From Alphaproteobacteria bacterium (GTDB taxonomy: Bacteria > Pseudomonadota > Alphaproteobacteria > TMED109): a stretch of DNA of 64,000 nt. The DNA lies in contig JAURCJ010000002.1 in the NCBI GenBank assembly GCA_030828505.1, forward strand, positions 62,001-126,000, in the 5' to 3' direction. This document shows, one piece after another, positions 1-64,000 of the stretch; position 1 is the first letter of the stretch, and the number at the start of each line of letters is the position of its first letter. A program made the position numbers and the translations under genes. Under the pieces are notes generated by a model, which had not been told where the DNA came from, ran no database searches, and saw nothing but the letters and a program-made list of their open reading frames with translations.

Positions 1-1210
1 TCATATTTTCTAAAATTAACTGGTATGGTGTATTTATATCAATTAATGTTAAATCTGCCGGAGCATTTATTTTAATTTTACCAGTATTTAAATTTAAGAG
101 TTTTGCAGGCTCATAAGTAAGTTTGTCAATTAAATTTATAAGCTTCATCTTACCATTAGTATGCAAATCAAGAGATATAGGGAATAAAGTCTCAAAACCT
201 ATTATACCAAACTCTGCTTGTTCAAAAGGTAACCTTTTACTATCTTGGTCTTGTGGAGTATGATGGCTTGATATTATATCAATTTTATCTTCTACTAGTG
301 CCTTATATATTGCTTCTTTATCTTCATACTCTCTTAATGGAGGAAAAACTTTTGCAAATGTTTTCCATTCGTCAACAGCAGTTTCATCTAAACTGAAATA
401 ATGTGGTGCGGTAGAGCAAGTTACATTTAATCCTTTATTTTTCGCATTTAAGATTGCAATAATTGCATCATTTGTAGTTATATTAATAAAATGTAATTTT
501 CCACCTGTACTCTCTAATAGCCTGAGATCTCTTTCTATTTGAATAATTTCTGCAACTTTAGGTATTCCTGGTAATCCTAATCTATTAGCTAAAGCACCTC
601 CATTCATTACCCCATTTTTAGAAAGATCTGGGTCTTGGGGGGATATCATAATTGTTGCATCAAAATTTTTAGCATAAGTTAGAGCTTGTTTCATTACTTT
701 AGTATTGCTTATCACTTTATTAGCTTCTGAAAATAATATTGCTCCTGCTTCCAATAATAAACCCATTTCAGTAAGTTGTGTTCCTTCTAAATTTTTTGTA
801 ATAGCAGCTGAAGGATATATTTTTACTCCATTTGTTTCTTTAGCTCTTTTTTCTATATATTGAATGATAGGTATTTGGTCTATTACAGGATCTGTATTAG
901 GCATACAAACAATACTGGTAATTCCAGAAGCTAAAGCTGCATCCGAAGCAGTATTTATGTTTTCCTTAAATTCTTCGCCTGGTTCCCCTATATTTGCACC
1001 TAAATCTATAAACCCTGGGCATAGAATATGCCTTTCACAATCAATTATTTGAGCATCATCAGGTATGTGATTTTTTAATAAATTTACTCCAAAGTCTTTT
1101 ATAACTCTATCTTCAATTATTAAATCTCCTAAATTGTCAAAACCTGAGCAAGGGTCTATTATTCTTGCATTTTTAAAAACTAATTTGCTATTATTTTTTG
1201 CTTTTATCAT
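1..1210 (-). CDS. pyrX: Noncatalytic dihydroorotase-like protein (PyrC'/PyrX), 3' end cut by window edge
   Basis: About 403 codons are present; the C-terminus runs off the left edge. The ATG at 1208-1210 overlaps the stop of pyrB in an ATGA junction, so the two are translationally coupled. The amidohydrolase fold is recognisable ([23 protein letters not shown]), but the metal and catalytic positions of true dihydroorotases are gone. The HxH after PGFID reads DLGAN. The region usually HCED reads SPQD. LHxxH reads LHFIN. The TDHAP region reads SSHHTP. In Pseudomonas, such degenerate copies do not hydrolyse dihydroorotate but hold PyrB in a dodecamer. I infer the same role here; an active PyrC should exist elsewhere in the genome. 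Confidence 0.85.
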
Positions 1211-2358
1211 TTTTTGAACTCTAAATTATGAATGAGATGCTCTATAACTGACATTCTTATAGCAACACCAAGTTCAACTTGTTCAAGGATAAGAGTTCTA
1301 TTTATATCATCTGCAAGTTCACTATCTATTTCCACACCTCTGTTTATTGGACCAGGGTGCATAACTAAGGCGTCACTTTTTGCAAAACTAAGTTTTTCTC
1401 GATCTAAACCATAAAATTTAAAATATTCTTTTGCTGACGGAATATAAGACCCTTGCATTCTTTCCCTTTGTAATCTAAGTATCATTACTATATCTACATC
1501 ATTTAACCCTTCTTTAAAGTTAGAAAATGTATTTGCTCCATAGTAAGATAATCCTTCTGCCATAAGAGTAGAAGGAGCAATTAAATTAACTTTTGCTCCC
1601 ATGGTTATAAGTAATTTTATATTTGATCTCGCAACTCTACTATGGGCAATGTCTCCACAAATAGCTATTTTTAAACCTTTAATTTGTTTTTTTCTACGTC
1701 GGATAGCTAAGGCATCTAATAATGCTTGAGTTGGATGTTCGTGCTGTCCATCACCAGCATTGATTACTCCACAATTTACTTTATTAGCAAGTAAGTGGGG
1801 TGTGCCACTTAAAGAGTGTCTGATAACAAGTATATCAGGTTGCATAGCATTTAAAGTCATTGCAGTATCAAGTAAACTTTCTCCTTTCCTAATTGAAGAT
1901 GTCTCAATTTGCATATTGATAACATCAATTCCTAGTCGTTTTGCGGCTAATTCAAAAGATGTTTTAGTTCTAGTAGAATCTTCAAAAAATAAATTTACAA
2001 GAGTTTTTCCGTTATATTTTTGATTAACTTTAGGTTCTAATCTATTTTCTTTTATTATTTCATCTGCTCTATTTAGCAGAGAAGATATTTCGTCTTCTTT
2101 TAAATTTTCAATACCTAGTAAATGGTCATTTTTATAATTTTTAAAACTGCTACTAGAATTATTATTTTTAATTATATAAAAATTAGATGGGTTTATTTTA
2201 CCGTCTGTTAAGTATATAATTCTTTGCATAATTTCTTGTTTGGGAATTCTATTGCCTGATAGATATCGAGAAAGAGTCGCTATAGATATATTTAATTTTG
2301 TGGAAAATGTTTTTCTGCTAATTGAGTTGTTTCTTAACCATTTATCTAAAGCGTGCAT
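1207..2358 (-). CDS. pyrB: Aspartate carbamoyltransferase with N-terminal helix-turn-helix domain
   Basis: Transfers carbamoyl from carbamoyl phosphate to aspartate, the committed step of pyrimidine synthesis. The protein has 383 aa from the ATG at 2358, preceded by ATAGG. A TTG 30 bp upstream lies inside a palindrome and is unlikely as a start. Residues 1-62 form a Cro/Xre-like HTH ([32 protein letters not shown]). Residues 63-77 are an Asn/Ser linker. From about 78 the ATCase follows with intact motifs: FFEDSTRTK (125-132), [51 protein letters not shown]. The second Arg of STRTR is Lys. The linker holds no in-frame start codon, so one polypeptide is expected. Coupled to the degenerate pyrC-like gene downstream. 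Confidence 0.93.
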
Positions 2359-2367
2359 ATTAAACCT

Positions 2368-2407
2368 ATTTTTTATAAAAATTACCAAATTGGTAAAAAA
2401 ATGTCAA
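2368..2407 (-). promoter_or_regulatory. pyrB promoter region with perfect palindromic operator
   Basis: On the minus strand a TTGACA box (2407-2402, overlapping the ruvX stop) is followed by the palindrome TTACCAA-T-TTGGTAA (2396-2382; 7-bp arms, 1-nt centre) and by TATAAA (about 2377-2372), shortly before the pyrB ATG at 2358. The spacer from TTGACA to TATAAA is 24 bp, so the exact -10 is uncertain (TAATTT lies at 17 bp). The palindrome has the size of an Xre-family dimer operator, and the gene it precedes encodes such a domain. Palindrome seen; promoter and autoregulation inferred. Confidence 0.55.
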
Positions 2408-2904
2408 ATAGTGTTATTTTTTATTCTTTTTAAAGCTCCTTCTAGAATCCAACATGCAGCTGATGAATCTATAAATTCTTTTCTTTTATTTCTTGATAAA
2501 TCTATTTCATTAATCATAATTTTTTCTACAGCCTGTGAAGAGTATCTTTCATCCCATAATAACAAAGGTAATTTTAAGACTTTATTAATCTCTTCTGACA
2601 ATCTTCTTATAGATTGAGCTTTTTTTCCAGGTTTTCCATCAATATTTAGAGGTCTACCTACAATTATAGCGATAATATTATTTTCAGCTATAATATTGTT
2701 AATTATATTAATATCTATAATTAGTTTCTTTCTATCAATATGTTTTTTAGCTATAGCAATTGATCTGTTAATATCACTTATTGCAACTCCAATTCTTTTT
2801 TCACCTAAGTCAAGGCCTAATATACTTCCGGTTATAGGAATTTGTGTAATAAATTTATTAATATCAAAATTAATTAGTTTTTTAAATTGCTTGTCATTGG
2901 TCAT
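2404..2904 (-). CDS. ruvX: RuvX/YqgF family pre-16S rRNA nuclease (Holliday junction resolvase-like)
   Basis: 166 aa. RNase H-like fold with the family motifs GLDLGEKRIGVAISD (D32), GRPLNIDGKPG (83-93), LLWDERYSS (DE at 118-119) and IDSSAACWILEGAL (D146). Family members process the 5' end of 16S rRNA; an older annotation is Holliday junction resolvase. It is slightly long because of about 22 extra residues before the core. It lies upstream of pyrB in the same direction, with only 45 bp from its stop to the pyrB ATG; that gap contains the probable pyrB promoter and operator. Divergent from gatC across an AT-rich 100-bp region. Confidence 0.9.
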   Translation of the reverse strand: MTNDKQFKKLINFDINKFITQIPITGSILGLDLGEKRIGVAISDINRSIAIAKKHIDRKKLIIDINIINNIIAENNIIAIIVGRPLNIDGKPGKKAQSIRRLSEEINKVLKLPLLLWDERYSSQAVEKIMINEIDLSRNKRKEFIDSSAACWILEGALKRIKNNTI

Positions 2905-3004
2905 TTAGAGTATTAATCAATCTTATAGGTAAATATATGTATTATTTATTTATATATATATATATTATCAGTATTTTTAAATATATAGATAGGGTTTTTA
3001 AAAT

Positions 3005-3292
3005 ATGTCTTTAGATAAATCAACTTTAGAACGTGTAGCATATCTTGCAAGAATTAAGATAGAAGATTCAGAGATTGAGAATATAACAGCTGAATTAAAT
3101 AATATAATGAAATGGATAGAAGAATTAAATGAGGTAGATGTTGAAAATACTAAGCCAATGACGGGTGTTTCAAACGAATCTCTTAGAGAGAGAAAAGATG
3201 AGGTAAATGATGGAGGTTATAGTGATAAAATAGTAAGTAATGCTCCTGAAAAAATAGATAATTCATTTACAGTACCAAAGGTAATAGAATAA
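3005..3292 (+). CDS. gatC: Glutamyl-tRNA(Gln)/aspartyl-tRNA(Asn) amidotransferase subunit C
   Basis: 95 aa, normal length for GatC. The start MSLDKSTLERVAYLARIKI and the later LNxIMKWIEELNEVDVENTKPM match the family; the C-terminus carries the conserved LRERKDEV segment. GatC wraps around GatA and stabilises the GatCAB complex, which converts misacylated Glu-tRNA(Gln) to Gln-tRNA(Gln). Its stop codon abuts the gatA ATG without a gap, so the genes are co-transcribed and probably coupled. The promoter should lie in the AT-rich 2905-3004 region, but I cannot pick out a convincing -35 box. Confidence 0.93.
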   Translation: MSLDKSTLERVAYLARIKIEDSEIENITAELNNIMKWIEELNEVDVENTKPMTGVSNESLRERKDEVNDGGYSDKIVSNAPEKIDNSFTVPKVIE

Positions 3293-4747
3293 ATGACAGA
3301 AATTACAAATTTAGGAGTAACTGAAACTTTAGAAGGTCTAAATAAAAAAGAGTTTTCCTCTGAAGAAGTTACTAAAGAATATTTAGAAATTATAAAAAAT
3401 GAAAAAGATTTAAACGCATATATTCATTACAATGCAGAAAAGTCGTTATCTTTAGCTAAACTTTCTGATGAAAGAAGAGCTAAAAATAAAGCTTTACCTT
3501 TAGAGGGTTTACCAATAGCAGTAAAAGATATTTTTTGTGTTGAGGGAGAGAGAACTTCTGCCTGTTCTAAAATATTAGAAAACTTTATTCCAAGTTATGA
3601 ATCTACAGTTACATCAAAATTATGGCAAGCAGGGGGAGTTTATATAGGAAAAACTAGTATGGATGAATTTGCTATGGGCTCATCAAACGAAACTAGTTAT
3701 TTTGGAAGCGTTATAAATCCTTGGAGTAAATCAGAAGAAAAATTAGTACCAGGAGGTTCTTCTGGTGGTTCTGCATCCGCAGTAGCTGCACGATTGGCTC
3801 CTATTGCCTTAGGAACGGATACCGGAGGGTCAATAAGACAACCTGCCTCTTTTTGTGGGACAGTAGGTATAAAACCTACTTATGGAAGATGCTCTAGGTG
3901 GGGAATTATAGCTTTTGCATCTTCTTTAGATCAAGCTGGTCCTCTAACGCGATCTGTAGCAGATAGTGCTTTAATTCTTCAAAATATGGCGGGTTTTGAT
4001 AACTTAGATTCAACATCGGTAAACATCAAGGTGCCAAATTTTTTAGACTCTTGCTCCAAATCTATAAAAGGAATGAAAATTGGAATTCCAAAGGAATATA
4101 AAATTAATGAGCTTTCACCTGAAGTTGAAAAAATATGGGATGAAGGAATAAAATGGATACAAGATGCTGGAGCAGAAATAATAGACGTAAAACTGCCTCA
4201 TACTAAATATGCTCTTCCTACTTATTATATAGTAGCGCCAGCAGAAGCTTCAGCAAATTTAGCCCGCTATGATGGAGTGAAATACGGATTTAGAAAAGAA
4301 GATACTCAAGGGTTAGAAGAAATGTATTCACAAACAAGAGCAGAAGGTTTTGGTAAAGAAGTAAAACGTAGAATATTAATTGGAACTTATGTATTATCTG
4401 CTGGATATTATGACGCTTATTATTTAAGAGCGCAAAAAGTAAGAACAAAAATTGTTGAAGACTTTAATTCAGCTTTTAGTAATTGTGATGCTATTCTTAC
4501 TCCTACAGCACCTTCAGGAGCTTTTAAGATTGGTGAAAAAAATATAGATCCAATAACTATGTATATGAATGATATTTTTACAGTTCCCGCTAGCCTTGCA
4601 GGACTTCCTGCAATGTCTATTCCTGCTGGATTAGATTCTAATAGATGTCCTCTAGGTCTTCAGCTAATTGGAAAAGGCTTTGATGAAGAAACATTATTCA
4701 GTATAGGAACAATTATAGAAAAATCTGCAAATTTTAAGAGTATATAA
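3293..4747 (+). CDS. gatA: Glutamyl-tRNA(Gln) amidotransferase subunit A
   Basis: 484 aa, standard length. Amidase-signature enzyme that releases ammonia from glutamine for transamidation by GatB. The Ser-cisSer-Lys triad is complete: K78 in AVKDIF, S156 in PGGSSGGSA and S180 in [12 protein letters not shown]. Other conserved blocks are [10 protein letters not shown] and ASSLDQAGP. Middle gene of gatCAB, starting directly after the gatC stop. Confidence 0.96.
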
Positions 4748-4765
4748 TTTAAAAGGTAATATAAA

Positions 4766-6226
4766 ATGAGAGAAGCAATAAAATTAAAAGGTGAAACCGG
4801 TACATGGGAAATGGTAATAGGTTTAGAAATTCACGCGCAGGTAAATTGTAAATCAAAATTATTTTCAGGCTCTGCAACTGATTTTGGAGCTAGTCCAAAT
4901 TCTCAAGTTAGTTTCGTTGATGCAGCTATGCCTGGTATGCTTCCCGTAATAAATAATGAGGCAGTGAATCAGGCCATTAAAACTGGGCATGCTTTAAATG
5001 CTAAAATAAATAATACATCTATATTTGATAGAAAAAATTATTTTTATCCTGATCTTCCTCAGGGTTATCAAATATCACAATTTAAGTCACCTATTGTTGG
5101 TGAAGGTTGGATTAATATAGATTTAGGTAAAGGGGATATAAAAAAAATAGGAATAGAAAGGCTTCATTTAGAACAAGATGCTGGTAAATTAATGCATGAT
5201 CAACACCCAAGGCTGTCATTTGTTGATCTAAATAGGTCGGGTATTCCTTTAATGGAAATTGTTTCAAAACCTGATATGAGAGATTGGGAAGAGGCGGGAG
5301 CATATTTAAGAAAATTGCGCTCTATAGTAAGGTATATTGGATCTTGTGATGGAAATATGGATCAAGGTTCTTTGAGGTGTGATGCAAATATTTCTGTCAG
5401 AAGACCTGGAGAAGAGTTTGGCACTCGATGTGAACTAAAGAATATTAATTCAGTTAAATTTATGATGAAGGCAGTTGAGTATGAAGCTTACAGACAGATT
5501 GAAATAATTGAAAATGGTGGAGTGGTAAAACAGGAGACGCGTTTATATGATCCTAGTAAAAATGAAACTAGGTCAATGCGGTCAAAAGAAGAAGCACATG
5601 ATTATAGATATTTTCCTGATCCAGATCTTTTACCATTGAATATTAGTAATGAAAGAATTGAGAAATATAAAAATGAACTGCCTGAATTACCAGATCAAAA
5701 AAGAGAACGTTTCCAGCAAGATTATGGATTAAGTTTTTATGATGCTGACGTATTAACTGCTGATAAAAGTTACGCAGATTTTTTTGAAATTGTGTCTGAA
5801 GAACGAGATGCTAAATTTGTAGCTAATTGGATAATAACTAATTTCTTTGCAATGTTAAATGAAGTTGAGAAAAGTATTGAAGAAAGTCCTGTAAATGCAA
5901 TGCAATTAGGAGAATTATTCGATTTAATTCAGGATGGAACAATATCAGGAAGAACAGCAAAAGATGTTTTTGAGGAAATGTTTACAAAAGGTGGAAGCGC
6001 TAAAGATATAGTTGAGTCTAAAGGATTAAAACAAATTAGTAACACAGATGAGCTAGAATCTATGGCTAAGAAAATAATAGAAGATAATTCAGAGCAAGTA
6101 TCAAAATATAAAAATGGCAATGAAAAACTTTTTGGATGGTTTGTAGGGCAAATGATGAAAAATACTGGAGGAACAGCTAACCCTAAAGTAGTGAATGAAA
6201 TACTTAAAACTTTACTAAATGAGTAG
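4766..6226 (+). CDS. gatB: Glutamyl-tRNA(Gln) amidotransferase subunit B
   Basis: 486 aa. GatB phosphorylates the misacylated Glu (or Asp) on the tRNA and replaces the phosphate with ammonia supplied by GatA. Signature sequences: [11 protein letters not shown] and KLFSGS at the start, [27 protein letters not shown], and [12 protein letters not shown]-like [16 protein letters not shown]. The C-terminal YqeY-like tRNA-binding tail is present ([25 protein letters not shown]). An AAGG Shine-Dalgarno lies about 10 nt before the ATG. Its presence implies the organism makes Gln-tRNA and/or Asn-tRNA indirectly. Confidence 0.96.
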
Positions 6227-6234
6227 GATTATCT

Positions 6235-6891
6235 ATGTTTTATGAAACAGAAAAAAATAATCATGGACTAAAATATAATCCTTTTAAGTCTTGTATAGTA
6301 CCTAGGCCAATAGCTTGGATAACTACTATAAATGATGATGCTAGTCATAACTGTGCCCCTTATAGTTTTTTTAATGGTATTGCTGCTGATCCTCCTATGG
6401 TAATGTATGCAACTAATGGCAAACAACCAATGGGAAATCATAAAGATAGTATAAGTAATATTCGTAGAAATGGAGAATTTGTTGTTAATGTAGTCCCTTT
6501 TGATGCAAAGGATAAAATGAATGAAACAACAGCACCCCTTAAACCTAATGAAAGTGAAATTGAGGTTGCTAAACTAGAAATATTAAAATCAAAAATAGTT
6601 TCTCCTGCAAGATTAAAAATATCTCCTATACATATGGAGTGTAAGGTTTATAAAATAATAGATTTGCCTACTTTAGTTAGTAATAAATATAATGGTATGG
6701 TCTTAGGTACTGTTGTTGGTATTCATATAAATGATGAAGTTATTGATAATGGCAAAGTGAACTTAGATAAAATTAAACCTTTGGCACGCTTAGGTTATTT
6801 AGATTATTCTGTTGTAGATAATATTTTTGAAATGCATAGGCCTGAGGGATCACCTCGTCCTGATAAAGTTATAAATGGAAAGGATAAATAA
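6235..6891 (+). CDS. Flavin reductase-like (DIM6/NTAB) FMN-binding protein
   Basis: 218 aa. The split-barrel flavin-binding fold is suggested by IVPRPIAWITTIN, the NCAPYSFFNGIAADPPMVM block and GEFVVNVV, as in flavin reductase domain proteins that bind FMN and act as NAD(P)H:flavin reductases or partners of monooxygenases. Substrate not deducible. It begins 8 bp after gatB, and its stop TAA touches the ATG of the next gene (GST), so the two probably form a pair. No signal peptide; cytoplasmic. Confidence 0.75.
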   Translation: MFYETEKNNHGLKYNPFKSCIVPRPIAWITTINDDASHNCAPYSFFNGIAADPPMVMYATNGKQPMGNHKDSISNIRRNGEFVVNVVPFDAKDKMNETTAPLKPNESEIEVAKLEILKSKIVSPARLKISPIHMECKVYKIIDLPTLVSNKYNGMVLGTVVGIHINDEVIDNGKVNLDKIKPLARLGYLDYSVVDNIFEMHRPEGSPRPDKVINGKDK

Positions 6892-7524
6892 ATGATTGAT
6901 TTGTATTCTTGGAGTACACCAAATGGTAGAAAAGTATCTATTATGTTAGAAGAATGTAAGTTAGATTATAACTTAATCCCTATAAATATTATAAAAGATG
7001 AGCAATTTGAAAAAAACTTTTTAAGTATTAGTCCAAATAATAAAATACCAGCAATTTATGATCACGAAACAAATGTATCTATGATGGAATCAGGAGCTAT
7101 ATTATTATATCTATCAGAAAAGACAGGGATCTTTTATCCGAAAGAAGATAAGGATCGTTGGAAAAGGGATGAATGGCTTATGTTTCAAATGGCATCTTTA
7201 GGACCTATGTTAGGACAAGTTCATCACTTTATAAAGTTTAATGCTGGTAAATCTGCTTATGCTGAAGAGAGATATCATAATGAGGCTAAGAGAATATATG
7301 GAGTGCTTGAAAAGCGCTTAGAAGAAAGTAGATATGTAGCTGGAAATGATTATGGAATTGCCGATATATCTATTTGGCCATGGATTTCACGTTATGAATG
7401 GCAGAATATAGACTTAAATAATTTTTCTAATATACTAAGATGGTATAAGGAAATTGCTTCAAGGGAAGCTGTTATGAAAGGCTATGATATTCCTAAAACA
7501 GGAGCGGAAATACCTATTCCATAG
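6892..7524 (+). CDS. Glutathione S-transferase family protein (YfcG/YghU-like)
   Basis: 210 aa. N-terminal thioredoxin-fold half (about 1-80) with STPNGRKVSIMLEE and the glutathione-binding MESGAILLYLSEK; an all-helical C-terminal half contains GNDYGIADISIWPWISRY, the N-capping box region typical of GSTs. The TPNG start resembles YfcG-type disulfide-bond reductases, but I cannot assign a substrate. The ATG follows the upstream stop with no gap. Possibly a thiol or redox detoxification pair with the flavin reductase. Confidence 0.85.
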   Translation: MIDLYSWSTPNGRKVSIMLEECKLDYNLIPINIIKDEQFEKNFLSISPNNKIPAIYDHETNVSMMESGAILLYLSEKTGIFYPKEDKDRWKRDEWLMFQMASLGPMLGQVHHFIKFNAGKSAYAEERYHNEAKRIYGVLEKRLEESRYVAGNDYGIADISIWPWISRYEWQNIDLNNFSNILRWYKEIASREAVMKGYDIPKTGAEIPIP

Positions 7525-7566
7525 ATAATTTTTTAAACCTTAAAAAAAAAATAATACATATCTCGT

Positions 7567-7595
7567 TTGACACATCGGTTGTGACATTTTAAAAG
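7567..7595 (+). promoter_or_regulatory. Probable sigma70 promoter of tRNA-Ser
   Basis: TTGACA (7567-7572), a 17-nt spacer, then TAAAAG (7590-7595). Transcription would start at about the first base of the tRNA (7602), giving almost no 5' leader. Confidence 0.5.
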
Positions 7596-7601
7596 CATAT
7601 T

Positions 7602-7691
7602 GGACACGTGGCCGAGCGGTCGAAGGCGCGCCCCTGCTAAGGGTGTAAACGGGAAACCGTTTCGAGGGTTCGAATCCCTTCGTGTCCGCCA
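7602..7691 (+). tRNA. tRNA-Ser (anticodon GCT)
   Basis: 90 nt with encoded CCA. Acceptor GGACACG pairs fully with CGTGTCC; discriminator G as expected for serine. Anticodon stem CGCCC/GGGTG with loop CTGCTAA gives GCT. A long variable arm (ACGGGAAACCGT) marks class II tRNA. T arm GAGGG-TTCGAAT-CCCTT. Its 3' end appears to have served as an integration site (see the repeat at 9937). Confidence 0.97.
7682..7691 (+). repeat. Putative attL: 10-bp direct repeat within the tRNA-Ser 3' end
   Basis: GTGTCCGCCA, the last ten bases of tRNA-Ser, recurs exactly at 9937-9946 in the same orientation. A GC-rich 10-mer like this is very unlikely to recur by chance within 2-3 kb of such AT-rich DNA. With an integrase stub directly downstream, it fits attL/attR of a small decayed island. 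Short, so not proof. Confidence 0.45.
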
Positions 7692-7712
7692 GTTACATCA
7701 CTATAGTATGTC

Positions 7713-7823
7713 AGCGTACGTCAAACATCTAAGCATACGTTGCTTTTCATTGACACACCCTCATCAGCATTGTTCATATTAATCTATTAATGTGCACTGG
7801 GACTTGTGGACCCATTTGTGGAC
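7713..7823 (+). repeat. Two pairs of short direct repeats resembling integrase arm-type sites
   Basis: AGCGTACGT (7713-7721) and AGCATACGT (7732-7740) are spaced 19 bp apart. TTGTGGAC occurs at 7804-7811 and again at 7816-7823, 12 bp apart. Short direct repeats of this sort between a tRNA and a P4/lambda-type integrase are usual arm-binding sites; I see the repeats but not binding. This stretch looks less AT-rich than its surroundings. Confidence 0.35.
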
Positions 7824-7832
7824 TGGGAGAAA

Positions 7833-7979
7833 ATGAACATGTTAACACAGAAAAAAATTGATACGGTTCCATCCAAGAAGAAATATCACGACGGGGGAGG
7901 ATTATATTTTTATTGTGCTTACATTGTTGATCTATCAACAGTAAAATCTTGCATTAGATTGCATAATACACGTTTATAG
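7833..7979 (+). pseudogene. Tyrosine-recombinase (integrase) N-terminal remnant
   Basis: A short frame starting ATG AAC ATG (7833 or 7839) encodes MLTQKKIDTVPSKKKYHDGG, then GLYFYC, matching the arm-binding N-terminus of P4-type integrases (usual form: MLTD.KI..LKP....LSDGGGLYL). Similarity stops at about 7917 and the frame ends at a TAG (7977-7979), leaving about 46-48 codons of a protein normally near 400 aa. The catalytic core is missing, so it is inactive. Its place just behind tRNA-Ser is the normal integrase position and supports an integrated island that has since been deleted. Confidence 0.6.
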
Positions 7980-8170
7980 GTAACTACACATTTGTATATA
8001 TCTTCTTGATAATAAACAATATGATATGTATCTTTTGATGTCCCAGCAGAATCTGTAAAACTATAAATAACTTTGCCATTACCTAAAATATGAACTGAAC
8101 TATCTTCAGCCCAAGATTTTGAGCAGATGACAAAGAATATAATAAGATTGATGAGTATAAGTTTATTCAT
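7919..8170 (-). CDS. Small secreted protein of unknown function
   Basis: 83 aa. A clear signal peptide (about residues 1-21: MNKLILINLIIFFVICSKSWA, cut before EDSS) precedes a short mature part of about 60 residues with two cysteines. I do not recognise the family. Its 3' end overlaps the end of the integrase remnant on the other strand, so the junction at about 7918 may be a deletion scar and the C-terminus may not be original. Inside the putative tRNA-Ser island. Confidence 0.5.
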   Translation of the reverse strand: MNKLILINLIIFFVICSKSWAEDSSVHILGNGKVIYSFTDSAGTSKDTYHIVYYQEDIYKCVVTYKRVLCNLMQDFTVDRSTM

Positions 8171-8217
8171 ATAAAAACATTAACACAATCATAACTAATT
8201 CTGCAAATACTGGAGTA
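8171..8217 (+). repeat. 47-bp imperfect direct repeat, copy 1
   Basis: Aligns without gaps to 9509-9555 with 38 of 47 positions identical. Shared blocks are ATAAAAAC, CACAATCA and CAAATACTGGAGTA. It lies just upstream of the start of the 83-aa secreted gene. Confidence 0.55.
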
Positions 8218-8292
8218 GGTGGAGTATAAATAATTCCTATAACACCTATAGAGTGCATTTTTAAATATATTTGTTAGTGTTAGCACAACATC

Positions 8293-8431
8293 TATAGAGA
8301 AGCTTAGGCTTCACCAACCTGCCATGATCTGGCAAAGGTGGTTCAACGATGTGGTCTTTTTAGGCAAAAGTAAGATCACCTAGTAGAAACTTCATAGATG
8401 AAGCTGTGGAGTTTTTTTTTGCTCCACTTTT
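8293..8431 (+). ncRNA. Possible structured RNA or attenuator leader upstream of osmC
   Basis: A promoter-like TTGTTA (8271-8276), 16-nt spacer and TATAGA (8293-8298) precede a run of hairpins. The first is ACC-TGCCA/TGGCA-GGT (8317-8339). The second is GTGGTCTT/AAGATCAC (8351-8358 with 8372-8379; 8 bp, one G-U). The third is CTTCAT/ATGAAG (8390-8403). The last, GTGGAG/CTCCAC (8406-8427), is followed by TTTTATT and looks like an intrinsic terminator 27 bp before the osmC ATG. It could be an independent small RNA or a transcription attenuator for osmC. I could not match it to TPP, cobalamin, SAM, glycine, 6S, SRP, tmRNA or RNase P consensus elements. Confidence 0.35.
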
Positions 8432-8458
8432 ATTAAAAATAATAAATGGAGTAATAAC

Positions 8459-9007
8459 ATGACCACAAATAATAAAAAATCGTATAAAAAAATTGTAGAA
8501 GATTTACAAACAGCTTTTACTGATAACCCAGAGGCAGCAAAAGCAGATTTTTTTGCATCTTCAAAACTCATAAGTGGTTTAAGGTGTGAATCTACATCAA
8601 GAGGATTTAAAACAATTATTGATGAGCCAGAATCTCTCGGTGGTTCTAATCTTGGACCTAGCCCTGTCGAGCTTGCATTATCTGCTTTAGGTGCTTGTCA
8701 AGAAATCACGTATAGGTTGTATGCAGATAAACTTGGAATTCCTTTAGAGAAAATAGAGATTGATTTATCAGGAAATTTAGATTTTAAAGGATTTTTAGCC
8801 TTAGATGATAATATTCGTGCTGGATATTTAGGAATAAATGTTACAGTAAATATAGAGAGTACAGCAAGTGATGCTGAAATTGATAAATTAAAAGATATTG
8901 TCAATGCACATTGTCCTGTACTTGATTTATTTAGTAATAAAACTCCTGTAAATATTTCTGTAAACAAAAAATCTTCAAGTTCTAATAAGAAGCAACAAGC
9001 TGCTTAA
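8459..9007 (+). CDS. OsmC/Ohr family protein
   Basis: 182 aa. OsmC family proteins are thiol peroxidases acting on organic hydroperoxides or related thiol chemistry. Both family cysteines are present: C80 in LSALGACQEI and C152 in AHCPVLD. Residues 1-45 form an extra N-terminal segment; the C-terminus is Ser/Lys/Gln-rich. GGAG lies about 8 nt before the ATG. It faces a DsrE-family gene across a shared hairpin, and the two probably arrived together with the island; OsmC and DsrE proteins both handle sulfur or thiol chemistry. Confidence 0.85.
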   Translation: MTTNNKKSYKKIVEDLQTAFTDNPEAAKADFFASSKLISGLRCESTSRGFKTIIDEPESLGGSNLGPSPVELALSALGACQEITYRLYADKLGIPLEKIEIDLSGNLDFKGFLALDDNIRAGYLGINVTVNIESTASDAEIDKLKDIVNAHCPVLDLFSNKTPVNISVNKKSSSSNKKQQAA

Positions 9008-9023
9008 TATATAGATATGGTTG

Positions 9024-9061
9024 ATAGCCCTTATGTCCCATGCGTTAAGCATAAGGGCTAT
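9024..9061. terminator. Bidirectional terminator-like hairpin between osmC and dsrE
   Basis: Perfect 12-bp inverted repeat ATAGCCCTTATG / CATAAGGGCTAT around a 14-nt loop, placed between two convergent genes. No strong T tract follows on the plus strand, but position and strength suit a shared terminator. Confidence 0.65.
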
Positions 9062-9093
9062 TAATATCTGAACTGTTTATTCTTAATCACATG

Positions 9094-9447
9094 TTAATAC
9101 GTGATTACTCTAGTATTAGGCAAAGATGATGCAACATGGAAGTCATTCATTCCTACAAAGTTAATTTTTTCTAAACAGTTTTCTTTATAAATATTTCTTA
9201 CTTCTGCACAAGGTTTACAAACTATAATTTTTGCATTTTTATGATTATATACTTCTTCAAATCTAGGTGGAGGACCTACTGGCAAAATATTTTTAGCAAC
9301 TCCTTTTGATGCTAAATGTACCGCATCATGAAATAACATTATTGTTACTTCATCATTAGCTTGTAAAGCTGAGGCAGAAAAAATAAATGGTAACATTGCT
9401 CTTGTTGGATCTGTTGGGCCCCAACTAGCAGATATGGCAAAATGCAT
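9094..9447 (-). CDS. DsrE/DsrF-like family protein
   Basis: 117 aa, right size for the DsrE fold. Recognisable parts are DEVTIMLFHDAVHLASKG and KIIVCKPCAEVR, with C77 and C80 at the position where DsrE-like sulfur carriers keep their reactive cysteine; C91 is nearby. A strong AAGGAG Shine-Dalgarno sits 7 nt before the ATG. Role probably in sulfur transfer or redox sensing; partner unknown. Convergent with osmC. Confidence 0.7.
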   Translation of the reverse strand: MHFAISASWGPTDPTRAMLPFIFSASALQANDEVTIMLFHDAVHLASKGVAKNILPVGPPPRFEEVYNHKNAKIIVCKPCAEVRNIYKENCLEKINFVGMNDFHVASSLPNTRVITY

Positions 9448-9508
9448 TAATAATCTCCTTAATATTTATGATTACAAATATAATAATTAAACTTATTATT
9501 TTATCCCC

Positions 9509-9555
9509 ATAAAAACTCTACCACAATCAGAGGTATCTCTACAAATACTGGAGTA
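9509..9555 (+). repeat. 47-bp imperfect direct repeat, copy 2
   Basis: 81% identical to 8171-8217 (38/47, no gaps), ending in the same CAAATACTGGAGTA. It lies upstream of the dsrE start, whereas copy 1 lies upstream of the 83-aa secreted gene; both downstream genes are on the minus strand. It might be a shared regulatory or mobile repeat. Confidence 0.55.
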
Positions 9556-9658
9556 TTATTCTATATGGTAACACTCTCAAGCTTAATGGTGGAATCGCTA
9601 GAGCCTTTATTTCATAACATTATTATATTTATGTTCAGCTTTTTAAAGATGCGAGTAA

Positions 9659-9796
9659 ATAATAGATTTACAAAATACTGATGTCTGGGGGTCAGGAAAA
9701 GCTCCATACACAAATCAAGTCAGAACAAATGATTTAAAATATAGTTTTGATAATATTTATCATAATTACGTCGTAGCAATAAAATACCTTTTCTGA
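9659..9796 (+). pseudogene. Possible remnant of an outer-membrane beta-barrel protein C-terminus
   Basis: 45 codons stay open between a TAA (9656) and a TGA (9794) with no ATG. The translation includes DVWGSGKAPYTNQVRTNDLK and ends HNYVVAIKYLF; alternating aromatic and hydrophobic residues with a final Phe resemble the C-terminal sorting strand of bacterial outer-membrane proteins. No upstream part is detectable. Low confidence. Confidence 0.25.
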
Positions 9797-9873
9797 TTTC
9801 ACACATATAGATAATAAAGCTTTATTTAATTTTATCTAAAAGATTCATGATTGTTGACTATTTTGTGGGTTAA

Positions 9874-9895
9874 GGTTTTACAAAATTGTAAAACC
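9874..9895. promoter_or_regulatory. Near-perfect palindrome GGTTTTACAA-AA-TTGTAAAACC
   Basis: Ten-base arms with a 2-nt centre, about 78 bp before the ATG of the secreted gene at 9973. Too tightly spaced to form a usual RNA hairpin, so it looks more like a dimer-binding operator. TTGACT lies 14 bp upstream (9854-9859). Binding protein unknown. Confidence 0.35.
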
Positions 9896-9936
9896 CTTAT
9901 ATATAAAGGGATATCTGCGGCAATGCTACAGAGGGT

Positions 9937-9946
9937 GTGTCCGCCA
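9937..9946 (+). repeat. Putative attR: copy of the tRNA-Ser 3' end
   Basis: GTGTCCGCCA, identical and co-oriented with 7682-7691. No other similarity to the tRNA precedes it, as expected for a short core crossover repeat. Together the two would bound a 2.25-kb element. Confidence 0.45.
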
Positions 9947-9972
9947 TTAATTGGGTAAAGAATTAATTTAAT

Positions 9973-10401
9973 ATGAAATATCTTCTTTATATAATATTTA
10001 TACTAATTATTTCTAATTATGCATGGGGAGAGGATATTAGCTCAAATGGCTTGGTATGCGAGATAGTACAAAATGAATCAAAGAGAGCACCAAATAAAAA
10101 ATTAATATATCATTTTGATTCTGGAAATGTTTATGCTGTAAAAGTTTCAAAAAAAAGTTCACCAATTACAATTAATAAAATTTTAATTTCTCAATATAGT
10201 TATGATAACGAAAAAATTATTTGGGAAGGGGAAAACCCTTCAAAAACTATAAAATACTATGCTAAAGTAAATAGATTAAATCATATATTAGATCTTGAAT
10301 ATTTCTTTGTCTCAGGTTCTAAAACAGATGATAGTACAAAAAAAACGATGTATTGTAATTTAACTTCTTGGCAAGAAATTGAAAACTCTATTAAAAATTA
10401 A
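9973..10401 (+). CDS. Secreted protein of unknown function
   Basis: 142 aa. Signal peptide at residues 1-19 (MKYLLYIIFILIISNYAWG, cut before EDISS). The mature part of about 120 residues is polar, lysine-rich and predicted mainly beta, with two cysteines (one near each end, perhaps a disulfide). I do not recognise a family. It starts 26 bp beyond the putative attR, so it may lie just outside the island; a similar N-terminal style recurs in the gene at 52729. An AT-rich hairpin follows it. Confidence 0.6.
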   Translation: MKYLLYIIFILIISNYAWGEDISSNGLVCEIVQNESKRAPNKKLIYHFDSGNVYAVKVSKKSSPITINKILISQYSYDNEKIIWEGENPSKTIKYYAKVNRLNHILDLEYFFVSGSKTDDSTKKTMYCNLTSWQEIENSIKN

Positions 10402-10413
10402 CCTATATATAAG

Positions 10414-10442
10414 AAAATTAAATACATATAGTATTTAATTTT
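10414..10442. terminator. AT-rich hairpin after the 9973 gene
   Basis: Perfect 12-bp arms AAAATTAAATAC / GTATTTAATTTT around ATATA, 13 bp after the stop codon. The stem is almost all A-T and the last T's belong to it, so termination strength is doubtful. Confidence 0.4.
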
Positions 10443-10540
10443 GACTCTAAATTAAATTAATGATTAAATAAATTCTTGTTAATTTAAATATTGAATTATT
10501 AAAGAAATAAATCAATATTTTATAATCTTAAGGAAAAAAA

Positions 10541-10981
10541 ATGTTTAAAATAAAAACTATAGTTTTTACTATTTTAGCTGCATTGACATTCATAAAAATT
10601 TCTTCAGCAGGTCATCACCAAATGACAATGATGTATGGTGGAGAGTTTACTAATATGAATATTGTTGCTAATGGGGATCATATGTCTATATCAGGTGCAT
10701 TTATTGGTACTAATAGAATGACAATGGAAAATGGTGATATTATTCAAACAAACTTTATGTGCCCAGCATTGTTCATTAATGGTGATGGTAACGGTACATG
10801 TAAAATGAAAGATGCTAAATCAGAAGATTTTTGGGTTTTAATTTGGCATTGTGGAACAGATGGTCAATGTACAGGTGAGGCTGTTAATGGTACTGGCCGT
10901 TTTGAAGGAGTCACTGGTAAAATGAGTTGGTGGAATGATAGTGGCTGGGGTGAAGGTTCAGGTACATTTATATTGAAATAA
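10541..10981 (+). CDS. Secreted glycine-rich protein of unknown function
   Basis: 146 aa. Signal peptide (about 1-23, ending ISSAG). The mature part starts HHQMTMMYGGEF and is rich in Gly, Met and Trp, with short beta-like segments (GTGRFEGVTGKMSWWND, GEGSGTFILK). The pattern 'GTGRFEGVTG' is seen in dirigent/allene-oxide-cyclase-like beta barrels and in some lipocalin-size secreted proteins; I do not assign a function. Three cysteines are present. AAGG lies upstream of the ATG, and it is followed by the clearest terminator in the window, so it is probably a single-gene unit. Confidence 0.65.
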   Translation: MFKIKTIVFTILAALTFIKISSAGHHQMTMMYGGEFTNMNIVANGDHMSISGAFIGTNRMTMENGDIIQTNFMCPALFINGDGNGTCKMKDAKSEDFWVLIWHCGTDGQCTGEAVNGTGRFEGVTGKMSWWNDSGWGEGSGTFILK

Positions 10982-11003
10982 ATAATAAACATAGTTTATT
11001 ATT
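10981..11003. other. Perfect hairpin immediately after the 10541 gene
   Basis: Arms AATAATAAAC / GTTTATTATT with a 3-nt ATA loop, beginning on the last base of the stop codon and adjacent to the terminator that follows. It might protect the 3' end or act as a second terminator arm. Confidence 0.45.
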
Positions 11004-11036
11004 AAGGCCTCTATATATATCTAGAGGCCTTTTTTT
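11004..11036 (+). terminator. Intrinsic terminator
   Basis: AAGGCCTCTA / TAGAGGCCT stem (11005-11013 with 11022-11030), 8-nt loop, then seven T's. A canonical Rho-independent terminator for the secreted gene at 10541. Confidence 0.9.
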
Positions 11037-11101
11037 ATTTTAAATCATTTATATTTTTGATAGCATTATTTATTATGGTTTATGGTTCTGAAGAAATTGA
11101 A

Positions 11102-12208
11102 ATGCAAAATTATCTTAAGGCAGGTGAAAAGCGTGCTTTAAGTCTTTCTAATCGCGGACCTTTAAAATTTAATAATGATGGAACTCTTCATAAAGAAATA
11201 ATTGCTTCTTATTCAGAAAATGGTTTTTATATATTTGAAAAAGTATTTTCTTATGATGAATTACTTGATTGGGAAAAAGATTATTTAAATATTATAGAAA
11301 GGTTTCCGGTAAATAGAACTTCTAAAATAGATATGAAAGGAAGGCCTGCGATTGCTTCCGACTGTAAGGCTAATATTTTATATTGGTCTAAACCTTTAGC
11401 TGATCCTTTTGGTGGAACAGATTTAGCAAATGGCAGACATCCAGTTAAAATGATAGAACCAAAACCCAAAAAAGATGATCCAGATGAAATAATATACTTA
11501 ACTCAGGGTTTTCTTCAATTTTCTGATACTTTTTTAAGGGCTTATGGACATCCACTATTGTTAAAGGTTGCAGAAAATATAAATGGAGAAGATTTTGTAC
11601 CATTTACTGAAGGCTACTTTATTAAAGATCCCGGCTTAGGCGCTTCAGTTGCTTGGCACCAAGATGGCATTAAACATTGGGAAAGCCCAAATTGGGATCA
11701 ATATACTCATGGGTTTAATTTTATGGCTCAGCTATATAATAGTACACCTGGAAATGGAGTCTGGGTTGTTCCAGGTACTCATAAATTAGGTAAGATAGAC
11801 ATAAAAGATAGAGTTAAAAAGGCAGGTACGGAAAGATTACCAGATGCTGTTCCCATAGTATGTAGACCTGGCGATGTTGCTATTACAAATAGACAGGCAT
11901 TACATGGCTCTTTTGCAAATACTAGCTCTGATAAAAGAGTTACTTTAAATTATGGTTTTCATAAAAAGTCTTCTGTATTAAATGTTTTAGGGGGTGGTTT
12001 GCATGGAAGTCCAAAAGTTTATGATGAGAAACATATTAAAGAGAGATCAAGGTTAATTCAATACGCAATAAGTGCTAGAAGCCAAAAGTATCCAAATGAA
12101 ATACCCTATATATATAAACCTCTTGAAAAATATAAAAACAAATATATTTGGAATGATCAAGCTAGAAATGATATTAGAGATTATAGTTTAATGGATATAA
12201 GTATATAA
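11102..12208 (+). CDS. Phytanoyl-CoA dioxygenase (PhyH) family Fe(II)/2-oxoglutarate oxygenase
   Basis: 368 aa from the ATG at 11102 (GAAGAA upstream); an ATG at 11075 or a TTG at 11057 would add 9 or 15 residues. The double-stranded beta-helix iron ligands are visible: H186 and D188 in AWHQDG, and H268 in QALHGSF, with 2-oxoglutarate-binding R279 in SDKRVTLNYGF. PGNGVWVVPGTHKLG is also typical. Family members hydroxylate lipids, small acids or natural products; substrate unknown. Convergent with the GT9 gene, with 10 bp between their ends. Confidence 0.85.
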   Translation: MQNYLKAGEKRALSLSNRGPLKFNNDGTLHKEIIASYSENGFYIFEKVFSYDELLDWEKDYLNIIERFPVNRTSKIDMKGRPAIASDCKANILYWSKPLADPFGGTDLANGRHPVKMIEPKPKKDDPDEIIYLTQGFLQFSDTFLRAYGHPLLLKVAENINGEDFVPFTEGYFIKDPGLGASVAWHQDGIKHWESPNWDQYTHGFNFMAQLYNSTPGNGVWVVPGTHKLGKIDIKDRVKKAGTERLPDAVPIVCRPGDVAITNRQALHGSFANTSSDKRVTLNYGFHKKSSVLNVLGGGLHGSPKVYDEKHIKERSRLIQYAISARSQKYPNEIPYIYKPLEKYKNKYIWNDQARNDIRDYSLMDISI

Positions 12209-12218
12209 ATAAGGATGC

Positions 12219-13217
12219 TCATCCAAGTAACTTGTTTACACTATTATTAACTTCATTAAATGGAATTAGATTAGGGTCAATACCTCCCCATTTTTTTGAG
12301 TCTAATATTACTAAATTTTTTGCATTTGGGGCATATTTTACTGAGTTATGCTTACTAAATAGTGATATTAACTTTGTTCCTGCAACAGCAAACATGTGAC
12401 CAGTTCCGGAATCATTAGCTATGGCAACATGAATTTGTTGTGCTAACGCTATGACAAGTATTGGTCCTTTAATGCCACTTTCTATTGCCTCATCTGTCCA
12501 TTCAGGAAAAAGAGCTTTAGGTACTTCTTTCTTTATTATATCTAAAAGGTCATTTTCTTCAGGGCCTAGGAATAATACAGGTATTCTATTATTTTCTACT
12601 TGTTTTTGCGCTAATTTAATAAAATTATCTAAGGGCCATATTTTACTTTTATCTCCAGCACCAGGCGCAATTCCTACATAAGTGGGACCTTTTGGAAGAA
12701 GTTTATTAGCTAAATGAGTATATTTATTTTCTAAAATAATATCATTTTTATCATATTTAATTTTATTATTATTAATTAGTTTAATAAAAGTGTGTAATCT
12801 ATCATTTAAAGAATAATTCTTTAAAGATAAATCCTTTGGTTTTAAATCAGAAAATAACCATTTTGCAGATGCTGATAGAAATATATCATGCTTAATTTTT
12901 TTAACTATTAATGTAGGTAAAACTACAGTCTGAGTATCAATTATAACATCGTATTTACTATCAATAGGGCAGGTCTTAATTAATTCTAAAATTGGATTAA
13001 GTCCAACTTTAATATTATCAATAACTTCGTCTATTAATTGATTTATAATAGTTTTTAAAGAATGAGAGTATTCTGTTTTACCTTGGCCAGCTAGCCAAGT
13101 AATTTTGCTATCAGGAAAATTATATCGAAGGTTTTTTATGAAATTAATTTTATATAAAGCATCTCCTATTGCTTCTCCTCCTGAGTATACTAAAATATTT
13201 TTATATTTTTTTTTCAT
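12219..13217 (-). CDS. Glycosyltransferase family 9 (heptosyltransferase-like)
   Basis: 332 aa, typical for GT9. The N-terminal GGEAIGDALYKINFIKNLR replaces the usual GxGDxxL donor loop. The C-terminal half has GIAPGAGDKSKIWPLDNF and IANDSGTGHMFAVAGTKL, the GT9 nucleotide-sugar-binding motifs. Likely adds a heptose or similar sugar to lipopolysaccharide or a surface glycan at the cytoplasmic membrane. Divergent from a DUF6165 gene and a GmhB-like phosphatase, which supports a heptose context. Confidence 0.8.
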   Translation of the reverse strand: MKKKYKNILVYSGGEAIGDALYKINFIKNLRYNFPDSKITWLAGQGKTEYSHSLKTIINQLIDEVIDNIKVGLNPILELIKTCPIDSKYDVIIDTQTVVLPTLIVKKIKHDIFLSASAKWLFSDLKPKDLSLKNYSLNDRLHTFIKLINNNKIKYDKNDIILENKYTHLANKLLPKGPTYVGIAPGAGDKSKIWPLDNFIKLAQKQVENNRIPVLFLGPEENDLLDIIKKEVPKALFPEWTDEAIESGIKGPILVIALAQQIHVAIANDSGTGHMFAVAGTKLISLFSKHNSVKYAPNAKNLVILDSKKWGGIDPNLIPFNEVNNSVNKLLG

Positions 13218-13307
13218 ATAATATCTACCTTTTTATATATGATTATAATATAAACTCTTTATTGGAAATCTTTTTTATAGTTAATTAATTTTGTAAAGGT
13301 ATAAATA

Positions 13308-13703
13308 ATGTCAGACCAAATCAATGTTCCTATATCTCCAGGAGAGTTAGTTGATAAAATAACTATCCTTGAAATAAAAAAAGAATTTATAAAAGAAAAT
13401 AATAAACTTAAAAATATAAATCTAGAATATGATTTACTTATGAAGATTTATGATGATAAAGTTTCAAATACTGAAGGAGTTTTGGAATTAAAAAATAAAT
13501 TAAAGAAAATTAACTTAAAACTTTGGAAGATAGAAGACGATATAAGAGATTGTGAGAGGGATAAATCTTTTTCCGATGTTTTTATTAATCTAGCTAGGTC
13601 AGTTTATTTCACTAATGATGATAGATCTAAGATAAAATTAGAAATTAATTTATTATTAAATTCAAATTTAGTAGAAGAGAAATCTTATAAGGAATATTCT
13701 TAA
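13308..13703 (+). CDS. DUF6165 family protein
   Basis: 131 aa. Matches the family by PISPGELVDKITILEIK, LKLWKIEDDIRDCERD and FTNDDRSKIKLEINLLL near the C-terminus. Mostly helical with strong coiled-coil character at about 20-80. Function unknown; members often sit beside GT9 glycosyltransferases in sugar clusters, as here. AAAGG lies before the ATG. Followed 5 bp later by the phosphatase. Confidence 0.75.
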   Translation: MSDQINVPISPGELVDKITILEIKKEFIKENNKLKNINLEYDLLMKIYDDKVSNTEGVLELKNKLKKINLKLWKIEDDIRDCERDKSFSDVFINLARSVYFTNDDRSKIKLEINLLLNSNLVEEKSYKEYS

Positions 13704-13708
13704 TTTAT

Positions 13709-14338
13709 ATGAAAATTTTTGAACAATTATCAGATGGTTTAGGGCTTTGGTCAGAAATTCTTACTAAAAGCAAAAGTTTAGAATATAGACCTGCATTATT
13801 TCTAGATAGAGATGGAACAATTGTAAATGAAGAAAATTATCTTCATGAAGCATCAAAAATAAAAATTAATAATAATATAAGTTCTATAATTAGTTCTTGT
13901 AATTCAAATAATATTTTAGTGATAGAAATTACTAATCAATCAGGAATAGGGAGGGGTTTATATAATTGGGATGATTTTAACGAAACTGAAAAAGAAATAA
14001 GAAAAAAATTATTAATTAATAATGCTCAAATTAATATGTTATGTGCATGTGCATTTCATCACGAGGCTCAAAATAAATATAAAGTTAATAATCATTTTTG
14101 GAGAAAACCTAATCCAGGTATGATTGAAGAGGCAAGAAATGCTTTCAATATAAATTTAAATAAATCTTGGATTATAGGAGATAAAGTTTCTGATATTAAA
14201 GCTGGAATTAATGCAGGTATAAAAGGTGGTGTTTTATATAATAATTTAGACAAAAGTATTACACATAATAATGATTTCATATTAAAATATGCACATAAAA
14301 ATGATAATTTAGAATGGTTAATTAAAGAATTTAGGTAA
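13709..14338 (+). CDS. gmhB: HAD-family D,D-heptose 1,7-bisphosphate phosphatase-like (GmhB)
   Basis: 209 aa. HAD motif I FLDRDGTIVNE has nucleophile D33 and D35; motif II is ITNQSGIGRG; motif IV is IIGDKVSDIKAG. GmhB removes the C7 phosphate in ADP-heptose synthesis. The zinc-binding pattern of GmhB (C-x-H ... C-x-C before RKP) is incomplete: CAFHH is present near 114-118, but the second cysteine pair is replaced by NHF before WRKPNPGM. Could also be a histidinol-phosphatase-like member. Its last 8 bp overlap the convergent dehydratase gene. Confidence 0.72.
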   Translation: MKIFEQLSDGLGLWSEILTKSKSLEYRPALFLDRDGTIVNEENYLHEASKIKINNNISSIISSCNSNNILVIEITNQSGIGRGLYNWDDFNETEKEIRKKLLINNAQINMLCACAFHHEAQNKYKVNNHFWRKPNPGMIEEARNAFNINLNKSWIIGDKVSDIKAGINAGIKGGVLYNNLDKSITHNNDFILKYAHKNDNLEWLIKEFR

Positions 14339-15311
14339 TAGCTTTTTTTAAAACCTTAGGATCAATATTTGATCCAGATAGTACTGCAACTATAGTCTTA
14401 TTTTTAATTATAGTTTTCTTATTCAAAATAGCCGCTAGAGCAACTGCTCCGCCTGGTTCTAAAATTATTCCTAAGTTTTGATAAGCGTATTTTATAGCTT
14501 TTAAAACTTGATTATCATTTACAATTAAGCCTCTTTTTAGTAGCTCCTTATTAATATCAAATGTTATTTCACCTGGTCTATTTGCAAGAAGAGAATCGCA
14601 TATAGAATAATTATTCATATTATTTAGAAAAATTTTTTTATTTTTTATAGATTTAGAATAGTCAGAAAAATATTTTGGTTCAACACTATATATATTTATA
14701 TTTTTATATTTCTTTTTAAGGATTGTTGAAATACCTGCAATTAAACCACCTCCTCCAGTAGGGACTAGAATTTTATCTGGCTTTAAGCCGTATTCTTTTA
14801 TTTGATCAATTATTTCTAGACCTATAGTACCTTGCCCTGCAATTACATATTTGTCATCATAAGGCGGGATAATTGAAAGGTTTTTCTTTTTCGCAATACT
14901 TTTTCCAATTTCTTCTCTATTTTCGTTTCTTCTATCATAAAAAATTATATTTGCTCCCCTTAATCTAGTGCCTTCTATCTTAATTTTTGGAGCATCTTTT
15001 GGCATCACAATAGTTGCTTTAATTTTAAATATTTTTGCCGCTTCTGCTACACCTTGTGCATGGTTGCCTGAAGACCAAGCTAGCACACCATTTAAATTAT
15101 CATGATTAATAGATTTATGAATTTTGTTATAGGCGCCTCTTATTTTAAATGAGCCTGTTCTTTGAAGGCCTTCCGCTTTATAGAATATTTTGGCCTCATA
15201 CTTTTCACTTAAATTAAAATCATAAATTAGAGGAGTTTTAGTAATATAGTTTTTTAAAGTTTTTTTAGCTTCAATTATATCGTTAGTATTTAATATTTCA
15301 CTTGATAACAT
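14331..15311 (-). CDS. PLP-dependent threonine/serine dehydratase (or serine racemase)
   Basis: 326 aa from the ATG at 15311, with GGGGAAG upstream; a TTG 24 bp earlier is less likely. Fold-type II PLP enzyme: K56 in TGSFKIRGAY forms the Schiff base, SSGNHAQG binds the substrate carboxylate and PTGGGGLIAG binds the phosphate. No C-terminal ACT regulatory domain, so it resembles catabolic TdcB, serine racemase or threo-hydroxyaspartate dehydratase rather than IlvA. Starts one base after the stop of the upstream transglycosylase gene. Confidence 0.85.
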   Translation of the reverse strand: MLSSEILNTNDIIEAKKTLKNYITKTPLIYDFNLSEKYEAKIFYKAEGLQRTGSFKIRGAYNKIHKSINHDNLNGVLAWSSGNHAQGVAEAAKIFKIKATIVMPKDAPKIKIEGTRLRGANIIFYDRRNENREEIGKSIAKKKNLSIIPPYDDKYVIAGQGTIGLEIIDQIKEYGLKPDKILVPTGGGGLIAGISTILKKKYKNINIYSVEPKYFSDYSKSIKNKKIFLNNMNNYSICDSLLANRPGEITFDINKELLKRGLIVNDNQVLKAIKYAYQNLGIILEPGGAVALAAILNKKTIIKNKTIVAVLSGSNIDPKVLKKAIT

Positions 15312-15312
15312 C

Positions 15313-17277
15313 TTAAAATACTTCCCCAATATCAACTTTATTTTCCATAGCTATATTAATAAAAACTTGTTGATAAACTATATAATTTTCTAATACTCTT
15401 TGGACATAATTTCTAGTTTCAGTAAAGGGAATTAATTCTATCCAATTAATTCTATCAATAGATGTATCTCTAGGATCACCATATATTTTAATCCATTTGT
15501 TAACATTTGTAGGACCTGCATTATAACTTGCAATAGCCAATATTTTAGATCCGTTATAATATTTCAGTAAAGATTCTAAATATTTAGATCCAATATAAAC
15601 ATTATATTCTACATCATTACTTAGTTTATTTTTATCATACATAATTCCCAATTTTTTTGCCGTAATTTTAGCTGTACTAGGCATCACTTGAACTAAACCT
15701 AATGCTCCAGATCTACTTTTTGCATATGGATAAAATTCACTTTCTTGTTTAGCTATTGCAGCAATTAAAGGGTTATTTAAAATATTAGGATTTATGCTAT
15801 TTGGGTAAGGAAATAAATAGTTTTGAAAAGTTTTATCTATACGGATTGAATTTTTACAAGCTCTAATAAATAAATCAGTTCTTTTTTGATCTTTTAATTT
15901 ATTAAGAACTAGTAATACTTCATTTCTTGTTATTTTGCTTTCAAATAATCCATTTATAAACCTCAGACTATATTTTTTTTCATCGGCTAAGCTTAATAAG
16001 TTTAAAACATTTAATTTTTTTTGAAATTCACTATCAGCTTTTCCTTTTGCGCTATCATGATTAACTAAGTTTAACTTAACCTTTTTGTTAATCTTAGCAC
16101 TAGCTAAAAGGCCATAAAAAGTTGTATTATAATTACTAGCTCTTTCATAATATAAATTAGATTCCTCTAATTCATTTGTATTTTCTTTTGCCATTCCCAT
16201 CCAATAATTAGCTCTAGCAATAGAGATTGGCATTTTTACGATTTTTTCCATATTCATAAAATGTTTTATCGCTTTTTGGGGCTGACTTAAATATTCTAGC
16301 GAAATCCATCCTAGCAGCCATTCAGCATAAGCAATATTAGAAACTTTAGTTTGCTTATGATGGATCATTAAATCATATGCTTTTTTATATTCTTTTTTAT
16401 TAATTAAATCTCTTGTATGCCAATTTATTTCTTTCCACCACACATTTGGGTATTTAAGAGGTTTATTATCATTTTTTAAAAAACTTAATAATAGTTTATA
16501 AGATTCCATTTTTAACCCAGAAACTCTTCTCCATTTTATTCTTTCGTATACTAATCCTGATTCATTAATAAGTTCTTTTGGGATAATTTTTATGGCATAA
16601 TCTACACCATATTCTCTTCTTGAGAGTTTTATTTTTGCCTTAGCTAAAATTTGATTATCTTTATTGACTCTTTTTATTTGCCGGTATGCACTGTTCCATT
16701 TTTTTTTCCAAATTAAGTTATTTAATCTTTGCAGATTAATATCTTCATCAAATAAATTAGAATAGTTTTTATAAATAAATAATTCATCTTCTTTTTTGAA
16801 AACACCTGTTATCCAATTTTTAATTATAATTTTATCTTTATTTATTTTACTTTTTTCTATTAAGTGTCTTGCATATTTAATTTTACCTAAATTTGTAATA
16901 GGCTTTTTAATTTCAAAAATTTTATCATTATTATTGTCCCAACCTATTTCCTCTTCAAATTTTATAATTATTTTATTGATATCTGGCCAATTCTTATATT
17001 CTTCCAAAGTGCTTTTTAGAATATTTTTATCGATTTTATTATTTGATATTTTTAACCAGTTTGCTAGATCTTTTAAGTTTTTATCATTATTTTTTTCTAT
17101 TAAAACATCTACTTTACTAAACTGATTAGTTTCTATTAATTGTATAATTTGTAGAACTATTTCTTTACTATTATTATCATTTGCTAGTATTTGTTTAGTA
17201 TGAAGTACAAAACATAAAGAAAATATGGTACAAAATTGTATAATATATTTTATTAATATATTTGATGAAATGTACAT
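15313..17277 (-). CDS. slt: Soluble lytic murein transglycosylase (Slt70-like)
   Basis: 654 aa from the ATG at 17277 (a TTG at 17328 would spoil the signal peptide). Signal peptide about 1-32, then a long helical superhelix region with TPR-like pairs (about 50-480), then the SLT catalytic domain: IAAIAKQESEFYPYAKS with the catalytic Glu in KQES, GALGLVQVMPSTA, and AIASYNAGPTNVNKW. It cleaves peptidoglycan to 1,6-anhydro-muropeptides in the periplasm. Divergent from dapA with overlapping 5' regions (65 bp between start codons). Confidence 0.9.
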   Translation of the reverse strand: MYISSNILIKYIIQFCTIFSLCFVLHTKQILANDNNSKEIVLQIIQLIETNQFSKVDVLIEKNNDKNLKDLANWLKISNNKIDKNILKSTLEEYKNWPDINKIIIKFEEEIGWDNNNDKIFEIKKPITNLGKIKYARHLIEKSKINKDKIIIKNWITGVFKKEDELFIYKNYSNLFDEDINLQRLNNLIWKKKWNSAYRQIKRVNKDNQILAKAKIKLSRREYGVDYAIKIIPKELINESGLVYERIKWRRVSGLKMESYKLLLSFLKNDNKPLKYPNVWWKEINWHTRDLINKKEYKKAYDLMIHHKQTKVSNIAYAEWLLGWISLEYLSQPQKAIKHFMNMEKIVKMPISIARANYWMGMAKENTNELEESNLYYERASNYNTTFYGLLASAKINKKVKLNLVNHDSAKGKADSEFQKKLNVLNLLSLADEKKYSLRFINGLFESKITRNEVLLVLNKLKDQKRTDLFIRACKNSIRIDKTFQNYLFPYPNSINPNILNNPLIAAIAKQESEFYPYAKSRSGALGLVQVMPSTAKITAKKLGIMYDKNKLSNDVEYNVYIGSKYLESLLKYYNGSKILAIASYNAGPTNVNKWIKIYGDPRDTSIDRINWIELIPFTETRNYVQRVLENYIVYQQVFINIAMENKVDIGEVF

Positions 17278-17341
17278 AATATAATAAGTATAATTACTTT
17301 TTTTATTAATGGATATAAAAATTATCAAGGATATAAATTAT

Positions 17342-18238
17342 ATGAATAATAAATATAAAGGATCATTTGTTGCGCTTATAACCCCATTTGTTAATGGTGG
17401 AATCGATGAAATAGCATTTCAAAAGTTTGTTGAATGGCAAATTTCAGAAGGTACTAATGGTCTCGTTCCGTGTGGTACTACTGGTGAGTCACCGACATTG
17501 ACTCATTCTGAGCATGAGAGATTAATTGCTTTAACAGTTGAAGTATCAAATGGAAAGGTTCCTGTAATGGCAGGAACAGGCTCTAATTCTACAGAAGAAG
17601 CAATTAATTTAACAAAATACGCTAAAAAAGCAGGTGCAGACTCTGCTCTTATAGTTATGCCTTATTACAATAAACCAACTCAGGAAGGCATGTATGCTCA
17701 TTTTGAAGCTATTAATAATGCAGTAGATCTTCCGTTATTCATTTATAATATTCCTGGAAGGTCTGTAGTAGATATGTCTATTGATACCATGGTAGAACTA
17801 GCAAAGCTTCCTAATATTGTAGGTGTTAAAGATGCTAGTAATGACCCAATCAGGCCTACATTGTTAAGAAATGCATTAAGTAGCGCAAATTTTATTCAAT
17901 TTTCCGGCGAAGACCCTTCTCAGCTTCCCTTTATGGCCTCAGGTGGTGATGGCATTATATCAGTTACAGGAAATGTTGCTCCAAATCTTATGTCCGAATT
18001 TCATAAATTATGGAGTTCGGGACAATTAAATGAGGCAAGAATTCTTCAAGAAAAGTTAATGCCCTTACATATGTCTTTATTTTTAGAAACAAGTCCAGGT
18101 CCTGTAAAATTTGCTGCTTTTGAAAGAGGACTTAGTAGAGCAGAATTAAGGTTGCCTTTAGTTGAACCCACTAATATAACAAAACAAAGTGTTAGATCTG
18201 CTCTTAAGGAATTAAAACTTCATAAAATAGAAATTTAA
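17342..18238 (+). CDS. dapA: 4-hydroxy-tetrahydrodipicolinate synthase
   Basis: 298 aa from the ATG at 17342, which has AAGGA 10 nt upstream; an ATG at 17309 would give an atypical extension. Condenses pyruvate and aspartate semialdehyde for lysine and meso-diaminopimelate. Schiff-base K163 in VGVKDAS, Y135 in IYNIPGRS, GTTGESPTL for substrate binding, PYYNKPTQEG. Stop overlaps the smpB ATG by one base. Confidence 0.95.
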   Translation: MNNKYKGSFVALITPFVNGGIDEIAFQKFVEWQISEGTNGLVPCGTTGESPTLTHSEHERLIALTVEVSNGKVPVMAGTGSNSTEEAINLTKYAKKAGADSALIVMPYYNKPTQEGMYAHFEAINNAVDLPLFIYNIPGRSVVDMSIDTMVELAKLPNIVGVKDASNDPIRPTLLRNALSSANFIQFSGEDPSQLPFMASGGDGIISVTGNVAPNLMSEFHKLWSSGQLNEARILQEKLMPLHMSLFLETSPGPVKFAAFERGLSRAELRLPLVEPTNITKQSVRSALKELKLHKIEI

Positions 18239-18690
18239 TGGCTCCATTAATATTAAATAGACGCGCTAAAAGAGAATATGAAATAATTGAAACTTTTGAA
18301 GCAGGTATAATATTAACAGGCCCAGAAGTTAAATCTTTAAGATTAGGTAAAGCAAATATTGGGGATGCTTATGCTGACCCTAAAGACGGAGAAATGTGGT
18401 TAGTTAATTGCCATATATCGGAATACAACAATGCTCAAAAAGAATTCCATGATTCTCCAACAAGACCAAGAAAACTTTTATTACATAAAAAAGAAATTAG
18501 AAAATTACAAGGAAGTGTTCAAAAACAAGGATTAACTATTATAGTTTTAAAAATATATTTTAATATTAAAGGTATCGCTAAAATTTCTTTAGGTTTAGGT
18601 AAGGGTAAAAAAGATAGAGATAAAAGAGCAGATGAAAAGAGAAGAGATTGGCAAAGACAAAAACAAAGACTTTTAAGAGTTAAAAATTAA
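18238..18690 (+). CDS. smpB: SsrA (tmRNA)-binding protein
   Basis: 150 aa, standard length. Starts NRRAKREYEI with EAGIILTGPEVKSLR and a basic C-terminal tail, the SmpB oligonucleotide-binding barrel. Delivers tmRNA to stalled ribosomes. Coupled to dapA through TAATG, an arrangement common in alphaproteobacteria. The tmRNA gene itself is not in this window as far as I can see. Confidence 0.95.
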   Translation: MAPLILNRRAKREYEIIETFEAGIILTGPEVKSLRLGKANIGDAYADPKDGEMWLVNCHISEYNNAQKEFHDSPTRPRKLLLHKKEIRKLQGSVQKQGLTIIVLKIYFNIKGIAKISLGLGKGKKDRDKRADEKRRDWQRQKQRLLRVKN

Positions 18691-18727
18691 GTTAATCTAA
18701 TTAGGTAAGTATAAACGTAGAGTAGAT

Positions 18728-19282
18728 ATGATAAATTTTTTTAAATTCTCTTTTTTGGTTATAATGTCTTATTTTACTTTAAACACTATAACACACGCCA
18801 AAAATCTTGTATTAGAAGACACTACTTTCGAAGATATTAATGGCAATGCATTCAAGTTAAGTGAATTACCTGGTAAGGTTATTTTAATAGTAAATACTGC
18901 TAGTAACTGTGGCTTTACAAAACAGTATAGAGGTCTCCAAGAGTTAACAAATAAATTTTCTGAAGAAGACCTTTCAATTATAGCTATTCCTTCGAATGAC
19001 TTTGGAGGACAAGAACCTGGAAATAATGAAGATATTAAGGATTTTTGTGAAGGTATATATGGTGTTACATTTCCTATAATGAGTAAACAAAATATCATTG
19101 GGAAGAATAAGCACGCTTTTTATAAGTGGGTAGAAATCAATCATGGTGTTAAAAAATTACCCAGATGGAATTTTCATAAATATTTGCTCAATAGAAATGG
19201 AGAGCTGTTGCATTCAATATCAAGTAGAGTTTCCCCAAGTTCAGAAAAATTTATAAAGAAAATTTATACTAGTTTAAATTAG
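18728..19282 (+). CDS. Glutathione peroxidase family protein, exported
   Basis: 184 aa including a probable signal peptide (1-24, ending THA), so it acts in the periplasm or is membrane-anchored. Reduces hydroperoxides with a cysteine in place of selenocysteine: C61 in NTASNCGFTKQY, Q95 in FGGQEPG, and the Trp/Asn of PRWNFHKYL complete the catalytic tetrad. GVTFPIMSK is also typical. Its stop abuts the convergent uracil-DNA glycosylase gene with no gap. Confidence 0.9.
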   Translation: MINFFKFSFLVIMSYFTLNTITHAKNLVLEDTTFEDINGNAFKLSELPGKVILIVNTASNCGFTKQYRGLQELTNKFSEEDLSIIAIPSNDFGGQEPGNNEDIKDFCEGIYGVTFPIMSKQNIIGKNKHAFYKWVEINHGVKKLPRWNFHKYLLNRNGELLHSISSRVSPSSEKFIKKIYTSLN

Positions 19283-19909
19283 TCATATTCTTTTAGTTAT
19301 AGAACTAATAATTTCATTAAACATTTCTATAGTTAACCGATTTGTATTAATATTATATCTAGAGCAATGATAACTATTTAACATTATTATATTATTCTTA
19401 ATATTATGTATTTTTCCATGTTGAAATTTATTATTTGAAGCTTTTAAATCAAATACTTTTAATACTTCTTCGTGAGCTATTAAACCTAGTACTAAAATAA
19501 TTTCTAAATTTTTCATATTAAATATTTCAGATTTTAAAAATTTACGGCAATTATTTCTTTCTGAGGAATTTGGCTTATTTTCAGGAGGAACGCATCTTAC
19601 ACTATTAGTTATTCTTATATTTTTAAGATTAATATTATCATAATTAGTTTTTCCATAAGAACCTGAAGCTAAATTGTATTTGATTAAAGCAGGATATAAA
19701 GTGTTACCCGCATGATCTCCTGTAAAAGGCCTGCCAGTTTTGTTTGCTCCTTGTAAACCAGGTGCTAATCCTACAATTAAAATTTTTGAGTCTATTTCAC
19801 CGAAAGACTCAACGGGCGAATTATGCCAAGTAGGGTAAAGTTTTCTATATTTATTTCTATAATTCTTTAATCTATTACATAGTCTGCAGTTTTTATTTGG
19901 GATTATCAT
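19283..19909 (-). CDS. Uracil-DNA glycosylase family 5 (UDGb), iron-sulfur type
   Basis: 208 aa. Motif A is GLAPGLQGANKTGRPFTGD; motif B is SYHCSRYNINTNRLT. The absence of the polar catalytic residue of other UDG families is a known trait of UDGb. Four cysteines likely hold a 4Fe-4S cluster: C8, C11, C106 and C121. Excises uracil, and often hypoxanthine, from DNA. The 74 bp to divergent folK should hold both promoters. Confidence 0.85.
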   Translation of the reverse strand: MIIPNKNCRLCNRLKNYRNKYRKLYPTWHNSPVESFGEIDSKILIVGLAPGLQGANKTGRPFTGDHAGNTLYPALIKYNLASGSYGKTNYDNINLKNIRITNSVRCVPPENKPNSSERNNCRKFLKSEIFNMKNLEIILVLGLIAHEEVLKVFDLKASNNKFQHGKIHNIKNNIIMLNSYHCSRYNINTNRLTIEMFNEIISSITKRI

Positions 19910-19983
19910 GGCTCAACTTTTTTTGTTATTATATTATTATAATAAAAAATTTTTTTTATTATAATTAAAGAATATAAATAAAT

Positions 19984-20493
19984 ATGTCTAAAAATAATAA
20001 TGTTTTTATATCTATAGGCTCTAATTTAAGAGGTCATATGAATAATCCTAAAAATATTATGGATTTAGTATTCCATAATTTATCTATTCATGGGTTAAGA
20101 GTGAGGAAAGCATCTAAAATATATATAAGTAAACCTTCACCATCAGGTTTTGGGCCGTTATTTTACAATAGAGTGGTTTTAATTAAGACAAGTCTAAATG
20201 CAATAGATATCTTAAAAAGACTTAAAAATATTGAGCGAATATATAGTAAAAGGTCTACTCAAAGAAATGCACCAAGAGTTCTTGATTTAGATATATTAGA
20301 TTATAATGGTGAAATAATCAATAAACTAAACTATCTTCAAATTCCTCATCCTAAAATGTATAAAAGAGATTTCATTTTAAAACCATTACACGAGCTATCT
20401 CCATACTGGATAGACCCTTTAAAAGGAAAAAATATAAAAAGTTTACTATTTAATTGTAAAAGATCTAATATTTCTATTGCTAAAGCTATATAA
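19984..20493 (+). CDS. folK: 2-amino-4-hydroxy-6-hydroxymethyldihydropteridine diphosphokinase
   Basis: 169 aa. HPPK transfers pyrophosphate from ATP to the pterin in folate synthesis. Conserved blocks: FISIGSNLRG, RNAPRVLDLDILDYN (the two Mg-binding Asp residues) and IPHPKMYKRDFILKPL. Alone here; folP and folB are not adjacent. Confidence 0.93.
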   Translation: MSKNNNVFISIGSNLRGHMNNPKNIMDLVFHNLSIHGLRVRKASKIYISKPSPSGFGPLFYNRVVLIKTSLNAIDILKRLKNIERIYSKRSTQRNAPRVLDLDILDYNGEIINKLNYLQIPHPKMYKRDFILKPLHELSPYWIDPLKGKNIKSLLFNCKRSNISIAKAI

Positions 20494-20503
20494 TAAGTGC
20501 TAT

Positions 20504-20531
20504 TTGAGTTATACATATTTTATTATATTAT
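20504..20531 (+). promoter_or_regulatory. Probable promoter of the rpoZ-relA-pyrE operon
   Basis: TTGAGT (20504-20509), a 16-nt spacer, then TATTAT (20526-20531), about 30 bp before the rpoZ ATG. Fits sigma70 consensus in an AT-rich background where chance matches are frequent. Confidence 0.4.
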
Positions 20532-20561
20532 AAAAATAAAACTAATTTATAAGGGTTAAAA

Positions 20562-20927
20562 ATGGCTAGAGTAACTGTAGAGGATTGTATTTTAAAGGTA
20601 GATAATAGATTTGATTTAATAGTTTTAGCAGCTCATAGAGGTAGAGAAATTACTTCTGGGTCTGAACTAACATTACCAAGAGATAATGATAAAAACCCTG
20701 TTGTATCTCTGAGGGAAATAGCAGAAGAAACTATTGAGGTAAAAGACCTAAAAGAAAGTATGGTAGCTTCATTACAAACTCAATTATTAGATGATGACCA
20801 TTCAAATAATGAAGATGAGGATTCTGAGGATAATAATGATTCTGATAGTGAAGAAAAAGTTGCTGAGGCAGTAAACCCTCTAGGAAAATTTGGTATTCAG
20901 GTGCAAGATAGGTATGAAGATATATAA
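20562..20927 (+). CDS. rpoZ: RNA polymerase omega subunit
   Basis: 121 aa. [30 protein letters not shown] is the omega core up to residue 30, followed by [17 protein letters not shown]-terminal acidic tract ([19 protein letters not shown], about 80-98) precedes a conserved short tail. Omega aids beta' folding and carries a ppGpp site in proteobacteria. Placed before relA/spoT, as usual in this class. Confidence 0.95.
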
Positions 20928-20946
20928 GTAAATATATGGCTTTATT

Positions 20947-23112
20947 ATGGAGTTAAATAAACTCGATACAAAATCAAAAAATAATATAAATCTTAATTAT
21001 TATAAGGATATAATTAATAAAGTTAGTAATTATGATTCAAATTTAAAAAAAAATGTCCTGATTCAAGCTGTTAACTTTTCTAGAGAAAGACATGGTGAAC
21101 AAAAAAGAGATTCAGGAGACCCTTATTTTTTTCACCCTTTAGCGGTAGCAGATATTTTAGCAGATTATAAATTAGATTGGGTAAGTATAATTACTGCTTT
21201 ATTACATGATACCGTTGAAGATGGTGTTGCCACTAGGGCAGAAATAAGAAAGCTATTTGGAGCGGAAATAGCTAGACTAGTAGATGGTGTTACAAAATTA
21301 TCTAAAATAGAAGCTCCTCAAATAAAATTGAGAGAAGCAGAAAATTTTAGAAAATTATTATTAGCTATGTCAAAAGATATTAGGGTTTTATTAGTAAAGT
21401 TAGCTGACCGTCTACATAATATGAGGACTTTACAATATATAGAATCTTCTGAAAGAAGAATGAGAATTTCAAAAGAAACATTAGACGTATACGCACCTTT
21501 AGCGGCCAGAATAGGAATGCAAAATATGCGTGAGGAGTTGGAAGATATTGCATTTGCAGAGTTAAATACTTCTATTAGAAAGTCATTAAATAAACGTATA
21601 CTTTTTCTAAGAAACCAAGATGATCAGCTCGTAAAAAAAATAATTAAAGAAATTAAACATAAGTTTAAATTAAATAATAAAATCATTCAAATACAAGGTA
21701 GAGAAAAAAGTATATATTCTATATGGAAAAAAATGCAAAAATCTTCTATCCCATTTGAAAATATATCAGATATTTATGCTTTTAGAATTATATGTAATAA
21801 TATAAATGATTGTTATTCGGCCTTAGGAATTATTCATAATATTTGGCCGATGATACCTGGAAGATTTAAAGATTATATTTCTACTCCTAAGTCAAATGGT
21901 TATTCATCAATACATACAAACGTTATAGGTCCACTTGGAAGACCTATTGAAATACAAATTAGAACTGAAAAAATGCATGAATTAAACGAATATGGTGTTG
22001 CAGCTCATTGGTATTATAAAGAAAAGAATAGTTCTCCTATAAAGTTGAATAAAGTTAGTTTAAATTTATTTAAGGAGTTTTCTGAAATAATTGGCAATTC
22101 CTCAAGAGCGGATGATATATTATCGCATTCAAAAATGGAGATGTATTCTGATCAAGTATTTTGCTTTACGCCTAAGGGTGAGGTTATAACTATGCCAAAA
22201 AGTGCAACTGCTATTGATTTTGCATTTTCAGTCCATTCTAAATTAGGAGAAACATGTGTAGGGTGTAAAATTAATGGCCGTGCTGCTCCGTTACAAACAA
22301 TATTATCGAATGGTGATCAAGTTGAAATATTAAGGTCCAAGAGTCAAAGCCCTCAGCCTAGTTGGCTTAATTATACAGTAACTGGTAAGGCTAGATCGTA
22401 TATTAATAAATTTATCAGGAAAAATGATAGAAATGAGTTTATAAAATTAGGTAGATCTATTTTAGAAAATAATTTTATATTACAAAATAAACAATTTCAT
22501 GATAAGTTGATAGATCCTATTCTAAAACAATTAGACCATAAAAGTAGAAGGTCTTTGTATTTTGCCTTAGGAAAAAGTGAAATAAATAGTGAAGATGTAT
22601 TAAATATTCTTTTACCTAAAAAAAATAAAGTAATGGCTATGAATAATAAAAATGATCGAGGTATATCGATCAAAGGTTTAAAACCTGGTGTAGCTTTACA
22701 TATGGCTGAATGCTGTCATCCTTTATTTGGAGAGAGAATCGTTGGTTTAATGACGGAGGGAAAAGGTATTACAGTACATACATTGGATTGTGTAATTTTA
22801 GAGAGATACACTGACAATCCAGAGTTATGGGTAGATATTACATGGAATAATAAGAATGCAGAAAATAATATAGGAAGAATAAATGTAACTATTACGAATA
22901 AAAGTGGTAGCTTAAATACTTTAACTCAAGTAATAGCTGATTTTGGAGGCAATATTACTAACTTTCTAATTAATAAAAGGTCAGATGATTTTTTTCAATT
23001 GATGATAGATATAGAAGTAAATGATGCAAAACACTTAAATGAGATAATTACAGGACTTAGAACTAATTTAACTGTGTATGAAGTTAATAGGGCAAAAGAA
23101 AATCATAATTAA
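20947..23112 (+). CDS. relA/spoT: Bifunctional (p)ppGpp synthetase/hydrolase
   Basis: 721 aa, full length for Rel/SpoT. HD hydrolase domain with ALLHDTVED (H87-D88), so degradation is expected to be active. Synthetase domain with KDYISTPKSNGYSSIHT and EIQIRTEKMHELNEYGVAAHW. TGS domain at about 400-465 (FCFTPKGEVITMPKSATAID), helical region, and C-terminal ACT domain (about 640-715). Probably the only long alarmone enzyme in such a streamlined genome. Confidence 0.95.
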   Translation: MELNKLDTKSKNNINLNYYKDIINKVSNYDSNLKKNVLIQAVNFSRERHGEQKRDSGDPYFFHPLAVADILADYKLDWVSIITALLHDTVEDGVATRAEIRKLFGAEIARLVDGVTKLSKIEAPQIKLREAENFRKLLLAMSKDIRVLLVKLADRLHNMRTLQYIESSERRMRISKETLDVYAPLAARIGMQNMREELEDIAFAELNTSIRKSLNKRILFLRNQDDQLVKKIIKEIKHKFKLNNKIIQIQGREKSIYSIWKKMQKSSIPFENISDIYAFRIICNNINDCYSALGIIHNIWPMIPGRFKDYISTPKSNGYSSIHTNVIGPLGRPIEIQIRTEKMHELNEYGVAAHWYYKEKNSSPIKLNKVSLNLFKEFSEIIGNSSRADDILSHSKMEMYSDQVFCFTPKGEVITMPKSATAIDFAFSVHSKLGETCVGCKINGRAAPLQTILSNGDQVEILRSKSQSPQPSWLNYTVTGKARSYINKFIRKNDRNEFIKLGRSILENNFILQNKQFHDKLIDPILKQLDHKSRRSLYFALGKSEINSEDVLNILLPKKNKVMAMNNKNDRGISIKGLKPGVALHMAECCHPLFGERIVGLMTEGKGITVHTLDCVILERYTDNPELWVDITWNNKNAENNIGRINVTITNKSGSLNTLTQVIADFGGNITNFLINKRSDDFFQLMIDIEVNDAKHLNEIITGLRTNLTVYEVNRAKENHN

Positions 23113-23125
23113 TAAGGAATGCATA

Positions 23126-23722
23126 ATGTTTGTAATGAATGAAAATGAAGTTTTAAAAATATATAAATCAATAGGAGCATTGTTAGAAGGTCATTTTATA
23201 CTTTCTTCAGGTTTACGAAGCAGAATGTATTTGCAATCTGCTTTGGTTTTTTCAAACTCTAAAATTGCTGAGACTTTATGCAAAAGCCTGGCTCATAAAA
23301 TTAAAAAATCAGTAGATGTGAATTCAATTGATTTAATTGTATCTCCAGCTATGGGGGGAGTAATTGTGGGATATGAATTATCTAGGCATCTTGATAAAAC
23401 AAATATATTTGTAGAACGAGTAGACGGAGTTTTTTCTGTTAGAAGAGGATTTAGTATTAGGGAAGGTAGTAAAATTTTAGTAGTAGAAGATATAGTAACT
23501 ACAGGAAAGTCTTCTTTAGAATGTTTTAAATGTATAAATGACCATGGCGGCGAAGTAATAGCTGAAGCAGCATTAATAAATAGGGGGGGGAATACGGTAG
23601 ATCTTGGAGTGCCGCTAATAACCCTAGCAAATCTTGATATTCCTAATTATGAATTAAATAATTTACCAGAAGATTTAAAAAAAATACCTGCAGTAAAGCC
23701 TGGAAGTAGGCCTGGCAAGTAA
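23126..23722 (+). CDS. pyrE: Orotate phosphoribosyltransferase
   Basis: 198 aa from the ATG at 23126 (AAGGA 8 nt upstream, just after the relA stop); a start at 23078 would overlap relA by 35 bp. Converts orotate and PRPP to OMP. The PRPP loop is KILVVEDIVTTGKSSLE; SPAMGGVIVGYELSR and RVDGVFSVRRGF are conserved. An 8-G run at 23583-23590 encodes Arg-Gly-Gly. Last base overlaps the next gene (TAATG). Confidence 0.93.
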   Translation: MFVMNENEVLKIYKSIGALLEGHFILSSGLRSRMYLQSALVFSNSKIAETLCKSLAHKIKKSVDVNSIDLIVSPAMGGVIVGYELSRHLDKTNIFVERVDGVFSVRRGFSIREGSKILVVEDIVTTGKSSLECFKCINDHGGEVIAEAALINRGGNTVDLGVPLITLANLDIPNYELNNLPEDLKKIPAVKPGSRPGK

Positions 23723-24315
23723 TGCTTTTTAGACAAAGAAAAAAAATTAGTTTCATTAACAAAATTTTAAGTTATTTTTGGCCGAAAAATGGATGGGGTC
23801 GATTATTTAAATATGCTACTTTGAGAATAAAAAGGCTTCCTGGTTCTCCCCATAACATAGCTTTAGGTTTTACATTTGGAGTTGTTGCAGCTATGACGCC
23901 TTTATTTGGGCTTCATTTTATCATAGGTATTTTTTTAGCATGGATATTCGGTGCCAGTGTAATTGCTTCTATTATTGGGAATTTTGTTGGTAATCCATGG
24001 ACTTTTCCATTTATATGTTTTTTTAATCTAAAAATAGGAAGTTATTTTTATACTTCTAATTACCTAACTGATATAAATATGAAATTAATTTCTAACGAGT
24101 TATATTTATTATGGAATGCATTTTATTCATTTTTTATACAATTTAATATTGAAGGAGTTAACTTATATTTGTCTGAATTAAAATTAATACCTCCTATGTT
24201 TATCGGATCAATTTTTACTATTTTAATTATTAGTGGGCCTTGCTATTTCTTATCTAAATTTATTATTAAAAATTATAAAAATAATAAACTTAAACTTCTA
24301 AAAAAGAAATTATAG
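23722..24315 (+). CDS. DUF2062 family membrane protein
   Basis: 197 aa. Basic N-terminus followed by SPHNIALGFTFGVVAAMTPLFGLH and IGNFVGNPWTFPF, diagnostic for DUF2062. About three to four membrane helices (around 50-75, 78-105, 130-150 and 160-182). Function unknown; its place between pyrE and pdxJ is conserved in alphaproteobacteria. Starts in a TAATG overlap with pyrE. Confidence 0.85.
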   Translation: MLFRQRKKISFINKILSYFWPKNGWGRLFKYATLRIKRLPGSPHNIALGFTFGVVAAMTPLFGLHFIIGIFLAWIFGASVIASIIGNFVGNPWTFPFICFFNLKIGSYFYTSNYLTDINMKLISNELYLLWNAFYSFFIQFNIEGVNLYLSELKLIPPMFIGSIFTILIISGPCYFLSKFIIKNYKNNKLKLLKKKL

Positions 24316-24322
24316 GTATTTT

Positions 24323-25045
24323 ATGAGATTAGGAATTAATATAGATCATGTTGCTACAATTAGAAATGCTAGAGGTAGTATTCACCCTGATCCATTAAGA
24401 GCAGCAAAAATAGCTGAGAAAGCTGGAGCAGATGGTATAACTGCGCATCTGAGGGAAGATAGAAGACATATATCAGATCAAGATATTAAAGCATTGAAAG
24501 ATAATATTACTGTACCACTTAATTTAGAGATGGCTGCTACTGAAGAAATGTTAGATATAGCTCTAGATGCCAGACCAGAAAGAGTGTGTATAGTTCCTGA
24601 GAAAAGATTAGAAGTCACAACTGAGGGGGGGCTAGAATTATCAAATATAAGTGATAATAAAAAATTAATTATATATGACATTATAAATCAATGTTTTAAA
24701 TCTAATATTGATGTATCTTTATTTATAGATCCAGATATAAAACAAATCGAGGCAGCAATTAATCTAGGGGTAAAGATAATAGAGTTACACACTGGTGAAT
24801 ATTGTAATTCTCATGACAAGCAAAAAGAATTAAATAGGATTCAATATGCTACAATGTTTGCAGTTAAGAATAATATAGAAGTACATGCAGGTCATGGTCT
24901 TGATTTTGATAATGTCATAGAAATCGCAAAAATAAGGGAAATAAAAGAATTAAATATAGGACATTTTTTAATAGGAGAGTCTATATTTATGGGATTAGAA
25001 AGTGTAATTAAAAAAATGCGAAATATAATAGATACTTACAGATGA
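24323..25045 (+). CDS. pdxJ: Pyridoxine 5'-phosphate synthase
   Basis: 240 aa. TIM barrel that joins 3-amino-2-oxopropyl phosphate and deoxyxylulose phosphate to form PNP. Starts MRLGINIDHVATIRNARG with GSIHPDPLRAA, then GADGITAHLREDRRHI, and GHGLDFDNV near the end. Contains a 7-G run at about 24625-24631. Overlaps acpS by 4 bp (ATGA). Confidence 0.96.
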   Translation: MRLGINIDHVATIRNARGSIHPDPLRAAKIAEKAGADGITAHLREDRRHISDQDIKALKDNITVPLNLEMAATEEMLDIALDARPERVCIVPEKRLEVTTEGGLELSNISDNKKLIIYDIINQCFKSNIDVSLFIDPDIKQIEAAINLGVKIIELHTGEYCNSHDKQKELNRIQYATMFAVKNNIEVHAGHGLDFDNVIEIAKIREIKELNIGHFLIGESIFMGLESVIKKMRNIIDTYR

Positions 25046-25431
25046 TATTTGGTATTGGACAAGATATTTGTGATTCTAACAGAATAGAAGCAACGCTTAA
25101 TAGATTTGGTGATAGATTTAAAAATAGAATCTATACACATATGGAAGTGCAAAAGTGTGACTCTAGGAAAAATTCTGCTGATTCATATGCTAGAAGATTT
25201 GCAGCAAAAGAAGCTTGTTCTAAAGCATTGGGAACAGGTTTTAGAAAAGGAGTTTTCTATAAAGATATTGAGGTAGTTAATCTTAAATCAGGCAAGCCTA
25301 CTATAGTACTAAGGGGGGGAGCATTGGAACAATTTAGATTAGTTACTAAAAATGATCAATCAGCGAAAATAGAAGTAAGTTTAACAGATGATTTTAAACT
25401 TGCTATGGCTATAGTTATTATTTCTAATTAA
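25042..25431 (+). CDS. acpS: Holo-[acyl-carrier-protein] synthase
   Basis: 129 aa. Transfers 4'-phosphopantetheine from CoA to ACP. Mg-binding D8 in IGQDICDSNRIE and E57 in RRFAAKEACSKAL are intact. Contains a 7-G run at about 25313-25319. Coupled to pdxJ and followed by lepB 23 bp later, the typical order. Confidence 0.95.
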   Translation: MIFGIGQDICDSNRIEATLNRFGDRFKNRIYTHMEVQKCDSRKNSADSYARRFAAKEACSKALGTGFRKGVFYKDIEVVNLKSGKPTIVLRGGALEQFRLVTKNDQSAKIEVSLTDDFKLAMAIVIISN

Positions 25432-25454
25432 TTAATTAATGGAGTTTATTTAGT

Positions 25455-26231
25455 ATGAATTTTAATCCTTTCAAAAAGAAACTAAAAGAAGAGAGTTCTA
25501 AAAGTAAATCTAATTATTGGTTAGAGAATATTAAAACTTTTTCTATTGCAATATTGATAGCATTGACATTAAGGACATTCGCTTTTGAGCCTTTTAGTAT
25601 ACCATCTGGTTCTATGAAACCTACTTTATTAGAAGGAGATTATTTATTTGTTTCTAAATACTCGTATGGTTATAGTAGGCATTCATTTCCTATGAGTTTT
25701 CCTAATTATAAAGGGAGAATTTTTGGCGAATATCCAAAGAGAGGAGATGTAGCAGTATTTAAATTTACTAGAAATACTAAAATTGACTATATAAAAAGAA
25801 TAGTAGGTTTACCAGGTGATAAAATTCAAATAAAAAATGGTATATTGTTTATAAATGAAAAAGCAATAGAAAGAGAATCCATGGGATTATGGAGTGCAAA
25901 AAATGTAAATAATATAATGTATACTTATGATAAATATGCCGAAAAATTAGCAGATGATTTATTTTATGAAGTCCTTGATGCAAGTCCAAATGGTATGCTT
26001 GATAATACGGATGTATATACTGTACCTGAAGGACATTTTTTTGCAATGGGTGATAATAGAGATCAATCATCAGATAGTAGGATACTCAGTCAGTTAGGTT
26101 TTATCCCTTTTGATAATTTAGTAGGAAAGGCTCAAATAATATTTTATTCAAGAGATAGATCAGAACCTTTATGGAAATTATGGTTATGGCCATCATCTGT
26201 AAGGGTAGAACGTCTATTTAAAAGTATATAA
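25455..26231 (+). CDS. lepB: Signal peptidase I
   Basis: 258 aa. One N-terminal membrane segment (about 27-45), then box B with nucleophile S53 in SGSMKPTLLEGD and general base K114 in YIKRIVGLPGD; box E is MGDNRDQSSDSR. Cleaves signal peptides of Sec-exported proteins at the outer face of the inner membrane. Followed by rnc after 3 bp. Confidence 0.95.
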   Translation: MNFNPFKKKLKEESSKSKSNYWLENIKTFSIAILIALTLRTFAFEPFSIPSGSMKPTLLEGDYLFVSKYSYGYSRHSFPMSFPNYKGRIFGEYPKRGDVAVFKFTRNTKIDYIKRIVGLPGDKIQIKNGILFINEKAIERESMGLWSAKNVNNIMYTYDKYAEKLADDLFYEVLDASPNGMLDNTDVYTVPEGHFFAMGDNRDQSSDSRILSQLGFIPFDNLVGKAQIIFYSRDRSEPLWKLWLWPSSVRVERLFKSI

Positions 26232-26234
26232 TTA

Positions 26235-26912
26235 ATGAATAATTTAAAAAAATTAGAATCCACTTTAGGTTATAATTTTAAAGACCTAAATTTATTAGAT
26301 GCTGCTATAACCCATACAAGTTTTTTTAATAATGAAAAAAACTATACATTTGAGCGTCTTGAATTTTTAGGAGATAGGGTATTAGGGTTAGTTATAGCAG
26401 ATATAATTTATAAAAAATTTATATCTGAGTCAGAAGGAGACCTTGCTAGAAGAATTGCAGTCCTAGTTAGTGGAAAAACTCTAAATTCTTTAGCTAAGAA
26501 ACTCAATATGCAAAATTATATGAAAGTTAGTGATAATATAAAATTTATAAATGGTGACAATAATTCCATATTATCAGACTCGATAGAGGCAGTTATAGGT
26601 GCTATTTTTTTAGATAGTAACTATATAGAAGTAAAAGGTGTTATTAAGTCCATATGGAAAGATTATCTTAATAATGATGAAATGCCTCCAAAAGATCCTA
26701 AATCTGCCTTACAGGAATTATCAATGGAATTAAAGCATGAAATGCCAATTTATTCAGACTATATAAAAATTGGCCCTGACCATTCTCCTATATTTAAAGT
26801 AAAAGTTAGTATAAAAGGTGTAGATAATTCACAAGGTAGTGGTATATCTAAGAAATCGGCTGAAATTGATGCAGCTTCTAAATTGTTAACAATTATTAAG
26901 AGTAAAAAGTGA
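26235..26912 (+). CDS. rnc: Ribonuclease III
   Basis: 225 aa. Endonuclease domain with ERLEFLGDRVLGLVIAD and DSIEAVIGAIFLD (catalytic Glu and Asp), then a double-stranded RNA-binding domain at about 153-222 (DPKSALQELSME, SKKSAEIDAASKLL). Processes rRNA precursors. Overlaps era by 4 bp. Confidence 0.96.
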   Translation: MNNLKKLESTLGYNFKDLNLLDAAITHTSFFNNEKNYTFERLEFLGDRVLGLVIADIIYKKFISESEGDLARRIAVLVSGKTLNSLAKKLNMQNYMKVSDNIKFINGDNNSILSDSIEAVIGAIFLDSNYIEVKGVIKSIWKDYLNNDEMPPKDPKSALQELSMELKHEMPIYSDYIKIGPDHSPIFKVKVSIKGVDNSQGSGISKKSAEIDAASKLLTIIKSKK

Positions 26913-27826
26913 TGAATAACCTTGTAAAGAAATTTGGATTTGTAAATGTTTTAGGCGCAACCAATGTAGGAAAGTCTACTTTGATAAATAGGCTAGTTGG
27001 GCAAAAAGTATCTATCGTTACAAAAAAGGTTCAAACTACAAGAAATAATATTATAGGTATTTATTGTCATGATTATTCACAGGTTGTGCTAATAGATACT
27101 CCTGGAATATTTATTCCAAAGCGAAAATTTGATAGAGCTATGATAAACTCAGCTTGGAAAAGTGTTAAAGACTCAGATATAACTCTTTTAATGTTAGAAG
27201 CAAATAAAGACCTGGATAGCAATACACTTATTATAGCAGAGGCTTTCAAAAGTAAAAAAGTGTCTAGTTCTAAGTTTTTAATTTGTGTGATTAATAAAAT
27301 AGATTTAGTTAAGTCAGAAGTGTTATTAAATTTAGTGGAGAAAGTAAAAAAATATTTCATATGTAAAGAATTTTTCTTTATATCAGCTTTAAATGGAGAG
27401 GGTGTAATAGAGCTTAAAAAATTTATTGCAAATAATTTACCTATAGGAGAATGGCATTATCCTGAAGATCATATAACTGATATTTCATATAGATTGCTTG
27501 TATCAGAAATTATTAGAGAAAAATTAATGACAAGGATGCACCATGAATTACCTTATGGTATTGCAGTTGAAACAGAACAATGGAATGAGTTACAAGATGG
27601 TTCAATAAGAATTGATGCTTTAATATATGTTCAGAAAAAAGGACAAAAAAGAATTGTAATTGGTTCTAAAGGTGAAAATTTAAAATATATAGGTATAGAT
27701 TGTCGAAATGAATTAAAATTAATGTTAAAAAAAGAAGTACATTTATTTTTATATGTTAAAGTTAGAGATAATTGGGATAAATCTCCAGATTATTTTAAGA
27801 ATCTTGGTCTAGATTATAATGTTTAA
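26909..27826 (+). CDS. era: GTPase Era
   Basis: 305 aa. G1 GATNVGKSTLINRL, switch region with VTKKVQTTRNNIIGI, G3 DTPGIF, G4 NKIDLV, and a C-terminal KH domain (about 205-300; IVIGSKGENLKYIG). Binds the 3' end of 16S rRNA in 30S assembly. The P-loop begins GATN where most members have GRPN. Confidence 0.96.
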   Translation: MMNNLVKKFGFVNVLGATNVGKSTLINRLVGQKVSIVTKKVQTTRNNIIGIYCHDYSQVVLIDTPGIFIPKRKFDRAMINSAWKSVKDSDITLLMLEANKDLDSNTLIIAEAFKSKKVSSSKFLICVINKIDLVKSEVLLNLVEKVKKYFICKEFFFISALNGEGVIELKKFIANNLPIGEWHYPEDHITDISYRLLVSEIIREKLMTRMHHELPYGIAVETEQWNELQDGSIRIDALIYVQKKGQKRIVIGSKGENLKYIGIDCRNELKLMLKKEVHLFLYVKVRDNWDKSPDYFKNLGLDYNV

Positions 27827-27831
27827 GTAAT

Positions 27832-28575
27832 ATGAAATGGCAAGATAAAGGAATAGTTGTTTCAGTAAAAAAATATGGAGAAAATTCTCTTATATTAAAT
27901 TTATTTACTCAAAATCATGGCTTACATGCTGGTCTTGTAAAATATAGTAATAAAAGAAATAATAAAGATATCTATCAAATAGGAAATATTTTTAATATAG
28001 AATGGAGTGGTCGCTTAGAAGATCAATTAGGATATTATAAATCAGAAATTTTAAACTCTATTTCTTATAATGTTATAAATAGTCAGTTAAAAATAGATGC
28101 TTTAATAACAATTAGCTCGCTTATAGATAAATTGTTGGCTGAAAGACAGGTTCACTCTACTTTATTTAAAGAGACTTTAGATTTCATATATTATTTAAAT
28201 AATAATGAAAAATTTTGGATTGAAAAATATATACATTGGGAATTAAAGTTTCTATCTGAATTAGGCTTCGGCCTAGATTTAACCAATTGCGTTGTGACAG
28301 GTAGTAATAGTAATCTAAAGTTTGTTTCACCTAAATCTGGCAGAGCTGTTTCTGAAACTGGAGCTGGTGAATGGAAAAATAAATTATTTCCATTACCTAG
28401 ATTTTTTATTTCAAATAATGAAAATAATTACGATAAAAACGAATTATTAAAAGGAATTAATATTACTACATTTTTTTTAAATAGATATGTTTCTTCTTTA
28501 GGTTTAAAGTTGCCTGATATAAGAGATAGGTTTACAAATAAACTGTATAAATTTGAAAAATATAGTAGTACTTAA
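27832..28575 (+). CDS. recO: DNA repair protein RecO
   Basis: 247 aa. N-terminal OB fold (MKWQDKGIVVSVKKYGENSL, HGLHAGLVKYS) and helical C-terminal domain ending FLNRYVSSLGLKLPDIRDRF. The C-terminal zinc cysteines of some RecO proteins are absent. With RecF and RecR it loads RecA on SSB-coated DNA. Confidence 0.9.
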   Translation: MKWQDKGIVVSVKKYGENSLILNLFTQNHGLHAGLVKYSNKRNNKDIYQIGNIFNIEWSGRLEDQLGYYKSEILNSISYNVINSQLKIDALITISSLIDKLLAERQVHSTLFKETLDFIYYLNNNEKFWIEKYIHWELKFLSELGFGLDLTNCVVTGSNSNLKFVSPKSGRAVSETGAGEWKNKLFPLPRFFISNNENNYDKNELLKGINITTFFLNRYVSSLGLKLPDIRDRFTNKLYKFEKYSST

Positions 28576-28590
28576 GGTAAATGAAAAATC

Positions 28591-30822
28591 ATGAATAATC
28601 CTAAAAATAATAACCAGAATATAAAAGATTTATTTTTTTCGGATGCGTTAGGAGATAGATATCTTTCTTATGCGATGTCTACAATTGTATCAAGATCATT
28701 ACCTGATGTTAGAGATGGATTGAAACCTGTTCATAGACGTTTATTATTTGCCATGCGAGAACTTAAAATGTCTCCACAATCTGGGTTTAAAAAATGTGCA
28801 AGGGTAGTTGGAGATGTAATTGGTAAATTTCACCCTCATGGAGATCAAGCAGTATATGATGCGATGGTAAGATTAGCGCAAGAATTTTCTGTTAGATACC
28901 CACTTGTAGATGGACAAGGTAATTTTGGAAGTATTGATGGAGATAGAGCCGCTGCAATGAGGTATACAGAAGCTCGTTTAACAGAGATTGCTGAGTTATT
29001 ATTAAAAGATATAGATAAAAATACTGTTGATTTTACTAGTACATATGATGGGGAATATGATGAACCTATTGTACTACCTTCTTTATTCCCAAATTTGTTA
29101 GCTAATGGAGCAAGTGGAATAGCAGTAGGTATGGCGACAAATATACCATCACATAATATTATAGAGTTATTACTAGCCATTAGACATTTAATTAAAAGAC
29201 CAAATGCATCAATTAGTTCAATTGTAAAATATATTAAAGGGCCCGATTTTTCTACAGGTGGAACAATAATAGATGATGAAGTAACAATAAAAAAAGCTTA
29301 TGAAACCGGAAGAGGTTCTTTTAGATTAAGGGCTAACTGGGTTATAGAAAAGAAAACCCATGGTCAATATGTTATTGTAATAAATGAAATACCCTGGAGT
29401 GTTACAAAAGCTAGAATTATTGAAAAAATTGAAGAAATTATATCCAGTAAACGTATTCAAATGCTTGCTGATATAATAGATGAGTCTTCAGAAGACATAA
29501 GAATTTTAATTATTCCTAAAAATAGAGATGTCAACCCAAATTTACTTATGTCTCGTTTATTTAAAATGTCAGACCTAGAGATAAAAATCAATATGAATAT
29601 GAATGTAATAGATGCTAATAAATCACCCAGAGTTATGAATATTAAAGAGGCATTATTATCTTTCATTAACCATAGGCAAGAAGTGGTTATCAGATATAGT
29701 AAAAATAGGCTAAAAATAGCAAGTGACAGAAAAGAGGTCTTAGAAGGTTATCTAATTGTTTATGCTAATCTTGATGAAATAATTACAATCATTAGAGATG
29801 ATGAAAATCCTAAAGAAACAATTATGAATAAATGGAAATTGACTGATATGCAGACTGAGTCAATTTTAAACCTTAGATTGAGGTTTTTAAGGCGACTTGA
29901 AGAAGAAATGATTATTAGTGAGAAAAATAATCTAGAAACTGAAATCAAAGAATTAACAGACCTAATAAAAAGCACAGATAAACAATTTTTAAAGATAGAT
30001 GGCGAAACAAAAGAAGTTTTAGAATATTTTAAAAAAAATAAATCAATTTCAGATAGAAGAACTATAATAAACCCATTATTAGAAGAAGAATATGATGATA
30101 TTGAAGATATTATTGAGGAAGAACCATATATATTTGTTTTATCAAAAAATAATTGGGTGCAATTTATAAAAGGACATGAAAATTTTAAGTCCATTAAATA
30201 TAAAGAAGGAGATGAAAAGAAATTTATTTTATTAGTTAAAAATACTGACAAGTTATTATTAGCTTCAAATTCTGGTAGAGTATATACTTTGTCATTAAGT
30301 AATATGATTATTAATAAAGGGTTTGGATCTCCATTAAGATTATTTATTGATTTGCCTTCAGAAGATACAATTCAAGGTATAAATATATTTAAGAAAAAGC
30401 AAAAAATCCTATTAGCTTCATCTGGCTATAAAGGTTTTATTATTCCAGATATGGAAGATTTATTAGCTTATACTAAATTAGGAAAAAATGTATTTAGCGT
30501 TTCAGATAATGAAAACTTATTAGTATTTAAGGTTGTTAATAGTGAAGATGATTCTATAGCAGTAATAGGTGAGAACCATAAACTCCTAATATTTAAATTA
30601 TCCGAAATCCCATTACAAAGTAAAGGTAAGGGTGTTATATTACAAAAAGCTAAACAGGGTAATTTGACGGATGCCACAACTTTTATATTCAGTGAGGGAA
30701 TTACATGTATTAGGGATAATTCAAAAAAAATATTTAAAGATTTAGAATTATGGCTTGGAAAAAGAGCCCAATCTGGTAGGTTAGCTCCTAGAGGTTTCCC
30801 AAGATCAAATAGGTTCAGTTAA
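28591..30822 (+). CDS. parC: DNA topoisomerase IV subunit A
   Basis: 743 aa. Catalytic Y125 in [30 protein letters not shown] and [19 protein letters not shown] near the start; coiled coil at about 425-500; C-terminal blades of the beta-pinwheel at about 515-740, shorter than in GyrA and without the GyrA box. Decatenates daughter chromosomes. Last gene of the long core run; ends 8 bp before the TRAP dctQ gene. Confidence 0.95.
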
Positions 30823-30830
30823 GAGGTAAA

Positions 30831-31340
30831 ATGATGAGTTTTATTAATAATATTAATAAAGTAAATAAATATATAGGTGAAACTATAAGTTGGCTTACTC
30901 TATTTATGGTTTTGGTTACTGTGTTAGTCGTAATTTTAAGATATGGCTTCAGTATTGGTTTTATATGGATGCAAGAATCAGTAAGGTTTATGTATGCTGG
31001 AGTTTTTTTATTATGTGCAGGTTATACTTTACAAAAAGATAAGCATGTTCGTGTAGATGTATTATATTTGAGAATGTCAGATAAAAGAAGAGCTTTAGTT
31101 GATTTAATTGGCTCATTATTTTTATTATTACCTGTATGTTGGGTAATATTTTATTATTCATGGAGTTATGTGATTAATTCTTGGGTCCAGATGGAAGGCT
31201 CAATTGAAGAACGAGGACTTCATCTTGTATACATAATGAAAACTTTTATATGGTTTTTTTCTATTTTAGTTAGTATTCAAAGTCTAGTTATAATATTAAA
31301 TTCTCTTCATATAATTAAAAATTCTAAAAAGGATATATAA
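30831..31340 (+). CDS. dctQ: TRAP transporter small membrane subunit (DctQ)
   Basis: 169 aa with four predicted membrane helices (about 18-38, 50-70, 88-108 and 130-155). Family features include FIWMQESVRFMYAGVFLLCAG and the DKHVRVDVLY loop. Partners DctM in sodium-driven uptake of organic acids captured by a periplasmic DctP. Its stop abuts the dctM ATG. No dctP lies next to it. Confidence 0.88.
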   Translation: MMSFINNINKVNKYIGETISWLTLFMVLVTVLVVILRYGFSIGFIWMQESVRFMYAGVFLLCAGYTLQKDKHVRVDVLYLRMSDKRRALVDLIGSLFLLLPVCWVIFYYSWSYVINSWVQMEGSIEERGLHLVYIMKTFIWFFSILVSIQSLVIILNSLHIIKNSKKDI

Positions 31341-32732
31341 ATGTTTGAGCAAGAAATAATTATAGTTTTAATGTTAGTTTCCTTGCTGGCTGTTTTAATG
31401 ACTGGATTTCCAGTAGCTTTCACATTATCAGGTGTTGCACTAATTTTTGGTGTGCTTGGTTCTTTTTTAGGTTTATTTGATATGGCATTTATTCAAGCTT
31501 TACCTAATAGAATATATGGCATAATGACAAATGATTTATTAATAGCTGTGCCCTTATTTGTCTTTATGGGCGTAATGCTTGAACGCTCCAAGATAGCAGA
31601 AGAATTACTTGATACTATGGCTCATTTATTAGGTAGCATAAAAGGTGGGCTAGGAATTTCCGTAACAATAGTAGGAGCACTACTTGCAGCATCAACAGGA
31701 ATTGTTGGTGCTACTGTAGTTACTATGGGCTTACTTTCACTCCCAACTATGTTAAAGAGAGGTTATGCCCCAACTATATCAACAGGGACTATTTGTGCAG
31801 CAGGAACCTTAGGACAAATAATTCCTCCGTCTATTGTACTTATATTATTAGGTGATCAAATATCTGCGGCATATCAACAAGCGCAACTAGCTAAAGGTAA
31901 TTTCTCACCTGATTCTGTTTCAGTTACAGATTTATTTATGGGTGCATTATTACCAGGATTATGTTTGGTTTTTTTATATATATTATGGCAAATAATTTAT
32001 GCTAATATTTACCCAGAGAAAATGCCTTCGGTTCCAAAAGCTGAACGAGATGCAGTAGAATTTAAAGAATTACGTAATAGAGTTTTAAAGGTATTGATAC
32101 CTCCATTATTTCTGATATTTGCAGTTCTAGGATCAATTTTAATGGGATTGGCTACTCCGACAGAATCTGCTGGGGTAGGAGCTATAGGGGCAATATTATT
32201 AGCATATTCAAGAAAGCAATTAAATTTTAAAATTCTAAAAGAGGTGGCTACTTCAACTGCACAAACCACTTCAATGGTATTTACTATACTTATAGGTGCA
32301 GCAATGTTTAGTTTAGTATTTAGAGGATTTGGTGGAGATGATATTGTTGCTGAGTTTTTAATGAGTCTACAAGGAGGAGTTGTAACGGCTATTATAATTA
32401 CGATGATATTAATGTTCATTCTAGGTTTCTTTTTAGATTTTATTGAAATAATATATGTAGTACTACCCATAATAGGACCTGCTATATTGATGATGGATAT
32501 AAATCCTTTATGGTTTGCAATTATGATTGCAGTAAATTTGCAAACCTCATTTTTAACCCCACCCTTTGGTTTTGCATTATTTTATTTACGAGGAGTGGCT
32601 CCAAAAAGTGTTTTAACAGGAGAAATATATAAGGGAGCTGCGCCATTTGTATGTATACAAATTCTAATGTTAGGAATACTATCTATTTTTCCTGAATTAG
32701 CAACATGGCTTCCTTCAGTTTTATATAAATAA
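31341..32732 (+). CDS. dctM: TRAP transporter large membrane subunit (DctM)
   Basis: 463 aa, 12 or so membrane helices. Motifs of the family include FVFMGVMLERSKIAEELL, GALLAASTGIVGATVVTMG, GTICAAGTLGQIIPPSIVLI, ATPTESAGVGAIGA and LQTSFLTPPFGFALFYLRG. A hydrophilic insert at about 170-235 is longer than usual. A related but distinct DctM lies at the right edge of the window. Substrate unknown. Stop overlaps the next ATG by one base. Confidence 0.92.
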   Translation: MFEQEIIIVLMLVSLLAVLMTGFPVAFTLSGVALIFGVLGSFLGLFDMAFIQALPNRIYGIMTNDLLIAVPLFVFMGVMLERSKIAEELLDTMAHLLGSIKGGLGISVTIVGALLAASTGIVGATVVTMGLLSLPTMLKRGYAPTISTGTICAAGTLGQIIPPSIVLILLGDQISAAYQQAQLAKGNFSPDSVSVTDLFMGALLPGLCLVFLYILWQIIYANIYPEKMPSVPKAERDAVEFKELRNRVLKVLIPPLFLIFAVLGSILMGLATPTESAGVGAIGAILLAYSRKQLNFKILKEVATSTAQTTSMVFTILIGAAMFSLVFRGFGGDDIVAEFLMSLQGGVVTAIIITMILMFILGFFLDFIEIIYVVLPIIGPAILMMDINPLWFAIMIAVNLQTSFLTPPFGFALFYLRGVAPKSVLTGEIYKGAAPFVCIQILMLGILSIFPELATWLPSVLYK

Positions 32733-33127
32733 TGATTAAATATATATATATTATAATTTTTTTTGTAGTTTCTATTTGTGTTGCTGATGAAGAGATATAT
32801 GAGGCAAATTATAAGCCGTTGATTTGTAAAGGTGTTGCAATAGATGATGGTAAAATGTTTATAGCTGAGTGGAGCTTTAAAGCTACAGGGGGAAGTGGAT
32901 CATTAATAACTATTACTTATAATAAAATTAAAAGAACTGGAAAAATTAGAACTTCTGTTTATGAAAATGGGGATCTTTATGGCAGAGGAAAATGGATTGG
33001 GAGAACTAGTTCTAGAATTTATAATACATTAGTAGAAATAAATTATGAAAGGTCCTCATCTAAATTTGAGTTAGTATCATTATTTAATCCAGATAATTTC
33101 CATATGAATGGTAAATGTAAAAGTTAG
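32732..33127 (+). CDS. Secreted protein of unknown function, coupled to TRAP dctM
   Basis: 131 aa. Signal peptide 1-18 (MIKYIYIIIFFVVSICVA, cut before DEEI). Mature part of about 113 residues is beta-rich with one cysteine near the start (LICKG) and one near the end (NGKCKS), a possible disulfide. Not similar to DctP solute-binding proteins, which are about 330 aa. The TAATG overlap with dctM implies co-translation, so a periplasmic accessory role is possible. No family recognised. Confidence 0.6.
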   Translation: MIKYIYIIIFFVVSICVADEEIYEANYKPLICKGVAIDDGKMFIAEWSFKATGGSGSLITITYNKIKRTGKIRTSVYENGDLYGRGKWIGRTSSRIYNTLVEINYERSSSKFELVSLFNPDNFHMNGKCKS

Positions 33128-33139
33128 ATTGCATGTTAT

Positions 33140-33958
33140 ATGATAGAAAGTAATTTTAATAGCTTATATCCTATAATAATATCAATACCTCATAGTGGAA
33201 ATGAGTATAGTAAAAACTTTCTTAATAGTACTCAATTGAATAAAAATGAACTTAAGTATTCTGAAGATAGCTACGTTGATCTATTATTAAGAAAAGCAAT
33301 AAAAGAAAAATTTTCTTATGTAAAAGCAAATTTTCCTCGTTCATATGTAGATGTTAACCGACATCCTTTTGAAATTGATCCTTTAATGATTTCAAAAAAA
33401 ATTCCTAATTTTTTATATTCACGAACTAATAAGACGATTAGTGGAATAGGAGTAATACCAAGGGTTTCAATATATGGAAATGACATTTATAACCATCTTT
33501 TATCTAGAAAAGAAATTATAAAAAGACTATTATCTTGTTATTTTCCTTATCACAAAAGGTTAAAGTTTTTAATTAAATATCTTAAAATGAAGTATAAAAA
33601 AATTCTAATACTAGATTTTCATTCTATGCCTTCTACTTCAACAGAAAATAATATTAATATTATATTAGGAAATAATAATAATTTTTCATGTGATAATATT
33701 ATAACATCTATTGTTAAGTATCATTTTAATATTTTTAAATATTCAGTTAATGAGAATAATCCTTATTCAGGTGGGTATATAACTAAAAGTTTTGGACAGC
33801 CTGATAGTGGTATTAATGTTGTTCAAATTGAATTAAGTAGATCTTTATATATGAATGAAAAGACTTTAAAAAAGAATATTAATAATATGGATTTATTAGC
33901 AAATCGTTTAAATATTATTATTAATAATATCTATAAAGATATTATTAGTATTAATTAA
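33140..33958 (+). CDS. N-formylglutamate amidohydrolase family protein
   Basis: 272 aa. Matches the family by PIIISIPHSGNEYSKNFL, EDSYVDLLL, ANFPRSYVDVNRHPFEID and LDFHSMPS. FGases hydrolyse N-formylglutamate in histidine breakdown, but relatives act on other N-formyl or amide substrates; no hut genes are near. Its 3' end overlaps the convergent MATE gene by 8 bp. Confidence 0.78.
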   Translation: MIESNFNSLYPIIISIPHSGNEYSKNFLNSTQLNKNELKYSEDSYVDLLLRKAIKEKFSYVKANFPRSYVDVNRHPFEIDPLMISKKIPNFLYSRTNKTISGIGVIPRVSIYGNDIYNHLLSRKEIIKRLLSCYFPYHKRLKFLIKYLKMKYKKILILDFHSMPSTSTENNINIILGNNNNFSCDNIITSIVKYHFNIFKYSVNENNPYSGGYITKSFGQPDSGINVVQIELSRSLYMNEKTLKKNINNMDLLANRLNIIINNIYKDIISIN

Positions 33959-35267
33959 ACTTATATATTTCACGCACTTGCGTTAAAAGTAATATTCCTC
34001 TGAAAAATAAAAATAATATAAATGATAACCATAAACCATTATTTTCATATATTGGAACAAATATGTATAAAGATATTATAAATAATATAAAGCTAATTAT
34101 AACTGTATTACGCATTATTTTAGTTTTATTTGCACCAATAAATATTCCATCCATATGAAAACTTAAAAATGATATTAAAGGCGATATTATTATCCATAAA
34201 GAATAGTTTTGTATTTCTAGTATAACGCTATTAATTGACGTCATAATTAATATTATTTTATCTATATATAAATAAAATATAATAGAATATGCTACGGCGA
34301 ATATAAAGGATATAATACCTGATGAAATTATTATATTTATAATCTTGTTTTTATTTTTTTTACTAAATTCATTACCAACTAGAACTTCTGCAGCTTGAGC
34401 AAAGCCGTCTAAACTATATGAAATAAACATTTGAAGCATTATTAATATTGCATTTGCTGCTAAGATTGTATTACCTAGTTTGGATCCTATGGCTGTAAAC
34501 ATTAAGATAGTGGTAAGAATTAATGAAGTTCTTATAAATAAATTCGTATTAGATTTTAGTAAATAAAAAATATTATTTTTAAAATTAAATTTTTTATCTT
34601 TTATATCTAATGTAGGTAAATTTTTATAGATATAATACAATCCAAGAATTGTTCCTGAATATTCAGATAATAGGGTTCCATATGCTATACCTTTTAATTG
34701 CATATTTAAGTATAAGCCAAGATAAATATCTAAAATTATATTTAATATATTTATGAATAATACTAGTTTCAAAAGCTCCCAGGGCTTTTTACTTCCTAAT
34801 AGAAAACCAAAGATGATAAAATTTAAAAATGTAGCTGGTGCACCAAATATTCGAATATTAATATATAAGCTAGCATGATATTGAATTTGAGAGCTTGCAT
34901 AATAAAAATCTAATAAGAAGTCTTTAATAAATATAATTACTATTATACACGTTATACTGCATAGTAATGCCATATAAAAATTACTTTTTAGTATATTATG
35001 GATATTAGAAGTGTTTTTTATACCCCAAGACTGGGCTATAAGTCCTGTAGTACCCATTCTAAAAAAACTAAAACAAAAATATACAAAAGATAATAGTGAG
35101 CTACCTATTGCAATTGCCCCAATTTGCTCAATACTTATTCTACCTATTATTGAGGTATCTACTATACCTAATATAGGTATAGAAATATTAGATATAATCA
35201 TAGGAATTGCTATGCTTATAATTAGTTTATAGTTTTTTAAATTTGTATAATCTTTTATATAATGCAT
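33951..35267 (-). CDS. MATE family multidrug/sodium efflux transporter
   Basis: 438 aa with about 12 membrane helices in two six-helix halves. MIISNISIPILGIVDTSIIG at the start and the repeated Gly/Pro/Asp pattern are typical of the DinF/NorM-type MATE superfamily. Probably exports cationic compounds in exchange for Na+ or H+. Its start is 60 bp from that of the divergent hydratase gene. Confidence 0.85.
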   Translation of the reverse strand: MHYIKDYTNLKNYKLIISIAIPMIISNISIPILGIVDTSIIGRISIEQIGAIAIGSSLLSFVYFCFSFFRMGTTGLIAQSWGIKNTSNIHNILKSNFYMALLCSITCIIVIIFIKDFLLDFYYASSQIQYHASLYINIRIFGAPATFLNFIIFGFLLGSKKPWELLKLVLFINILNIILDIYLGLYLNMQLKGIAYGTLLSEYSGTILGLYYIYKNLPTLDIKDKKFNFKNNIFYLLKSNTNLFIRTSLILTTILMFTAIGSKLGNTILAANAILIMLQMFISYSLDGFAQAAEVLVGNEFSKKNKNKIINIIISSGIISFIFAVAYSIIFYLYIDKIILIMTSINSVILEIQNYSLWIIISPLISFLSFHMDGIFIGANKTKIMRNTVIISFILFIISLYIFVPIYENNGLWLSFILFLFFRGILLLTQVREIYKFN

Positions 35268-35327
35268 TGTAATGATTACTACCTATATTTATTATTATAT
35301 TATATATATTTTTTAAGGCTAAAAAAA

Positions 35328-36116
35328 ATGGATAAAAATAAAATTAATAACATAGTCCGTTATTTAATAAATAAACGTTTAAATAAATATTTTATTACTA
35401 ATTTTGATTCTGATTTAATACCAAGTAATCAAGCTGAAGCATATTACATTCAGAACACGGTTCATAATTCTATTAATTCTGAATATGATGACGTCATAGG
35501 CAGAAAAATTGGATGTACAACAAAAGTAATGCAAAACTATTTAAAAATAGACCATCCCTGTGCTGGAACAATTAGAAAAAGTAACTGTTTTAAGTCTGGA
35601 GATAATTTAGAATTGCAGTCATATACCAAAGCCGGAGTTGAGTGTGAAATTGCAGTAAAGTTAAAAAATAATATTCCATTTGGTGATAATTATACTCAAG
35701 AAGATATATTGATATATATAGATAGTATATTTCCAGCCATAGAAGTAGTGGATGATAGATATGATAATTGGAAAAATTTTTCTGCTGATCATTTGATAGC
35801 AGATGATTTTTTTTCTGCTGGTTGTGTTTTAGGCAGAGAAGAATTTAAAGTTGATTTTAAAAATATAGAATTAATAAAGGGTACTATGTATGTCAATGAT
35901 AAGGAAATTGGCCAAGGGCTAGGAAAGCATATATTAGGTAATCCTCTAAATGCTTTAATATGGCTTGCTGGAAGAAAGGATATAATAGGAAATTTTATAC
36001 CTAAAAACTCAATTATTTTACTTGGTAGTTTAGTAGAGACATATTGGGTTTCAAAAGGAGACAAAGTTGAAATAAATATTGAGGGTATGGATAGTGTATA
36101 TATCAATTTTATTTAA
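35328..36116 (+). CDS. 2-keto-4-pentenoate hydratase-like (MhpD/FAH superfamily)
   Basis: 262 aa from the ATG at 35328 (AAGG 10 nt upstream); the ATG at 35262 would overlap the MATE start. Conserved blocks are YDDVIGRKIGCTT, HPCAGTIRKSN, VECEIAVKL, FPAIEVVDDRYDNW and a late LGSLVET-type segment. Hydratases and decarboxylases of this group work on 2-oxo-pent-4-enoates in aromatic breakdown. No meta-cleavage genes are adjacent, so the pathway is unknown. Confidence 0.8.
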   Translation: MDKNKINNIVRYLINKRLNKYFITNFDSDLIPSNQAEAYYIQNTVHNSINSEYDDVIGRKIGCTTKVMQNYLKIDHPCAGTIRKSNCFKSGDNLELQSYTKAGVECEIAVKLKNNIPFGDNYTQEDILIYIDSIFPAIEVVDDRYDNWKNFSADHLIADDFFSAGCVLGREEFKVDFKNIELIKGTMYVNDKEIGQGLGKHILGNPLNALIWLAGRKDIIGNFIPKNSIILLGSLVETYWVSKGDKVEINIEGMDSVYINFI

Positions 36117-36132
36117 TAAGTGTAGTATTTAA

Positions 36133-38520
36133 ATGGCTAGATTTTTTTATTATTCATTTTTATTTTTCATTGGTTTATCATCATGCTTAGTAATATTTTC
36201 TCTATCAGTTTTATGGAAGTTTGGTAACGATTTACCTGATTACAGATATTTACAATCTTATCAAACTAAGGCTATGAGTAGAGTATATAGTAGTACTGAT
36301 AATATTATAGAAGAATATGCAAAAGAAAAAAGAGTATTTATTCCATACGAGGCTATACCAGAGACATTAATTGATGCATTTATAGTCACAGAGGATAAAA
36401 ATTTTTTTAAACATGATGGTATTGATTTTAAAGGTATTTCAAGAGCAATAATAACTAATTTCAAAAATATTATATCTGGAAAAAGATTAGTAGGTGCTTC
36501 TACTATTACTCAACAAGTAGCAAAAAATTTTTTATTAACAAATGAGGTTTCTATTGACCGTAAAATTAAAGAAGCTTTATTGGCTCTTAGAATTGAAAGA
36601 ACTTTATCTAAAGAAAAAATATTAGAATTATATCTAAATGAAATATTTCTAGGCTATAGATCTTATGGGATAGTTGTCGCTGCTCAGAATTATTTTAATA
36701 AATCATTAGATGAATTGAAGGTTTCTGAGATTGCATATCTTGCAGGTTTACCTAAAGGTCCAAACAATTATCACCCTATTAAGAAATATGATGCTGCAAT
36801 TAATAGGAGAAATTATGTTCTCTCAAGAATGTTTGAAGAAGGTATAATTAGTAGATCAAAACTATCTGAGGCATTAAAAGATGATTTAGAAATAGATAGT
36901 TTTAGAAATAAAGAAATTATAAGTGCTAATTATTTTACTGAAGAAGTCAGAAAAATTATAGTAGAAAAATATAGTGAAAAAGTACTTTATAATGAAGGAT
37001 TATATATTCTAACTACTTTAGATGAAGATCTACAAAAAATTGCTCAAGAAGCTTTATTTGAAGGTATTACTAAATATGATAAAAGGCAAGGTTGGAGAGG
37101 ACGTCTAGCTAAAATTAATCCAAATAATATTAAAGATAATTGGTTATCTAAATTACAATCATTAAATATTATTGAGGATAATTTTCAACTTTATGGTGTT
37201 ATATTAAATATTTCAGATGAAGAAATTAATATTGGTTTATCTAATGGCAAAAAAGGAAAAATTGATATTGAAGAATCATCTTGGATACTTAAAAATAGTA
37301 ATATAGAAGATACTTCATATAATTATATAGGTAATAAAATAAATATAGGAGATGTTTTATTTTTTAGAAAGTCTAAAAATTTTGATAGTAATAATATTCT
37401 ATATTCAATACACCAAATTCCAAAAGTAAATGGTGGTATAGTTGCTATTGATGCCTTTACAGGCAAAGTTTTAGCTTTAGTGGGTGGTCTAAATTATAAT
37501 GAGAGTAAGTTTAATAGAGTTACCCAAGCACAAAGACAAGCTGGTTCGGCATTTAAACCTTTTGTTTACTTGTCAGGGCTAGAGAATGGAATGATACCGT
37601 CTTCATTGATATTGGACTCACCTTTAGTAATAGATCAAGGACCAGGTTTATCAGAATGGATTCCTAAAAATTATTCAGGTGCGTATTATGGACTTAGTAC
37701 TTTAAGAACCGGTCTAGAAAAGTCACGAAATGTTATGACTGTAAGATTAGCAAATACTATTGGAATAGATAAAATAGTTGATATAGCTAGTAGATTTAAT
37801 ATTGGTGAATATCCAGCTCAGTTAGCTACAGCTTTAGGAGCAGGAGAGACGAACTTATTAAACTTAACAACTGCTTATTCAAGTTTTGTAAATGGAGGAA
37901 AACTTATTTCCCCTCAATTTATAGAAACAATACACGATAAATATGGAAATATAATTTATACTAGGGAAAATAATAAATGTAATATATGTACAAATGAGTT
38001 TACAGGAAAGGAAATATTTGAGCAATCAAGTGCTTTTACTGAAGCTACAAAAAGTGAATACGCGTTTCAAATAGCTTGGATGTTAAATGGCGTAATTAAT
38101 AATGGTACAGGTAAGTCTCTAAAGAATATAGATGATTATATTGGAGGAAAAACTGGTACAACTAATGATAATAAAGATGCATGGTTTATAGGTTTTTCCT
38201 CAAATTTAGTAGTAGGAGTGTATGTGGGATATGATATGCCATCATCTTTAGGTGATAAGGAAACAGGAGGTAAAGTTTCAGCACCTATATGGGGTAAGTT
38301 CATGGAAAAAGCTTTACTTAAATATCCTTCAAGTCCATTTAAAATGCCAGATAATATAGAAATGGTAAAAATTGATCCTATATCAGGTTTATTACCATCC
38401 GATAATAGTAAAAGAACTATCTATGAAGCATTTATACCTGGAACAGCTCCTTTAAAGAGTGAAGAAATACAAGATGAAAAAATTATGGATGTTAAGCCAT
38501 TAGATGATAGAATATATTAA
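36133..38520 (+). CDS. mrcA: Penicillin-binding protein 1A (bifunctional glycosyltransferase/transpeptidase)
   Basis: 795 aa. N-terminal membrane anchor (about 8-30). GT51 domain with catalytic E87 in VTEDKNFFKHDGID, GASTITQQVAKN and RKIKEALLALRIER. Transpeptidase domain with active Ser in QAGSAFKPFVYL, SRN-type motif KSRNVMT and KTGTTNDNKDAWFIG. An OB-like insert lies between them (about 310-425). Polymerises and cross-links peptidoglycan. Followed 16 bp later by prfB. Confidence 0.95.
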   Translation: MARFFYYSFLFFIGLSSCLVIFSLSVLWKFGNDLPDYRYLQSYQTKAMSRVYSSTDNIIEEYAKEKRVFIPYEAIPETLIDAFIVTEDKNFFKHDGIDFKGISRAIITNFKNIISGKRLVGASTITQQVAKNFLLTNEVSIDRKIKEALLALRIERTLSKEKILELYLNEIFLGYRSYGIVVAAQNYFNKSLDELKVSEIAYLAGLPKGPNNYHPIKKYDAAINRRNYVLSRMFEEGIISRSKLSEALKDDLEIDSFRNKEIISANYFTEEVRKIIVEKYSEKVLYNEGLYILTTLDEDLQKIAQEALFEGITKYDKRQGWRGRLAKINPNNIKDNWLSKLQSLNIIEDNFQLYGVILNISDEEINIGLSNGKKGKIDIEESSWILKNSNIEDTSYNYIGNKINIGDVLFFRKSKNFDSNNILYSIHQIPKVNGGIVAIDAFTGKVLALVGGLNYNESKFNRVTQAQRQAGSAFKPFVYLSGLENGMIPSSLILDSPLVIDQGPGLSEWIPKNYSGAYYGLSTLRTGLEKSRNVMTVRLANTIGIDKIVDIASRFNIGEYPAQLATALGAGETNLLNLTTAYSSFVNGGKLISPQFIETIHDKYGNIIYTRENNKCNICTNEFTGKEIFEQSSAFTEATKSEYAFQIAWMLNGVINNGTGKSLKNIDDYIGGKTGTTNDNKDAWFIGFSSNLVVGVYVGYDMPSSLGDKETGGKVSAPIWGKFMEKALLKYPSSPFKMPDNIEMVKIDPISGLLPSDNSKRTIYEAFIPGTAPLKSEEIQDEKIMDVKPLDDRIY

Positions 38521-38536
38521 TTGTAAGGATTTAATA

Positions 38537-39635
38537 ATGAATGCAGAAATTACAAATATAATTAGTGATATAAATGCTTCTTTAAGTTCAATTCGGAGGT
38601 ATCTTTGACCCAGAAAAATCAAGGCAAAAACTAAAAGAATTAAATTCATTAGCAGAAGATCCAGAGTTATGGAATGATCAGGTTAAAGCTCAGAAGTTAA
38701 TGAAGGAGAGAACATTCTTAGACCAAAGTATATCTAGTTTTACCATTTTAGAAGAAGAATTTAACGATATAATAGCAATTATTGAAATTGCCGAACAAGA
38801 TAAAGACGATTCATTAATTAATGATGCTAAAGTTCAACTAATAAAATTAAGTAAAAATATTAAAAAGAAAGAGTTAGAGGCACTTTTATCAGGAGAGGCT
38901 GATAAAAATGATTGTTTTATTGAAATTAATGCCGGGGCCGGGGGAACTGAAAGCCAGGATTGGGCACAAATGTTACTGAGGATGTATTCTAGATGGGCTG
39001 ATAAAAAAGAATTTAAAGTTATTATAATGGATGAACATCAGGGAGAAGAGGCCGGAATAAAGTCAGTATGCATCAAAATAGAAGGAATAAATTCATATGG
39101 CTGGTTAAAAACAGAATCTGGTGTACATAGACTAGTAAGAATATCTCCATTTGATTCACAGAATAGAAGGCATACATCATTTGCTAGTGTATGGGTATAT
39201 CCTGAAGTTGAAGATAATGTAGATATTAATATTGAGGATAAAGACCTAAGAATTGATACTTATAGAGCTTCAGGTGCAGGGGGACAACATGTTAATAGAA
39301 CAGATAGTGCCGTAAGGATTACGCATTTACCTACCAATATAGTTGTACAATGCCAAAATCATAGATCTCAGCACCAAAATAAAGCAGAAGTTTATAAAAT
39401 GCTAAGAGCTAAACTTTATGAATTAGAACTCGAAAAGAAATCTACAGAAAAAGCAAAAACAGAAGAGAATAAAACTGAAATAGGTTGGGGACATCAAATA
39501 AGGTCTTACGTACTTCAACCGTATCAGTTAGTTAAAGATTTAAGAACTAATAAAGAAAACTCAAATTTTCAATCTATACTAGATGGCGATATAGATGGCT
39601 TTTTAGAGGCAGCACTTATTAAAAAAATACAATAA
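38537..39635 (+). CDS. prfB: Peptide chain release factor 2, translated by programmed +1 frameshift
   Basis: 365 aa when the frameshift is included: 23 codons from the ATG at 38537, then an in-frame TGA at 38606-38608, with reading continuing from GAC at 38607. RF2 recognises UAA and UGA. SPF tripeptide in LVRISPFDSQNRRH; GGQ in SGAGGQHVNRTD. An annotation starting at the internal ATG (38700) would lose about 77 residues. Ends 3 bp from convergent bcp. Confidence 0.95.
38595..38609 (+). promoter_or_regulatory. prfB programmed frameshift site (autoregulation)
   Basis: GGAGG TAT CTT TGA C: an internal Shine-Dalgarno-like GGAGG three bases before the slippery CTT, then TGA and C, the classic RF2 signal. 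When RF2 is scarce, slow UGA recognition favours the +1 shift and RF2 is made. Confidence 0.95.
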
Positions 39636-39638
39636 TTA

Positions 39639-40112
39639 TTAGATATTTATCATTTCTTTGCAAGAATTAATAACATCATCAACATGCCCTTTAACTTTAA
39701 CTTTGTTCCATATCTTATGAATAATACCATTTGAATTAACTAGAAAAGTACTTCTTTCAATACCCATATATTTTCTACCATACATTGATTTTTCAACCCA
39801 TACACCAAAGGCATCGCAAACTATACCATCTTTATCTGATCCTAAAATAACTGATAAATTATGTTTTTTAATAAATTTATCATGTTTTTCTACTGTATCC
39901 TTTGATATACCTATAACAGTAATATTATTTTCATTGAAAAAACTAATATTATCTGAAAAATTTATTGCCTCTGTTGTACAGCCAGGAGTATCATCCTTAG
40001 GATAAAAATAAATTACATAAGGGTTATTAATTTTTGATGTATCAATACTAGATCCAGCATCTCTAGGTATGTTTATAAAAGGAGCTTTTATTCCAATAGA
40101 TAAATTTGCCAT
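39639..40112 (-). CDS. bcp: Peroxiredoxin, BCP/PrxQ type
   Basis: 157 aa. Peroxidatic C45 in FYPKDDTPGCTTEA. The resolving cysteine five residues later, found in many PrxQ enzymes, is absent, so it may work as a 1-Cys type or with another partner; C62-range residues offer no obvious replacement, though a Cys occurs later in GIVCDAFG. VNSNGIIHKIWNKVKVKGH closes the fold. Thioredoxin-dependent removal of hydroperoxides. Confidence 0.9.
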   Translation of the reverse strand: MANLSIGIKAPFINIPRDAGSSIDTSKINNPYVIYFYPKDDTPGCTTEAINFSDNISFFNENNITVIGISKDTVEKHDKFIKKHNLSVILGSDKDGIVCDAFGVWVEKSMYGRKYMGIERSTFLVNSNGIIHKIWNKVKVKGHVDDVINSCKEMINI

Positions 40113-40207
40113 AATAATTTCCTTAATTAAATATATTTATTATAAAATTTTAACATATAATATACTTGTATTATATTAAAATAGTATAACTTATATGAAT
40201 TATTCTA

Positions 40208-42994
40208 ATGAATAAATATATTTATAAATTAATGATAGCATTCTCTGCAATATTCTCTTTACTTTGCATAGGTATAATTTCGTTATGTATTATAATAGTG
40301 TCAAATAAAACTATTACAATTCAAGATTATAGCCAATATGTTTCTAAAGTAGTTAGTTGGTACTTAGATCAGGAAATATTTTTTGAGCAAATACAGATTC
40401 ATAATTCTAGTATGCATGATAAATATGAATTAAAAATTAAAAATATAATTATCAAAGAAGGAAAAAATTATAAAAATTTAGAAATACAAAAATTAAATTT
40501 AGATATTTATCCAATTAATTTATTTAATAAAAATAATAAATTTAGCAAAATTGATATAGAGAATTTATCTGTTGATTATATTAGTGATAAGTTAATAGGT
40601 AATGATTTAAAATTAACTTATTTAGATGATCTTTTCAAAATTTCTGATGTATTAAATATAAGTAATAGTTTAATAAATATTTATATTGATGATCGTTTAT
40701 ATTATTTATCAAATATTAATTTAAAAAAATTAGGTATTGATAATTTAAATATAAATGGCTCATTTATCTACCGAGATAACTACTTTCAGACAATAGATAA
40801 ATTACTAGAATTTTCTTCTACACAATACAATAATCAAGATATAGTTAATATTAAATTTAAAGATATAATAATTGATGAAATTTTTGTTAATAAATTTATA
40901 AATATTAATAATTTTTCTATTGAAGGGGCAATTTCAGGAGAATTACGTTTAATATTTATTAACTCATTATTCTCTAATATTGATTTCAATATTATTTCAA
41001 AGAATATTTTGGTTAATATAAAAAATAAAATTCAATATGAAAACTTAGTTATTAATAAAATTCCAGTTATTGATATAGTTCAATTAAGAGGTTCTTATTA
41101 TCATAAGTTAAAAAATTTTCAAATTGATGAATTGAACTTTAAAATTATTAATATTAACGCTCCTGATAGTAGCTTGAAACTTACAAACTATTATAATTCT
41201 GAAGAAAAAAATAATGAAGTTAAATTATCATTTATTAATTTAAATATTACTAAGTTTATTTCAATTGAAAGTTATGGTCTTAATTCAAATATTTTTAGAA
41301 ATATTTCTGGTAATGGTAATATTATTTTAGATAAATATAATATTATTTCTATAGATCTAAATATTGATAATATACTAAATGATGAAATAAGTATAAAAAA
41401 TATAACTTATTATTATAATAATAATTTAGAGGTAAATAAATTATTCTTATCTTTATCAACAAAATATAAAACTATTAATAAGCTTTTCAGCCATTATAAT
41501 ATTTTTCAAGATAGAGCTTTTATTAAATTTAATGCTGAAGATAAAATAAATCTAGACGCTATAATAAAGATAAAAAATGGTACAGTTGCATCAATAGATG
41601 GAAATATATTTTTTGATACAGATAGAAAACTATTTATAAATAGAATTTTATTAAAATCTGCAAACTTTAAAATTAATTATAATAAACAACATATAGATAT
41701 TTCTGCATTATTAAACACTAATATATCAGATATAAAAATTTCTTTTAAGAAAGATAGGGTAAAACCAGCTATACTTAATTTTAGTCTCCCAATAATTAAT
41801 AGAAAAATTACTGACATTAAGTATATAACTGATTTAATGGGAGAGTCACTTCTACAATGTTCTCTAATATTTTTAAAAATAAAGAATTATACTTGTAGTT
41901 TAAATTTAGTAGATAGCTCTTTTTCTATACCTTTTTTGAATTATAAAAAGAATATTAAAGAAGATGCTATGTTAGATATTTCAGGCGATTTATCTGAAAG
42001 TCTTAAGTTTTTTAAAATAAAATTTAATTATCAAAATATTGATAATATTTTAATGGGTAATTTAAGTTTATCAGATACTAATAAGAGTTTTTTTGTTGAT
42101 TTAAATAAATTTATATTTAAGAAAAATAATTTAAAGTTGGGCGCTCATTTTGATAATAATAAATTAATATTAGATTTATATTCTGGTACATTAGATTTAA
42201 ATACATTTCTGAATTATAAATCAAATGATAATAATTTATTGGATATTTCTTTAGAAGGTAAATTAGATAAAATTTTTATCAAAGATTTCACTATTGATGA
42301 TGCAATTCTCTCTTATAAAAATAATAAAGCTAAAAAAGTATTTAATTTAATTGGTAATTACTATACAGATGAAAGTATAAATTTTAATTATTATAATACA
42401 CAAAACCGTAATATTTTATCTTATGATTTTAAAGCAAGTAATGCAGGTAAATTTTTTGATTTGCTAAATTACAATAGTGAGATTAAAGATGGAATTTTAT
42501 CTTCTCAAGGTTTTATAGGTGATTTAGATGATGATAATAGTATTATGGGTACACTTAGCATAGATAACTTTAAAGTTATGAAAACGCCTTTAATTGCTGA
42601 ACTATTAATAGCTGCCTCGTTTACAGGTTTATTTGAACTCTTAAATAATAAAGGAATAGAATTTGAGCAATTAGATGCTCAATTTACAGGAAAAAATAAT
42701 ATTTATAATATTAGTAAATCTAGAGCTTATGGTATTTCATTAGGTATTACGGGAGCAGGAAAGATTGATAATACCAATAAAAGTTTGGAATTATCTGGTT
42801 CAATTATACCAGCATATAAAATTAATTCTCTATTAAATAATATACCCTTAGTAGGGCAGTTACTTACAGCAAAAGAAGATGAAGGTCTGTTTGCAATCAA
42901 CTATAATGCAAGCGGATCATGGAGTAGTCCTAAAATAATTGTTAATCCACTAAGTTTATTGACCCCTGGTATCATTAGAAATATTTTTAATTAA
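40208..42994 (+). CDS. Large AsmA/YhdP-like protein (DUF3971-type)
   Basis: 928 aa. One N-terminal membrane helix (about 8-32), then a very long Asn/Ile/Lys-rich beta-repeat body. The C-terminus has the AsmA-like signature: GILSSQGFIGDL, a KVMKTPLIAELLIAAS segment, ELSGSIIPAYKINSLLNNIP and a final IVNPLSLLTPGIIRNIF. Such periplasm-spanning proteins are thought to shuttle phospholipids between the inner and outer membranes. The body is poorly conserved and strongly shaped by AT bias. Convergent with tyrS, 3 bp apart. Confidence 0.8.
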   Translation: MNKYIYKLMIAFSAIFSLLCIGIISLCIIIVSNKTITIQDYSQYVSKVVSWYLDQEIFFEQIQIHNSSMHDKYELKIKNIIIKEGKNYKNLEIQKLNLDIYPINLFNKNNKFSKIDIENLSVDYISDKLIGNDLKLTYLDDLFKISDVLNISNSLINIYIDDRLYYLSNINLKKLGIDNLNINGSFIYRDNYFQTIDKLLEFSSTQYNNQDIVNIKFKDIIIDEIFVNKFININNFSIEGAISGELRLIFINSLFSNIDFNIISKNILVNIKNKIQYENLVINKIPVIDIVQLRGSYYHKLKNFQIDELNFKIININAPDSSLKLTNYYNSEEKNNEVKLSFINLNITKFISIESYGLNSNIFRNISGNGNIILDKYNIISIDLNIDNILNDEISIKNITYYYNNNLEVNKLFLSLSTKYKTINKLFSHYNIFQDRAFIKFNAEDKINLDAIIKIKNGTVASIDGNIFFDTDRKLFINRILLKSANFKINYNKQHIDISALLNTNISDIKISFKKDRVKPAILNFSLPIINRKITDIKYITDLMGESLLQCSLIFLKIKNYTCSLNLVDSSFSIPFLNYKKNIKEDAMLDISGDLSESLKFFKIKFNYQNIDNILMGNLSLSDTNKSFFVDLNKFIFKKNNLKLGAHFDNNKLILDLYSGTLDLNTFLNYKSNDNNLLDISLEGKLDKIFIKDFTIDDAILSYKNNKAKKVFNLIGNYYTDESINFNYYNTQNRNILSYDFKASNAGKFFDLLNYNSEIKDGILSSQGFIGDLDDDNSIMGTLSIDNFKVMKTPLIAELLIAASFTGLFELLNNKGIEFEQLDAQFTGKNNIYNISKSRAYGISLGITGAGKIDNTNKSLELSGSIIPAYKINSLLNNIPLVGQLLTAKEDEGLFAINYNASGSWSSPKIIVNPLSLLTPGIIRNIFN

Positions 42995-42997
42995 AAT

Positions 42998-44269
42998 TTA
43001 TGTTTTTATTAGTAATATATGTTTTTTCTTACCAACTGATAATTTAATTTTTTGGTCATTTATAAAAAAAGAATTGTCTATCTTCATATTCTCGTCTTTA
43101 ATTATCTGATTATTTAATTTAACTCCTGATCCTCTTATTAATCTTCTTGCTTCACTTTTACTAGAAGCTAAATAATTTTCATGAGTTAAACAATCTAAAA
43201 TAGATATGCCCTCTGCAACTTTATCCTGACTATATTTTATTGTAAATAAATTTGCATCACTTTCTTTATTTTCAAAAATATTCTTAGCAGTACTAATTGC
43301 TTTTTGCGTTTCCTCTTTCCCATGTAATAATGTTGTTGCAGAATTTGCAAGTATAATTTTTGCATCATTAATTTCTGCTCCCTGTAATTTTTCTAATTTT
43401 GCAATTTCATCTAAGCTGATTTCAGTAAAAAGTTTTAAAAACCTAATAACATCTTTATCTTCAGTATTTCTCCAAAACTGCCAATAATCCCAGGGGCTGC
43501 ATAAATTTTGATTAAGCCATATTGCTCCATTTGCAGTTTTTCCCATTTTTGCTCCAGATGAAGTTGTAATTAGGGGTGAAGTTAATCCAAATAAGGTTTT
43601 TTTTGAATTATCATTATTCATTCTACGATGAAGTTCTATTCCATTTATTATATTTCCCCATTGGTCAGATCCACCCATTTGAATCATACAGCCATAGCGC
43701 TTGTTCAATTCATAAAAATCATAAGCTTGAAGTATCATATAATTAAATTCAAGAAATGAAAGAGTTTGTTCTCTATCCAGTCTTAACTTTACGGAGTCAA
43801 ATGTTAACATTCTATTTATAGAAAAATGCTTACCAAAATCTCTGAGAAATTCAATATAATTTAAATTTTTTAGCCATTCCGCATTATCAACCATTATAGC
43901 TTTATTTTTTCCTTCATTAAAATTAATAAATTTTTTAAATACTTCTTTAATTCCTAGAGAATTACTTTTTATAATGTCGTCTGTTAATAATTTTCTTGAT
44001 TCATCTTTACCTGAGGGATCACCGACTAGAGTTGTTCCTCCTCCTAAAAGTATAATAGGTTTATGACCAGTTTTTTGATACCATCTTAAAAGCATTATTT
44101 GAATCAAAGAGCCTACATGTAGACTTGATGCTGTGCAATCAAATCCAATATATGCTGGAATGACATCATTATTGCTTAGTTTTTCGTCTAAATTATTTAT
44201 ATCTGTAGATTGATGTATGAATCCTCGTGCTATAATCTCTTTTATAAAATCTGATCTATAAGTTGTCAT
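42998..44269 (-). CDS. tyrS: Tyrosyl-tRNA synthetase
   Basis: 423 aa. Class I motifs: HVGS (51-54) for HIGH, and KMGKT for KMSKS. Tyr-binding QAYDFYELN and QMGGSDQWGNI are intact; S4 RNA-binding domain at the C-terminus (about 355-420; SEARRLIRGSGVKLNN). Divergent from anmK across 48 bp, a pairing common in alphaproteobacteria. Confidence 0.96.
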   Translation of the reverse strand: MTTYRSDFIKEIIARGFIHQSTDINNLDEKLSNNDVIPAYIGFDCTASSLHVGSLIQIMLLRWYQKTGHKPIILLGGGTTLVGDPSGKDESRKLLTDDIIKSNSLGIKEVFKKFINFNEGKNKAIMVDNAEWLKNLNYIEFLRDFGKHFSINRMLTFDSVKLRLDREQTLSFLEFNYMILQAYDFYELNKRYGCMIQMGGSDQWGNIINGIELHRRMNNDNSKKTLFGLTSPLITTSSGAKMGKTANGAIWLNQNLCSPWDYWQFWRNTEDKDVIRFLKLFTEISLDEIAKLEKLQGAEINDAKIILANSATTLLHGKEETQKAISTAKNIFENKESDANLFTIKYSQDKVAEGISILDCLTHENYLASSKSEARRLIRGSGVKLNNQIIKDENMKIDNSFFINDQKIKLSVGKKKHILLIKT

Positions 44270-44317
44270 TTTACATAACCTTAAATACTATTATTTATTT
44301 ATTAAAGGACATACTTA

Positions 44318-45448
44318 ATGAAAACAAGTGATAAATATAGTTATTTTATGAAAAATAATGAAACCGTTGTTAATTGTATGGGCATTATGAGTGGTACTTC
44401 TTTAGACGGGCTAGATATTGCTTTAATTAGAACCAATGCTATTGATAAATTTGAACTAAAACAATTTTATACCTATGAATATAATAAATCTTTAAAACAA
44501 AGTATTAACAAATTTATTCAAAATAGAATAAGCATAAAATTTGTAAGCAAGTTAATTACAGAATTTAATGTTAAAGCAATAAAAACTTTCATGTCTGATT
44601 TTAACATAAAAAAAAATGATATAGATGTTATAGGTGTTCATGGTCAGACTATATTTCATAATCCAAAAGAAAAATGGACCTGGCAGTTATGTGATGGGAA
44701 AAGTATTGCAAATATGATTAATATTCCTGTTATATCTAATTTTAGATATAGAGATGTATGTTTAGGTGGAGAAGGAGCTCCTTTAGTAGGTGTATGGCAT
44801 AAGGCATTATTAAATAAAGATAGAGATTCAATTTACCCTAGCGTATTTCTGAATATTGGAGGTGTTTCAAATATTACCTATATAAAAAATAAGTATGATA
44901 TTCCATATAGTTTTGATATCGGTATAGGAAATGGACCTATAGATTCAACTGTGGCAGAGTATTTTAATATTCCGTTTGATAAAGATGGAATAATAGGTCT
45001 AAAAGGCAAAGCTAATATTGATATAATTAATAATATACTCAGTCATACTTGGTTTAATCACCCCCCCCCTAAATCGCTAGATAAATATCATTTTGATTGT
45101 ATTTTAAAATCATCATTAAAAAATTTAAGTACTATAGATAAAGTGGCCACTTTATCTAAGTTAATAAGTATGCAATTAAAAAAAAGTTTAAGTTTTTTTT
45201 CAAAATATCCAGAGCGTTTGTATATATCTGGTGGTGGTTCAAAAAATCTATGTATATTAAAATATATTAAGGAAGATTTTAATAATATATTAATGCCTTT
45301 AAAAAAAGATTGGAATCCAGATGCTATAGAAGCGCAAGCTTTTGCTTATTTAGCATCAAAAAGTTTAAAAGGTTTGCCCTATACTTGGGACAGAATAACA
45401 GGTATACAAGGTGAATCTTCAGGAGGAATATTAGATTTCCCAGATTAA
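44318..45448 (+). CDS. anmK: Anhydro-N-acetylmuramic acid kinase
   Basis: 376 aa. Phosphorylates and opens anhydro-MurNAc in cell-wall recycling, matching the transglycosylase at 15313. MGIMSGTSLDGLDIALI, VIGVHGQTIFHNP, NIGGVSNITYI and ISGGGSKNLCIL are diagnostic; AAAGGA precedes the ATG. A run of nine C's at 45061-45069 (His-Pro-Pro-Pro) is notable in such AT-rich DNA; the frame is intact here. Stop codon overlaps that of the convergent hydrolase. Confidence 0.95.
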   Translation: MKTSDKYSYFMKNNETVVNCMGIMSGTSLDGLDIALIRTNAIDKFELKQFYTYEYNKSLKQSINKFIQNRISIKFVSKLITEFNVKAIKTFMSDFNIKKNDIDVIGVHGQTIFHNPKEKWTWQLCDGKSIANMINIPVISNFRYRDVCLGGEGAPLVGVWHKALLNKDRDSIYPSVFLNIGGVSNITYIKNKYDIPYSFDIGIGNGPIDSTVAEYFNIPFDKDGIIGLKGKANIDIINNILSHTWFNHPPPKSLDKYHFDCILKSSLKNLSTIDKVATLSKLISMQLKKSLSFFSKYPERLYISGGGSKNLCILKYIKEDFNNILMPLKKDWNPDAIEAQAFAYLASKSLKGLPYTWDRITGIQGESSGGILDFPD

Positions 45449-46083
45449 TTTAAATTTTTGCTGATATATTTTTCTATTTTATTTTGAATATCATCTAAGC
45501 TTTTAGCAAAAAAATGGTCGGCTCCATTAATTTTTTTATAATCAACTTTTAAATTTTTTTGTTTATTTAATTTTTCTACAAGTTCTGTGACACACTCTTC
45601 TTCCACAATTTTATCTTCTGTTCCCTGAATTATAAGACCATTTGCAGGACATGGAGCTAAAAAAGAAAAATCATATAAGCTTGCTGGTGGACTTATTGCA
45701 ACAAATCCTGATATTTCTGGCCTTCTCATTAATAATTGTAGTGCCAACCAAGCACCAAAAGAAAAACCAGCAATCCATGTTGTTCTAGCTGTAGGGTTTT
45801 CTGCTTGTAACCAATCTAAAGCAGCTGCAGCATCTGTTAATTCGCCCACTCCATTATCATAGGAGCCCTGACTTTTTCCAACTCCTCTAAAATTAAATCT
45901 AAGTGTAGAAAAATTAGAATTTTTAAAAGCTTGGTATGTTCTGTATACTAGCTTATTATTCATAGTGCCACCTTGTCTTGGATGTGGATGTAAAACTACA
46001 CAAAGTGGAGAATTATCTAGATTTCCCTTTTGATATCTAGCTTCTAATCTTCCTTCTGGTCCAGGTATATTTATTTCAGGCAT
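45445..46083 (-). CDS. Alpha/beta hydrolase, YqiA/dienelactone-hydrolase-like
   Basis: 212 aa. Starts with PGPEGRLEARYQKG and has VLHPHPRQGGTMNNKLV, FNFRGVGKSQG, nucleophile elbow AGFSFGAWLAL and late INGADHFF with the catalytic His. This group (COG2945-like) is usually annotated as a predicted alpha/beta hydrolase of unknown substrate, widespread in alphaproteobacteria. Cytoplasmic. Confidence 0.8.
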   Translation of the reverse strand: MPEINIPGPEGRLEARYQKGNLDNSPLCVVLHPHPRQGGTMNNKLVYRTYQAFKNSNFSTLRFNFRGVGKSQGSYDNGVGELTDAAAALDWLQAENPTARTTWIAGFSFGAWLALQLLMRRPEISGFVAISPPASLYDFSFLAPCPANGLIIQGTEDKIVEEECVTELVEKLNKQKNLKVDYKKINGADHFFAKSLDDIQNKIEKYISKNLN

Positions 46084-46251
46084 TTTAATTCCATATTGAT
46101 GCTAATAAAAATATTATATACCATAAAGTATATAAGCTTGTTTAAAGTTAATATAAATAGTATTTAATTATACTTTAATAAAGTAATATTTAAATAAAAA
46201 TTTTTATGTCAAAAATAAAGGTATATTTTATAAATTATATAAGGAATTAAA

Positions 46252-46776
46252 TTGTTTTATTCTATTAAAGACCTAATTGCATCTATAAAAAAGAGAGATC
46301 CTGCTGCACGCTCTGTATTAGAAATTATATTATGTTATCCTGGATTACATGCTTTATTTTTCCATAGAATATCAAATTTATTATGGAGGTGTCATCTATA
46401 CTTAATAGCAAGGTTTGTATCACATTTAGGTAGGATATTAACTGCAATAGAAATTCACCCAGCAGCAAAAATTGGTAAAAGATTTTTTATAGATCATGGG
46501 ACTGGAGTTGTAATAGGCGAAACAGCTGAAATAGGCAATGATGTGCATATATACCACCAAGTAACTTTAGGTGCTATTACTTCGGAGAAAGTAAAAAGAC
46601 ATCCAACTGTCGGTAATGGAGTTATTATAGGCTCTGGAGCTAAACTTTTAGGTCCAATAATAATTGGAGATAATGCAAAAATTGGAGCTAATGCCGTTGT
46701 AGTAAATGATGTTGCTGCTGGAGCTTCAATGATAGGAATACCTGCAAAAGAGTTTATAAATAAAATTCACAATTAA
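46252..46776 (+). CDS. cysE: Serine O-acetyltransferase
   Basis: 174 aa from a TTG start, supported by AAGGA 6 nt upstream and by the family N-terminus; no in-frame ATG fits. Acetylates serine for cysteine synthesis. Hexapeptide left-handed beta-helix with [39 protein letters not shown], and a GIPAK end. Shorter than E. coli CysE, as in many bacteria. It sits just upstream of two cysteine desulfurases, joining cysteine supply to its use as sulfur donor. Confidence 0.9.
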
Positions 46777-46800
46777 ATTAATATGTTAAGAGATTGAATT

Positions 46801-47919
46801 ATGAGTTTATATCTAGATTATAATGCTTCTGCCCCTATTATTAGCGATGTTATTGAAATTATGAATAACTCTATAGATATTATAGGAAATCCTTCCTCAA
46901 TACATTCTTCGGGAAGAAAAGCTAAAAAAGCTATAGAAGATTCTAGAGAAATAATTGCTGAAACTATAGATACAAATCCTAAAAACATTATTTTCACATC
47001 TGGTGCTACTGAGGCTAATACTTTAGCGTTAAACTGTTCAAAAGAAATGACAACATTCATCTCATCCATAGAACATGATTCAGTGTTAAAGCAAAAAACA
47101 AATGCTAACATAATTCCTGTTACTTCAGAGGGAATAGTAAATTTAGAATTTTTAGAAAATAATTTAAAAAACATATCTTCTGAAAATTTATTTGTATCGA
47201 TTATGGCAGTTAATAATGAAACTGGAATAATTCAACCTTTAGAAGAAATTTCTAGAATATGTAAAAAATATAATGCTATTTTTCATGTTGATGCTGTGCA
47301 AGCTATTGGAAGAATAAGTATATCAATGAATAACTTTAATATAGATTTACTTACAGTTTCTTCTCATAAAATCGGAGGCCCTAAAGGGATAGGATGTTTG
47401 GCAGTAAGTGATAAGGTATATACTTCATTATCACCTATAATTATGGGTGGAGGGCAAGAAAGAGGTTTTAGAGGGGGAACAGAAGCAGTAAGTCAAATCA
47501 TTGGATTTGGTGCTGCAGCTAAATACTCCCAAAGGTTAAAATTATGTAATACACTTAATTCTAGAGATTTAATAGAAGAAGCAGTAGTATCGATGATTCC
47601 TAATTCAATAATTATAGGTAAAAATAGTCCAAGAGTTGCAAATACATCTTTAATAGCTTTCAAAGATATTTCAGCAGAAAGTTTAGTTATAGCTTTAGAT
47701 ATAGAAGGTTATGAAGTAAGCTCAGGATCAGCATGCTCTTCTGGCAAGGTAAGTGAAAGCCATGTATTAAGGGCAATGAGTTTAGATGAAAGTTTAATTA
47801 AAGGTGCAATTAGAGTTAGTTTAACCAGAAGTTTAAATAATAATGAAATATTATCTTTTTGCACTATTTTAAAAAGAATAGTTAATCAAATATCAAAAAA
47901 GAAGAAATTTATAAAATGA
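46801..47919 (+). CDS. Cysteine desulfurase (NifS/IscS-like), first of tandem pair
   Basis: 372 aa. Takes sulfur from cysteine as an enzyme persulfide. PLP-binding K190 in VSSHKIGGPKGIG and active C312 in SGSACSSGKVSESHVL are intact; FTSGATEANTLAL and HVDAVQAIG are typical. Clearly paralogous to the next gene but diverged. Overlaps it by 4 bp (ATGA), so the two are coupled. Confidence 0.88.
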   Translation: MSLYLDYNASAPIISDVIEIMNNSIDIIGNPSSIHSSGRKAKKAIEDSREIIAETIDTNPKNIIFTSGATEANTLALNCSKEMTTFISSIEHDSVLKQKTNANIIPVTSEGIVNLEFLENNLKNISSENLFVSIMAVNNETGIIQPLEEISRICKKYNAIFHVDAVQAIGRISISMNNFNIDLLTVSSHKIGGPKGIGCLAVSDKVYTSLSPIIMGGGQERGFRGGTEAVSQIIGFGAAAKYSQRLKLCNTLNSRDLIEEAVVSMIPNSIIIGKNSPRVANTSLIAFKDISAESLVIALDIEGYEVSSGSACSSGKVSESHVLRAMSLDESLIKGAIRVSLTRSLNNNEILSFCTILKRIVNQISKKKKFIK

Positions 47920-49073
47920 AGCCTATTTATTTAGATTATCAATCCACTACACCGACAGACGAAAATGTGCTAAAAAAAATGATACCTTATTTTTCTGAAG
48001 TTTATGGTAATCCTCATTCTGCTAATCATCAATATGGAATTGATGCATATGAGGCTACAGAAAATAGTAGAAAAAAAATAGCTAAAGCGATTGGAGCACA
48101 ATCTGAAGAAATAATTTTTACTTCTGGTGCAACTGAGTCAAATAATTTAGCAATAAAAGGCTCATTTCTATATAGAATGGAAAAGCATAATAGAAAAAAA
48201 ATAATTATTGCCGCTACAGAGCATAAATGTGTTATTGAGGCAGCTAATTCCCTAACTTCTCTAGGTGCAATAATAAGTATTATAGATGTAAATAACAGGG
48301 GAGAAATTAATTTAGAGCAATTAAATAATGAAATAAGTGATGAAGTAGCAATAGTTTCAATTATGTTAGCAAATAACGAGATAGGTACTATACAACCTAT
48401 TAAAGAAATTTCTAATATTTGTAAGAAGTTTAATGTATGGTTGCACTCTGATGCAGCACAGGCATTAGGAAATTTAGAAGTTAAAGTTAATGATTTAGGT
48501 GTAGATTTACTCAGTATATCTAGTCATAAACTTTATGGCCCTAAAGGGATAGGTTGCTTATTTGTGAGAAGAAGACCTAGAATAAGGTTGCTTCCACTAA
48601 TAGATGGCGGAGGACAAGAAAGACTGATGAGGTCAGGAACATTGCCAACTCCTCTTATTGTAGGATTTAGTGAGGCAATGTATAATGCAGATCAAAACTT
48701 AAAAAGAAATATAAAAAAATTAAAATCTTTAAGAGATAGATTGCATAATCACTTTATTGAGTTTGATAAGAAAATAATATTGAATGGTACAGAGTTAAAT
48801 AAAAATCGCTTACCTAATAACTTAAACTATATTATAGATGGAGTTAATGCAGTTGAACTAACAGAATCTCTTTGTAAGTATGTAGCATTTTCAACAGGTT
48901 CTGCTTGCTCAACAGGTAATATTGAACCTTCTTATGTTCTCACTTCTATAGGTTTAAATAATGAAGAAGCATTATCTTCTTTCCGAATTTCAGTTGGTTT
49001 AAATTCTACTAATGAAGATATTGATAAGGCTGCAAAAATTATATGTAATAAGATTAATTTTTTAAGAAGTTAA
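47916..49073 (+). CDS. iscS: Cysteine desulfurase IscS-like, second of tandem pair
   Basis: 385 aa. PLP K205 in ISSHKLYGPKGIG, persulfide C331 in STGSACSTGNIEPSYVL, HSDAAQALG. Closer to classical IscS than the first copy. Followed by a ferredoxin but not by iscU, iscA, hscB or hscA, which are usual neighbours. Confidence 0.9.
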   Translation: MKPIYLDYQSTTPTDENVLKKMIPYFSEVYGNPHSANHQYGIDAYEATENSRKKIAKAIGAQSEEIIFTSGATESNNLAIKGSFLYRMEKHNRKKIIIAATEHKCVIEAANSLTSLGAIISIIDVNNRGEINLEQLNNEISDEVAIVSIMLANNEIGTIQPIKEISNICKKFNVWLHSDAAQALGNLEVKVNDLGVDLLSISSHKLYGPKGIGCLFVRRRPRIRLLPLIDGGGQERLMRSGTLPTPLIVGFSEAMYNADQNLKRNIKKLKSLRDRLHNHFIEFDKKIILNGTELNKNRLPNNLNYIIDGVNAVELTESLCKYVAFSTGSACSTGNIEPSYVLTSIGLNNEEALSSFRISVGLNSTNEDIDKAAKIICNKINFLRS

Positions 49074-49086
49074 AAAGGGTTTACTA

Positions 49087-49431
49087 TTGCCAAATATAAT
49101 TTTTAAACAAAATGATCAAGAAATATTAGTTAACGAAAAAAGTAATAAGTTAACTATACTAGAAATTGCTCAAAATAATGGAATAGATATTGAAGGTGCG
49201 TGTGAGGGATCACTTGCTTGCTCAACTTGTCATATTATTGTAGATAAAGAATGGTATAACAAATTAGAAGAGCCTAGTTGGGATGAAGAAGATATGTTAG
49301 ATTTAACGACAGGCTTAACAGTAACGTCAAGATTAGGTTGTCAAATAGTATTATCAGAAGCATTAGATGGCTTAATAGTTTCTATTCCTTCTAATAATAA
49401 TGATATTCGTTTAAATAAAAATAAATATTAA
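49087..49431 (+). CDS. fdx: [2Fe-2S] ferredoxin, ISC type
   Basis: 114 aa from a TTG start with AAGGG about 8 nt upstream. Cluster ligands C39, C45, C48 and C85 (GACEGSLACSTCH and RLGCQI), adrenodoxin-like spacing. Supplies electrons for Fe-S cluster assembly, consistent with the desulfurase just upstream. Confidence 0.93.
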   Translation: MPNIIFKQNDQEILVNEKSNKLTILEIAQNNGIDIEGACEGSLACSTCHIIVDKEWYNKLEEPSWDEEDMLDLTTGLTVTSRLGCQIVLSEALDGLIVSIPSNNNDIRLNKNKY

Positions 49432-49441
49432 TAGAGGGAAT

Positions 49442-50422
49442 ATGAAAAAAATACACACACCAAATATGGAAAAATTATCAAATTTACCTGATTTTCCATA
49501 TGAAGCAAAGTATGAAAAAGATATTGGAGGTTTTGAAGAGTATAAAGATATGAGGATGGCATATATTGATGCTGGGAATCCAGATTCAGAAATAACTTTT
49601 TTAATGTTACACGGTTCTCCCACTTGGTCATATATGTGGAGACATTTTATTAAGGAAATAGAAAAATTAAATTATAGAGCAGTAGCTTTTGATATGCCTG
49701 GCTTTGGAAGGTCTGATAAACCTGATGATGAGTCTGCTTATACATTTGATTCTATGCGAGAATCAATAATTTGTATGATAAAGAGGTTGGAACTAAAAAA
49801 TATAGTTTTAGTAGTTCATGAGTGGGGAGGTTTCTTAGGACTTACTATTCCTATGGACATGCCTGAATTGTTTGATGGTATCATAATACATAATACTACA
49901 TTAGCAACGGGCAATAACTTAATGTCTGATAGTTATAAAGATTGGAGACAATACATCAAAGATAATCCAGATTTAAATGTAAGAGCTGTAATGGCTAGAA
50001 CTAATAAAATACTAAGTTTAAAAGAATGTAATAACTATCATGCACCATTTGAGGATTATGATAGTAAGGTTGCGTTAAGAACTATGCCAAAAATATTTCC
50101 TAATGATCAAAAAAAAGTAGGAGCAGAAATTTCACAAAGAGCTCAGGATTGGTTTAGTAATGATTTTGATGGTTTAGCTTTGTCTATTTCAGGTATGAGA
50201 GATCCATTATTTCCCCAAGATGCATTAAACAGGTTTTTTGACTCAATTAAGGGCATACATAAACTTCCTGGTGTAGATAACGCAGGACATTTTTTGCCAG
50301 AATGGGCAATGGAATATGGTGAACAATTAATAAAAAAATATATATTCTTGAGAGAAAAATTTCTCTTAGAAAAAGAAAATTCAGATAATAGTATTGAAGA
50401 AGATAATATAAATAATGTCTAG
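49442..50422 (+). CDS. Haloalkane dehalogenase-like alpha/beta hydrolase with Glu at the nucleophile position
   Basis: 326 aa. Close in layout to DhlA-type haloalkane dehalogenases: LHGSPTWSYMWRH (oxyanion region), DMPGFGRSDKP, GMRDPLFPQD with the triad Asp (D254) and DNAGHFLPEW with H283. The nucleophile elbow, normally VxQDWGG, reads VVHEWGGFLGL: E127 replaces the catalytic Asp, encoded by GAG. The halide-binding Trp next to it (W128) is kept. Either activity is altered or the protein has a different reaction. Overlaps mnmA by 8 bp. Confidence 0.8.
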   Translation: MKKIHTPNMEKLSNLPDFPYEAKYEKDIGGFEEYKDMRMAYIDAGNPDSEITFLMLHGSPTWSYMWRHFIKEIEKLNYRAVAFDMPGFGRSDKPDDESAYTFDSMRESIICMIKRLELKNIVLVVHEWGGFLGLTIPMDMPELFDGIIIHNTTLATGNNLMSDSYKDWRQYIKDNPDLNVRAVMARTNKILSLKECNNYHAPFEDYDSKVALRTMPKIFPNDQKKVGAEISQRAQDWFSNDFDGLALSISGMRDPLFPQDALNRFFDSIKGIHKLPGVDNAGHFLPEWAMEYGEQLIKKYIFLREKFLLEKENSDNSIEEDNINNV

Positions 50423-51527
50423 AAATAAAGAAATAAGAAAAGTAGCAGTAGCTATGTCCGGTGGGGTTGATAGTTCCGTAGCAGCAGCAATGATGGTGGA
50501 GAAAGGTTATGAAGTTATAGGGTTAACAATGCAATTATATGATAATGGAAAAGTTACAGCTTCTGGAAGTAAAACATGTTGCGCGGGACAAGATATTTAT
50601 GATGCAAAGAGAGTTTCAGATAAATTAGGAATTAAACATTACACCTTAGATTATGAAAAACGTTTTTTAGATAATGTAATTAAAGATTTTGCAGATAGTT
50701 ATGCCAGTGGTTTCACGCCAATTCCATGTATAAGGTGTAATCAAAAAATGAAATTTAGAGATTTATTAGATACTTCATTAGATTTGGGGGCTGATTTTTT
50801 AGTTACAGGTCATTATGCAAGTATTAAAGGTAGTAATGATGATATTGCACTATATAGAGCAAAAGATATATCAAGAGATCAAAGCTATTTCTTATTTGCA
50901 ACTCCTAAAGAAATTCTTCAGAAGATTTCTTTTCCATTAGGAGAAATTTCAAAACAAGAGACTAGAAATTACGCAAAAAAGATGAATCTTTCTGTCTCTG
51001 ATAAGCCTGAGTCACAAGATATATGCTTTGTTCAATCTACTGCAAAAAAAGGTTATAGAGAAATAGTCCAAAAATTACGACCAGATGTAAAGAAATCTGG
51101 CCACATTATTCATGTAGATGGAACAGTAATGGGTAAGCATGAAGGAATAGACGGCTTTACGGTAGGTCAAAGGAGAGGGTTAGGAGTAATATCAAATGAT
51201 GGCACTCCACTATATGTTACAAAAATAGACCCTAAAGAAAATAATATATATGTTGGTACAGAAGCTGATATGGAAATAAAAACATTTAATATTTCAGAAA
51301 TAACTTGGTTTAACAAAAGTAAAAAATTATCCTTTTTAAAGGATATTGATGTGCAATTAAGCTCTGAACATATAACTCAGAAGGCGGATGTAAATTTGAT
51401 AGATGCTGAAGAAGCAACAATATCTCTTAAAGAGCCTAATTATAGAGTTGCTCCAGGTCAGGCGTGTGTTGCCTATGATAATAATAAAGTCTTAGGTGGT
51501 GGTTGGATATCTGGAAATTTATCTTGA
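50415..51527 (+). CDS. mnmA: tRNA-specific 2-thiouridylase
   Basis: 370 aa. PP-loop AVAMSGGVDSSVAA; catalytic cysteines C108 (CIRCNQKMKF) and C204 (ESQDICFV). Thiolates U34 of Lys, Glu and Gln tRNAs using persulfide sulfur from IscS, so its place downstream of the desulfurases makes functional sense. Confidence 0.95.
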   Translation: MSRNKEIRKVAVAMSGGVDSSVAAAMMVEKGYEVIGLTMQLYDNGKVTASGSKTCCAGQDIYDAKRVSDKLGIKHYTLDYEKRFLDNVIKDFADSYASGFTPIPCIRCNQKMKFRDLLDTSLDLGADFLVTGHYASIKGSNDDIALYRAKDISRDQSYFLFATPKEILQKISFPLGEISKQETRNYAKKMNLSVSDKPESQDICFVQSTAKKGYREIVQKLRPDVKKSGHIIHVDGTVMGKHEGIDGFTVGQRRGLGVISNDGTPLYVTKIDPKENNIYVGTEADMEIKTFNISEITWFNKSKKLSFLKDIDVQLSSEHITQKADVNLIDAEEATISLKEPNYRVAPGQACVAYDNNKVLGGGWISGNLS

Positions 51528-51546
51528 TAATATTATTCTCTTAATA

Positions 51547-52455
51547 ATGCAAAATATAAATAATAAATCAGTACTAAATGGTATAGGTCTAATGATTATT
51601 GCTACTGTTTTATTTTCAGTCATGCATGCATCAATAAAGCATATGTCTTCAAATATGCATCCTTTTGAAATTGCTTTTTTTAGAAATTTATTTGGTTTGT
51701 TAGTTATTGCTCCATGGTTTATTAAATATGGCCTAGAGCCCTTGAAAACAAAGAAAATTAAATTACATTTAGCTCGTTCATTTTTTAATGTTATTGCTAT
51801 GTTATCTTTTTTTTATGCATTAAGTATAGCGCCATTAGCAGATGTAGCATCATTAGCATTCACTGCACCCTTATTTGCAAGTATTTTAGCAGTTTTTTTT
51901 CTAAAAGAAATTATTGGTATAAAAAGAATAATAGCAATTATATTAGGTTTCATAGGTGCTATAATTGTAATAGACCCAGTTTACTCATCAATTAATAATG
52001 GCCACATATTAACTTTATTATCTGCTTCAGTATGGTCTATTTCATTAATTATAATTAAAATATTGGGTAGAACTGAAAGTAGTGTAACTATTACATCTTA
52101 TATGGTTATTATAATGATTCCATTATCTGGTTTTGCCGCTTATTTTTATTGGGAAACTCCTACAATTCATGATTTAATTTTTTTAGCTATTATAGGGATT
52201 TCTGGAACTGCAGCTCAAATGTTATTAGCTCAAGCATTAAGGCAAGGTGACACTAGTATAATTATGCCTTTTGATTTTCTTAAATTAATATGGGCTGTAG
52301 GTATAGGATATTTATTCTTTTTTGAAGTTCCTTCTTTAAATACTTGGCTAGGAAGTATAATAATATTTTTAAGTACAATATATATAGCTAATAGAGAAAG
52401 AGTTTTATCTAAGAATAAAAATATAAAAAAGATAGCTCAACCAGTAGACCAATAG
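51547..52455 (+). CDS. DMT superfamily (EamA) permease
   Basis: 302 aa from the ATG at 51547 (a start at 51496 would lie inside mnmA). About ten membrane helices in two EamA repeats; HPFEIAFFRNLFGLLVIAPW and PLADVASLAFTAPLFASILA are typical. Exporter of amino acids or metabolites, substrate unknown. Confidence 0.85.
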   Translation: MQNINNKSVLNGIGLMIIATVLFSVMHASIKHMSSNMHPFEIAFFRNLFGLLVIAPWFIKYGLEPLKTKKIKLHLARSFFNVIAMLSFFYALSIAPLADVASLAFTAPLFASILAVFFLKEIIGIKRIIAIILGFIGAIIVIDPVYSSINNGHILTLLSASVWSISLIIIKILGRTESSVTITSYMVIIMIPLSGFAAYFYWETPTIHDLIFLAIIGISGTAAQMLLAQALRQGDTSIIMPFDFLKLIWAVGIGYLFFFEVPSLNTWLGSIIIFLSTIYIANRERVLSKNKNIKKIAQPVDQ

Positions 52456-52514
52456 AAAAGTAAATAGTTCTTTATTTTTTTAATATCATACTATAAAAGT
52501 ATTAAGTTATTAAT

Positions 52515-52591
52515 GGCGAAGTAGCTCAGTTGGTTAGAGCAGCGGAATCATAATCCGAAGGTCGTAGGTTCAAATCCTACCTTCGCTACCA
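52515..52591 (+). tRNA. tRNA-Met (elongator, anticodon CAT)
   Basis: 77 nt with encoded CCA. Acceptor GGCGAAG/CTTCGCT (one G-U), D arm GCTCAGTTGGTTAGAGC, anticodon loop ATCATAA, T arm GTAGG-TTCAAAT-CCTAC. The first base pairs with U, and the stem bases match the elongator tRNA-Met of alphaproteobacteria rather than the initiator, which lacks a 1-72 pair. Confidence 0.94.
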
Positions 52592-52654
52592 ATAAAACCC
52601 TTATTCACTAACGATTACTAAAAATAAATTACTAAAAAACCTTCCTAAAATTAC

Positions 52655-52673
52655 TTAGACACAGTTAGACACA
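52655..52673 (+). repeat. Tandem short direct repeat downstream of tRNA-Met
   Basis: TTAGACACA occurs at 52655-52663 and 52665-52673, ten bases apart. It resembles the paired repeats behind tRNA-Ser and the arm-type sites of integrases. No integrase fragment or duplicated tRNA end is visible downstream. Confidence 0.3.
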
Positions 52674-52728
52674 ATTTTAAGTTTAAATTTACCTTTTTTT
52701 AGACTAATTTTTTCACTACATTAATAAT

Positions 52729-53358
52729 ATGAAATACTTACTTATAATATCCTGTCTTTTAATTACTTCAGTTGGCTGGAGTAAAGATATCACTTCTGAT
52801 GATTTGATAAAAAAAGAAGGGTTATATTATGAGAAGTTTACAGATGTTCCCTTTACTGGAAGTATCTCTGGGCAACAAAAGGGAAAAATAATTAAAGGAG
52901 AGCGAGTGGGTGTATGGCTATGGTATTATGAGAATAGTCAGTTACAATATAAATGGAATTACAAATACGGTAAAGAAGAAGGCAAATGGGAAATGTATTA
53001 TGAGAGCGGTGAGTTATGGAAGAAAGGTAATTATAAAGACGGTAAAAAAGACGGTGAACAGTTAAGTTATTGGGAGAATGGTCAGTTGGGAATAAAAGGT
53101 AATTATAAAGACGGTAAAAAAGATGGAGAACAGTTACATTATAATGAAAATGGTCAGTTAATATCAAAATGGAATTATAAAAATGGTAAAAAGGAAGATG
53201 AAAATATTCATTACTGGGAGAATGGTCAGTTATGGGTGAAAGAAAATTATAAAGACGGTAGAAAAGAAGGTAAAACTGTAGTGTATAATGAGAATGGTCA
53301 GTTTGAAAAAACTAAAATATACAAAGGTGGTAAGTTAATTGAAATTATACAACCCTAA
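52729..53358 (+). CDS. Secreted MORN-type repeat protein (YwqK-like)
   Basis: 209 aa. Signal peptide 1-18 (ending VGWS). From about 60 on it is a string of six or so repeats of 22-24 residues built around 'YWENGQL-x-KGNYKDGKKDGEQ', the variant MORN repeat of YwqK-type proteins. Two adjacent repeats are almost identical even in DNA (about 53026-53130), indicating recent duplication. Such proteins are often surface or periplasmic and sit in accessory regions. Function unknown. Confidence 0.75.
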   Translation: MKYLLIISCLLITSVGWSKDITSDDLIKKEGLYYEKFTDVPFTGSISGQQKGKIIKGERVGVWLWYYENSQLQYKWNYKYGKEEGKWEMYYESGELWKKGNYKDGKKDGEQLSYWENGQLGIKGNYKDGKKDGEQLHYNENGQLISKWNYKNGKKEDENIHYWENGQLWVKENYKDGRKEGKTVVYNENGQFEKTKIYKGGKLIEIIQP

Positions 53359-53460
53359 AAATACCCCACTAAAAACCGACGAAGCTCTATTAACATTTAT
53401 AGTAAACCACATATACTATTTTTATAATTGATAATAGTAAAATAAAAGTTTGTAAAAATT

Positions 53461-53931
53461 ATGAAAGATAAATTAACTGAAAAGATTGGTGTCTTATTGA
53501 GAAGAGAGGTTGAAGTTCGCCTGCTTATTCCTTTTTTACAGGACCTCTATGAAGAGTATGGAAAAGAAAAAATTTTAAATACTCTTGAAAGGTCTATTGA
53601 AAATATAGCAAAACAACAAGGTAAAGATCTATCAGATGAATATGGCAATACTAGTACTGCTTTTTTAGATACCTTAAAGTTTTGGAAAAAAAATGGTGCG
53701 TTAGAAATAGAAATTTTAGAAAAAACAGATAGTAAATTAAATTTTAATGTTACACGTTGTAAATATGCTGAAATGTATAATGCATTAGGAGTTAATGATT
53801 TAGGAGCTATTTTGTCTTGTAATAGAGATGCTGCTCTAATTAAAGGCTTTAATAAAAATGCTTCATTAGATAGAAAAGATACTATAATGAGTGGAAATAA
53901 TTGTTGTACTTTTAGATATAAATTTAAATAA
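53461..53931 (+). CDS. L-2-amino-thiazoline-4-carboxylic acid hydrolase family protein
   Basis: 156 aa. The C-terminal half matches the family: CKYAEMYNALGVNDLGAIL, CNRDAALIKGFN and a Cys-containing CCTFRYKF end. The named member hydrolyses a thiazoline to S-carbamoyl-cysteine, but most relatives are uncharacterised. No signal peptide; isolated between accessory genes. Confidence 0.65.
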   Translation: MKDKLTEKIGVLLRREVEVRLLIPFLQDLYEEYGKEKILNTLERSIENIAKQQGKDLSDEYGNTSTAFLDTLKFWKKNGALEIEILEKTDSKLNFNVTRCKYAEMYNALGVNDLGAILSCNRDAALIKGFNKNASLDRKDTIMSGNNCCTFRYKFK

Positions 53932-54082
53932 GTAAGAGATTACTATTAAAAATTTTTGATATTATACTTAAAAAATATTTACTTTAATAGACATGGACAA
54001 ATTTCAAATTGTGATATTATTTATAATAACTTAAGAAAATTTATTATTTTTATAACATTTATATTTAGAATATATAGAATTA

Positions 54083-54763
54083 ATGATTAACACAGATAAA
54101 AAATTTAATCCTAAAGTAGAAAAATTTAGTGAATATCTTAAAAATTATAGTGGAGAGTTCTGGCTTGAAGCCACTAATCATAGGTTCACTAATGAACTTA
54201 AAAATGATACGTTAAAAGATCATATTTATAAAAAATATATAGTTCAAGATTATATTTTTATTGAATCTTTAGTGACATTAATTGGTAAAGCCATTGCCTT
54301 AGCCACTAATTTGAATTCTAAAGTAAAATGGTCTGCCTTTGTATATGCAATTACAAGTGATGAAAATAATTATTTTATAAGGTCATTTGAAGCATTAAAT
54401 ATTACTAAAGAGGAAAGAGAAAAGACAAAATTATTACCTCCAATTAATGATTTTTCAAAGCTGATGCATGATGTTGCTAATAATGGAAGTTATAAAGAAA
54501 TATTAGCAGTTATACTTGCCGCAGAATGGATTTATTGTACTTGGGCATCTAATGTGAAAAAACCTTATCCAGAAAGATTTTATCTTAGTGAATGGATAAC
54601 TTTACACAATAATAGTTCTTTTAAGGACACTGTAATTTGGATAAAAGGTGAGTTAGATTCTATATCTCATCAATTAACTTTATCTGAGCAACATAAAGTT
54701 GCTATTTTATTTAAAAATATAGTAAAGCTTGAAGTCTCATTCTTTGATGCTTGCTATAAATAA
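54083..54763 (+). CDS. TenA/thiaminase II family protein (TenA_E-like)
   Basis: 226 aa, all helical. FWLEATNHRFTNELKNDTL, YKKYIVQDYIFIESLV and AAEWIYCTWASN match TenA. The active-site Cys of TenA_C enzymes is replaced by Glu (AAEW), placing it with TenA_E proteins, which salvage thiamin pyrimidine breakdown products or amidohydrolyse related compounds. Useful for an organism that scavenges thiamin precursors. Confidence 0.8.
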   Translation: MINTDKKFNPKVEKFSEYLKNYSGEFWLEATNHRFTNELKNDTLKDHIYKKYIVQDYIFIESLVTLIGKAIALATNLNSKVKWSAFVYAITSDENNYFIRSFEALNITKEEREKTKLLPPINDFSKLMHDVANNGSYKEILAVILAAEWIYCTWASNVKKPYPERFYLSEWITLHNNSSFKDTVIWIKGELDSISHQLTLSEQHKVAILFKNIVKLEVSFFDACYK

Positions 54764-54833
54764 TTTTATTGGTGTAGTAAATGTTTTTTATGTATAGTAT
54801 TTTTTTTAGTTATTATCTAGAAGGGAAAATTGC

Positions 54834-55811
54834 ATGAAAACTCGTATAACGGAAATGTTTGGAATTGATCACCCTATTATTCAAGGTGGAATGCATTATG
54901 TAGGTTTTGCTGAATTAGCAGCTGCTGTATCCAATGCAGGTGGTTTAGGTATTATTACTGCACTAACTCAAAAAACACCTGAGTTACTAGCAAAAGAAAT
55001 TGCTCGCTGTAAAGAAATGACAGATAAGCCAATTGGAGTAAATTTAACCTTTTTACCCGTTGTAGAGGCACCAGATTATCCCGGATATATTGATGCAATT
55101 ATTGATGGTGGCATAAAAGCAGTTGAGACAGCGGGAAATAACCCGGCTAAGTGGCTTCCTATACTCAAGGAGAATGGAATTAAAGTTATCCATAAATGTA
55201 CAACGGTACGACATTCTTTAAAAGCAGAATCTATTGGTTGTGATGCAGTATCAGTAGATGGTTTTGAATGTGGAGGTCATCCTGGAGAAGATGATATTCC
55301 TAATATGATTTTATTACCAAGGGCTGCTGAAGAATTAAAAATTCCTTTTGTAGCTTCAGGTGGTATGTCAGATGCTCGTTCTTTAGTTGCTTCTCTAGCT
55401 ATGGGAGCAGAAGGAATGAACATGGGTACGAGATTTATAGCTACAAAAGATGCCCCTGTTCATGATAATGTAAAATTAGCTATTTTAAATGCAAGCGAGT
55501 TAGATACTAGACTGGTAATGCGTCCTTTAAGAAATACTGAAAGAGTTTTGAATAATAAAGGTGTAGAAAAGATCTTAGAAAAAGAAGAAAAGTTAGGTGC
55601 TCATCTTAAATTCGAGGATATAATTAAAGAAGTTTCTGGGGTTTATCCAAAAGTTATGTTGGATGGAGATATGGATGCTGGTGCGTGGTCTTGTGGAATG
55701 GTTGCTGGTCTAATTCATGATATTCCCACTGTTAAAGAGTTGGTAGATAGAATTATGGATGAGGCTGAGGATTTAATTAAGGAAAGACTAGAAGGCTTAC
55801 TCAGAGCCTAG
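54834..55811 (+). CDS. Nitronate monooxygenase (2-nitropropane dioxygenase family)
   Basis: 325 aa. FMN-dependent TIM barrel: PIIQGGMHYVGFAELAAAVS, NAGGLGIITA, DGFECGGHPGEDD and GMSDARSLVASLAMGAEGMNMG for phosphate binding. May detoxify propionate-3-nitronate or serve as an enoyl-reductase-like enzyme. AAGGG lies upstream of the ATG. Confidence 0.88.
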   Translation: MKTRITEMFGIDHPIIQGGMHYVGFAELAAAVSNAGGLGIITALTQKTPELLAKEIARCKEMTDKPIGVNLTFLPVVEAPDYPGYIDAIIDGGIKAVETAGNNPAKWLPILKENGIKVIHKCTTVRHSLKAESIGCDAVSVDGFECGGHPGEDDIPNMILLPRAAEELKIPFVASGGMSDARSLVASLAMGAEGMNMGTRFIATKDAPVHDNVKLAILNASELDTRLVMRPLRNTERVLNNKGVEKILEKEEKLGAHLKFEDIIKEVSGVYPKVMLDGDMDAGAWSCGMVAGLIHDIPTVKELVDRIMDEAEDLIKERLEGLLRA

Positions 55812-55827
55812 CCAAAGGAATTATGAT

Positions 55828-56352
55828 ATGGAAAGGGCTATTTTTGCAGGAGGATGTTTCTGGTGTACTGAAGCATACTTTCTAATGTTAGAAGGGGTAG
55901 TGGAAGTAAATCCTGGGTATATTGGAGGGCATATAGATCATCCTACATACGAAATGATATGTACTGGAAATACTGGTCATGTTGAAGCAATAGAAATAAC
56001 TTATGACCATAAAAAAATATCATATATAAATTTGTTAGAAATATTTTTTGATACTCATGATCCTACACAAGTTGATGGGCAAGGTAATGATATAGGTTCT
56101 CAATATATGTCTGCTATTTATTATACGAATGATATGCAAAAAAAAGAAGCTGCAAATTATATTGAAAAAATATTTATTAACTACTCAGACCCTGTAATAA
56201 CAAAACTGTATTCAGAAAAAACATTTTTTAAAGCTGAGGACTATCACAAAAATTACTTTAATGATAATAGACAGCAACCTTACTGCCAAATTGTAATTGA
56301 GCCTAAATATTTAAAATTTAAAGCTAAATATAGTTCATTATTAAAAAAATAG
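55828..56352 (+). CDS. msrA: Peptide methionine (S)-S-oxide reductase
   Basis: 174 aa. Catalytic C10 in GGCFWCTEAYF; GYIGGHIDHPTYEMIC, HVEAIEITYD, FDTHDPTQVDGQGND and GSQYMSAIYY are all family blocks. Repairs oxidised methionine. Its stop lies 2 bp from the end of the convergent enolase-like pseudogene. Confidence 0.95.
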   Translation: MERAIFAGGCFWCTEAYFLMLEGVVEVNPGYIGGHIDHPTYEMICTGNTGHVEAIEITYDHKKISYINLLEIFFDTHDPTQVDGQGNDIGSQYMSAIYYTNDMQKKEAANYIEKIFINYSDPVITKLYSEKTFFKAEDYHKNYFNDNRQQPYCQIVIEPKYLKFKAKYSSLLKK

Positions 56353-56354
56353 TC

Positions 56355-57455
56355 TTATAAATCAATTTTATATTTTTCTAAAATATCTTCTTTAAAGTCT
56401 ATACCTGTTCCTGGAACATCAGGTATAATTACATTACCATTATTTAATTTATATGGATCTGCTATCATTGGTTCTGCCCAATCGGTCCATTCACATAGAT
56501 GTGCTGTTGGAGTAACACGCATTAGCTGAGCAGATACCTCAGGAAATAAGTGTGATGACATTTTTATTCTATATGCTGCTGCAATTGAAGCAGTTTGCAT
56601 CCATCCACTTATTCCACATATTCTCATTAAATCTGGCATAATAAAGTCACATATTTTTTTATCCATTGCTTGAAATGCATCATCCGGACCGTGAAAGTTT
56701 TCGCCAAGTATAATTGGAGTTTTCATTCTGTTTCTTAATACTTTGTAACCATCATAATTATAATAATCTATAGGCTCTTCAAACCAATAAAGCCCTTTAT
56801 CGTCTAGTGCATTTAAAAAATGAATTGCATCTGGCAAATTATAACCTTGATTAAAATCACAAAGTAAAATATTTTCTTTGCCTAGAGCTTTTTTTACACT
56901 TTCTATAGCATATAAGTCTTCATCAATATTAGTTCTTCCTAATCTAATCTTCAGTATGTCAAATCCACCTCTTTCCATAAGCCTTTGAGCTTCTTCATAG
57001 GATTCATCCTTATTGTTATCTAGCCATAATCCACATGAGTTATAAGCCTTTACAGGTTCGACAGAACCTCCTAAATGAACACATAATGGCTCTCATTAGC
57101 TATCTTGGAACTAGCATCCCATAATGATATATCTAGAGCAGCTAATGCATAATTAGCAATTCCAGATCTTCCCATTAAAGTAGTTGAATTCATAACTTCA
57201 TTATAAAACTGATATGGAGCAAGTTCTCTACCTTCTATATTCTTATATAGCTCTTTAATAGTCGAGGCTATTACTGGCATATAATTTGCAAGATATGGCC
57301 CGATATAACCTTTTCCAATTGTGCCGTCACTGCAAGTTATTTCTGTTATTATTACTGCCCAATTTTCAAATGTTCCAACTTTTCCTACTACTATTCTATT
57401 TAAAGGAATATTAGCTGCTTTTAGTGATAAAGATTTTATTGTTGCATACTCATAT
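56355..57455 (-). pseudogene. Enolase-superfamily (mandelate racemase-like) gene, frameshifted
   Basis: Two pieces of one gene lie in different frames. The N-terminal part (57455 to about 57090) reads to DISLWDASSKIANE. The rest (about 57093 to 56355) continues PLCVHLGGSVEP. An extra AG (GAGAG for GAG, plus-strand CTCTC at 57090-57094) breaks the frame. No ATG, GTG or TTG starts the first frame between an upstream TGA and its first recognisable codons. Catalytic residues survive: KIR, CDFNQ, FEEP, GEN and SSHLF. It ends the Cox-like operon. A sequencing error at one dinucleotide cannot be excluded. Confidence 0.75.
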
Positions 57456-57459
57456 TTAC

Positions 57460-58089
57460 TTACTTTTCTAATAATTGATCTAATTCATTTATAGCATCTT
57501 TAGGATTTACTACTTTAATTGTGTTAATACCTAGTTGTCTAGCGGGTTTTAGATTCATTCCTAGGTCATCTAAAAATACTGTTTCTTGAGGTTTAATATT
57601 CATTTCATTTAAAATATATTGATATATTCGGGTTTCTGGTTTTCGCATATTTAATTTATAACTTTCATAAATTCTGTCGAAATATCTCATTACGTAATTA
57701 ACTGCAATCACTCTTTCTTTAGGAGTAAATATATCTACACCTTTCAGAACATTCGTAAGACAAATTAATTTATATTTTTTAGAATTAGATAATAATTTAA
57801 TTTTATTAACCATATTTTCTCTCATAGACCCATATAATTGTTGAAGTATTTCTCTGGCATCTATTTTCTCTCCTATTTCTAATGCTTCTTTTTCAAACTC
57901 CTCAAGAAATGTATGTATATCTATTTCACCTCTTTCACTTTTAGCCCATGCATTATCATTAGGATTATTCATATTAATATTTGTAATTAGACCTTTATCA
58001 TATCCATTTTTTTCTTCTAATAACTTAAAGCCTTCAATAGGGCTATTCGTAATTACTCCACCGAAGTCAAATATTATTGTTTTAATCAT
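57460..58089 (-). CDS. HAD-superfamily hydrolase, subfamily IA
   Basis: 209 aa. Motif I is IIFDFGGVITN with D8; motif II is LICLTNVLKG; motif III is the Lys in NMRKPETRIYQYIL; motif IV is VFLDDLGMNLKPARQLG. YihX-like small phosphatase; substrate unknown. Sits 4 bp after the MoeA-MobA fusion gene in the same operon. Confidence 0.85.
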   Translation of the reverse strand: MIKTIIFDFGGVITNSPIEGFKLLEEKNGYDKGLITNINMNNPNDNAWAKSERGEIDIHTFLEEFEKEALEIGEKIDAREILQQLYGSMRENMVNKIKLLSNSKKYKLICLTNVLKGVDIFTPKERVIAVNYVMRYFDRIYESYKLNMRKPETRIYQYILNEMNIKPQETVFLDDLGMNLKPARQLGINTIKVVNPKDAINELDQLLEK

Positions 58090-58093
58090 TATA

Positions 58094-59698
58094 TTAACCT
58101 TTTAAATTATTGGTATATTTATTTAGATCTTCTTTTGTATCTATATCTTTTAATACTGATTCATTATTTTGAGCGATTTCTTTTATGTATTTTTTATTTT
58201 TTTTAATAATATCTTTTGCGCCTTTGTCGCCTTTAATTGAGAGTATATCTGGAAAAAATTCTCTACTCAGTAAAATAGGATTACCTTTTTTATTATTATA
58301 AGTTGGGATAATTATAGACTTATTTTCATCAGGATTATAATTATCAATTAATTGATTTATTAATTTGAAATTTATATCTGGCATGTCTGCTAATATTATA
58401 ATTGCAGCATCACAATCTTCAGGTAAAGCAGATAACCCTGCTTGCAATGAGGATGATTGCCCTTTTAAATAATCTTTATTAATGGTTGTAGTTAAATTTT
58501 TATTAGTTAAATATTTTAGTAAAAGATTACTTTCGTGTCCTAAAACAACTACAGTATTATTAGCTGAAGATTCTAGAGAGCTTTTTACTATTTTTTCTAT
58601 TAAAGTTTCATTATTAATTTTTACAAGTAATTTATTAATTTCCTTCATTCTTTTTGATTGACCGGCTGCTAAAATTACACTTGTAATATTATAATTTTTA
58701 TTTTTTTTTTCTAATTTATCTCTTAAATTTAACGTTTTTAGTAGTCCTCCTACTCCCATATTCGCTATATCAAATTTGTTAATATTAGTATCAGATATAA
58801 CCCTTTCTAAAATCCAATCAAAACCATTTAGGCTTGGAGATCTAGCACATCCTGGTAGACCTATAACATGAGTATTATCAATCTTGCCTAATAATAAGAG
58901 ATTACCAGGGTCTACAGGCATTCCAAATCTTATGATCTTTCCTTTGGAAAGTTTAATTGCTTCTGGAATTTTATCATTTATGTCTACTATTGCTGAGGAC
59001 CCTAATACCATAATCACTTCTATTTTATTTTTTAAGTTACTATTAATATTTTTTGATATCTCTTTGCTATCATGTTCACAATAATTAATAGTATCTAAGA
59101 TACAATTTAAGTTTTTTAACCTTTCTTTTATTCTTTTTTCTGTAATTGTGTTCAATTTAATATTCATTTTATTATAATGAGTTAAAATTAATGCACATTT
59201 TTTATGTTGGAATTGATTAATTATAAGTGCATTTTTTAGGAAAAGTTTTTGTATTTTATTTATGAATAGTAACTTAACGGAAAATGATATAATTTTTATA
59301 GTTGCTATCATTTCGCCTTTTTTAACTTTACAATTATTTTTTAAAGTTGCGATAGTAATATCATCAGATATTTTATTAAAGGAATTGATTTTTTCTTCAT
59401 TTATTACTAGAAGACCTGATTTATTTGCTAATATATTAGCTCTTCCTGTGAATGCTTTTTCAACTGCTAAACTATTATTTTTAAATTTTTTGATTATTAA
59501 ATTTGCTGCTTTATCCTCATGTATATCATTTTTATCTAATTTAGCGCAGACGATAGTTTTGATTTTATTAGTACTAAAATATTTTTTTTCTATATCTGAA
59601 ATGATAGTACCTTTTTTAAATGTTTTGTTATTTATAGTTATGGTATGTGCTAATATACAATTTAAACTGTCCTTTACTTTAATTTTTCCAAAAAACAT
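58094..59698 (-). CDS. Molybdopterin-binding (MoeA-like) and MobA-like nucleotidyltransferase fusion
   Basis: 534 aa. Residues 1-150 are a MoeA/biotinyl-like N-terminus, about 165-320 a molybdopterin-binding MoaB/MogA-like domain (VMVLGSSAIVDINDKIPEAI, FGMPVDPGNLLLLGK, VIGLPGCARSPSLNGFDWIL), and from about 335 an NTP-transferase (SVILAAGQSKRM, GQSSSLQAGLSALP, IILADMPDI). The C-terminal half resembles MocA, which makes the cytosine dinucleotide form of the cofactor for xanthine-oxidase-family enzymes, the type encoded by this operon. Fusion known in other alphaproteobacteria. Confidence 0.8.
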   Translation of the reverse strand: MFFGKIKVKDSLNCILAHTITINNKTFKKGTIISDIEKKYFSTNKIKTIVCAKLDKNDIHEDKAANLIIKKFKNNSLAVEKAFTGRANILANKSGLLVINEEKINSFNKISDDITIATLKNNCKVKKGEMIATIKIISFSVKLLFINKIQKLFLKNALIINQFQHKKCALILTHYNKMNIKLNTITEKRIKERLKNLNCILDTINYCEHDSKEISKNINSNLKNKIEVIMVLGSSAIVDINDKIPEAIKLSKGKIIRFGMPVDPGNLLLLGKIDNTHVIGLPGCARSPSLNGFDWILERVISDTNINKFDIANMGVGGLLKTLNLRDKLEKKNKNYNITSVILAAGQSKRMKEINKLLVKINNETLIEKIVKSSLESSANNTVVVLGHESNLLLKYLTNKNLTTTINKDYLKGQSSSLQAGLSALPEDCDAAIIILADMPDINFKLINQLIDNYNPDENKSIIIPTYNNKKGNPILLSREFFPDILSIKGDKGAKDIIKKNKKYIKEIAQNNESVLKDIDTKEDLNKYTNNLKG

Positions 59699-59700
59699 AT

Positions 59701-60402
59701 TTAATTATCACCATTATTTTCAAATTTATTTCTTATTGATACTATTTCAGACATTATTGAAATCGCTATTTCTTGAGGTGATTTAGCACCAATATTAAGT
59801 CCTATTGGCCCATGTATTTTATTTATTTCTGTATCAGAAAAATGAGCCATTTTTAGACGTTGTATTCTTGCATTATGAGTTTTTTTAGAGCCTAAAGAGC
59901 CTATATAGAAGGCATTACTTTTTAGAGCTGCATTTAAGGCAGAATCGTCTAATTTAGGATCATGCGTAAGTGTTACTACAGCCGTTCTATGATCTATTTC
60001 TAAATTATTTAGTGCAACTTCTGGCCATTCATTTACAATTTTTATATCAGGAAATCTCTGATTATTTGCGAAGGCAGCTCTTGGGTCTATTATTATTACT
60101 TCGTAACCAGAAATGGTTGCTATTTCAGCAAGTGGCTGAGCAATATGTACAGCCCCCACTATTATTAACCTAAGTGGAGCTAAGGAAATATTTATAAACC
60201 ATTTTTTTGATTCAATTTCTATAACTTCAGATTTCCCCTGAATAATATTATTTTTAGCGGTAAATAGGATTTTATTATTTATTTCGGAATCACTATCGTT
60301 TTTTACTATAATTTGTTCACCACTATTAATTTCTGTAGCTACTACAATAGTATTTCTATTCTGTTTTTCTGAAAGAATTTGGCTTAATGTTTTGTCTTTC
60401 AA
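59701..60402 (-). CDS. XdhC family protein, Rossmann (C-terminal) type
   Basis: 233 aa. Contains a Rossmann-like LIIVGAVHIAQPLAEIA, VIIIDPRAAFANNQRFP, VVTLTHDPKLDD and YIGSLGSKKTHNARI, the XdhC C-terminal domain. XdhC/CoxF proteins carry and sulfurate or insert molybdenum cofactor into hydroxylases. The family's N-terminal domain is encoded by the next gene upstream, with a 4-bp ATGA overlap, so a split XdhC working as two chains is likely. Confidence 0.82.
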   Translation of the reverse strand: MKDKTLSQILSEKQNRNTIVVATEINSGEQIIVKNDSDSEINNKILFTAKNNIIQGKSEVIEIESKKWFINISLAPLRLIIVGAVHIAQPLAEIATISGYEVIIIDPRAAFANNQRFPDIKIVNEWPEVALNNLEIDHRTAVVTLTHDPKLDDSALNAALKSNAFYIGSLGSKKTHNARIQRLKMAHFSDTEINKIHGPIGLNIGAKSPQEIAISIMSEIVSIRNKFENNGDN

Positions 60403-60728
60403 TCATTATCCCCAATTCTTTCAACAAAAACTTCAACTTTACCTCCGCAAGTAAGCCCAGCCTCCCATGCCTCAGAATTACTAACTCCATATTTAAGTAG
60501 TTTTGGTTTTCCTGTTTTCATAATTTCTTGTGCAGCAGTTATTACAGAACTTTCTATACATCCACCAGAAACAGATCCTTGAATATCTAAATCTTCGCTT
60601 ATAGCCATCTGACTTCCTACTGGCCTAGGGCTTGAACCCCATGTTGATACTACAGTTGCTAAAGCTACGGATTTATTATTCTTTCTCCATAGTTCTGCTT
60701 TTATTAAAATATCATCGAATTTACTCAT
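60399..60728 (-). CDS. XdhC family protein, N-terminal domain (CoxI-like)
   Basis: 109 aa. ALATVVSTWGSSPRPVGSQM, GSVSGGCIESSV and GLTCGGKVEVFVE are the XdhC/CoxI N-terminal domain, with the conserved cysteines. Together with the following gene it equals one complete XdhC. Probably involved in maturation of the molybdenum hydroxylase. Confidence 0.82.
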   Translation of the reverse strand: MSKFDDILIKAELWRKNNKSVALATVVSTWGSSPRPVGSQMAISEDLDIQGSVSGGCIESSVITAAQEIMKTGKPKLLKYGVSNSEAWEAGLTCGGKVEVFVERIGDND

Positions 60729-60751
60729 AATTTACTTTCTAATATAATTTT

Positions 60752-61540
60752 TTAATTATTTTTTAATATTTGTTGAGTTAAAACATCTATTAAATTAGCT
60801 CTATATTCGGCTGAAGCATGTATATCTTCATTGAGATCATCTTTAGAAACTGTATTTTTCGGTATGTCGCTTGAAAAATTTTCAGATAAAAATTCACTCA
60901 AACCTTTTGCTATAAATGGTGTATGTGATGCACCAGAAACTGCGACTGTAACATCATTATTATATTTTGCTATAGCTACTCCTACTATGGCATATCTACT
61001 AGCAGGATTTGGAAATTTTTTATAATCAAATAAATCAGGTATTTTTATATCAATAGAAGTTATTATTTCATCGTCTGCAAGAAGTGTTTCGAACATTCCA
61101 GTAAAAAAGTCTATATTTTTTATTGATCTAATATTTGTATTAATATTAGAATTTAATGCTAAAATAGCTGCTGGCCAATCTGCTGCTGGGTCTGAGTTTG
61201 CAATTGATCCTCCAATAGTTCCCATTTTTCTCACTGCTGGGTCTCCAATGCCATTAGCTAATTTTGCAAGATTCTTTATTTTACTATTTATATCTTCATT
61301 AATAGATAAGCTATGATGTGAGTATAGAGCACCAATTTTAATACTTTCGCCATCAATAATCACTTCTGATAAATTTTTTATATTTCTTATATCAATAAGA
61401 TCACTAGGAGCTATCAATCTTTGTTTCATTGATGCTAATAGAGTCATACCGCCTGCTAAAAATTTAGGGTCATCACTATTATTATATATATTAATAGCCT
61501 CATCTAATGAACTGGGAGAATGAAAATTAAAATTATACAT
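60752..61540 (-). CDS. coxM: FAD-binding medium subunit of a molybdenum hydroxylase (CoxM-like)
   Basis: 262 aa. FLAGGMTLLASMKQRL and RKMGTIGGSIANSDPAADWP are the two FAD-binding motifs of CO dehydrogenase medium subunits. Passes electrons from the Fe-S subunit to an acceptor. Follows coxS by 3 bp. Substrate depends on the large subunit, which is missing here. Confidence 0.9.
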   Translation of the reverse strand: MYNFNFHSPSSLDEAINIYNNSDDPKFLAGGMTLLASMKQRLIAPSDLIDIRNIKNLSEVIIDGESIKIGALYSHHSLSINEDINSKIKNLAKLANGIGDPAVRKMGTIGGSIANSDPAADWPAAILALNSNINTNIRSIKNIDFFTGMFETLLADDEIITSIDIKIPDLFDYKKFPNPASRYAIVGVAIAKYNNDVTVAVSGASHTPFIAKGLSEFLSENFSSDIPKNTVSKDDLNEDIHASAEYRANLIDVLTQQILKNN

Positions 61541-61543
61541 TGT

Positions 61544-62023
61544 TTATCCTTTCTCTCTCATATCTTTTGCACCTTCTTCTATTGATTTGACTATATTTTG
61601 ATACCCAGTACATCTACACATGTTTCCTTCTAAATATTTTCTTATTTCATCTTCTGTAGGATCATTATTTTCATTAAAAAGAGAAATTGCTGAAATAATC
61701 ATTCCAGGAGTGCAAAAACCACATTGTAAACCATGATTATTTCTGAAAGAATTTTGCATAGGATGCAATTTATCCTTATCCTGTAAACCTTCAATTGTAG
61801 TAATTTCTTGATTATTTAATTGCGCAACTAAAATAGAACATGATTTTATTGCTGAATTATTATGTAGAACCATACATGCACCACACTGACTGGTATCACA
61901 GCCGCTATGTGTGCCAGTTAGACCGAGATCATCTCTTAAAAAATCTATCAATAAAGTGTTTGGTTTAATATTTCTTTCATAATTATTATTATTTATTTTA
62001 ATTTGAACAGAAATTTCATTCAT
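61544..62023 (-). CDS. coxS: Two [2Fe-2S] small subunit of a molybdenum hydroxylase (CoxS-like)
   Basis: 159 aa. First cluster C42, C47, C50, C62 (GCDTSQCGACM); second cluster C101, C104, C136, C138 (CGFCTPGM, CRCTGYQ). All eight ligands are present. Electron relay between the Mo site and FAD. Confidence 0.95.
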   Translation of the reverse strand: MNEISVQIKINNNNYERNIKPNTLLIDFLRDDLGLTGTHSGCDTSQCGACMVLHNNSAIKSCSILVAQLNNQEITTIEGLQDKDKLHPMQNSFRNNHGLQCGFCTPGMIISAISLFNENNDPTEDEIRKYLEGNMCRCTGYQNIVKSIEEGAKDMREKG

Positions 62024-62089
62024 AGTTTACCTCCATATTACGCTAATTATAATATCAGATAAATAAAATATATGAATACATTTATTTCT

Positions 62090-62665
62090 TTAAGTAAAAA
62101 CAGCTAAAATTATCCCAATTATTAATATTAAGGATGTAATCCAAAGCCAATACGGAATACTAGGCTTTTTTCTATCAATTTCATCAATAACAGTCTCATT
62201 ATATATTTTATTATTATCTGTAATAATTATATTATCATTGAAAGTTTTAAAAAAATCGTCAGCAGTATTTTTAATAACACCTCCAATTAATCTAGACCCA
62301 ACTTGGGCTAGTTTTCCTCCTACTTGAGCGTTGCCAGAATAAACTAAATTAGTCTTATTCTTATCAATATCTTCAGAAAGTACAATTTTTATATTTCCCT
62401 TAGCAAATCCTGCTGCTCCTCCTTTACCCTGGCCTGATATTATATAGCTATCTGGTGGATTAATATCTGTTAAAGATACACTACCACTAAAAATAGCCGA
62501 TACTGGTCCAATTTTAGCTTTTACTTTTGCTATAAATTCTGTATCAGAAACCTTATCAAGAGTTTCACAACCTTTAATGGCTTTTTTTAGAGTATCTGGG
62601 TTATTTAATTCTTTCCAAACTTTTTCTTTAGGTGCAGGAATCAGGTATTTACCCTTAAGTTCCAT
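62090..62665 (-). CDS. coxG: CoxG-like SRPBCC protein with C-terminal membrane anchor
   Basis: 191 aa. MELKGKYLIPAPKEKVWKEL, LKKAIKGCETL and GGKLAQVGSRLIGG are the carbon monoxide dehydrogenase subunit G domain; a single helix ends the protein (about 168-190). CoxG tethers CODH to the membrane and, in mycobacteria, binds quinone. Here it probably docks the hydroxylase near the cytochrome. Confidence 0.88.
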   Translation of the reverse strand: MELKGKYLIPAPKEKVWKELNNPDTLKKAIKGCETLDKVSDTEFIAKVKAKIGPVSAIFSGSVSLTDINPPDSYIISGQGKGGAAGFAKGNIKIVLSEDIDKNKTNLVYSGNAQVGGKLAQVGSRLIGGVIKNTADDFFKTFNDNIIITDNNKIYNETVIDEIDRKKPSIPYWLWITSLILIIGIILAVFT

Positions 62666-62679
62666 AATTAAACTTTCTT

Positions 62680-63069
62680 TTAATTAGTTCCGTTAGCTTT
62701 TAGATAGGCAATTAAATTCGCTCTATCAGCTTCTTTTTTTAATCCAGGAAATATCATTTTTGTTTTGCGAACTAAGTCTTTAGGTTTTTTTAACCATGCA
62801 TCTAAATTTTCTTCATTCCAATTGCCAGCCTCTTCAGCGTAGGCAACTAGAGCTTTTGAATATTTATATCCCTCAACTGCAGCTATTGGAGCTCCAACAA
62901 TATTCCATAAGTTTGGACCTAATTTATTTTTTCCACCTTCATCTATGCCATGGCATGCTTTACATTTATTAAAAACTTTTTTTCCTTTTTCTGCATCACC
63001 AGCATAAGCTGAATTAATGAATGTAATTAAAAATAAAATTGAAATAGATTTGATGAATAGTTTAAGCAT
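62680..63069 (-). CDS. Class I c-type cytochrome, exported
   Basis: 129 aa with signal peptide 1-23 (ending AYA). Heme attachment C36-K-A-C39-H40; GPNLWNIVGAP; axial M105 in RKTKMIFPG. Resembles cytochrome c2/c550. In this operon it may take electrons from the CoxGSM system to the terminal oxidase. Confidence 0.9.
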   Translation of the reverse strand: MLKLFIKSISILFLITFINSAYAGDAEKGKKVFNKCKACHGIDEGGKNKLGPNLWNIVGAPIAAVEGYKYSKALVAYAEEAGNWNEENLDAWLKKPKDLVRKTKMIFPGLKKEADRANLIAYLKANGTN

Positions 63070-63143
63070 TTATTACCTCCTGAAAATATATTATTTTAAC
63101 ATAATGTAACTATATTGAAATCAAATTCAATATAAATATGTTT

Positions 63144-63575
63144 TTATTTACACTCTTCAATACATTCTTTAAGAGGTAAATTTTTATTCTTCCAACCAGT
63201 AGTATTTCCGTCACCTAACATACCTTCTGAAATATTTAAAATATTGGTAAACCCTTGATCCTTAAGCATTGCAACTGTTGCTGATGATCTTCTACCGGAG
63301 CGACAAATTATCGCTGCTTTAATATTTTTATCTTCTCCTAAAGTAGTCAATAATTCTGAAATAAATTCATTTCTTATAGTTCCTTTTGGCGAAAGCATTT
63401 GTATAAGTTTGGATTCAGGAATTATTCCTGTTTCCTTCCATTCTTCTACATTTCGAACATCTATAATTACAAGGCCATTATTTAATTCTTTAGCGGCATC
63501 AATAGCGGATATTTCATTAGCAATAGAGTTAATTGAAAATAATATTATGAATAAGCTTAAAAATATTTTTATCAT
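63144..63575 (-). CDS. Periplasmic rhodanese-domain protein
   Basis: 143 aa. Signal peptide 1-20, single rhodanese domain with LVIIDVRNVEEWKETG and active C91 in IICRSGRRSSA. Sulfurtransferase activity likely but substrate unknown. Sits between a TRAP DctM gene (2 bp gap) and the cytochrome. Confidence 0.85.
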   Translation of the reverse strand: MIKIFLSLFIILFSINSIANEISAIDAAKELNNGLVIIDVRNVEEWKETGIIPESKLIQMLSPKGTIRNEFISELLTTLGEDKNIKAAIICRSGRRSSATVAMLKDQGFTNILNISEGMLGDGNTTGWKNKNLPLKECIEECK

Positions 63576-63577
63576 GT

Positions 63578-64000
63578 CTAATCCAGAAGTTTAGTTGGTA
63601 ACCATAAAACTAATTCTGGGAATAATATTATAGTAATTAATCCCACTAATTGTAAAAGAACAAAAGGAATAATTCCTTTGTAGACCATTTGAATTTTAAT
63701 ACTTTTTGGGGCAACTCCTTTTAAATAAAATAATGCAAACCCAAAGGGGGGAGTTAAAAAAGAAGTTTGTAAATTCACTGCAATTAAAACAGCTACCCAA
63801 GGAATAACCATTGTTGGATCTAAATGTGTTCCAAAATCAAGTGTGGCAAGAATTGGCGCAAATAGAGGAAGTACAATTAATGTAATTTCTACCCAATCAA
63901 AGAAAAAACCTAAAAGGAATACCATACCCATCATAAAGAATAATATACCCCAAGAACCCAAACCTAAACTGTCCACAAAATGATGAATCAAATCATCACC
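63578..64000 (-). CDS. dctM: TRAP transporter large membrane subunit (DctM), 5' part outside window
   Basis: 141 codons (140 aa and the stop) of the C-terminal part are visible, running off the right edge. GFFFDWVEITLIVLPLFAPI, AVNLQTSFLTPPFGFALFYL and VAPKSI match the second half of DctM; similar to, but distinct from, the copy at 31341. First gene visible of the minus-strand operon; its substrate may be that of the Cox-like enzyme. Confidence 0.9.
   Translation of the reverse strand, partial: GDDLIHHFVDSLGLGSWGILFFMMGMVFLLGFFFDWVEITLIVLPLFAPILATLDFGTHLDPTMVIPWVAVLIAVNLQTSFLTPPFGFALFYLKGVAPKSIKIQMVYKGIIPFVLLQLVGLITIILFPELVLWLPTKLLD

Follow-up and report, generated by a model that had tools for sequence, protein, structure and literature searches.

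A Conserved Promoter Dyad as the Probable Self-Operator of an HTH-Aspartate Carbamoyltransferase Fusion in Alphaproteobacteria

The pyrB locus and its products

Three genes lie in the order ruvX, pyrB, and pyrX on the minus strand of the stretch of DNA that was analyzed (64,000 nt, called here the window). Beyond the edge of the window come plsY, the next gene after pyrX, and topA. The pertinent features are collected in Table 1.

Table 1. Features of the pyrB locus, in coordinates of the window
Feature	Start	End	Strand	Remarks
pyrX, pseudo-dihydroorotase	1	1210	-	ATG at 1210 overlaps pyrB stop (ATGA); extends past window edge
pyrB, HTH-aspartate carbamoyltransferase fusion, 383 aa	1207	2358	-	Likely ATG 2358-2356; stop 1207
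ATCase catalytic domain, aa 79-376	1231	2124	-	NF002032, E=9e-119; TIGR00670
Flexible linker between HTH and ATCase, aa 62-70	2149	2175	-	pLDDT <50
HTH domain, Xre/Cro type, aa 3-60	2179	2352	-	PF01381; AF2 pLDDT mostly >90
Putative -10 hexamer TAATTT	2379	2384	-	17 nt after TTGACA; spacing read from the sequence
Operator dyad (predicted)	2382	2396	.	TTACC-N5-GGTAA; here a perfect palindrome, TTACCAAATTGGTAA
-35 box TTGACA	2402	2407	-	Invariant in 6/6 fused genomes; overlaps ruvX stop codon
ruvX (YqgF), upstream neighbor	2404	2904	-	PF03652, TIGR00250

The N-terminal part of PyrB had been described beforehand as an Xre-like HTH, and it is indeed recognizable as a domain of the Xre/Cro type by Pfam, AF2, and Foldseek. 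The Pfam model HTH_3 (PF01381, cut-off 23) gives 24.2 bits with the whole protein and 27.3 bits with the domain alone. Modelled by itself, the domain takes on a high-confidence fold (AF2 helices), and its Foldseek neighbors are CylR2, DdrO, and C.AhdI, with TM values of about 0.65-0.71 to Xre/lambda-repressor-like proteins and E-values that are weak, as expected for a short domain. Five helices and a score above the Pfam cut-off place the domain within the Xre/Cro-C1 type; its recognition helix comprises residues 26-34 (IATLSRYLS).

The larger part of PyrB is an aspartate carbamoyltransferase (ATCase), as judged by equivalog scores (396 bits vs. a cut-off of 263 for NF002032, 309.7 vs. 236.95 for TIGR00670) and by the presence in the alignment of the active-site motifs DSTRT, GDG.HEHPTQ, and LRLQ. 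Read from its sequence, this part of the protein is apparently catalytically intact. PyrX best matches the dihydroorotase (DHOase) of Aquifex (1xrf/3d6n), which assembles with ATCase into a dodecamer; in PyrX the metal-ligand positions are altered (GAN in place of HVH), with differences at the other ligand positions. An adjacent DHOase homolog without metal ligands characterizes class A2 ATCases, and this is the arrangement found here. Three relatives likewise have altered metal-ligand positions, and so in part does G007, whose PyrX retains more of the ancestral motif (ICAHLREPG, compared with GAN, NAN, or SAN in the genus of the window), so that the decay of the metal site can be traced.

A dyad within the pyrB promoter

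The gap between ruvX and pyrB amounts to 45 nt. Read 5' to 3' from inside the end of ruvX, the sequence runs TTGACA-TTTTTTTACCAATTTGG-TAATTT, then ATAGG, then ATG, with TTGACA (2407-2402) overlapping the TGA of ruvX (2406-2404). The preliminary description of this DNA had pointed to a perfect palindrome at 2382-2396, between TTGACA and the start codon of pyrB (2358), and there it lies, TTACCAA-N-TTGGTAA on the minus strand (TTACCAAATTGGTAA, which reads TTACCAATTTGGTAA on that strand). Its right half-site, GGTAA, extends into the putative -10 hexamer TAATTT. That hexamer resembles TATAAT only weakly, and the pyrB promoter is absent from a scan for consensus promoters. From the end of TTGACA to the end of the GG is exactly 17 nt in six pyrB promoters and also before two genes for related HTH proteins taken up below, one fused to a glutamine-synthetase-like (GS) enzyme (L055), the other standalone (L060). 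This exact spacing puts the dyad within the promoter spacer, its right arm entering the -10 hexamer.

An exact copy of TTACCAAATTGGTAA occurs only once in the 1.44-Mb genome, and the window contains only the one copy even when two mismatches are allowed. Palindromes of this size are nonetheless plentiful: 17 perfect, odd-centered 7+7 palindromes (7+1+7) are found in the window (28% G+C). A bare 7+7 palindrome is thus ordinary there, and it is conservation, not palindromy, that bears evidential weight; as a conserved element, the pyrB dyad is not ordinary. The 15-bp perfect dyad originally remarked upon is present here, but the element conserved in relatives is TTACC-N5-GGTAA only. Since the inner bases differ among relatives, the perfect 15-mer of the genome considered here is one version of that element.

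Co-occurrence of the dyad with the fusion

The order that contains the window was surveyed through 28 genomes, all of one family. HTH-PyrB was found in six of them, five from the genus of the window and one from a sister genus, and the five besides the genome of the window are marine MAGs (e.g., MarineAlpha9_Bin3, SP299, and SP94). Two more genomes of the genus, about 72-73% complete, gave no match to pyrB, and in G009 pyrB is truncated by the end of a contig, making its fusion state unreadable.

TTGACAT-N4-TTACC-N5-GGTAA stands at a fixed distance before pyrB in all six fused genomes. The ten bases of the arms and the seven bases of TTGACAT are invariant across these loci; across the same six, 3 of the 89 four-fold-degenerate sites of pyrB are invariant. 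The face-value probability for ten invariant arm bases is about 2e-15, a figure that is only rough because the motif was picked after being seen. The six genomes, moreover, come from two genera of one family and so do not count as six independent observations. TTACC-N3..7-GGTAA was not found upstream of any of 24 unfused pyrB genes, genera of the same family included. The co-occurrence of dyad and fusion that had been predicted from the window is therefore borne out.

One might suppose that the dyad is a chance palindrome in an AT-rich promoter, retained by nothing beyond constraint on the promoter itself, in view of the abundance of such palindromes in the window and the partial overlap of the dyad with the presumed -10 hexamer. 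However, the CC and GG are invariant though a sigma-70 spacer requires no such bases, at loci where so few four-fold sites have stayed the same; furthermore, unfused pyrB genes lack the dyad, and a near counterpart turns up repeatedly at unrelated genes that are fused to the HTH, as described in a later section. We find this explanation scarcely credible.

Alternatively, the dyad might act as RNA, either as an intrinsic terminator of ruvX or as an attenuator hairpin before pyrB. A hairpin of 5-7 bp with T-runs can be drawn, and the version in G007 folds better than most shuffled sequences (z -2.0). In the window, however, the fold comes to -4.2 kcal/mol (z -0.9), and a scan for terminators finds none, rather than the stable GC-rich hairpin plus T-run that would mark an intrinsic terminator or attenuator. 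The arms are invariant, and no compensatory pair changes are seen in them across the six fused genomes, which fits a site recognized by protein better than an RNA hairpin. Also, TTGACAT is conserved together with the dyad, and the T-run is lost in G007. A function at the level of RNA is in our judgment very improbable.

Search for other sites in the genome

A scan for further copies of the dyad at other loci had been suggested, and its outcome lends them no support. TTACC-N5-GGTAA occurs once, at pyrB, in each of the genomes G000, G001, G003, G006, and G007, and in G004 it occurs at pyrB and at one other place, an unlike match with a different center. For the reversed pattern, used as a control, the counts in these six genomes are 1-6. 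When up to two mismatches to TTACCRAAWYGGTAA are allowed, there are 13-19 matches per strand per genome vs. 29-60 for the reversed pattern; near-copies are thus rarer than in the control, with no excess. No second site, exact or mismatched, stands out genome-wide, and so the idea of a wider pyr regulon was dropped, and the dyad looks like a self-operator.

A 72-bp tandem repeat accounts for several of the near-copies in this genome and probably in relatives as well. In the window it occupies positions 52923-53333 (+), within an open reading frame (52729-53358) that encodes MORN/YwqK-like repeats of 24 aa (ENGQL..KGNYKDGKKDG).

The same HTH family on other proteins

A profile of the HTH was searched for in 385 Alphaproteobacterial genomes. 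It was found standalone and at the N-terminus of other proteins, which by domain search include MeaB GTPase, glutamine-synthetase-like ligases, RibBA, SucA (2-oxoglutarate dehydrogenase E1), and a TorD/nitrate-reductase-delta-like chaperone. HTH-SucA and HTH-TorD-like (L068 and L078) are single loci and possibly assembly errors. Outside the Alphaproteobacteria, a sample of 398 genomes of the phylum gave no HTH at E<=1e-5, and none was confirmed in viral contigs. The long PyrB of Burkholderia (PRK11891) was considered as an older HTH-PyrB and rejected, as the HTH alone fails the model and matches to the best members begin only at position 84. In a tree of the HTH, PyrB falls into one clade (100/99) and RibBA into one (94/65); its 64 columns are too few to resolve whether the HTH of PyrB derives from that of MeaB.

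HTH-MeaB (L052-L054 and L102-L123) is matched in 24 of the 32 genomes of another family of small-genome Alphaproteobacteria. All 23 of the HTH-meaB loci that could be read automatically carry TTAACC-N5-GGTTAA (a few with single substitutions of outer bases), centered 10-17 nt before the start of meaB, after the stop of an upstream mutase gene. Related dyads were also found with standalone HTH proteins (TTACCCGAAATGGGTAA for L059, CCCCATAATGGGTAA for L066, and TTATCCACAGTGGCTAA for L060) and before the start of two genes in which the HTH is joined to an unassigned C-terminal part (GTACCCAAAATGGGTAC for L065 and GTATCCAAATTGGATAC for L082). The last two are perfect, GTACCC-N5-GGGTAC in L065 and GTATCC-N5-GGATAC in L082. 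These two proteins and L071, 167-233 aa in length, have this HTH in common and C-terminal parts that look alike; in L065 and L071, Pfam recognizes nothing outside the HTH.

The HTH-RibBA fusions (L086, L091, L092, and L093) have other upstream dyads, that of L092 being AATTTTAAGT-TTG-ACTTAAAATC, and their recognition helix is also different. Of the HTH-GS fusions (L055, L056, L061, L062, L064, L069, and L085), some have CC-N5-GG dyads and the GC-rich ones do not. Their enzyme parts are nearest to gamma-glutamylputrescine synthetase or type III GS, falling below the cut-offs for the two that were tested.

Prediction of the pyrB dyad from meaB sites

A matrix was built from 17 distinct meaB sites only and run on the upstream regions of all other members of the HTH family, with P taken from dinucleotide shuffles. 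The pyrB dyad scores highest with this matrix in each of the six pyrB promoters (P 0.08 in G007 and 0.003-0.007 in the other five). Strong sites (P 0.001-0.002) also appear before L055, an HTH-GS gene, and before the genes for standalone HTH proteins L059, L060, and L066. Two of the upstream regions of the 24 unfused pyrB genes come to P of about 0.02, with best sites that lack the CC-N5-GG core. Before the GC-rich HTH-GS genes L056, L062, L064, and L085, no CC-N5-GG site rises above the shuffles, and more than half of the HTH relatives, mostly with other recognition helices or from GC-rich genomes, are without such a site. The CC-N5-GG rule is therefore not universal.

As the class also contains standalone members of this HTH family that have CC-N5-GG dyads (L059, L060, and L066), it is conceivable that a different, unlinked regulator binds the dyad at pyrB and that the fused HTH has some other role or none. 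But in the order of the window, the HTH model matches the PyrB fusion only, once per genome, and the dyad is found only alongside the fusion. Also, a dyad like it is seen in another family at meaB, which is fused to a member of this HTH family. An unlinked regulator is for these reasons unlikely.

Discussion

The preliminary description had proposed that pyrB-pyrX is autoregulated through the dyad, and the presence of the dyad at all six fused pyrB genes and at none of the 24 unfused ones, together with the dyads associated with this HTH family elsewhere, argues for that proposal. Insofar as sequences can tell, HTH-PyrB very probably switches its own gene off by way of the strictly conserved dyad in its promoter, and we hold with considerable confidence that the dyad would be the operator through which the protein represses its operon (pyrB-pyrX, and perhaps also plsY). 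Two HTH domains probably bind the two half-sites and thereby block RNA polymerase. With less confidence, we suggest that the signal is the state of subunit assembly or of ligand binding: repression would be exerted by HTH-PyrB that is free, unassembled, or loosened by nucleotides, and PyrB6-PyrX6 with bound substrate would not sit on the DNA. As to the effector, this is a guess.

Some Xre-type regulators are activators of transcription, and HTH-PyrB on the dyad could likewise activate, or could serve mainly to place the enzyme on DNA. But the dyad is situated in the 17-nt spacer and reaches into the -10 hexamer, a position that normally blocks polymerase. We consider a role other than repression quite unlikely.

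If HTH-PyrB does repress its own gene, then flux, assembly, and gene expression would be coupled within one polypeptide in ATCase, the textbook example of an allosteric enzyme, and such a coupling would suit small-genomed marine bacteria. Several other enzymes seem to be self-repressed through the same domain. It may be, and may equally well not be, that one small alphaproteobacterial HTH with an operator of the CC-N5-GG type has time and again been joined to metabolic proteins of unrelated kinds (ATCase, MeaB, GS-like ligase, RibBA, SucA, and TorD-like), each fusion repressing itself and reading its own ligand or assembly state, in effect a portable module for autoregulation. That several unrelated enzymes carry the HTH offers a natural series for studying how enzymes become regulators.

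Comparison with known systems

ATCase forms trimers, and in classes A1 and A2 a pair of these is linked by dimers of the dihydroorotase type (PMC7053772). In the class A2 complex of Pseudomonas aeruginosa, ATCase is joined by an inactive pseudo-dihydroorotase in a dodecamer that is destabilized by nucleotides, and without this partner the catalytic chain is monomeric (PMC7053772). The locus described here is similar in pairing ATCase with an inactive pseudo-dihydroorotase, PyrX being similar to the corresponding subunit in the complexes of Aquifex and Pseudomonas. However, the catalytic chain of P. aeruginosa has a short N-terminal extension of 11 residues and no HTH. In E. coli, carAB is controlled by PepA, PyrH, and PurR (PMC6245113), so there too, genes related to pyrimidines are under trigger enzymes. 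Regulation in that case is not by way of a fused DNA-binding domain, and pyrBI is governed by UTP-dependent stuttering, with no operator for ATCase.

BzdR consists of an N-terminal HTH, a linker, and a shikimate-kinase-like sensor domain that has lost enzymatic activity and senses benzoyl-CoA, and it has been argued from this case that regulators evolve when enzymes acquire DNA-binding domains (PMC3602430). HTH-PyrB is like BzdR in that a linker connects the HTH to an enzyme-derived domain, which in BzdR is the ligand sensor. It differs in that its ATCase, with its active-site motifs in place, looks intact and sits in the operon of its own pathway; HTH-PyrB would therefore not be a regulator of the BzdR type, where the enzyme domain is inactive.

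The lambda-repressor-like/Xre regulators, such as CylR2, DdrO, and C.AhdI, share the HTH fold with PyrB but are usually standalone and not fused to enzymes. It is common for regulators of the Xre type to bind dyads within their own promoters. Closer in principle are the trigger enzymes PutA, NadR, and BirA, in each of which one polypeptide is a working enzyme and a repressor of its own pathway gene or genes. A trigger enzyme combines a DNA-binding domain and an enzyme in one protein, as HTH-PyrB does at the level of sequence only, and acts at an operator within its own promoter, for which the conserved dyad in the spacer, co-occurring with the fusion, is a candidate. PutA, NadR, and BirA have other DNA-binding domains and other enzymes, the idea of enzyme plus repressor being common to all. 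In a handful of known cases, a biosynthetic gene is under the direct control of its own enzyme product, exerted through a DNA-binding domain fused to it. A literature search, with most subscription journals outside its scope, turned up no report of HTH-PyrB (HTH-ATCase) or of HTH-MeaB, and we know of no case of an ATCase repressing its own gene through a fused DNA-binding domain.

Follow-up and report, generated by a model that had tools for sequence, protein, structure and literature searches.

Within the window (the whole 64,000-nt stretch analysed) a small island interrupts the region downstream of a tRNA-Ser(GCT) gene, and it carries an RNA leader directly followed by an osmC gene (Table 1). 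The gene product is an OsmC-family protein (PF02566, 73.6 bits against a Pfam cut-off of 27.5) possessing the cysteines Cys 80 (GACQE) and Cys 152 (HCPVL); no NCBIfam subfamily matched it at its own cut-off. This osmC is found in one of the 28 genomes of the family, with matches of 27-28% in six others.

Table 1. Features of the tRNA-Ser(GCT) island, the osmC leader and the osmC gene (window coordinates)
Feature	Position	Strand	Remarks
tRNA-Ser(GCT), attachment site	7602..7691	+	3' end holds GTGTCCGCCA 7682-7691
Inserted island with riboswitch and osmC	7692..9946 (end about)	.	2.3 kb; repeat GTGTCCGCCA 7682-7691 and 9937-9946
Tyrosine integrase N-terminus, probable remnant	7833..7979	+	48-aa frame at island start
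Upstream block in common with congener copy, probable promoter region	8205..8282	+	includes CTATAACACCTATAG 8237-8251
SAM-I/IV aptamer	8283..8381	+	RF01725 full-length model match
P1	8288-8292/8348-8352	+	closes junction
P2	8299-8303/8308-8312	+	simple hairpin
P3	8313-8323/8331-8342	+	SAM-clan core CCAACC/GGUGG
P5 hairpin	8354-8357/8362-8365	+	after P1
PK-2 pseudoknot	8325-8330 with 8373-8378	+	UGAUCU with AGAUCA, 6 bp
Proposed antiterminator	8289-8295 with 8394-8400	+	CAUCUAU with AUAGAUG; excludes P1 and terminator
Intrinsic terminator (predicted)	8385..8420	+	stem 8385-8397/8404-8416, U9 at 8412-8420
SD-sequestering hairpin (predicted)	8419..8454	+	holds osmC Shine-Dalgarno UGGAG 8447-8451
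osmC	8459..9007	+	182 aa, OsmC family

The repeat GTGTCCGCCA occurs exactly twice on the plus strand of the window, at 7682 and 9937, as expected for an attachment repeat. In the same-genus genomes G001, G003 and G004 (the last read by eye) the site is empty, the tRNA-Ser(GCT) gene being followed directly by a homologue of the ORF at 9973-10401. The empty site was readable in these three of six congeners; the contig of G006 ends within the tRNA, and the gene next to the site has no close match in either G002 or G005, so the site was not seen. The inserted stretch thus combines a position at the 3' end of a tRNA gene, a flanking repeat and an empty site in relatives, the hallmarks of a genomic island. 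The probable integrase remnant is identical to the integrase of genome G013 at 12 of 24 residues (E 7e-7 for one comparison), and its Pfam arm domain scores 13.3 bits, under the cut-off of 27. A 62-bp direct repeat (77%) lies inside the island at 8156-8217 and 9494-9555, and overlaps the beginning of the block, described below, that G006 has in common with the window.

Comparison to Rfam (cmscan) reveals a single riboswitch in the whole window, a match to RF01725 (SAM-I/IV riboswitch) on the plus strand at 8283-8381, with 53.5 bits against a gathering score of 41.1, an E-value of 5.8e-6 for the window and positions 1-99 of the 99-position model covered. It is also the sole RF01725 match in its own genome (1.44 Mb, 70% complete). 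The segment almost certainly belongs to the SAM-I/IV family, and aptamer and leader together are well supported as belonging to a known class of riboswitch, for which the target is new. The initial annotation, which had described an unassigned structured RNA before osmC and offered a new riboswitch or attenuator for thiol or peroxide stress as one reading, was right about a riboswitch leader; the full-length match rules out a new class, and the signal to be expected is SAM instead. A hit to the sRNA IsrM (15.5 bits against a gathering score of 376) was discarded as chance. The remark that GC-rich hairpins stand out in AT-rich DNA also stands: the GC content of the aptamer is 44.4%, that of the window 28.3%, and only 0.7% of 99-nt windows are equally rich. 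The region 8279-8432 folds more stably than all of 200 shuffled sequences (z -3.58), the aptamer by itself showing only a modest gain (z -1.81; 11 of 200 shuffles as good).

The SAM-I/IV family is characterized, in the accessible text of its defining papers, as possessing a P2 without an internal loop (Weinberg et al. 2010, PMC2864571) and as lacking the pseudoknot PK-1 (PMC6890682). P2 of the window is a hairpin of 5 bp with a four-nucleotide UUAG loop and no internal loop, no PK-1 was noticed, and PK-2 is present between L3 and the 3' end. We named the hairpin after P1 as P5 by analogy with SAM-IV. P4, a helix placed between P3 and P1, is absent from the window aptamer, where the linker UUCAAC alone is found. 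Such a helix is described in the accessible part of the report on the solved SAM-I/IV structure (PMC6890682); its lack does not exclude membership, since the Rfam consensus of RF01725 does not show it either. In comparison with SAM-I/IV as described in the available text of PMC2864571, the window aptamer thus shares P1, P2 without an internal loop, the P3 core, P5, PK-2 and, in P1 and P3 at least, the SAM-clan pocket, and differs in the missing P4, a J1/2 of six nucleotides, the osmC target, a platform of terminator plus Shine-Dalgarno (SD) hairpin, and its setting on a tRNA island. The series of hairpins described initially was real, although the junction-closing P1 and the pseudoknot PK-2 had been overlooked. 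The hairpin at 8317-8339 lies in P3, whereas that at 8351-8379 (GUGGUCUU/AAGAUCAC) is a local alternative in the minimum free energy (MFE) structure, its arms belonging to P1, P5 and PK-2 in the homology-supported fold.

RF01725 is present in 12 of the 28 genomes of the family and in 35 of 385 genomes of the class sample. The matches numbered 51 (46 bacterial, five viral), of which 42 were used as a pool and nine bacterial ones were left out; 36 of the 42, the window included, were aligned, the near-identical L009 and L013-L016 and the divergent L107 being omitted. Over 29 base pairs 83.1% of the cells are paired; sliding the partner by 1-3 columns lowers this to 35.0-46.8%. Compensatory changes among homologues, which the initial annotation had called for, are present: 16 of the 29 pairs show changes on both sides against a shuffled mean of 9.9, and none of 500 shuffles, which leave relatedness in, reaches any of five covariation measures. 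By helix, the paired cells and the pairs with both-sided changes are 98.9% and two of five for P1 (the other three being invariant), 70.9% and four of five for P2, 85.4% and two of nine for P3, 89.6% and three of four for P5, and 69.9% and five of six for PK-2. In an alignment-free comparison of 34 aptamers (L040 and L107 unparsed, six near-identical rows left out), L3 pairs with its own 3' tail at a mean of -7.00 kcal/mol and with swapped tails at -5.15 kcal/mol (sd 0.30; 0 of 10,000 swaps as good). This covariation supports the SAM-I/IV fold, and family membership, conserved core and covariation may be regarded as established at the level of sequence.

Downstream of the aptamer the predicted terminator hairpin (8385-8416) has a 13-bp stem and nine U residues and is markedly more stable than its shuffles (z -4.30); a GC-containing stem and a U-run are what is expected of an intrinsic terminator. 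The predicted SD hairpin has a z-score of -5.54, and its 5' arm CUCCAC (8422-8427) can alternatively pair with the terminator arm GUGGAG (8406-8411). The window belongs to an AT-rich subgroup of four aptamers (window, L011, L012 and L019), and both hairpins are predicted in all four platforms when folded alone; these amount to three distinct sequences, as L012 and L019 are identical there. The terminator counterparts have z-scores of -5.00 (L011) and -4.26 (L012/L019), and the SD hairpin is weak in L011 (z -1.93; 10 of 200 shuffles as good) and strong in L012/L019 (z -3.88). As predicted structures, terminator and SD hairpin are established from the sequence, and a two-step platform is probable. 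As to the terminator-like stem with T's noted initially, the U-run ends at 8420, which leaves 38 bases to the ATG at 8459 where 27 had been given, and the leader structure continues to 8454, past the 8435 proposed. In many GC-rich members, examined by eye, the ATG follows shortly after the right arm of the terminator, so that a single element may serve there both to terminate and to mask the SD.

The proposed antiterminator is a pairing of CAUCUAU, in the 5' strand of P1, with its complement AUAGAUG in the apical part of the terminator. The MFE structure of the RNA cut at 8381 contains P1, that of the RNA cut at 8393 neither P1 nor the antiterminator, and that of the RNA cut at 8400 the antiterminator. 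For the segment 8279-8432 the MFE structure has the antiterminator and the rival hairpin, as do the ligand-free MFE structures of the full leaders of L011 and L019. The MFE structure of the whole window leader holds the terminator, the SD hairpin and the local hairpin at 8351-8379, with neither P1 nor the antiterminator; that of the full L012 leader lacks the antiterminator as drawn and corresponds to neither state as drawn. The window leader has predicted energies of -52.0 (free), -49.6 (aptamer plus terminator) and -48.8 kcal/mol (antiterminator), pseudoknot and ligand lying outside the model, and in the full-length leader the rival states are thus within a few kcal/mol of each other. Since these energies are close, we infer the direction of switching from the family and the presence of a terminator. 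Pairing of the initial 26 nt of each aptamer with its own or with swapped platforms (35 of 40 parsed leaders) gave -20.36 for own and -16.78 for swapped platforms (sd 0.52; 0 of 5000), and the complementarity holds separately in 11 methionine-gene leaders and in 20 others, L039, which precedes metK, being counted among the 20. It is not significant in the four AT-rich leaders taken alone (429 of 5000), and in the window and L012 the best duplex differs from the antiterminator as drawn.

The riboswitch is very probably a genetic off-switch for osmC, which high SAM would stop and low SAM would allow. At high SAM the aptamer, with P1, P2, P3, P5 and PK-2, would close around SAM and P1 would keep its 5' strand, so that the terminator can form and end transcription; should some RNA read through, its segment CUCCA (8422-8426) would mask the Shine-Dalgarno of osmC. 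At low SAM, for instance under sulfur limitation, the 5' strand of P1 would pair with the apical part of the terminator, which opens; the freed GUGGAG arm could then take up CUCCAC, and osmC would be both transcribed and translated. OsmC would presumably be of benefit in sulfur shortage. We give about even chances to a two-level relay, in which termination is followed by SD masking as a second, translational layer.

Termination alone, with the SD hairpin incidental, is a possibility that we hold with some doubt. The strength of the terminator and the L011 hairpin, which hardly beats its shuffles, are consistent with it; against it, the SD hairpins of the window and of L012/L019 are strong and have different sequences. 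The small RNA raised as an alternative in the initial annotation, which would be a free transcript of some 125-140 nt ending at the terminator, is scarcely credible. High SAM would be expected to yield just such a short transcript, but the aptamer lies directly before osmC with its SD hairpin, no sRNA family reaches its Rfam gathering score here, and it is not favoured because the aptamer is joined with the terminator and the SD hairpin in a single leader. The locus might also be a decaying relic on a degenerate island, with no working switch left, given that the integrase is down to an N-terminal fragment and that the island is missing in three congeners. This is quite unlikely in view of the intact aptamer, pseudoknot, terminator and SD hairpin, and of an osmC frame that is open over its 182 codons and retains both cysteines.

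A further question concerns the ligand, which would be SAM as judged from family membership. Pocket columns and SAM contacts were assigned by SAM-I numbering. On this basis the P3 pocket bases are identical in all 36 aptamers, as are the P1 pocket columns except for the uppermost base pair of P1, which covaries. J1/2 comprises six nucleotides rather than four in the AT-rich four (UAUAGA in the window, then UGUAGA, UAUAGA and UAAAGA in L011, L012 and L019), most members having AAGA, and the automatic alignment places a different base in the J1/2 G11 column in these 4 of 36 only. The subgroup might therefore have kept the fold and adapted to another metabolite, a signal relevant to the island cargo or to thiol chemistry. 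All four precede non-methionine genes, and there is a precedent in the spermidine-sensing SAM-I variants with changes in J1/2 and the P3 loop (PMC10853860, accessible part). These variants resemble the window in possessing a SAM-clan aptamer, an altered J1/2 and an intrinsic terminator; as far as described there, they also have changes in the P3 internal loop, whereas the P3 bases of the window are intact. If J1/2 is read as bearing a 2-nt insertion at its start, [UA]AGA would be kept in all four sequences together with every other pocket base compared; on this reading we put aside the apparent absence of the SAM-contacting G, to which the automatic alignment had first pointed. Members with a canonical J1/2, such as L113 and L120, also precede genes without a known family. 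With the P3 core identical throughout, another ligand is very unlikely, and SAM is the expected effector.

No promoter-like site was scored on the plus strand between 8035 and 8782. The plausible promoter of the initial annotation, for which no hexamers were given, was rejected on position: if TTGTTA (8271-8276) and TATAGA (8293-8298) were meant, the -10 element lies inside the aptamer, and the resulting RNA would lack P1. The stretch 8205-8420, comprising the upstream block, aptamer and terminator, is 81.5% identical to L109 7381-7595 of the congener G006. About 35 bases 5' of the aptamer is the inverted repeat CTATAACACCTATAG, a possible operator or part of a promoter, which by eye recurs in L011 and, with one change and at a similar distance, in L012. 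The window holds one exact copy and three matches at up to two mismatches, where 0.65 are expected; this enrichment is not convincing, as 6 of 100 shuffles reach three matches.

The G006 copy is found near a tRNA-Lys and is followed by unrelated tiny ORFs in place of osmC; inspection by eye of the ORFs in 9.6 kb there revealed no integrase. The subgroup is represented in G013 by an aptamer on a 19-kb stretch that also carries a tRNA-Ser(GCT), a full integrase, a cytosine methylase, an excisionase-like HTH protein and tiny ORFs, the tRNA-Ser and integrase being 7-8 kb from the aptamer. Tentatively, 8205-8420 may be a portable control cassette of integrative islands that ties cargo to the SAM/sulfur state of the host, with a two-level relay in this lineage; island status is established for the window alone. 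If so, the cassette would have been placed before different cargo, osmC here and tiny-protein families in G006, G013 and G017, and its terminator 3' arm would mimic a Shine-Dalgarno in competing for one CUCC segment. The finding of a SAM riboswitch that precedes non-methionine cargo on a tRNA island suggests an ability of mobile elements to sense how well a streamlined host bacterium is supplied with sulfur.

Elsewhere the same class precedes methionine genes (MTHFR, homocysteine S-methyltransferase and homoserine O-succinyltransferase). At L110 8876-10654, L111 565-1176 and L109 7581-7914 SAM-I/IV aptamers with a terminator precede clustered ORFs of 40-120 aa; none of the ORFs tested gave a convincing Pfam or PHROGs match. 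In G013 the tiny ORFs are followed by excisionase-like and terminase-small-like HTH proteins and a Schlafen AlbA_2 protein. SAM-I/IV aptamers at L117 7569-8777, L122 8472-9833 and L042 2220-3578 lie about 4 kb or less from Pfam-confirmed integrases or a serine recombinase; these three were picked by eye among 17 listed loci, and recombinase proximity was tested in them only. The segment 8240-8460 had no match in phage records, and in viral contigs neither a relative of the window OsmC nor an exact match to the AT-rich aptamer pattern was found; the general SAM-I/IV pattern occurs in seven viral contigs, five of them confirmed by Rfam. An apparent tandem of two SAM classes is found in L039, whose contig is classed as viral: a SAM-I/IV aptamer (541-642) comes first, then a SAM-V aptamer (725-793; 42.4 bits against a gathering score of 41), and after both an S-adenosylmethionine synthetase gene (768-2072).

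A riboswitch before osmC is no rule: Rfam finds one in 1 of 19 other osmC loci whose flanks were searched, and none at the two closest relatives of the window OsmC (60% and 57%). The neighbourhoods of 11 relatives were read (L020, L021 and L062-L070; antisense frames obscure the neighbours in L065, L069 and L070). Four of the 11 adjoin homocysteine-forming sulfhydrylases, of the O-acetyl type in L021, L066 and L068 and of the O-succinyl type in L067; another adjoins MsrA (L063), and a further one (L062) a sulfide-quinone-reductase-like protein that scores below the curated cut-off. No paper linking OsmC with "homoserine sulfhydrylase" was found in the open-access literature searched.

A link between osmC and SAM riboswitches is known from SAR11, where the accessible texts place the bhmT-osmC locus under SAM-II/SAM-V control (PMC5069961, PMC2704228). 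In sulfur-limited exponential-phase HTCC1062 osmC, marked as downstream of SAM-V, showed the highest mRNA increase in the sulfur-limitation table (50.04-fold), the protein rising 4.48-fold (PMC5069961, as tabulated there). Both there and in the window, a marine alphaproteobacterium has an osmC preceded by SAM-riboswitch control, and the SAR11 gene (SAR11_1172) lies in a hypervariable region and is strongly induced by sulfur limitation; as described in these two sources it differs in riboswitch class and in standing beside bhmT, whereas osmC is alone in the window. A SAM-I/IV riboswitch before osmC was not found in the open-access literature available to us, most subscription journals being outside its scope, and the main text of the paper describing the SAM-I/IV variants, so far as accessible, does not name osmC (PMC2864571). 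Within that literature, the arrangement reported here is the third in which an osmC follows a SAM riboswitch, and its setting is also new. An OsmC-type peroxidase is hereby linked with the SAM/methionine regulon by a class of riboswitch that differs from those of SAR11, and the role of OsmC in sulfur shortage becomes testable by comparison.

Two further loci combine related elements. In G057 (L067) a SAM-II aptamer (1381-1455) is followed by osmC and an O-succinylhomoserine sulfhydrylase gene (metZ; 1483-3290). As in the window, an OsmC relative (43% identity) stands directly behind a SAM aptamer; the aptamer class and the sulfhydrylase gene after osmC differ. Of the 52 genomes in that family, one yielded a relative of the window OsmC. 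The genome to which the window belongs has a SAM-II aptamer on the minus strand of L045 (1501-1578), after which come a U-run and the gene for an O-acetylhomoserine sulfhydrylase.
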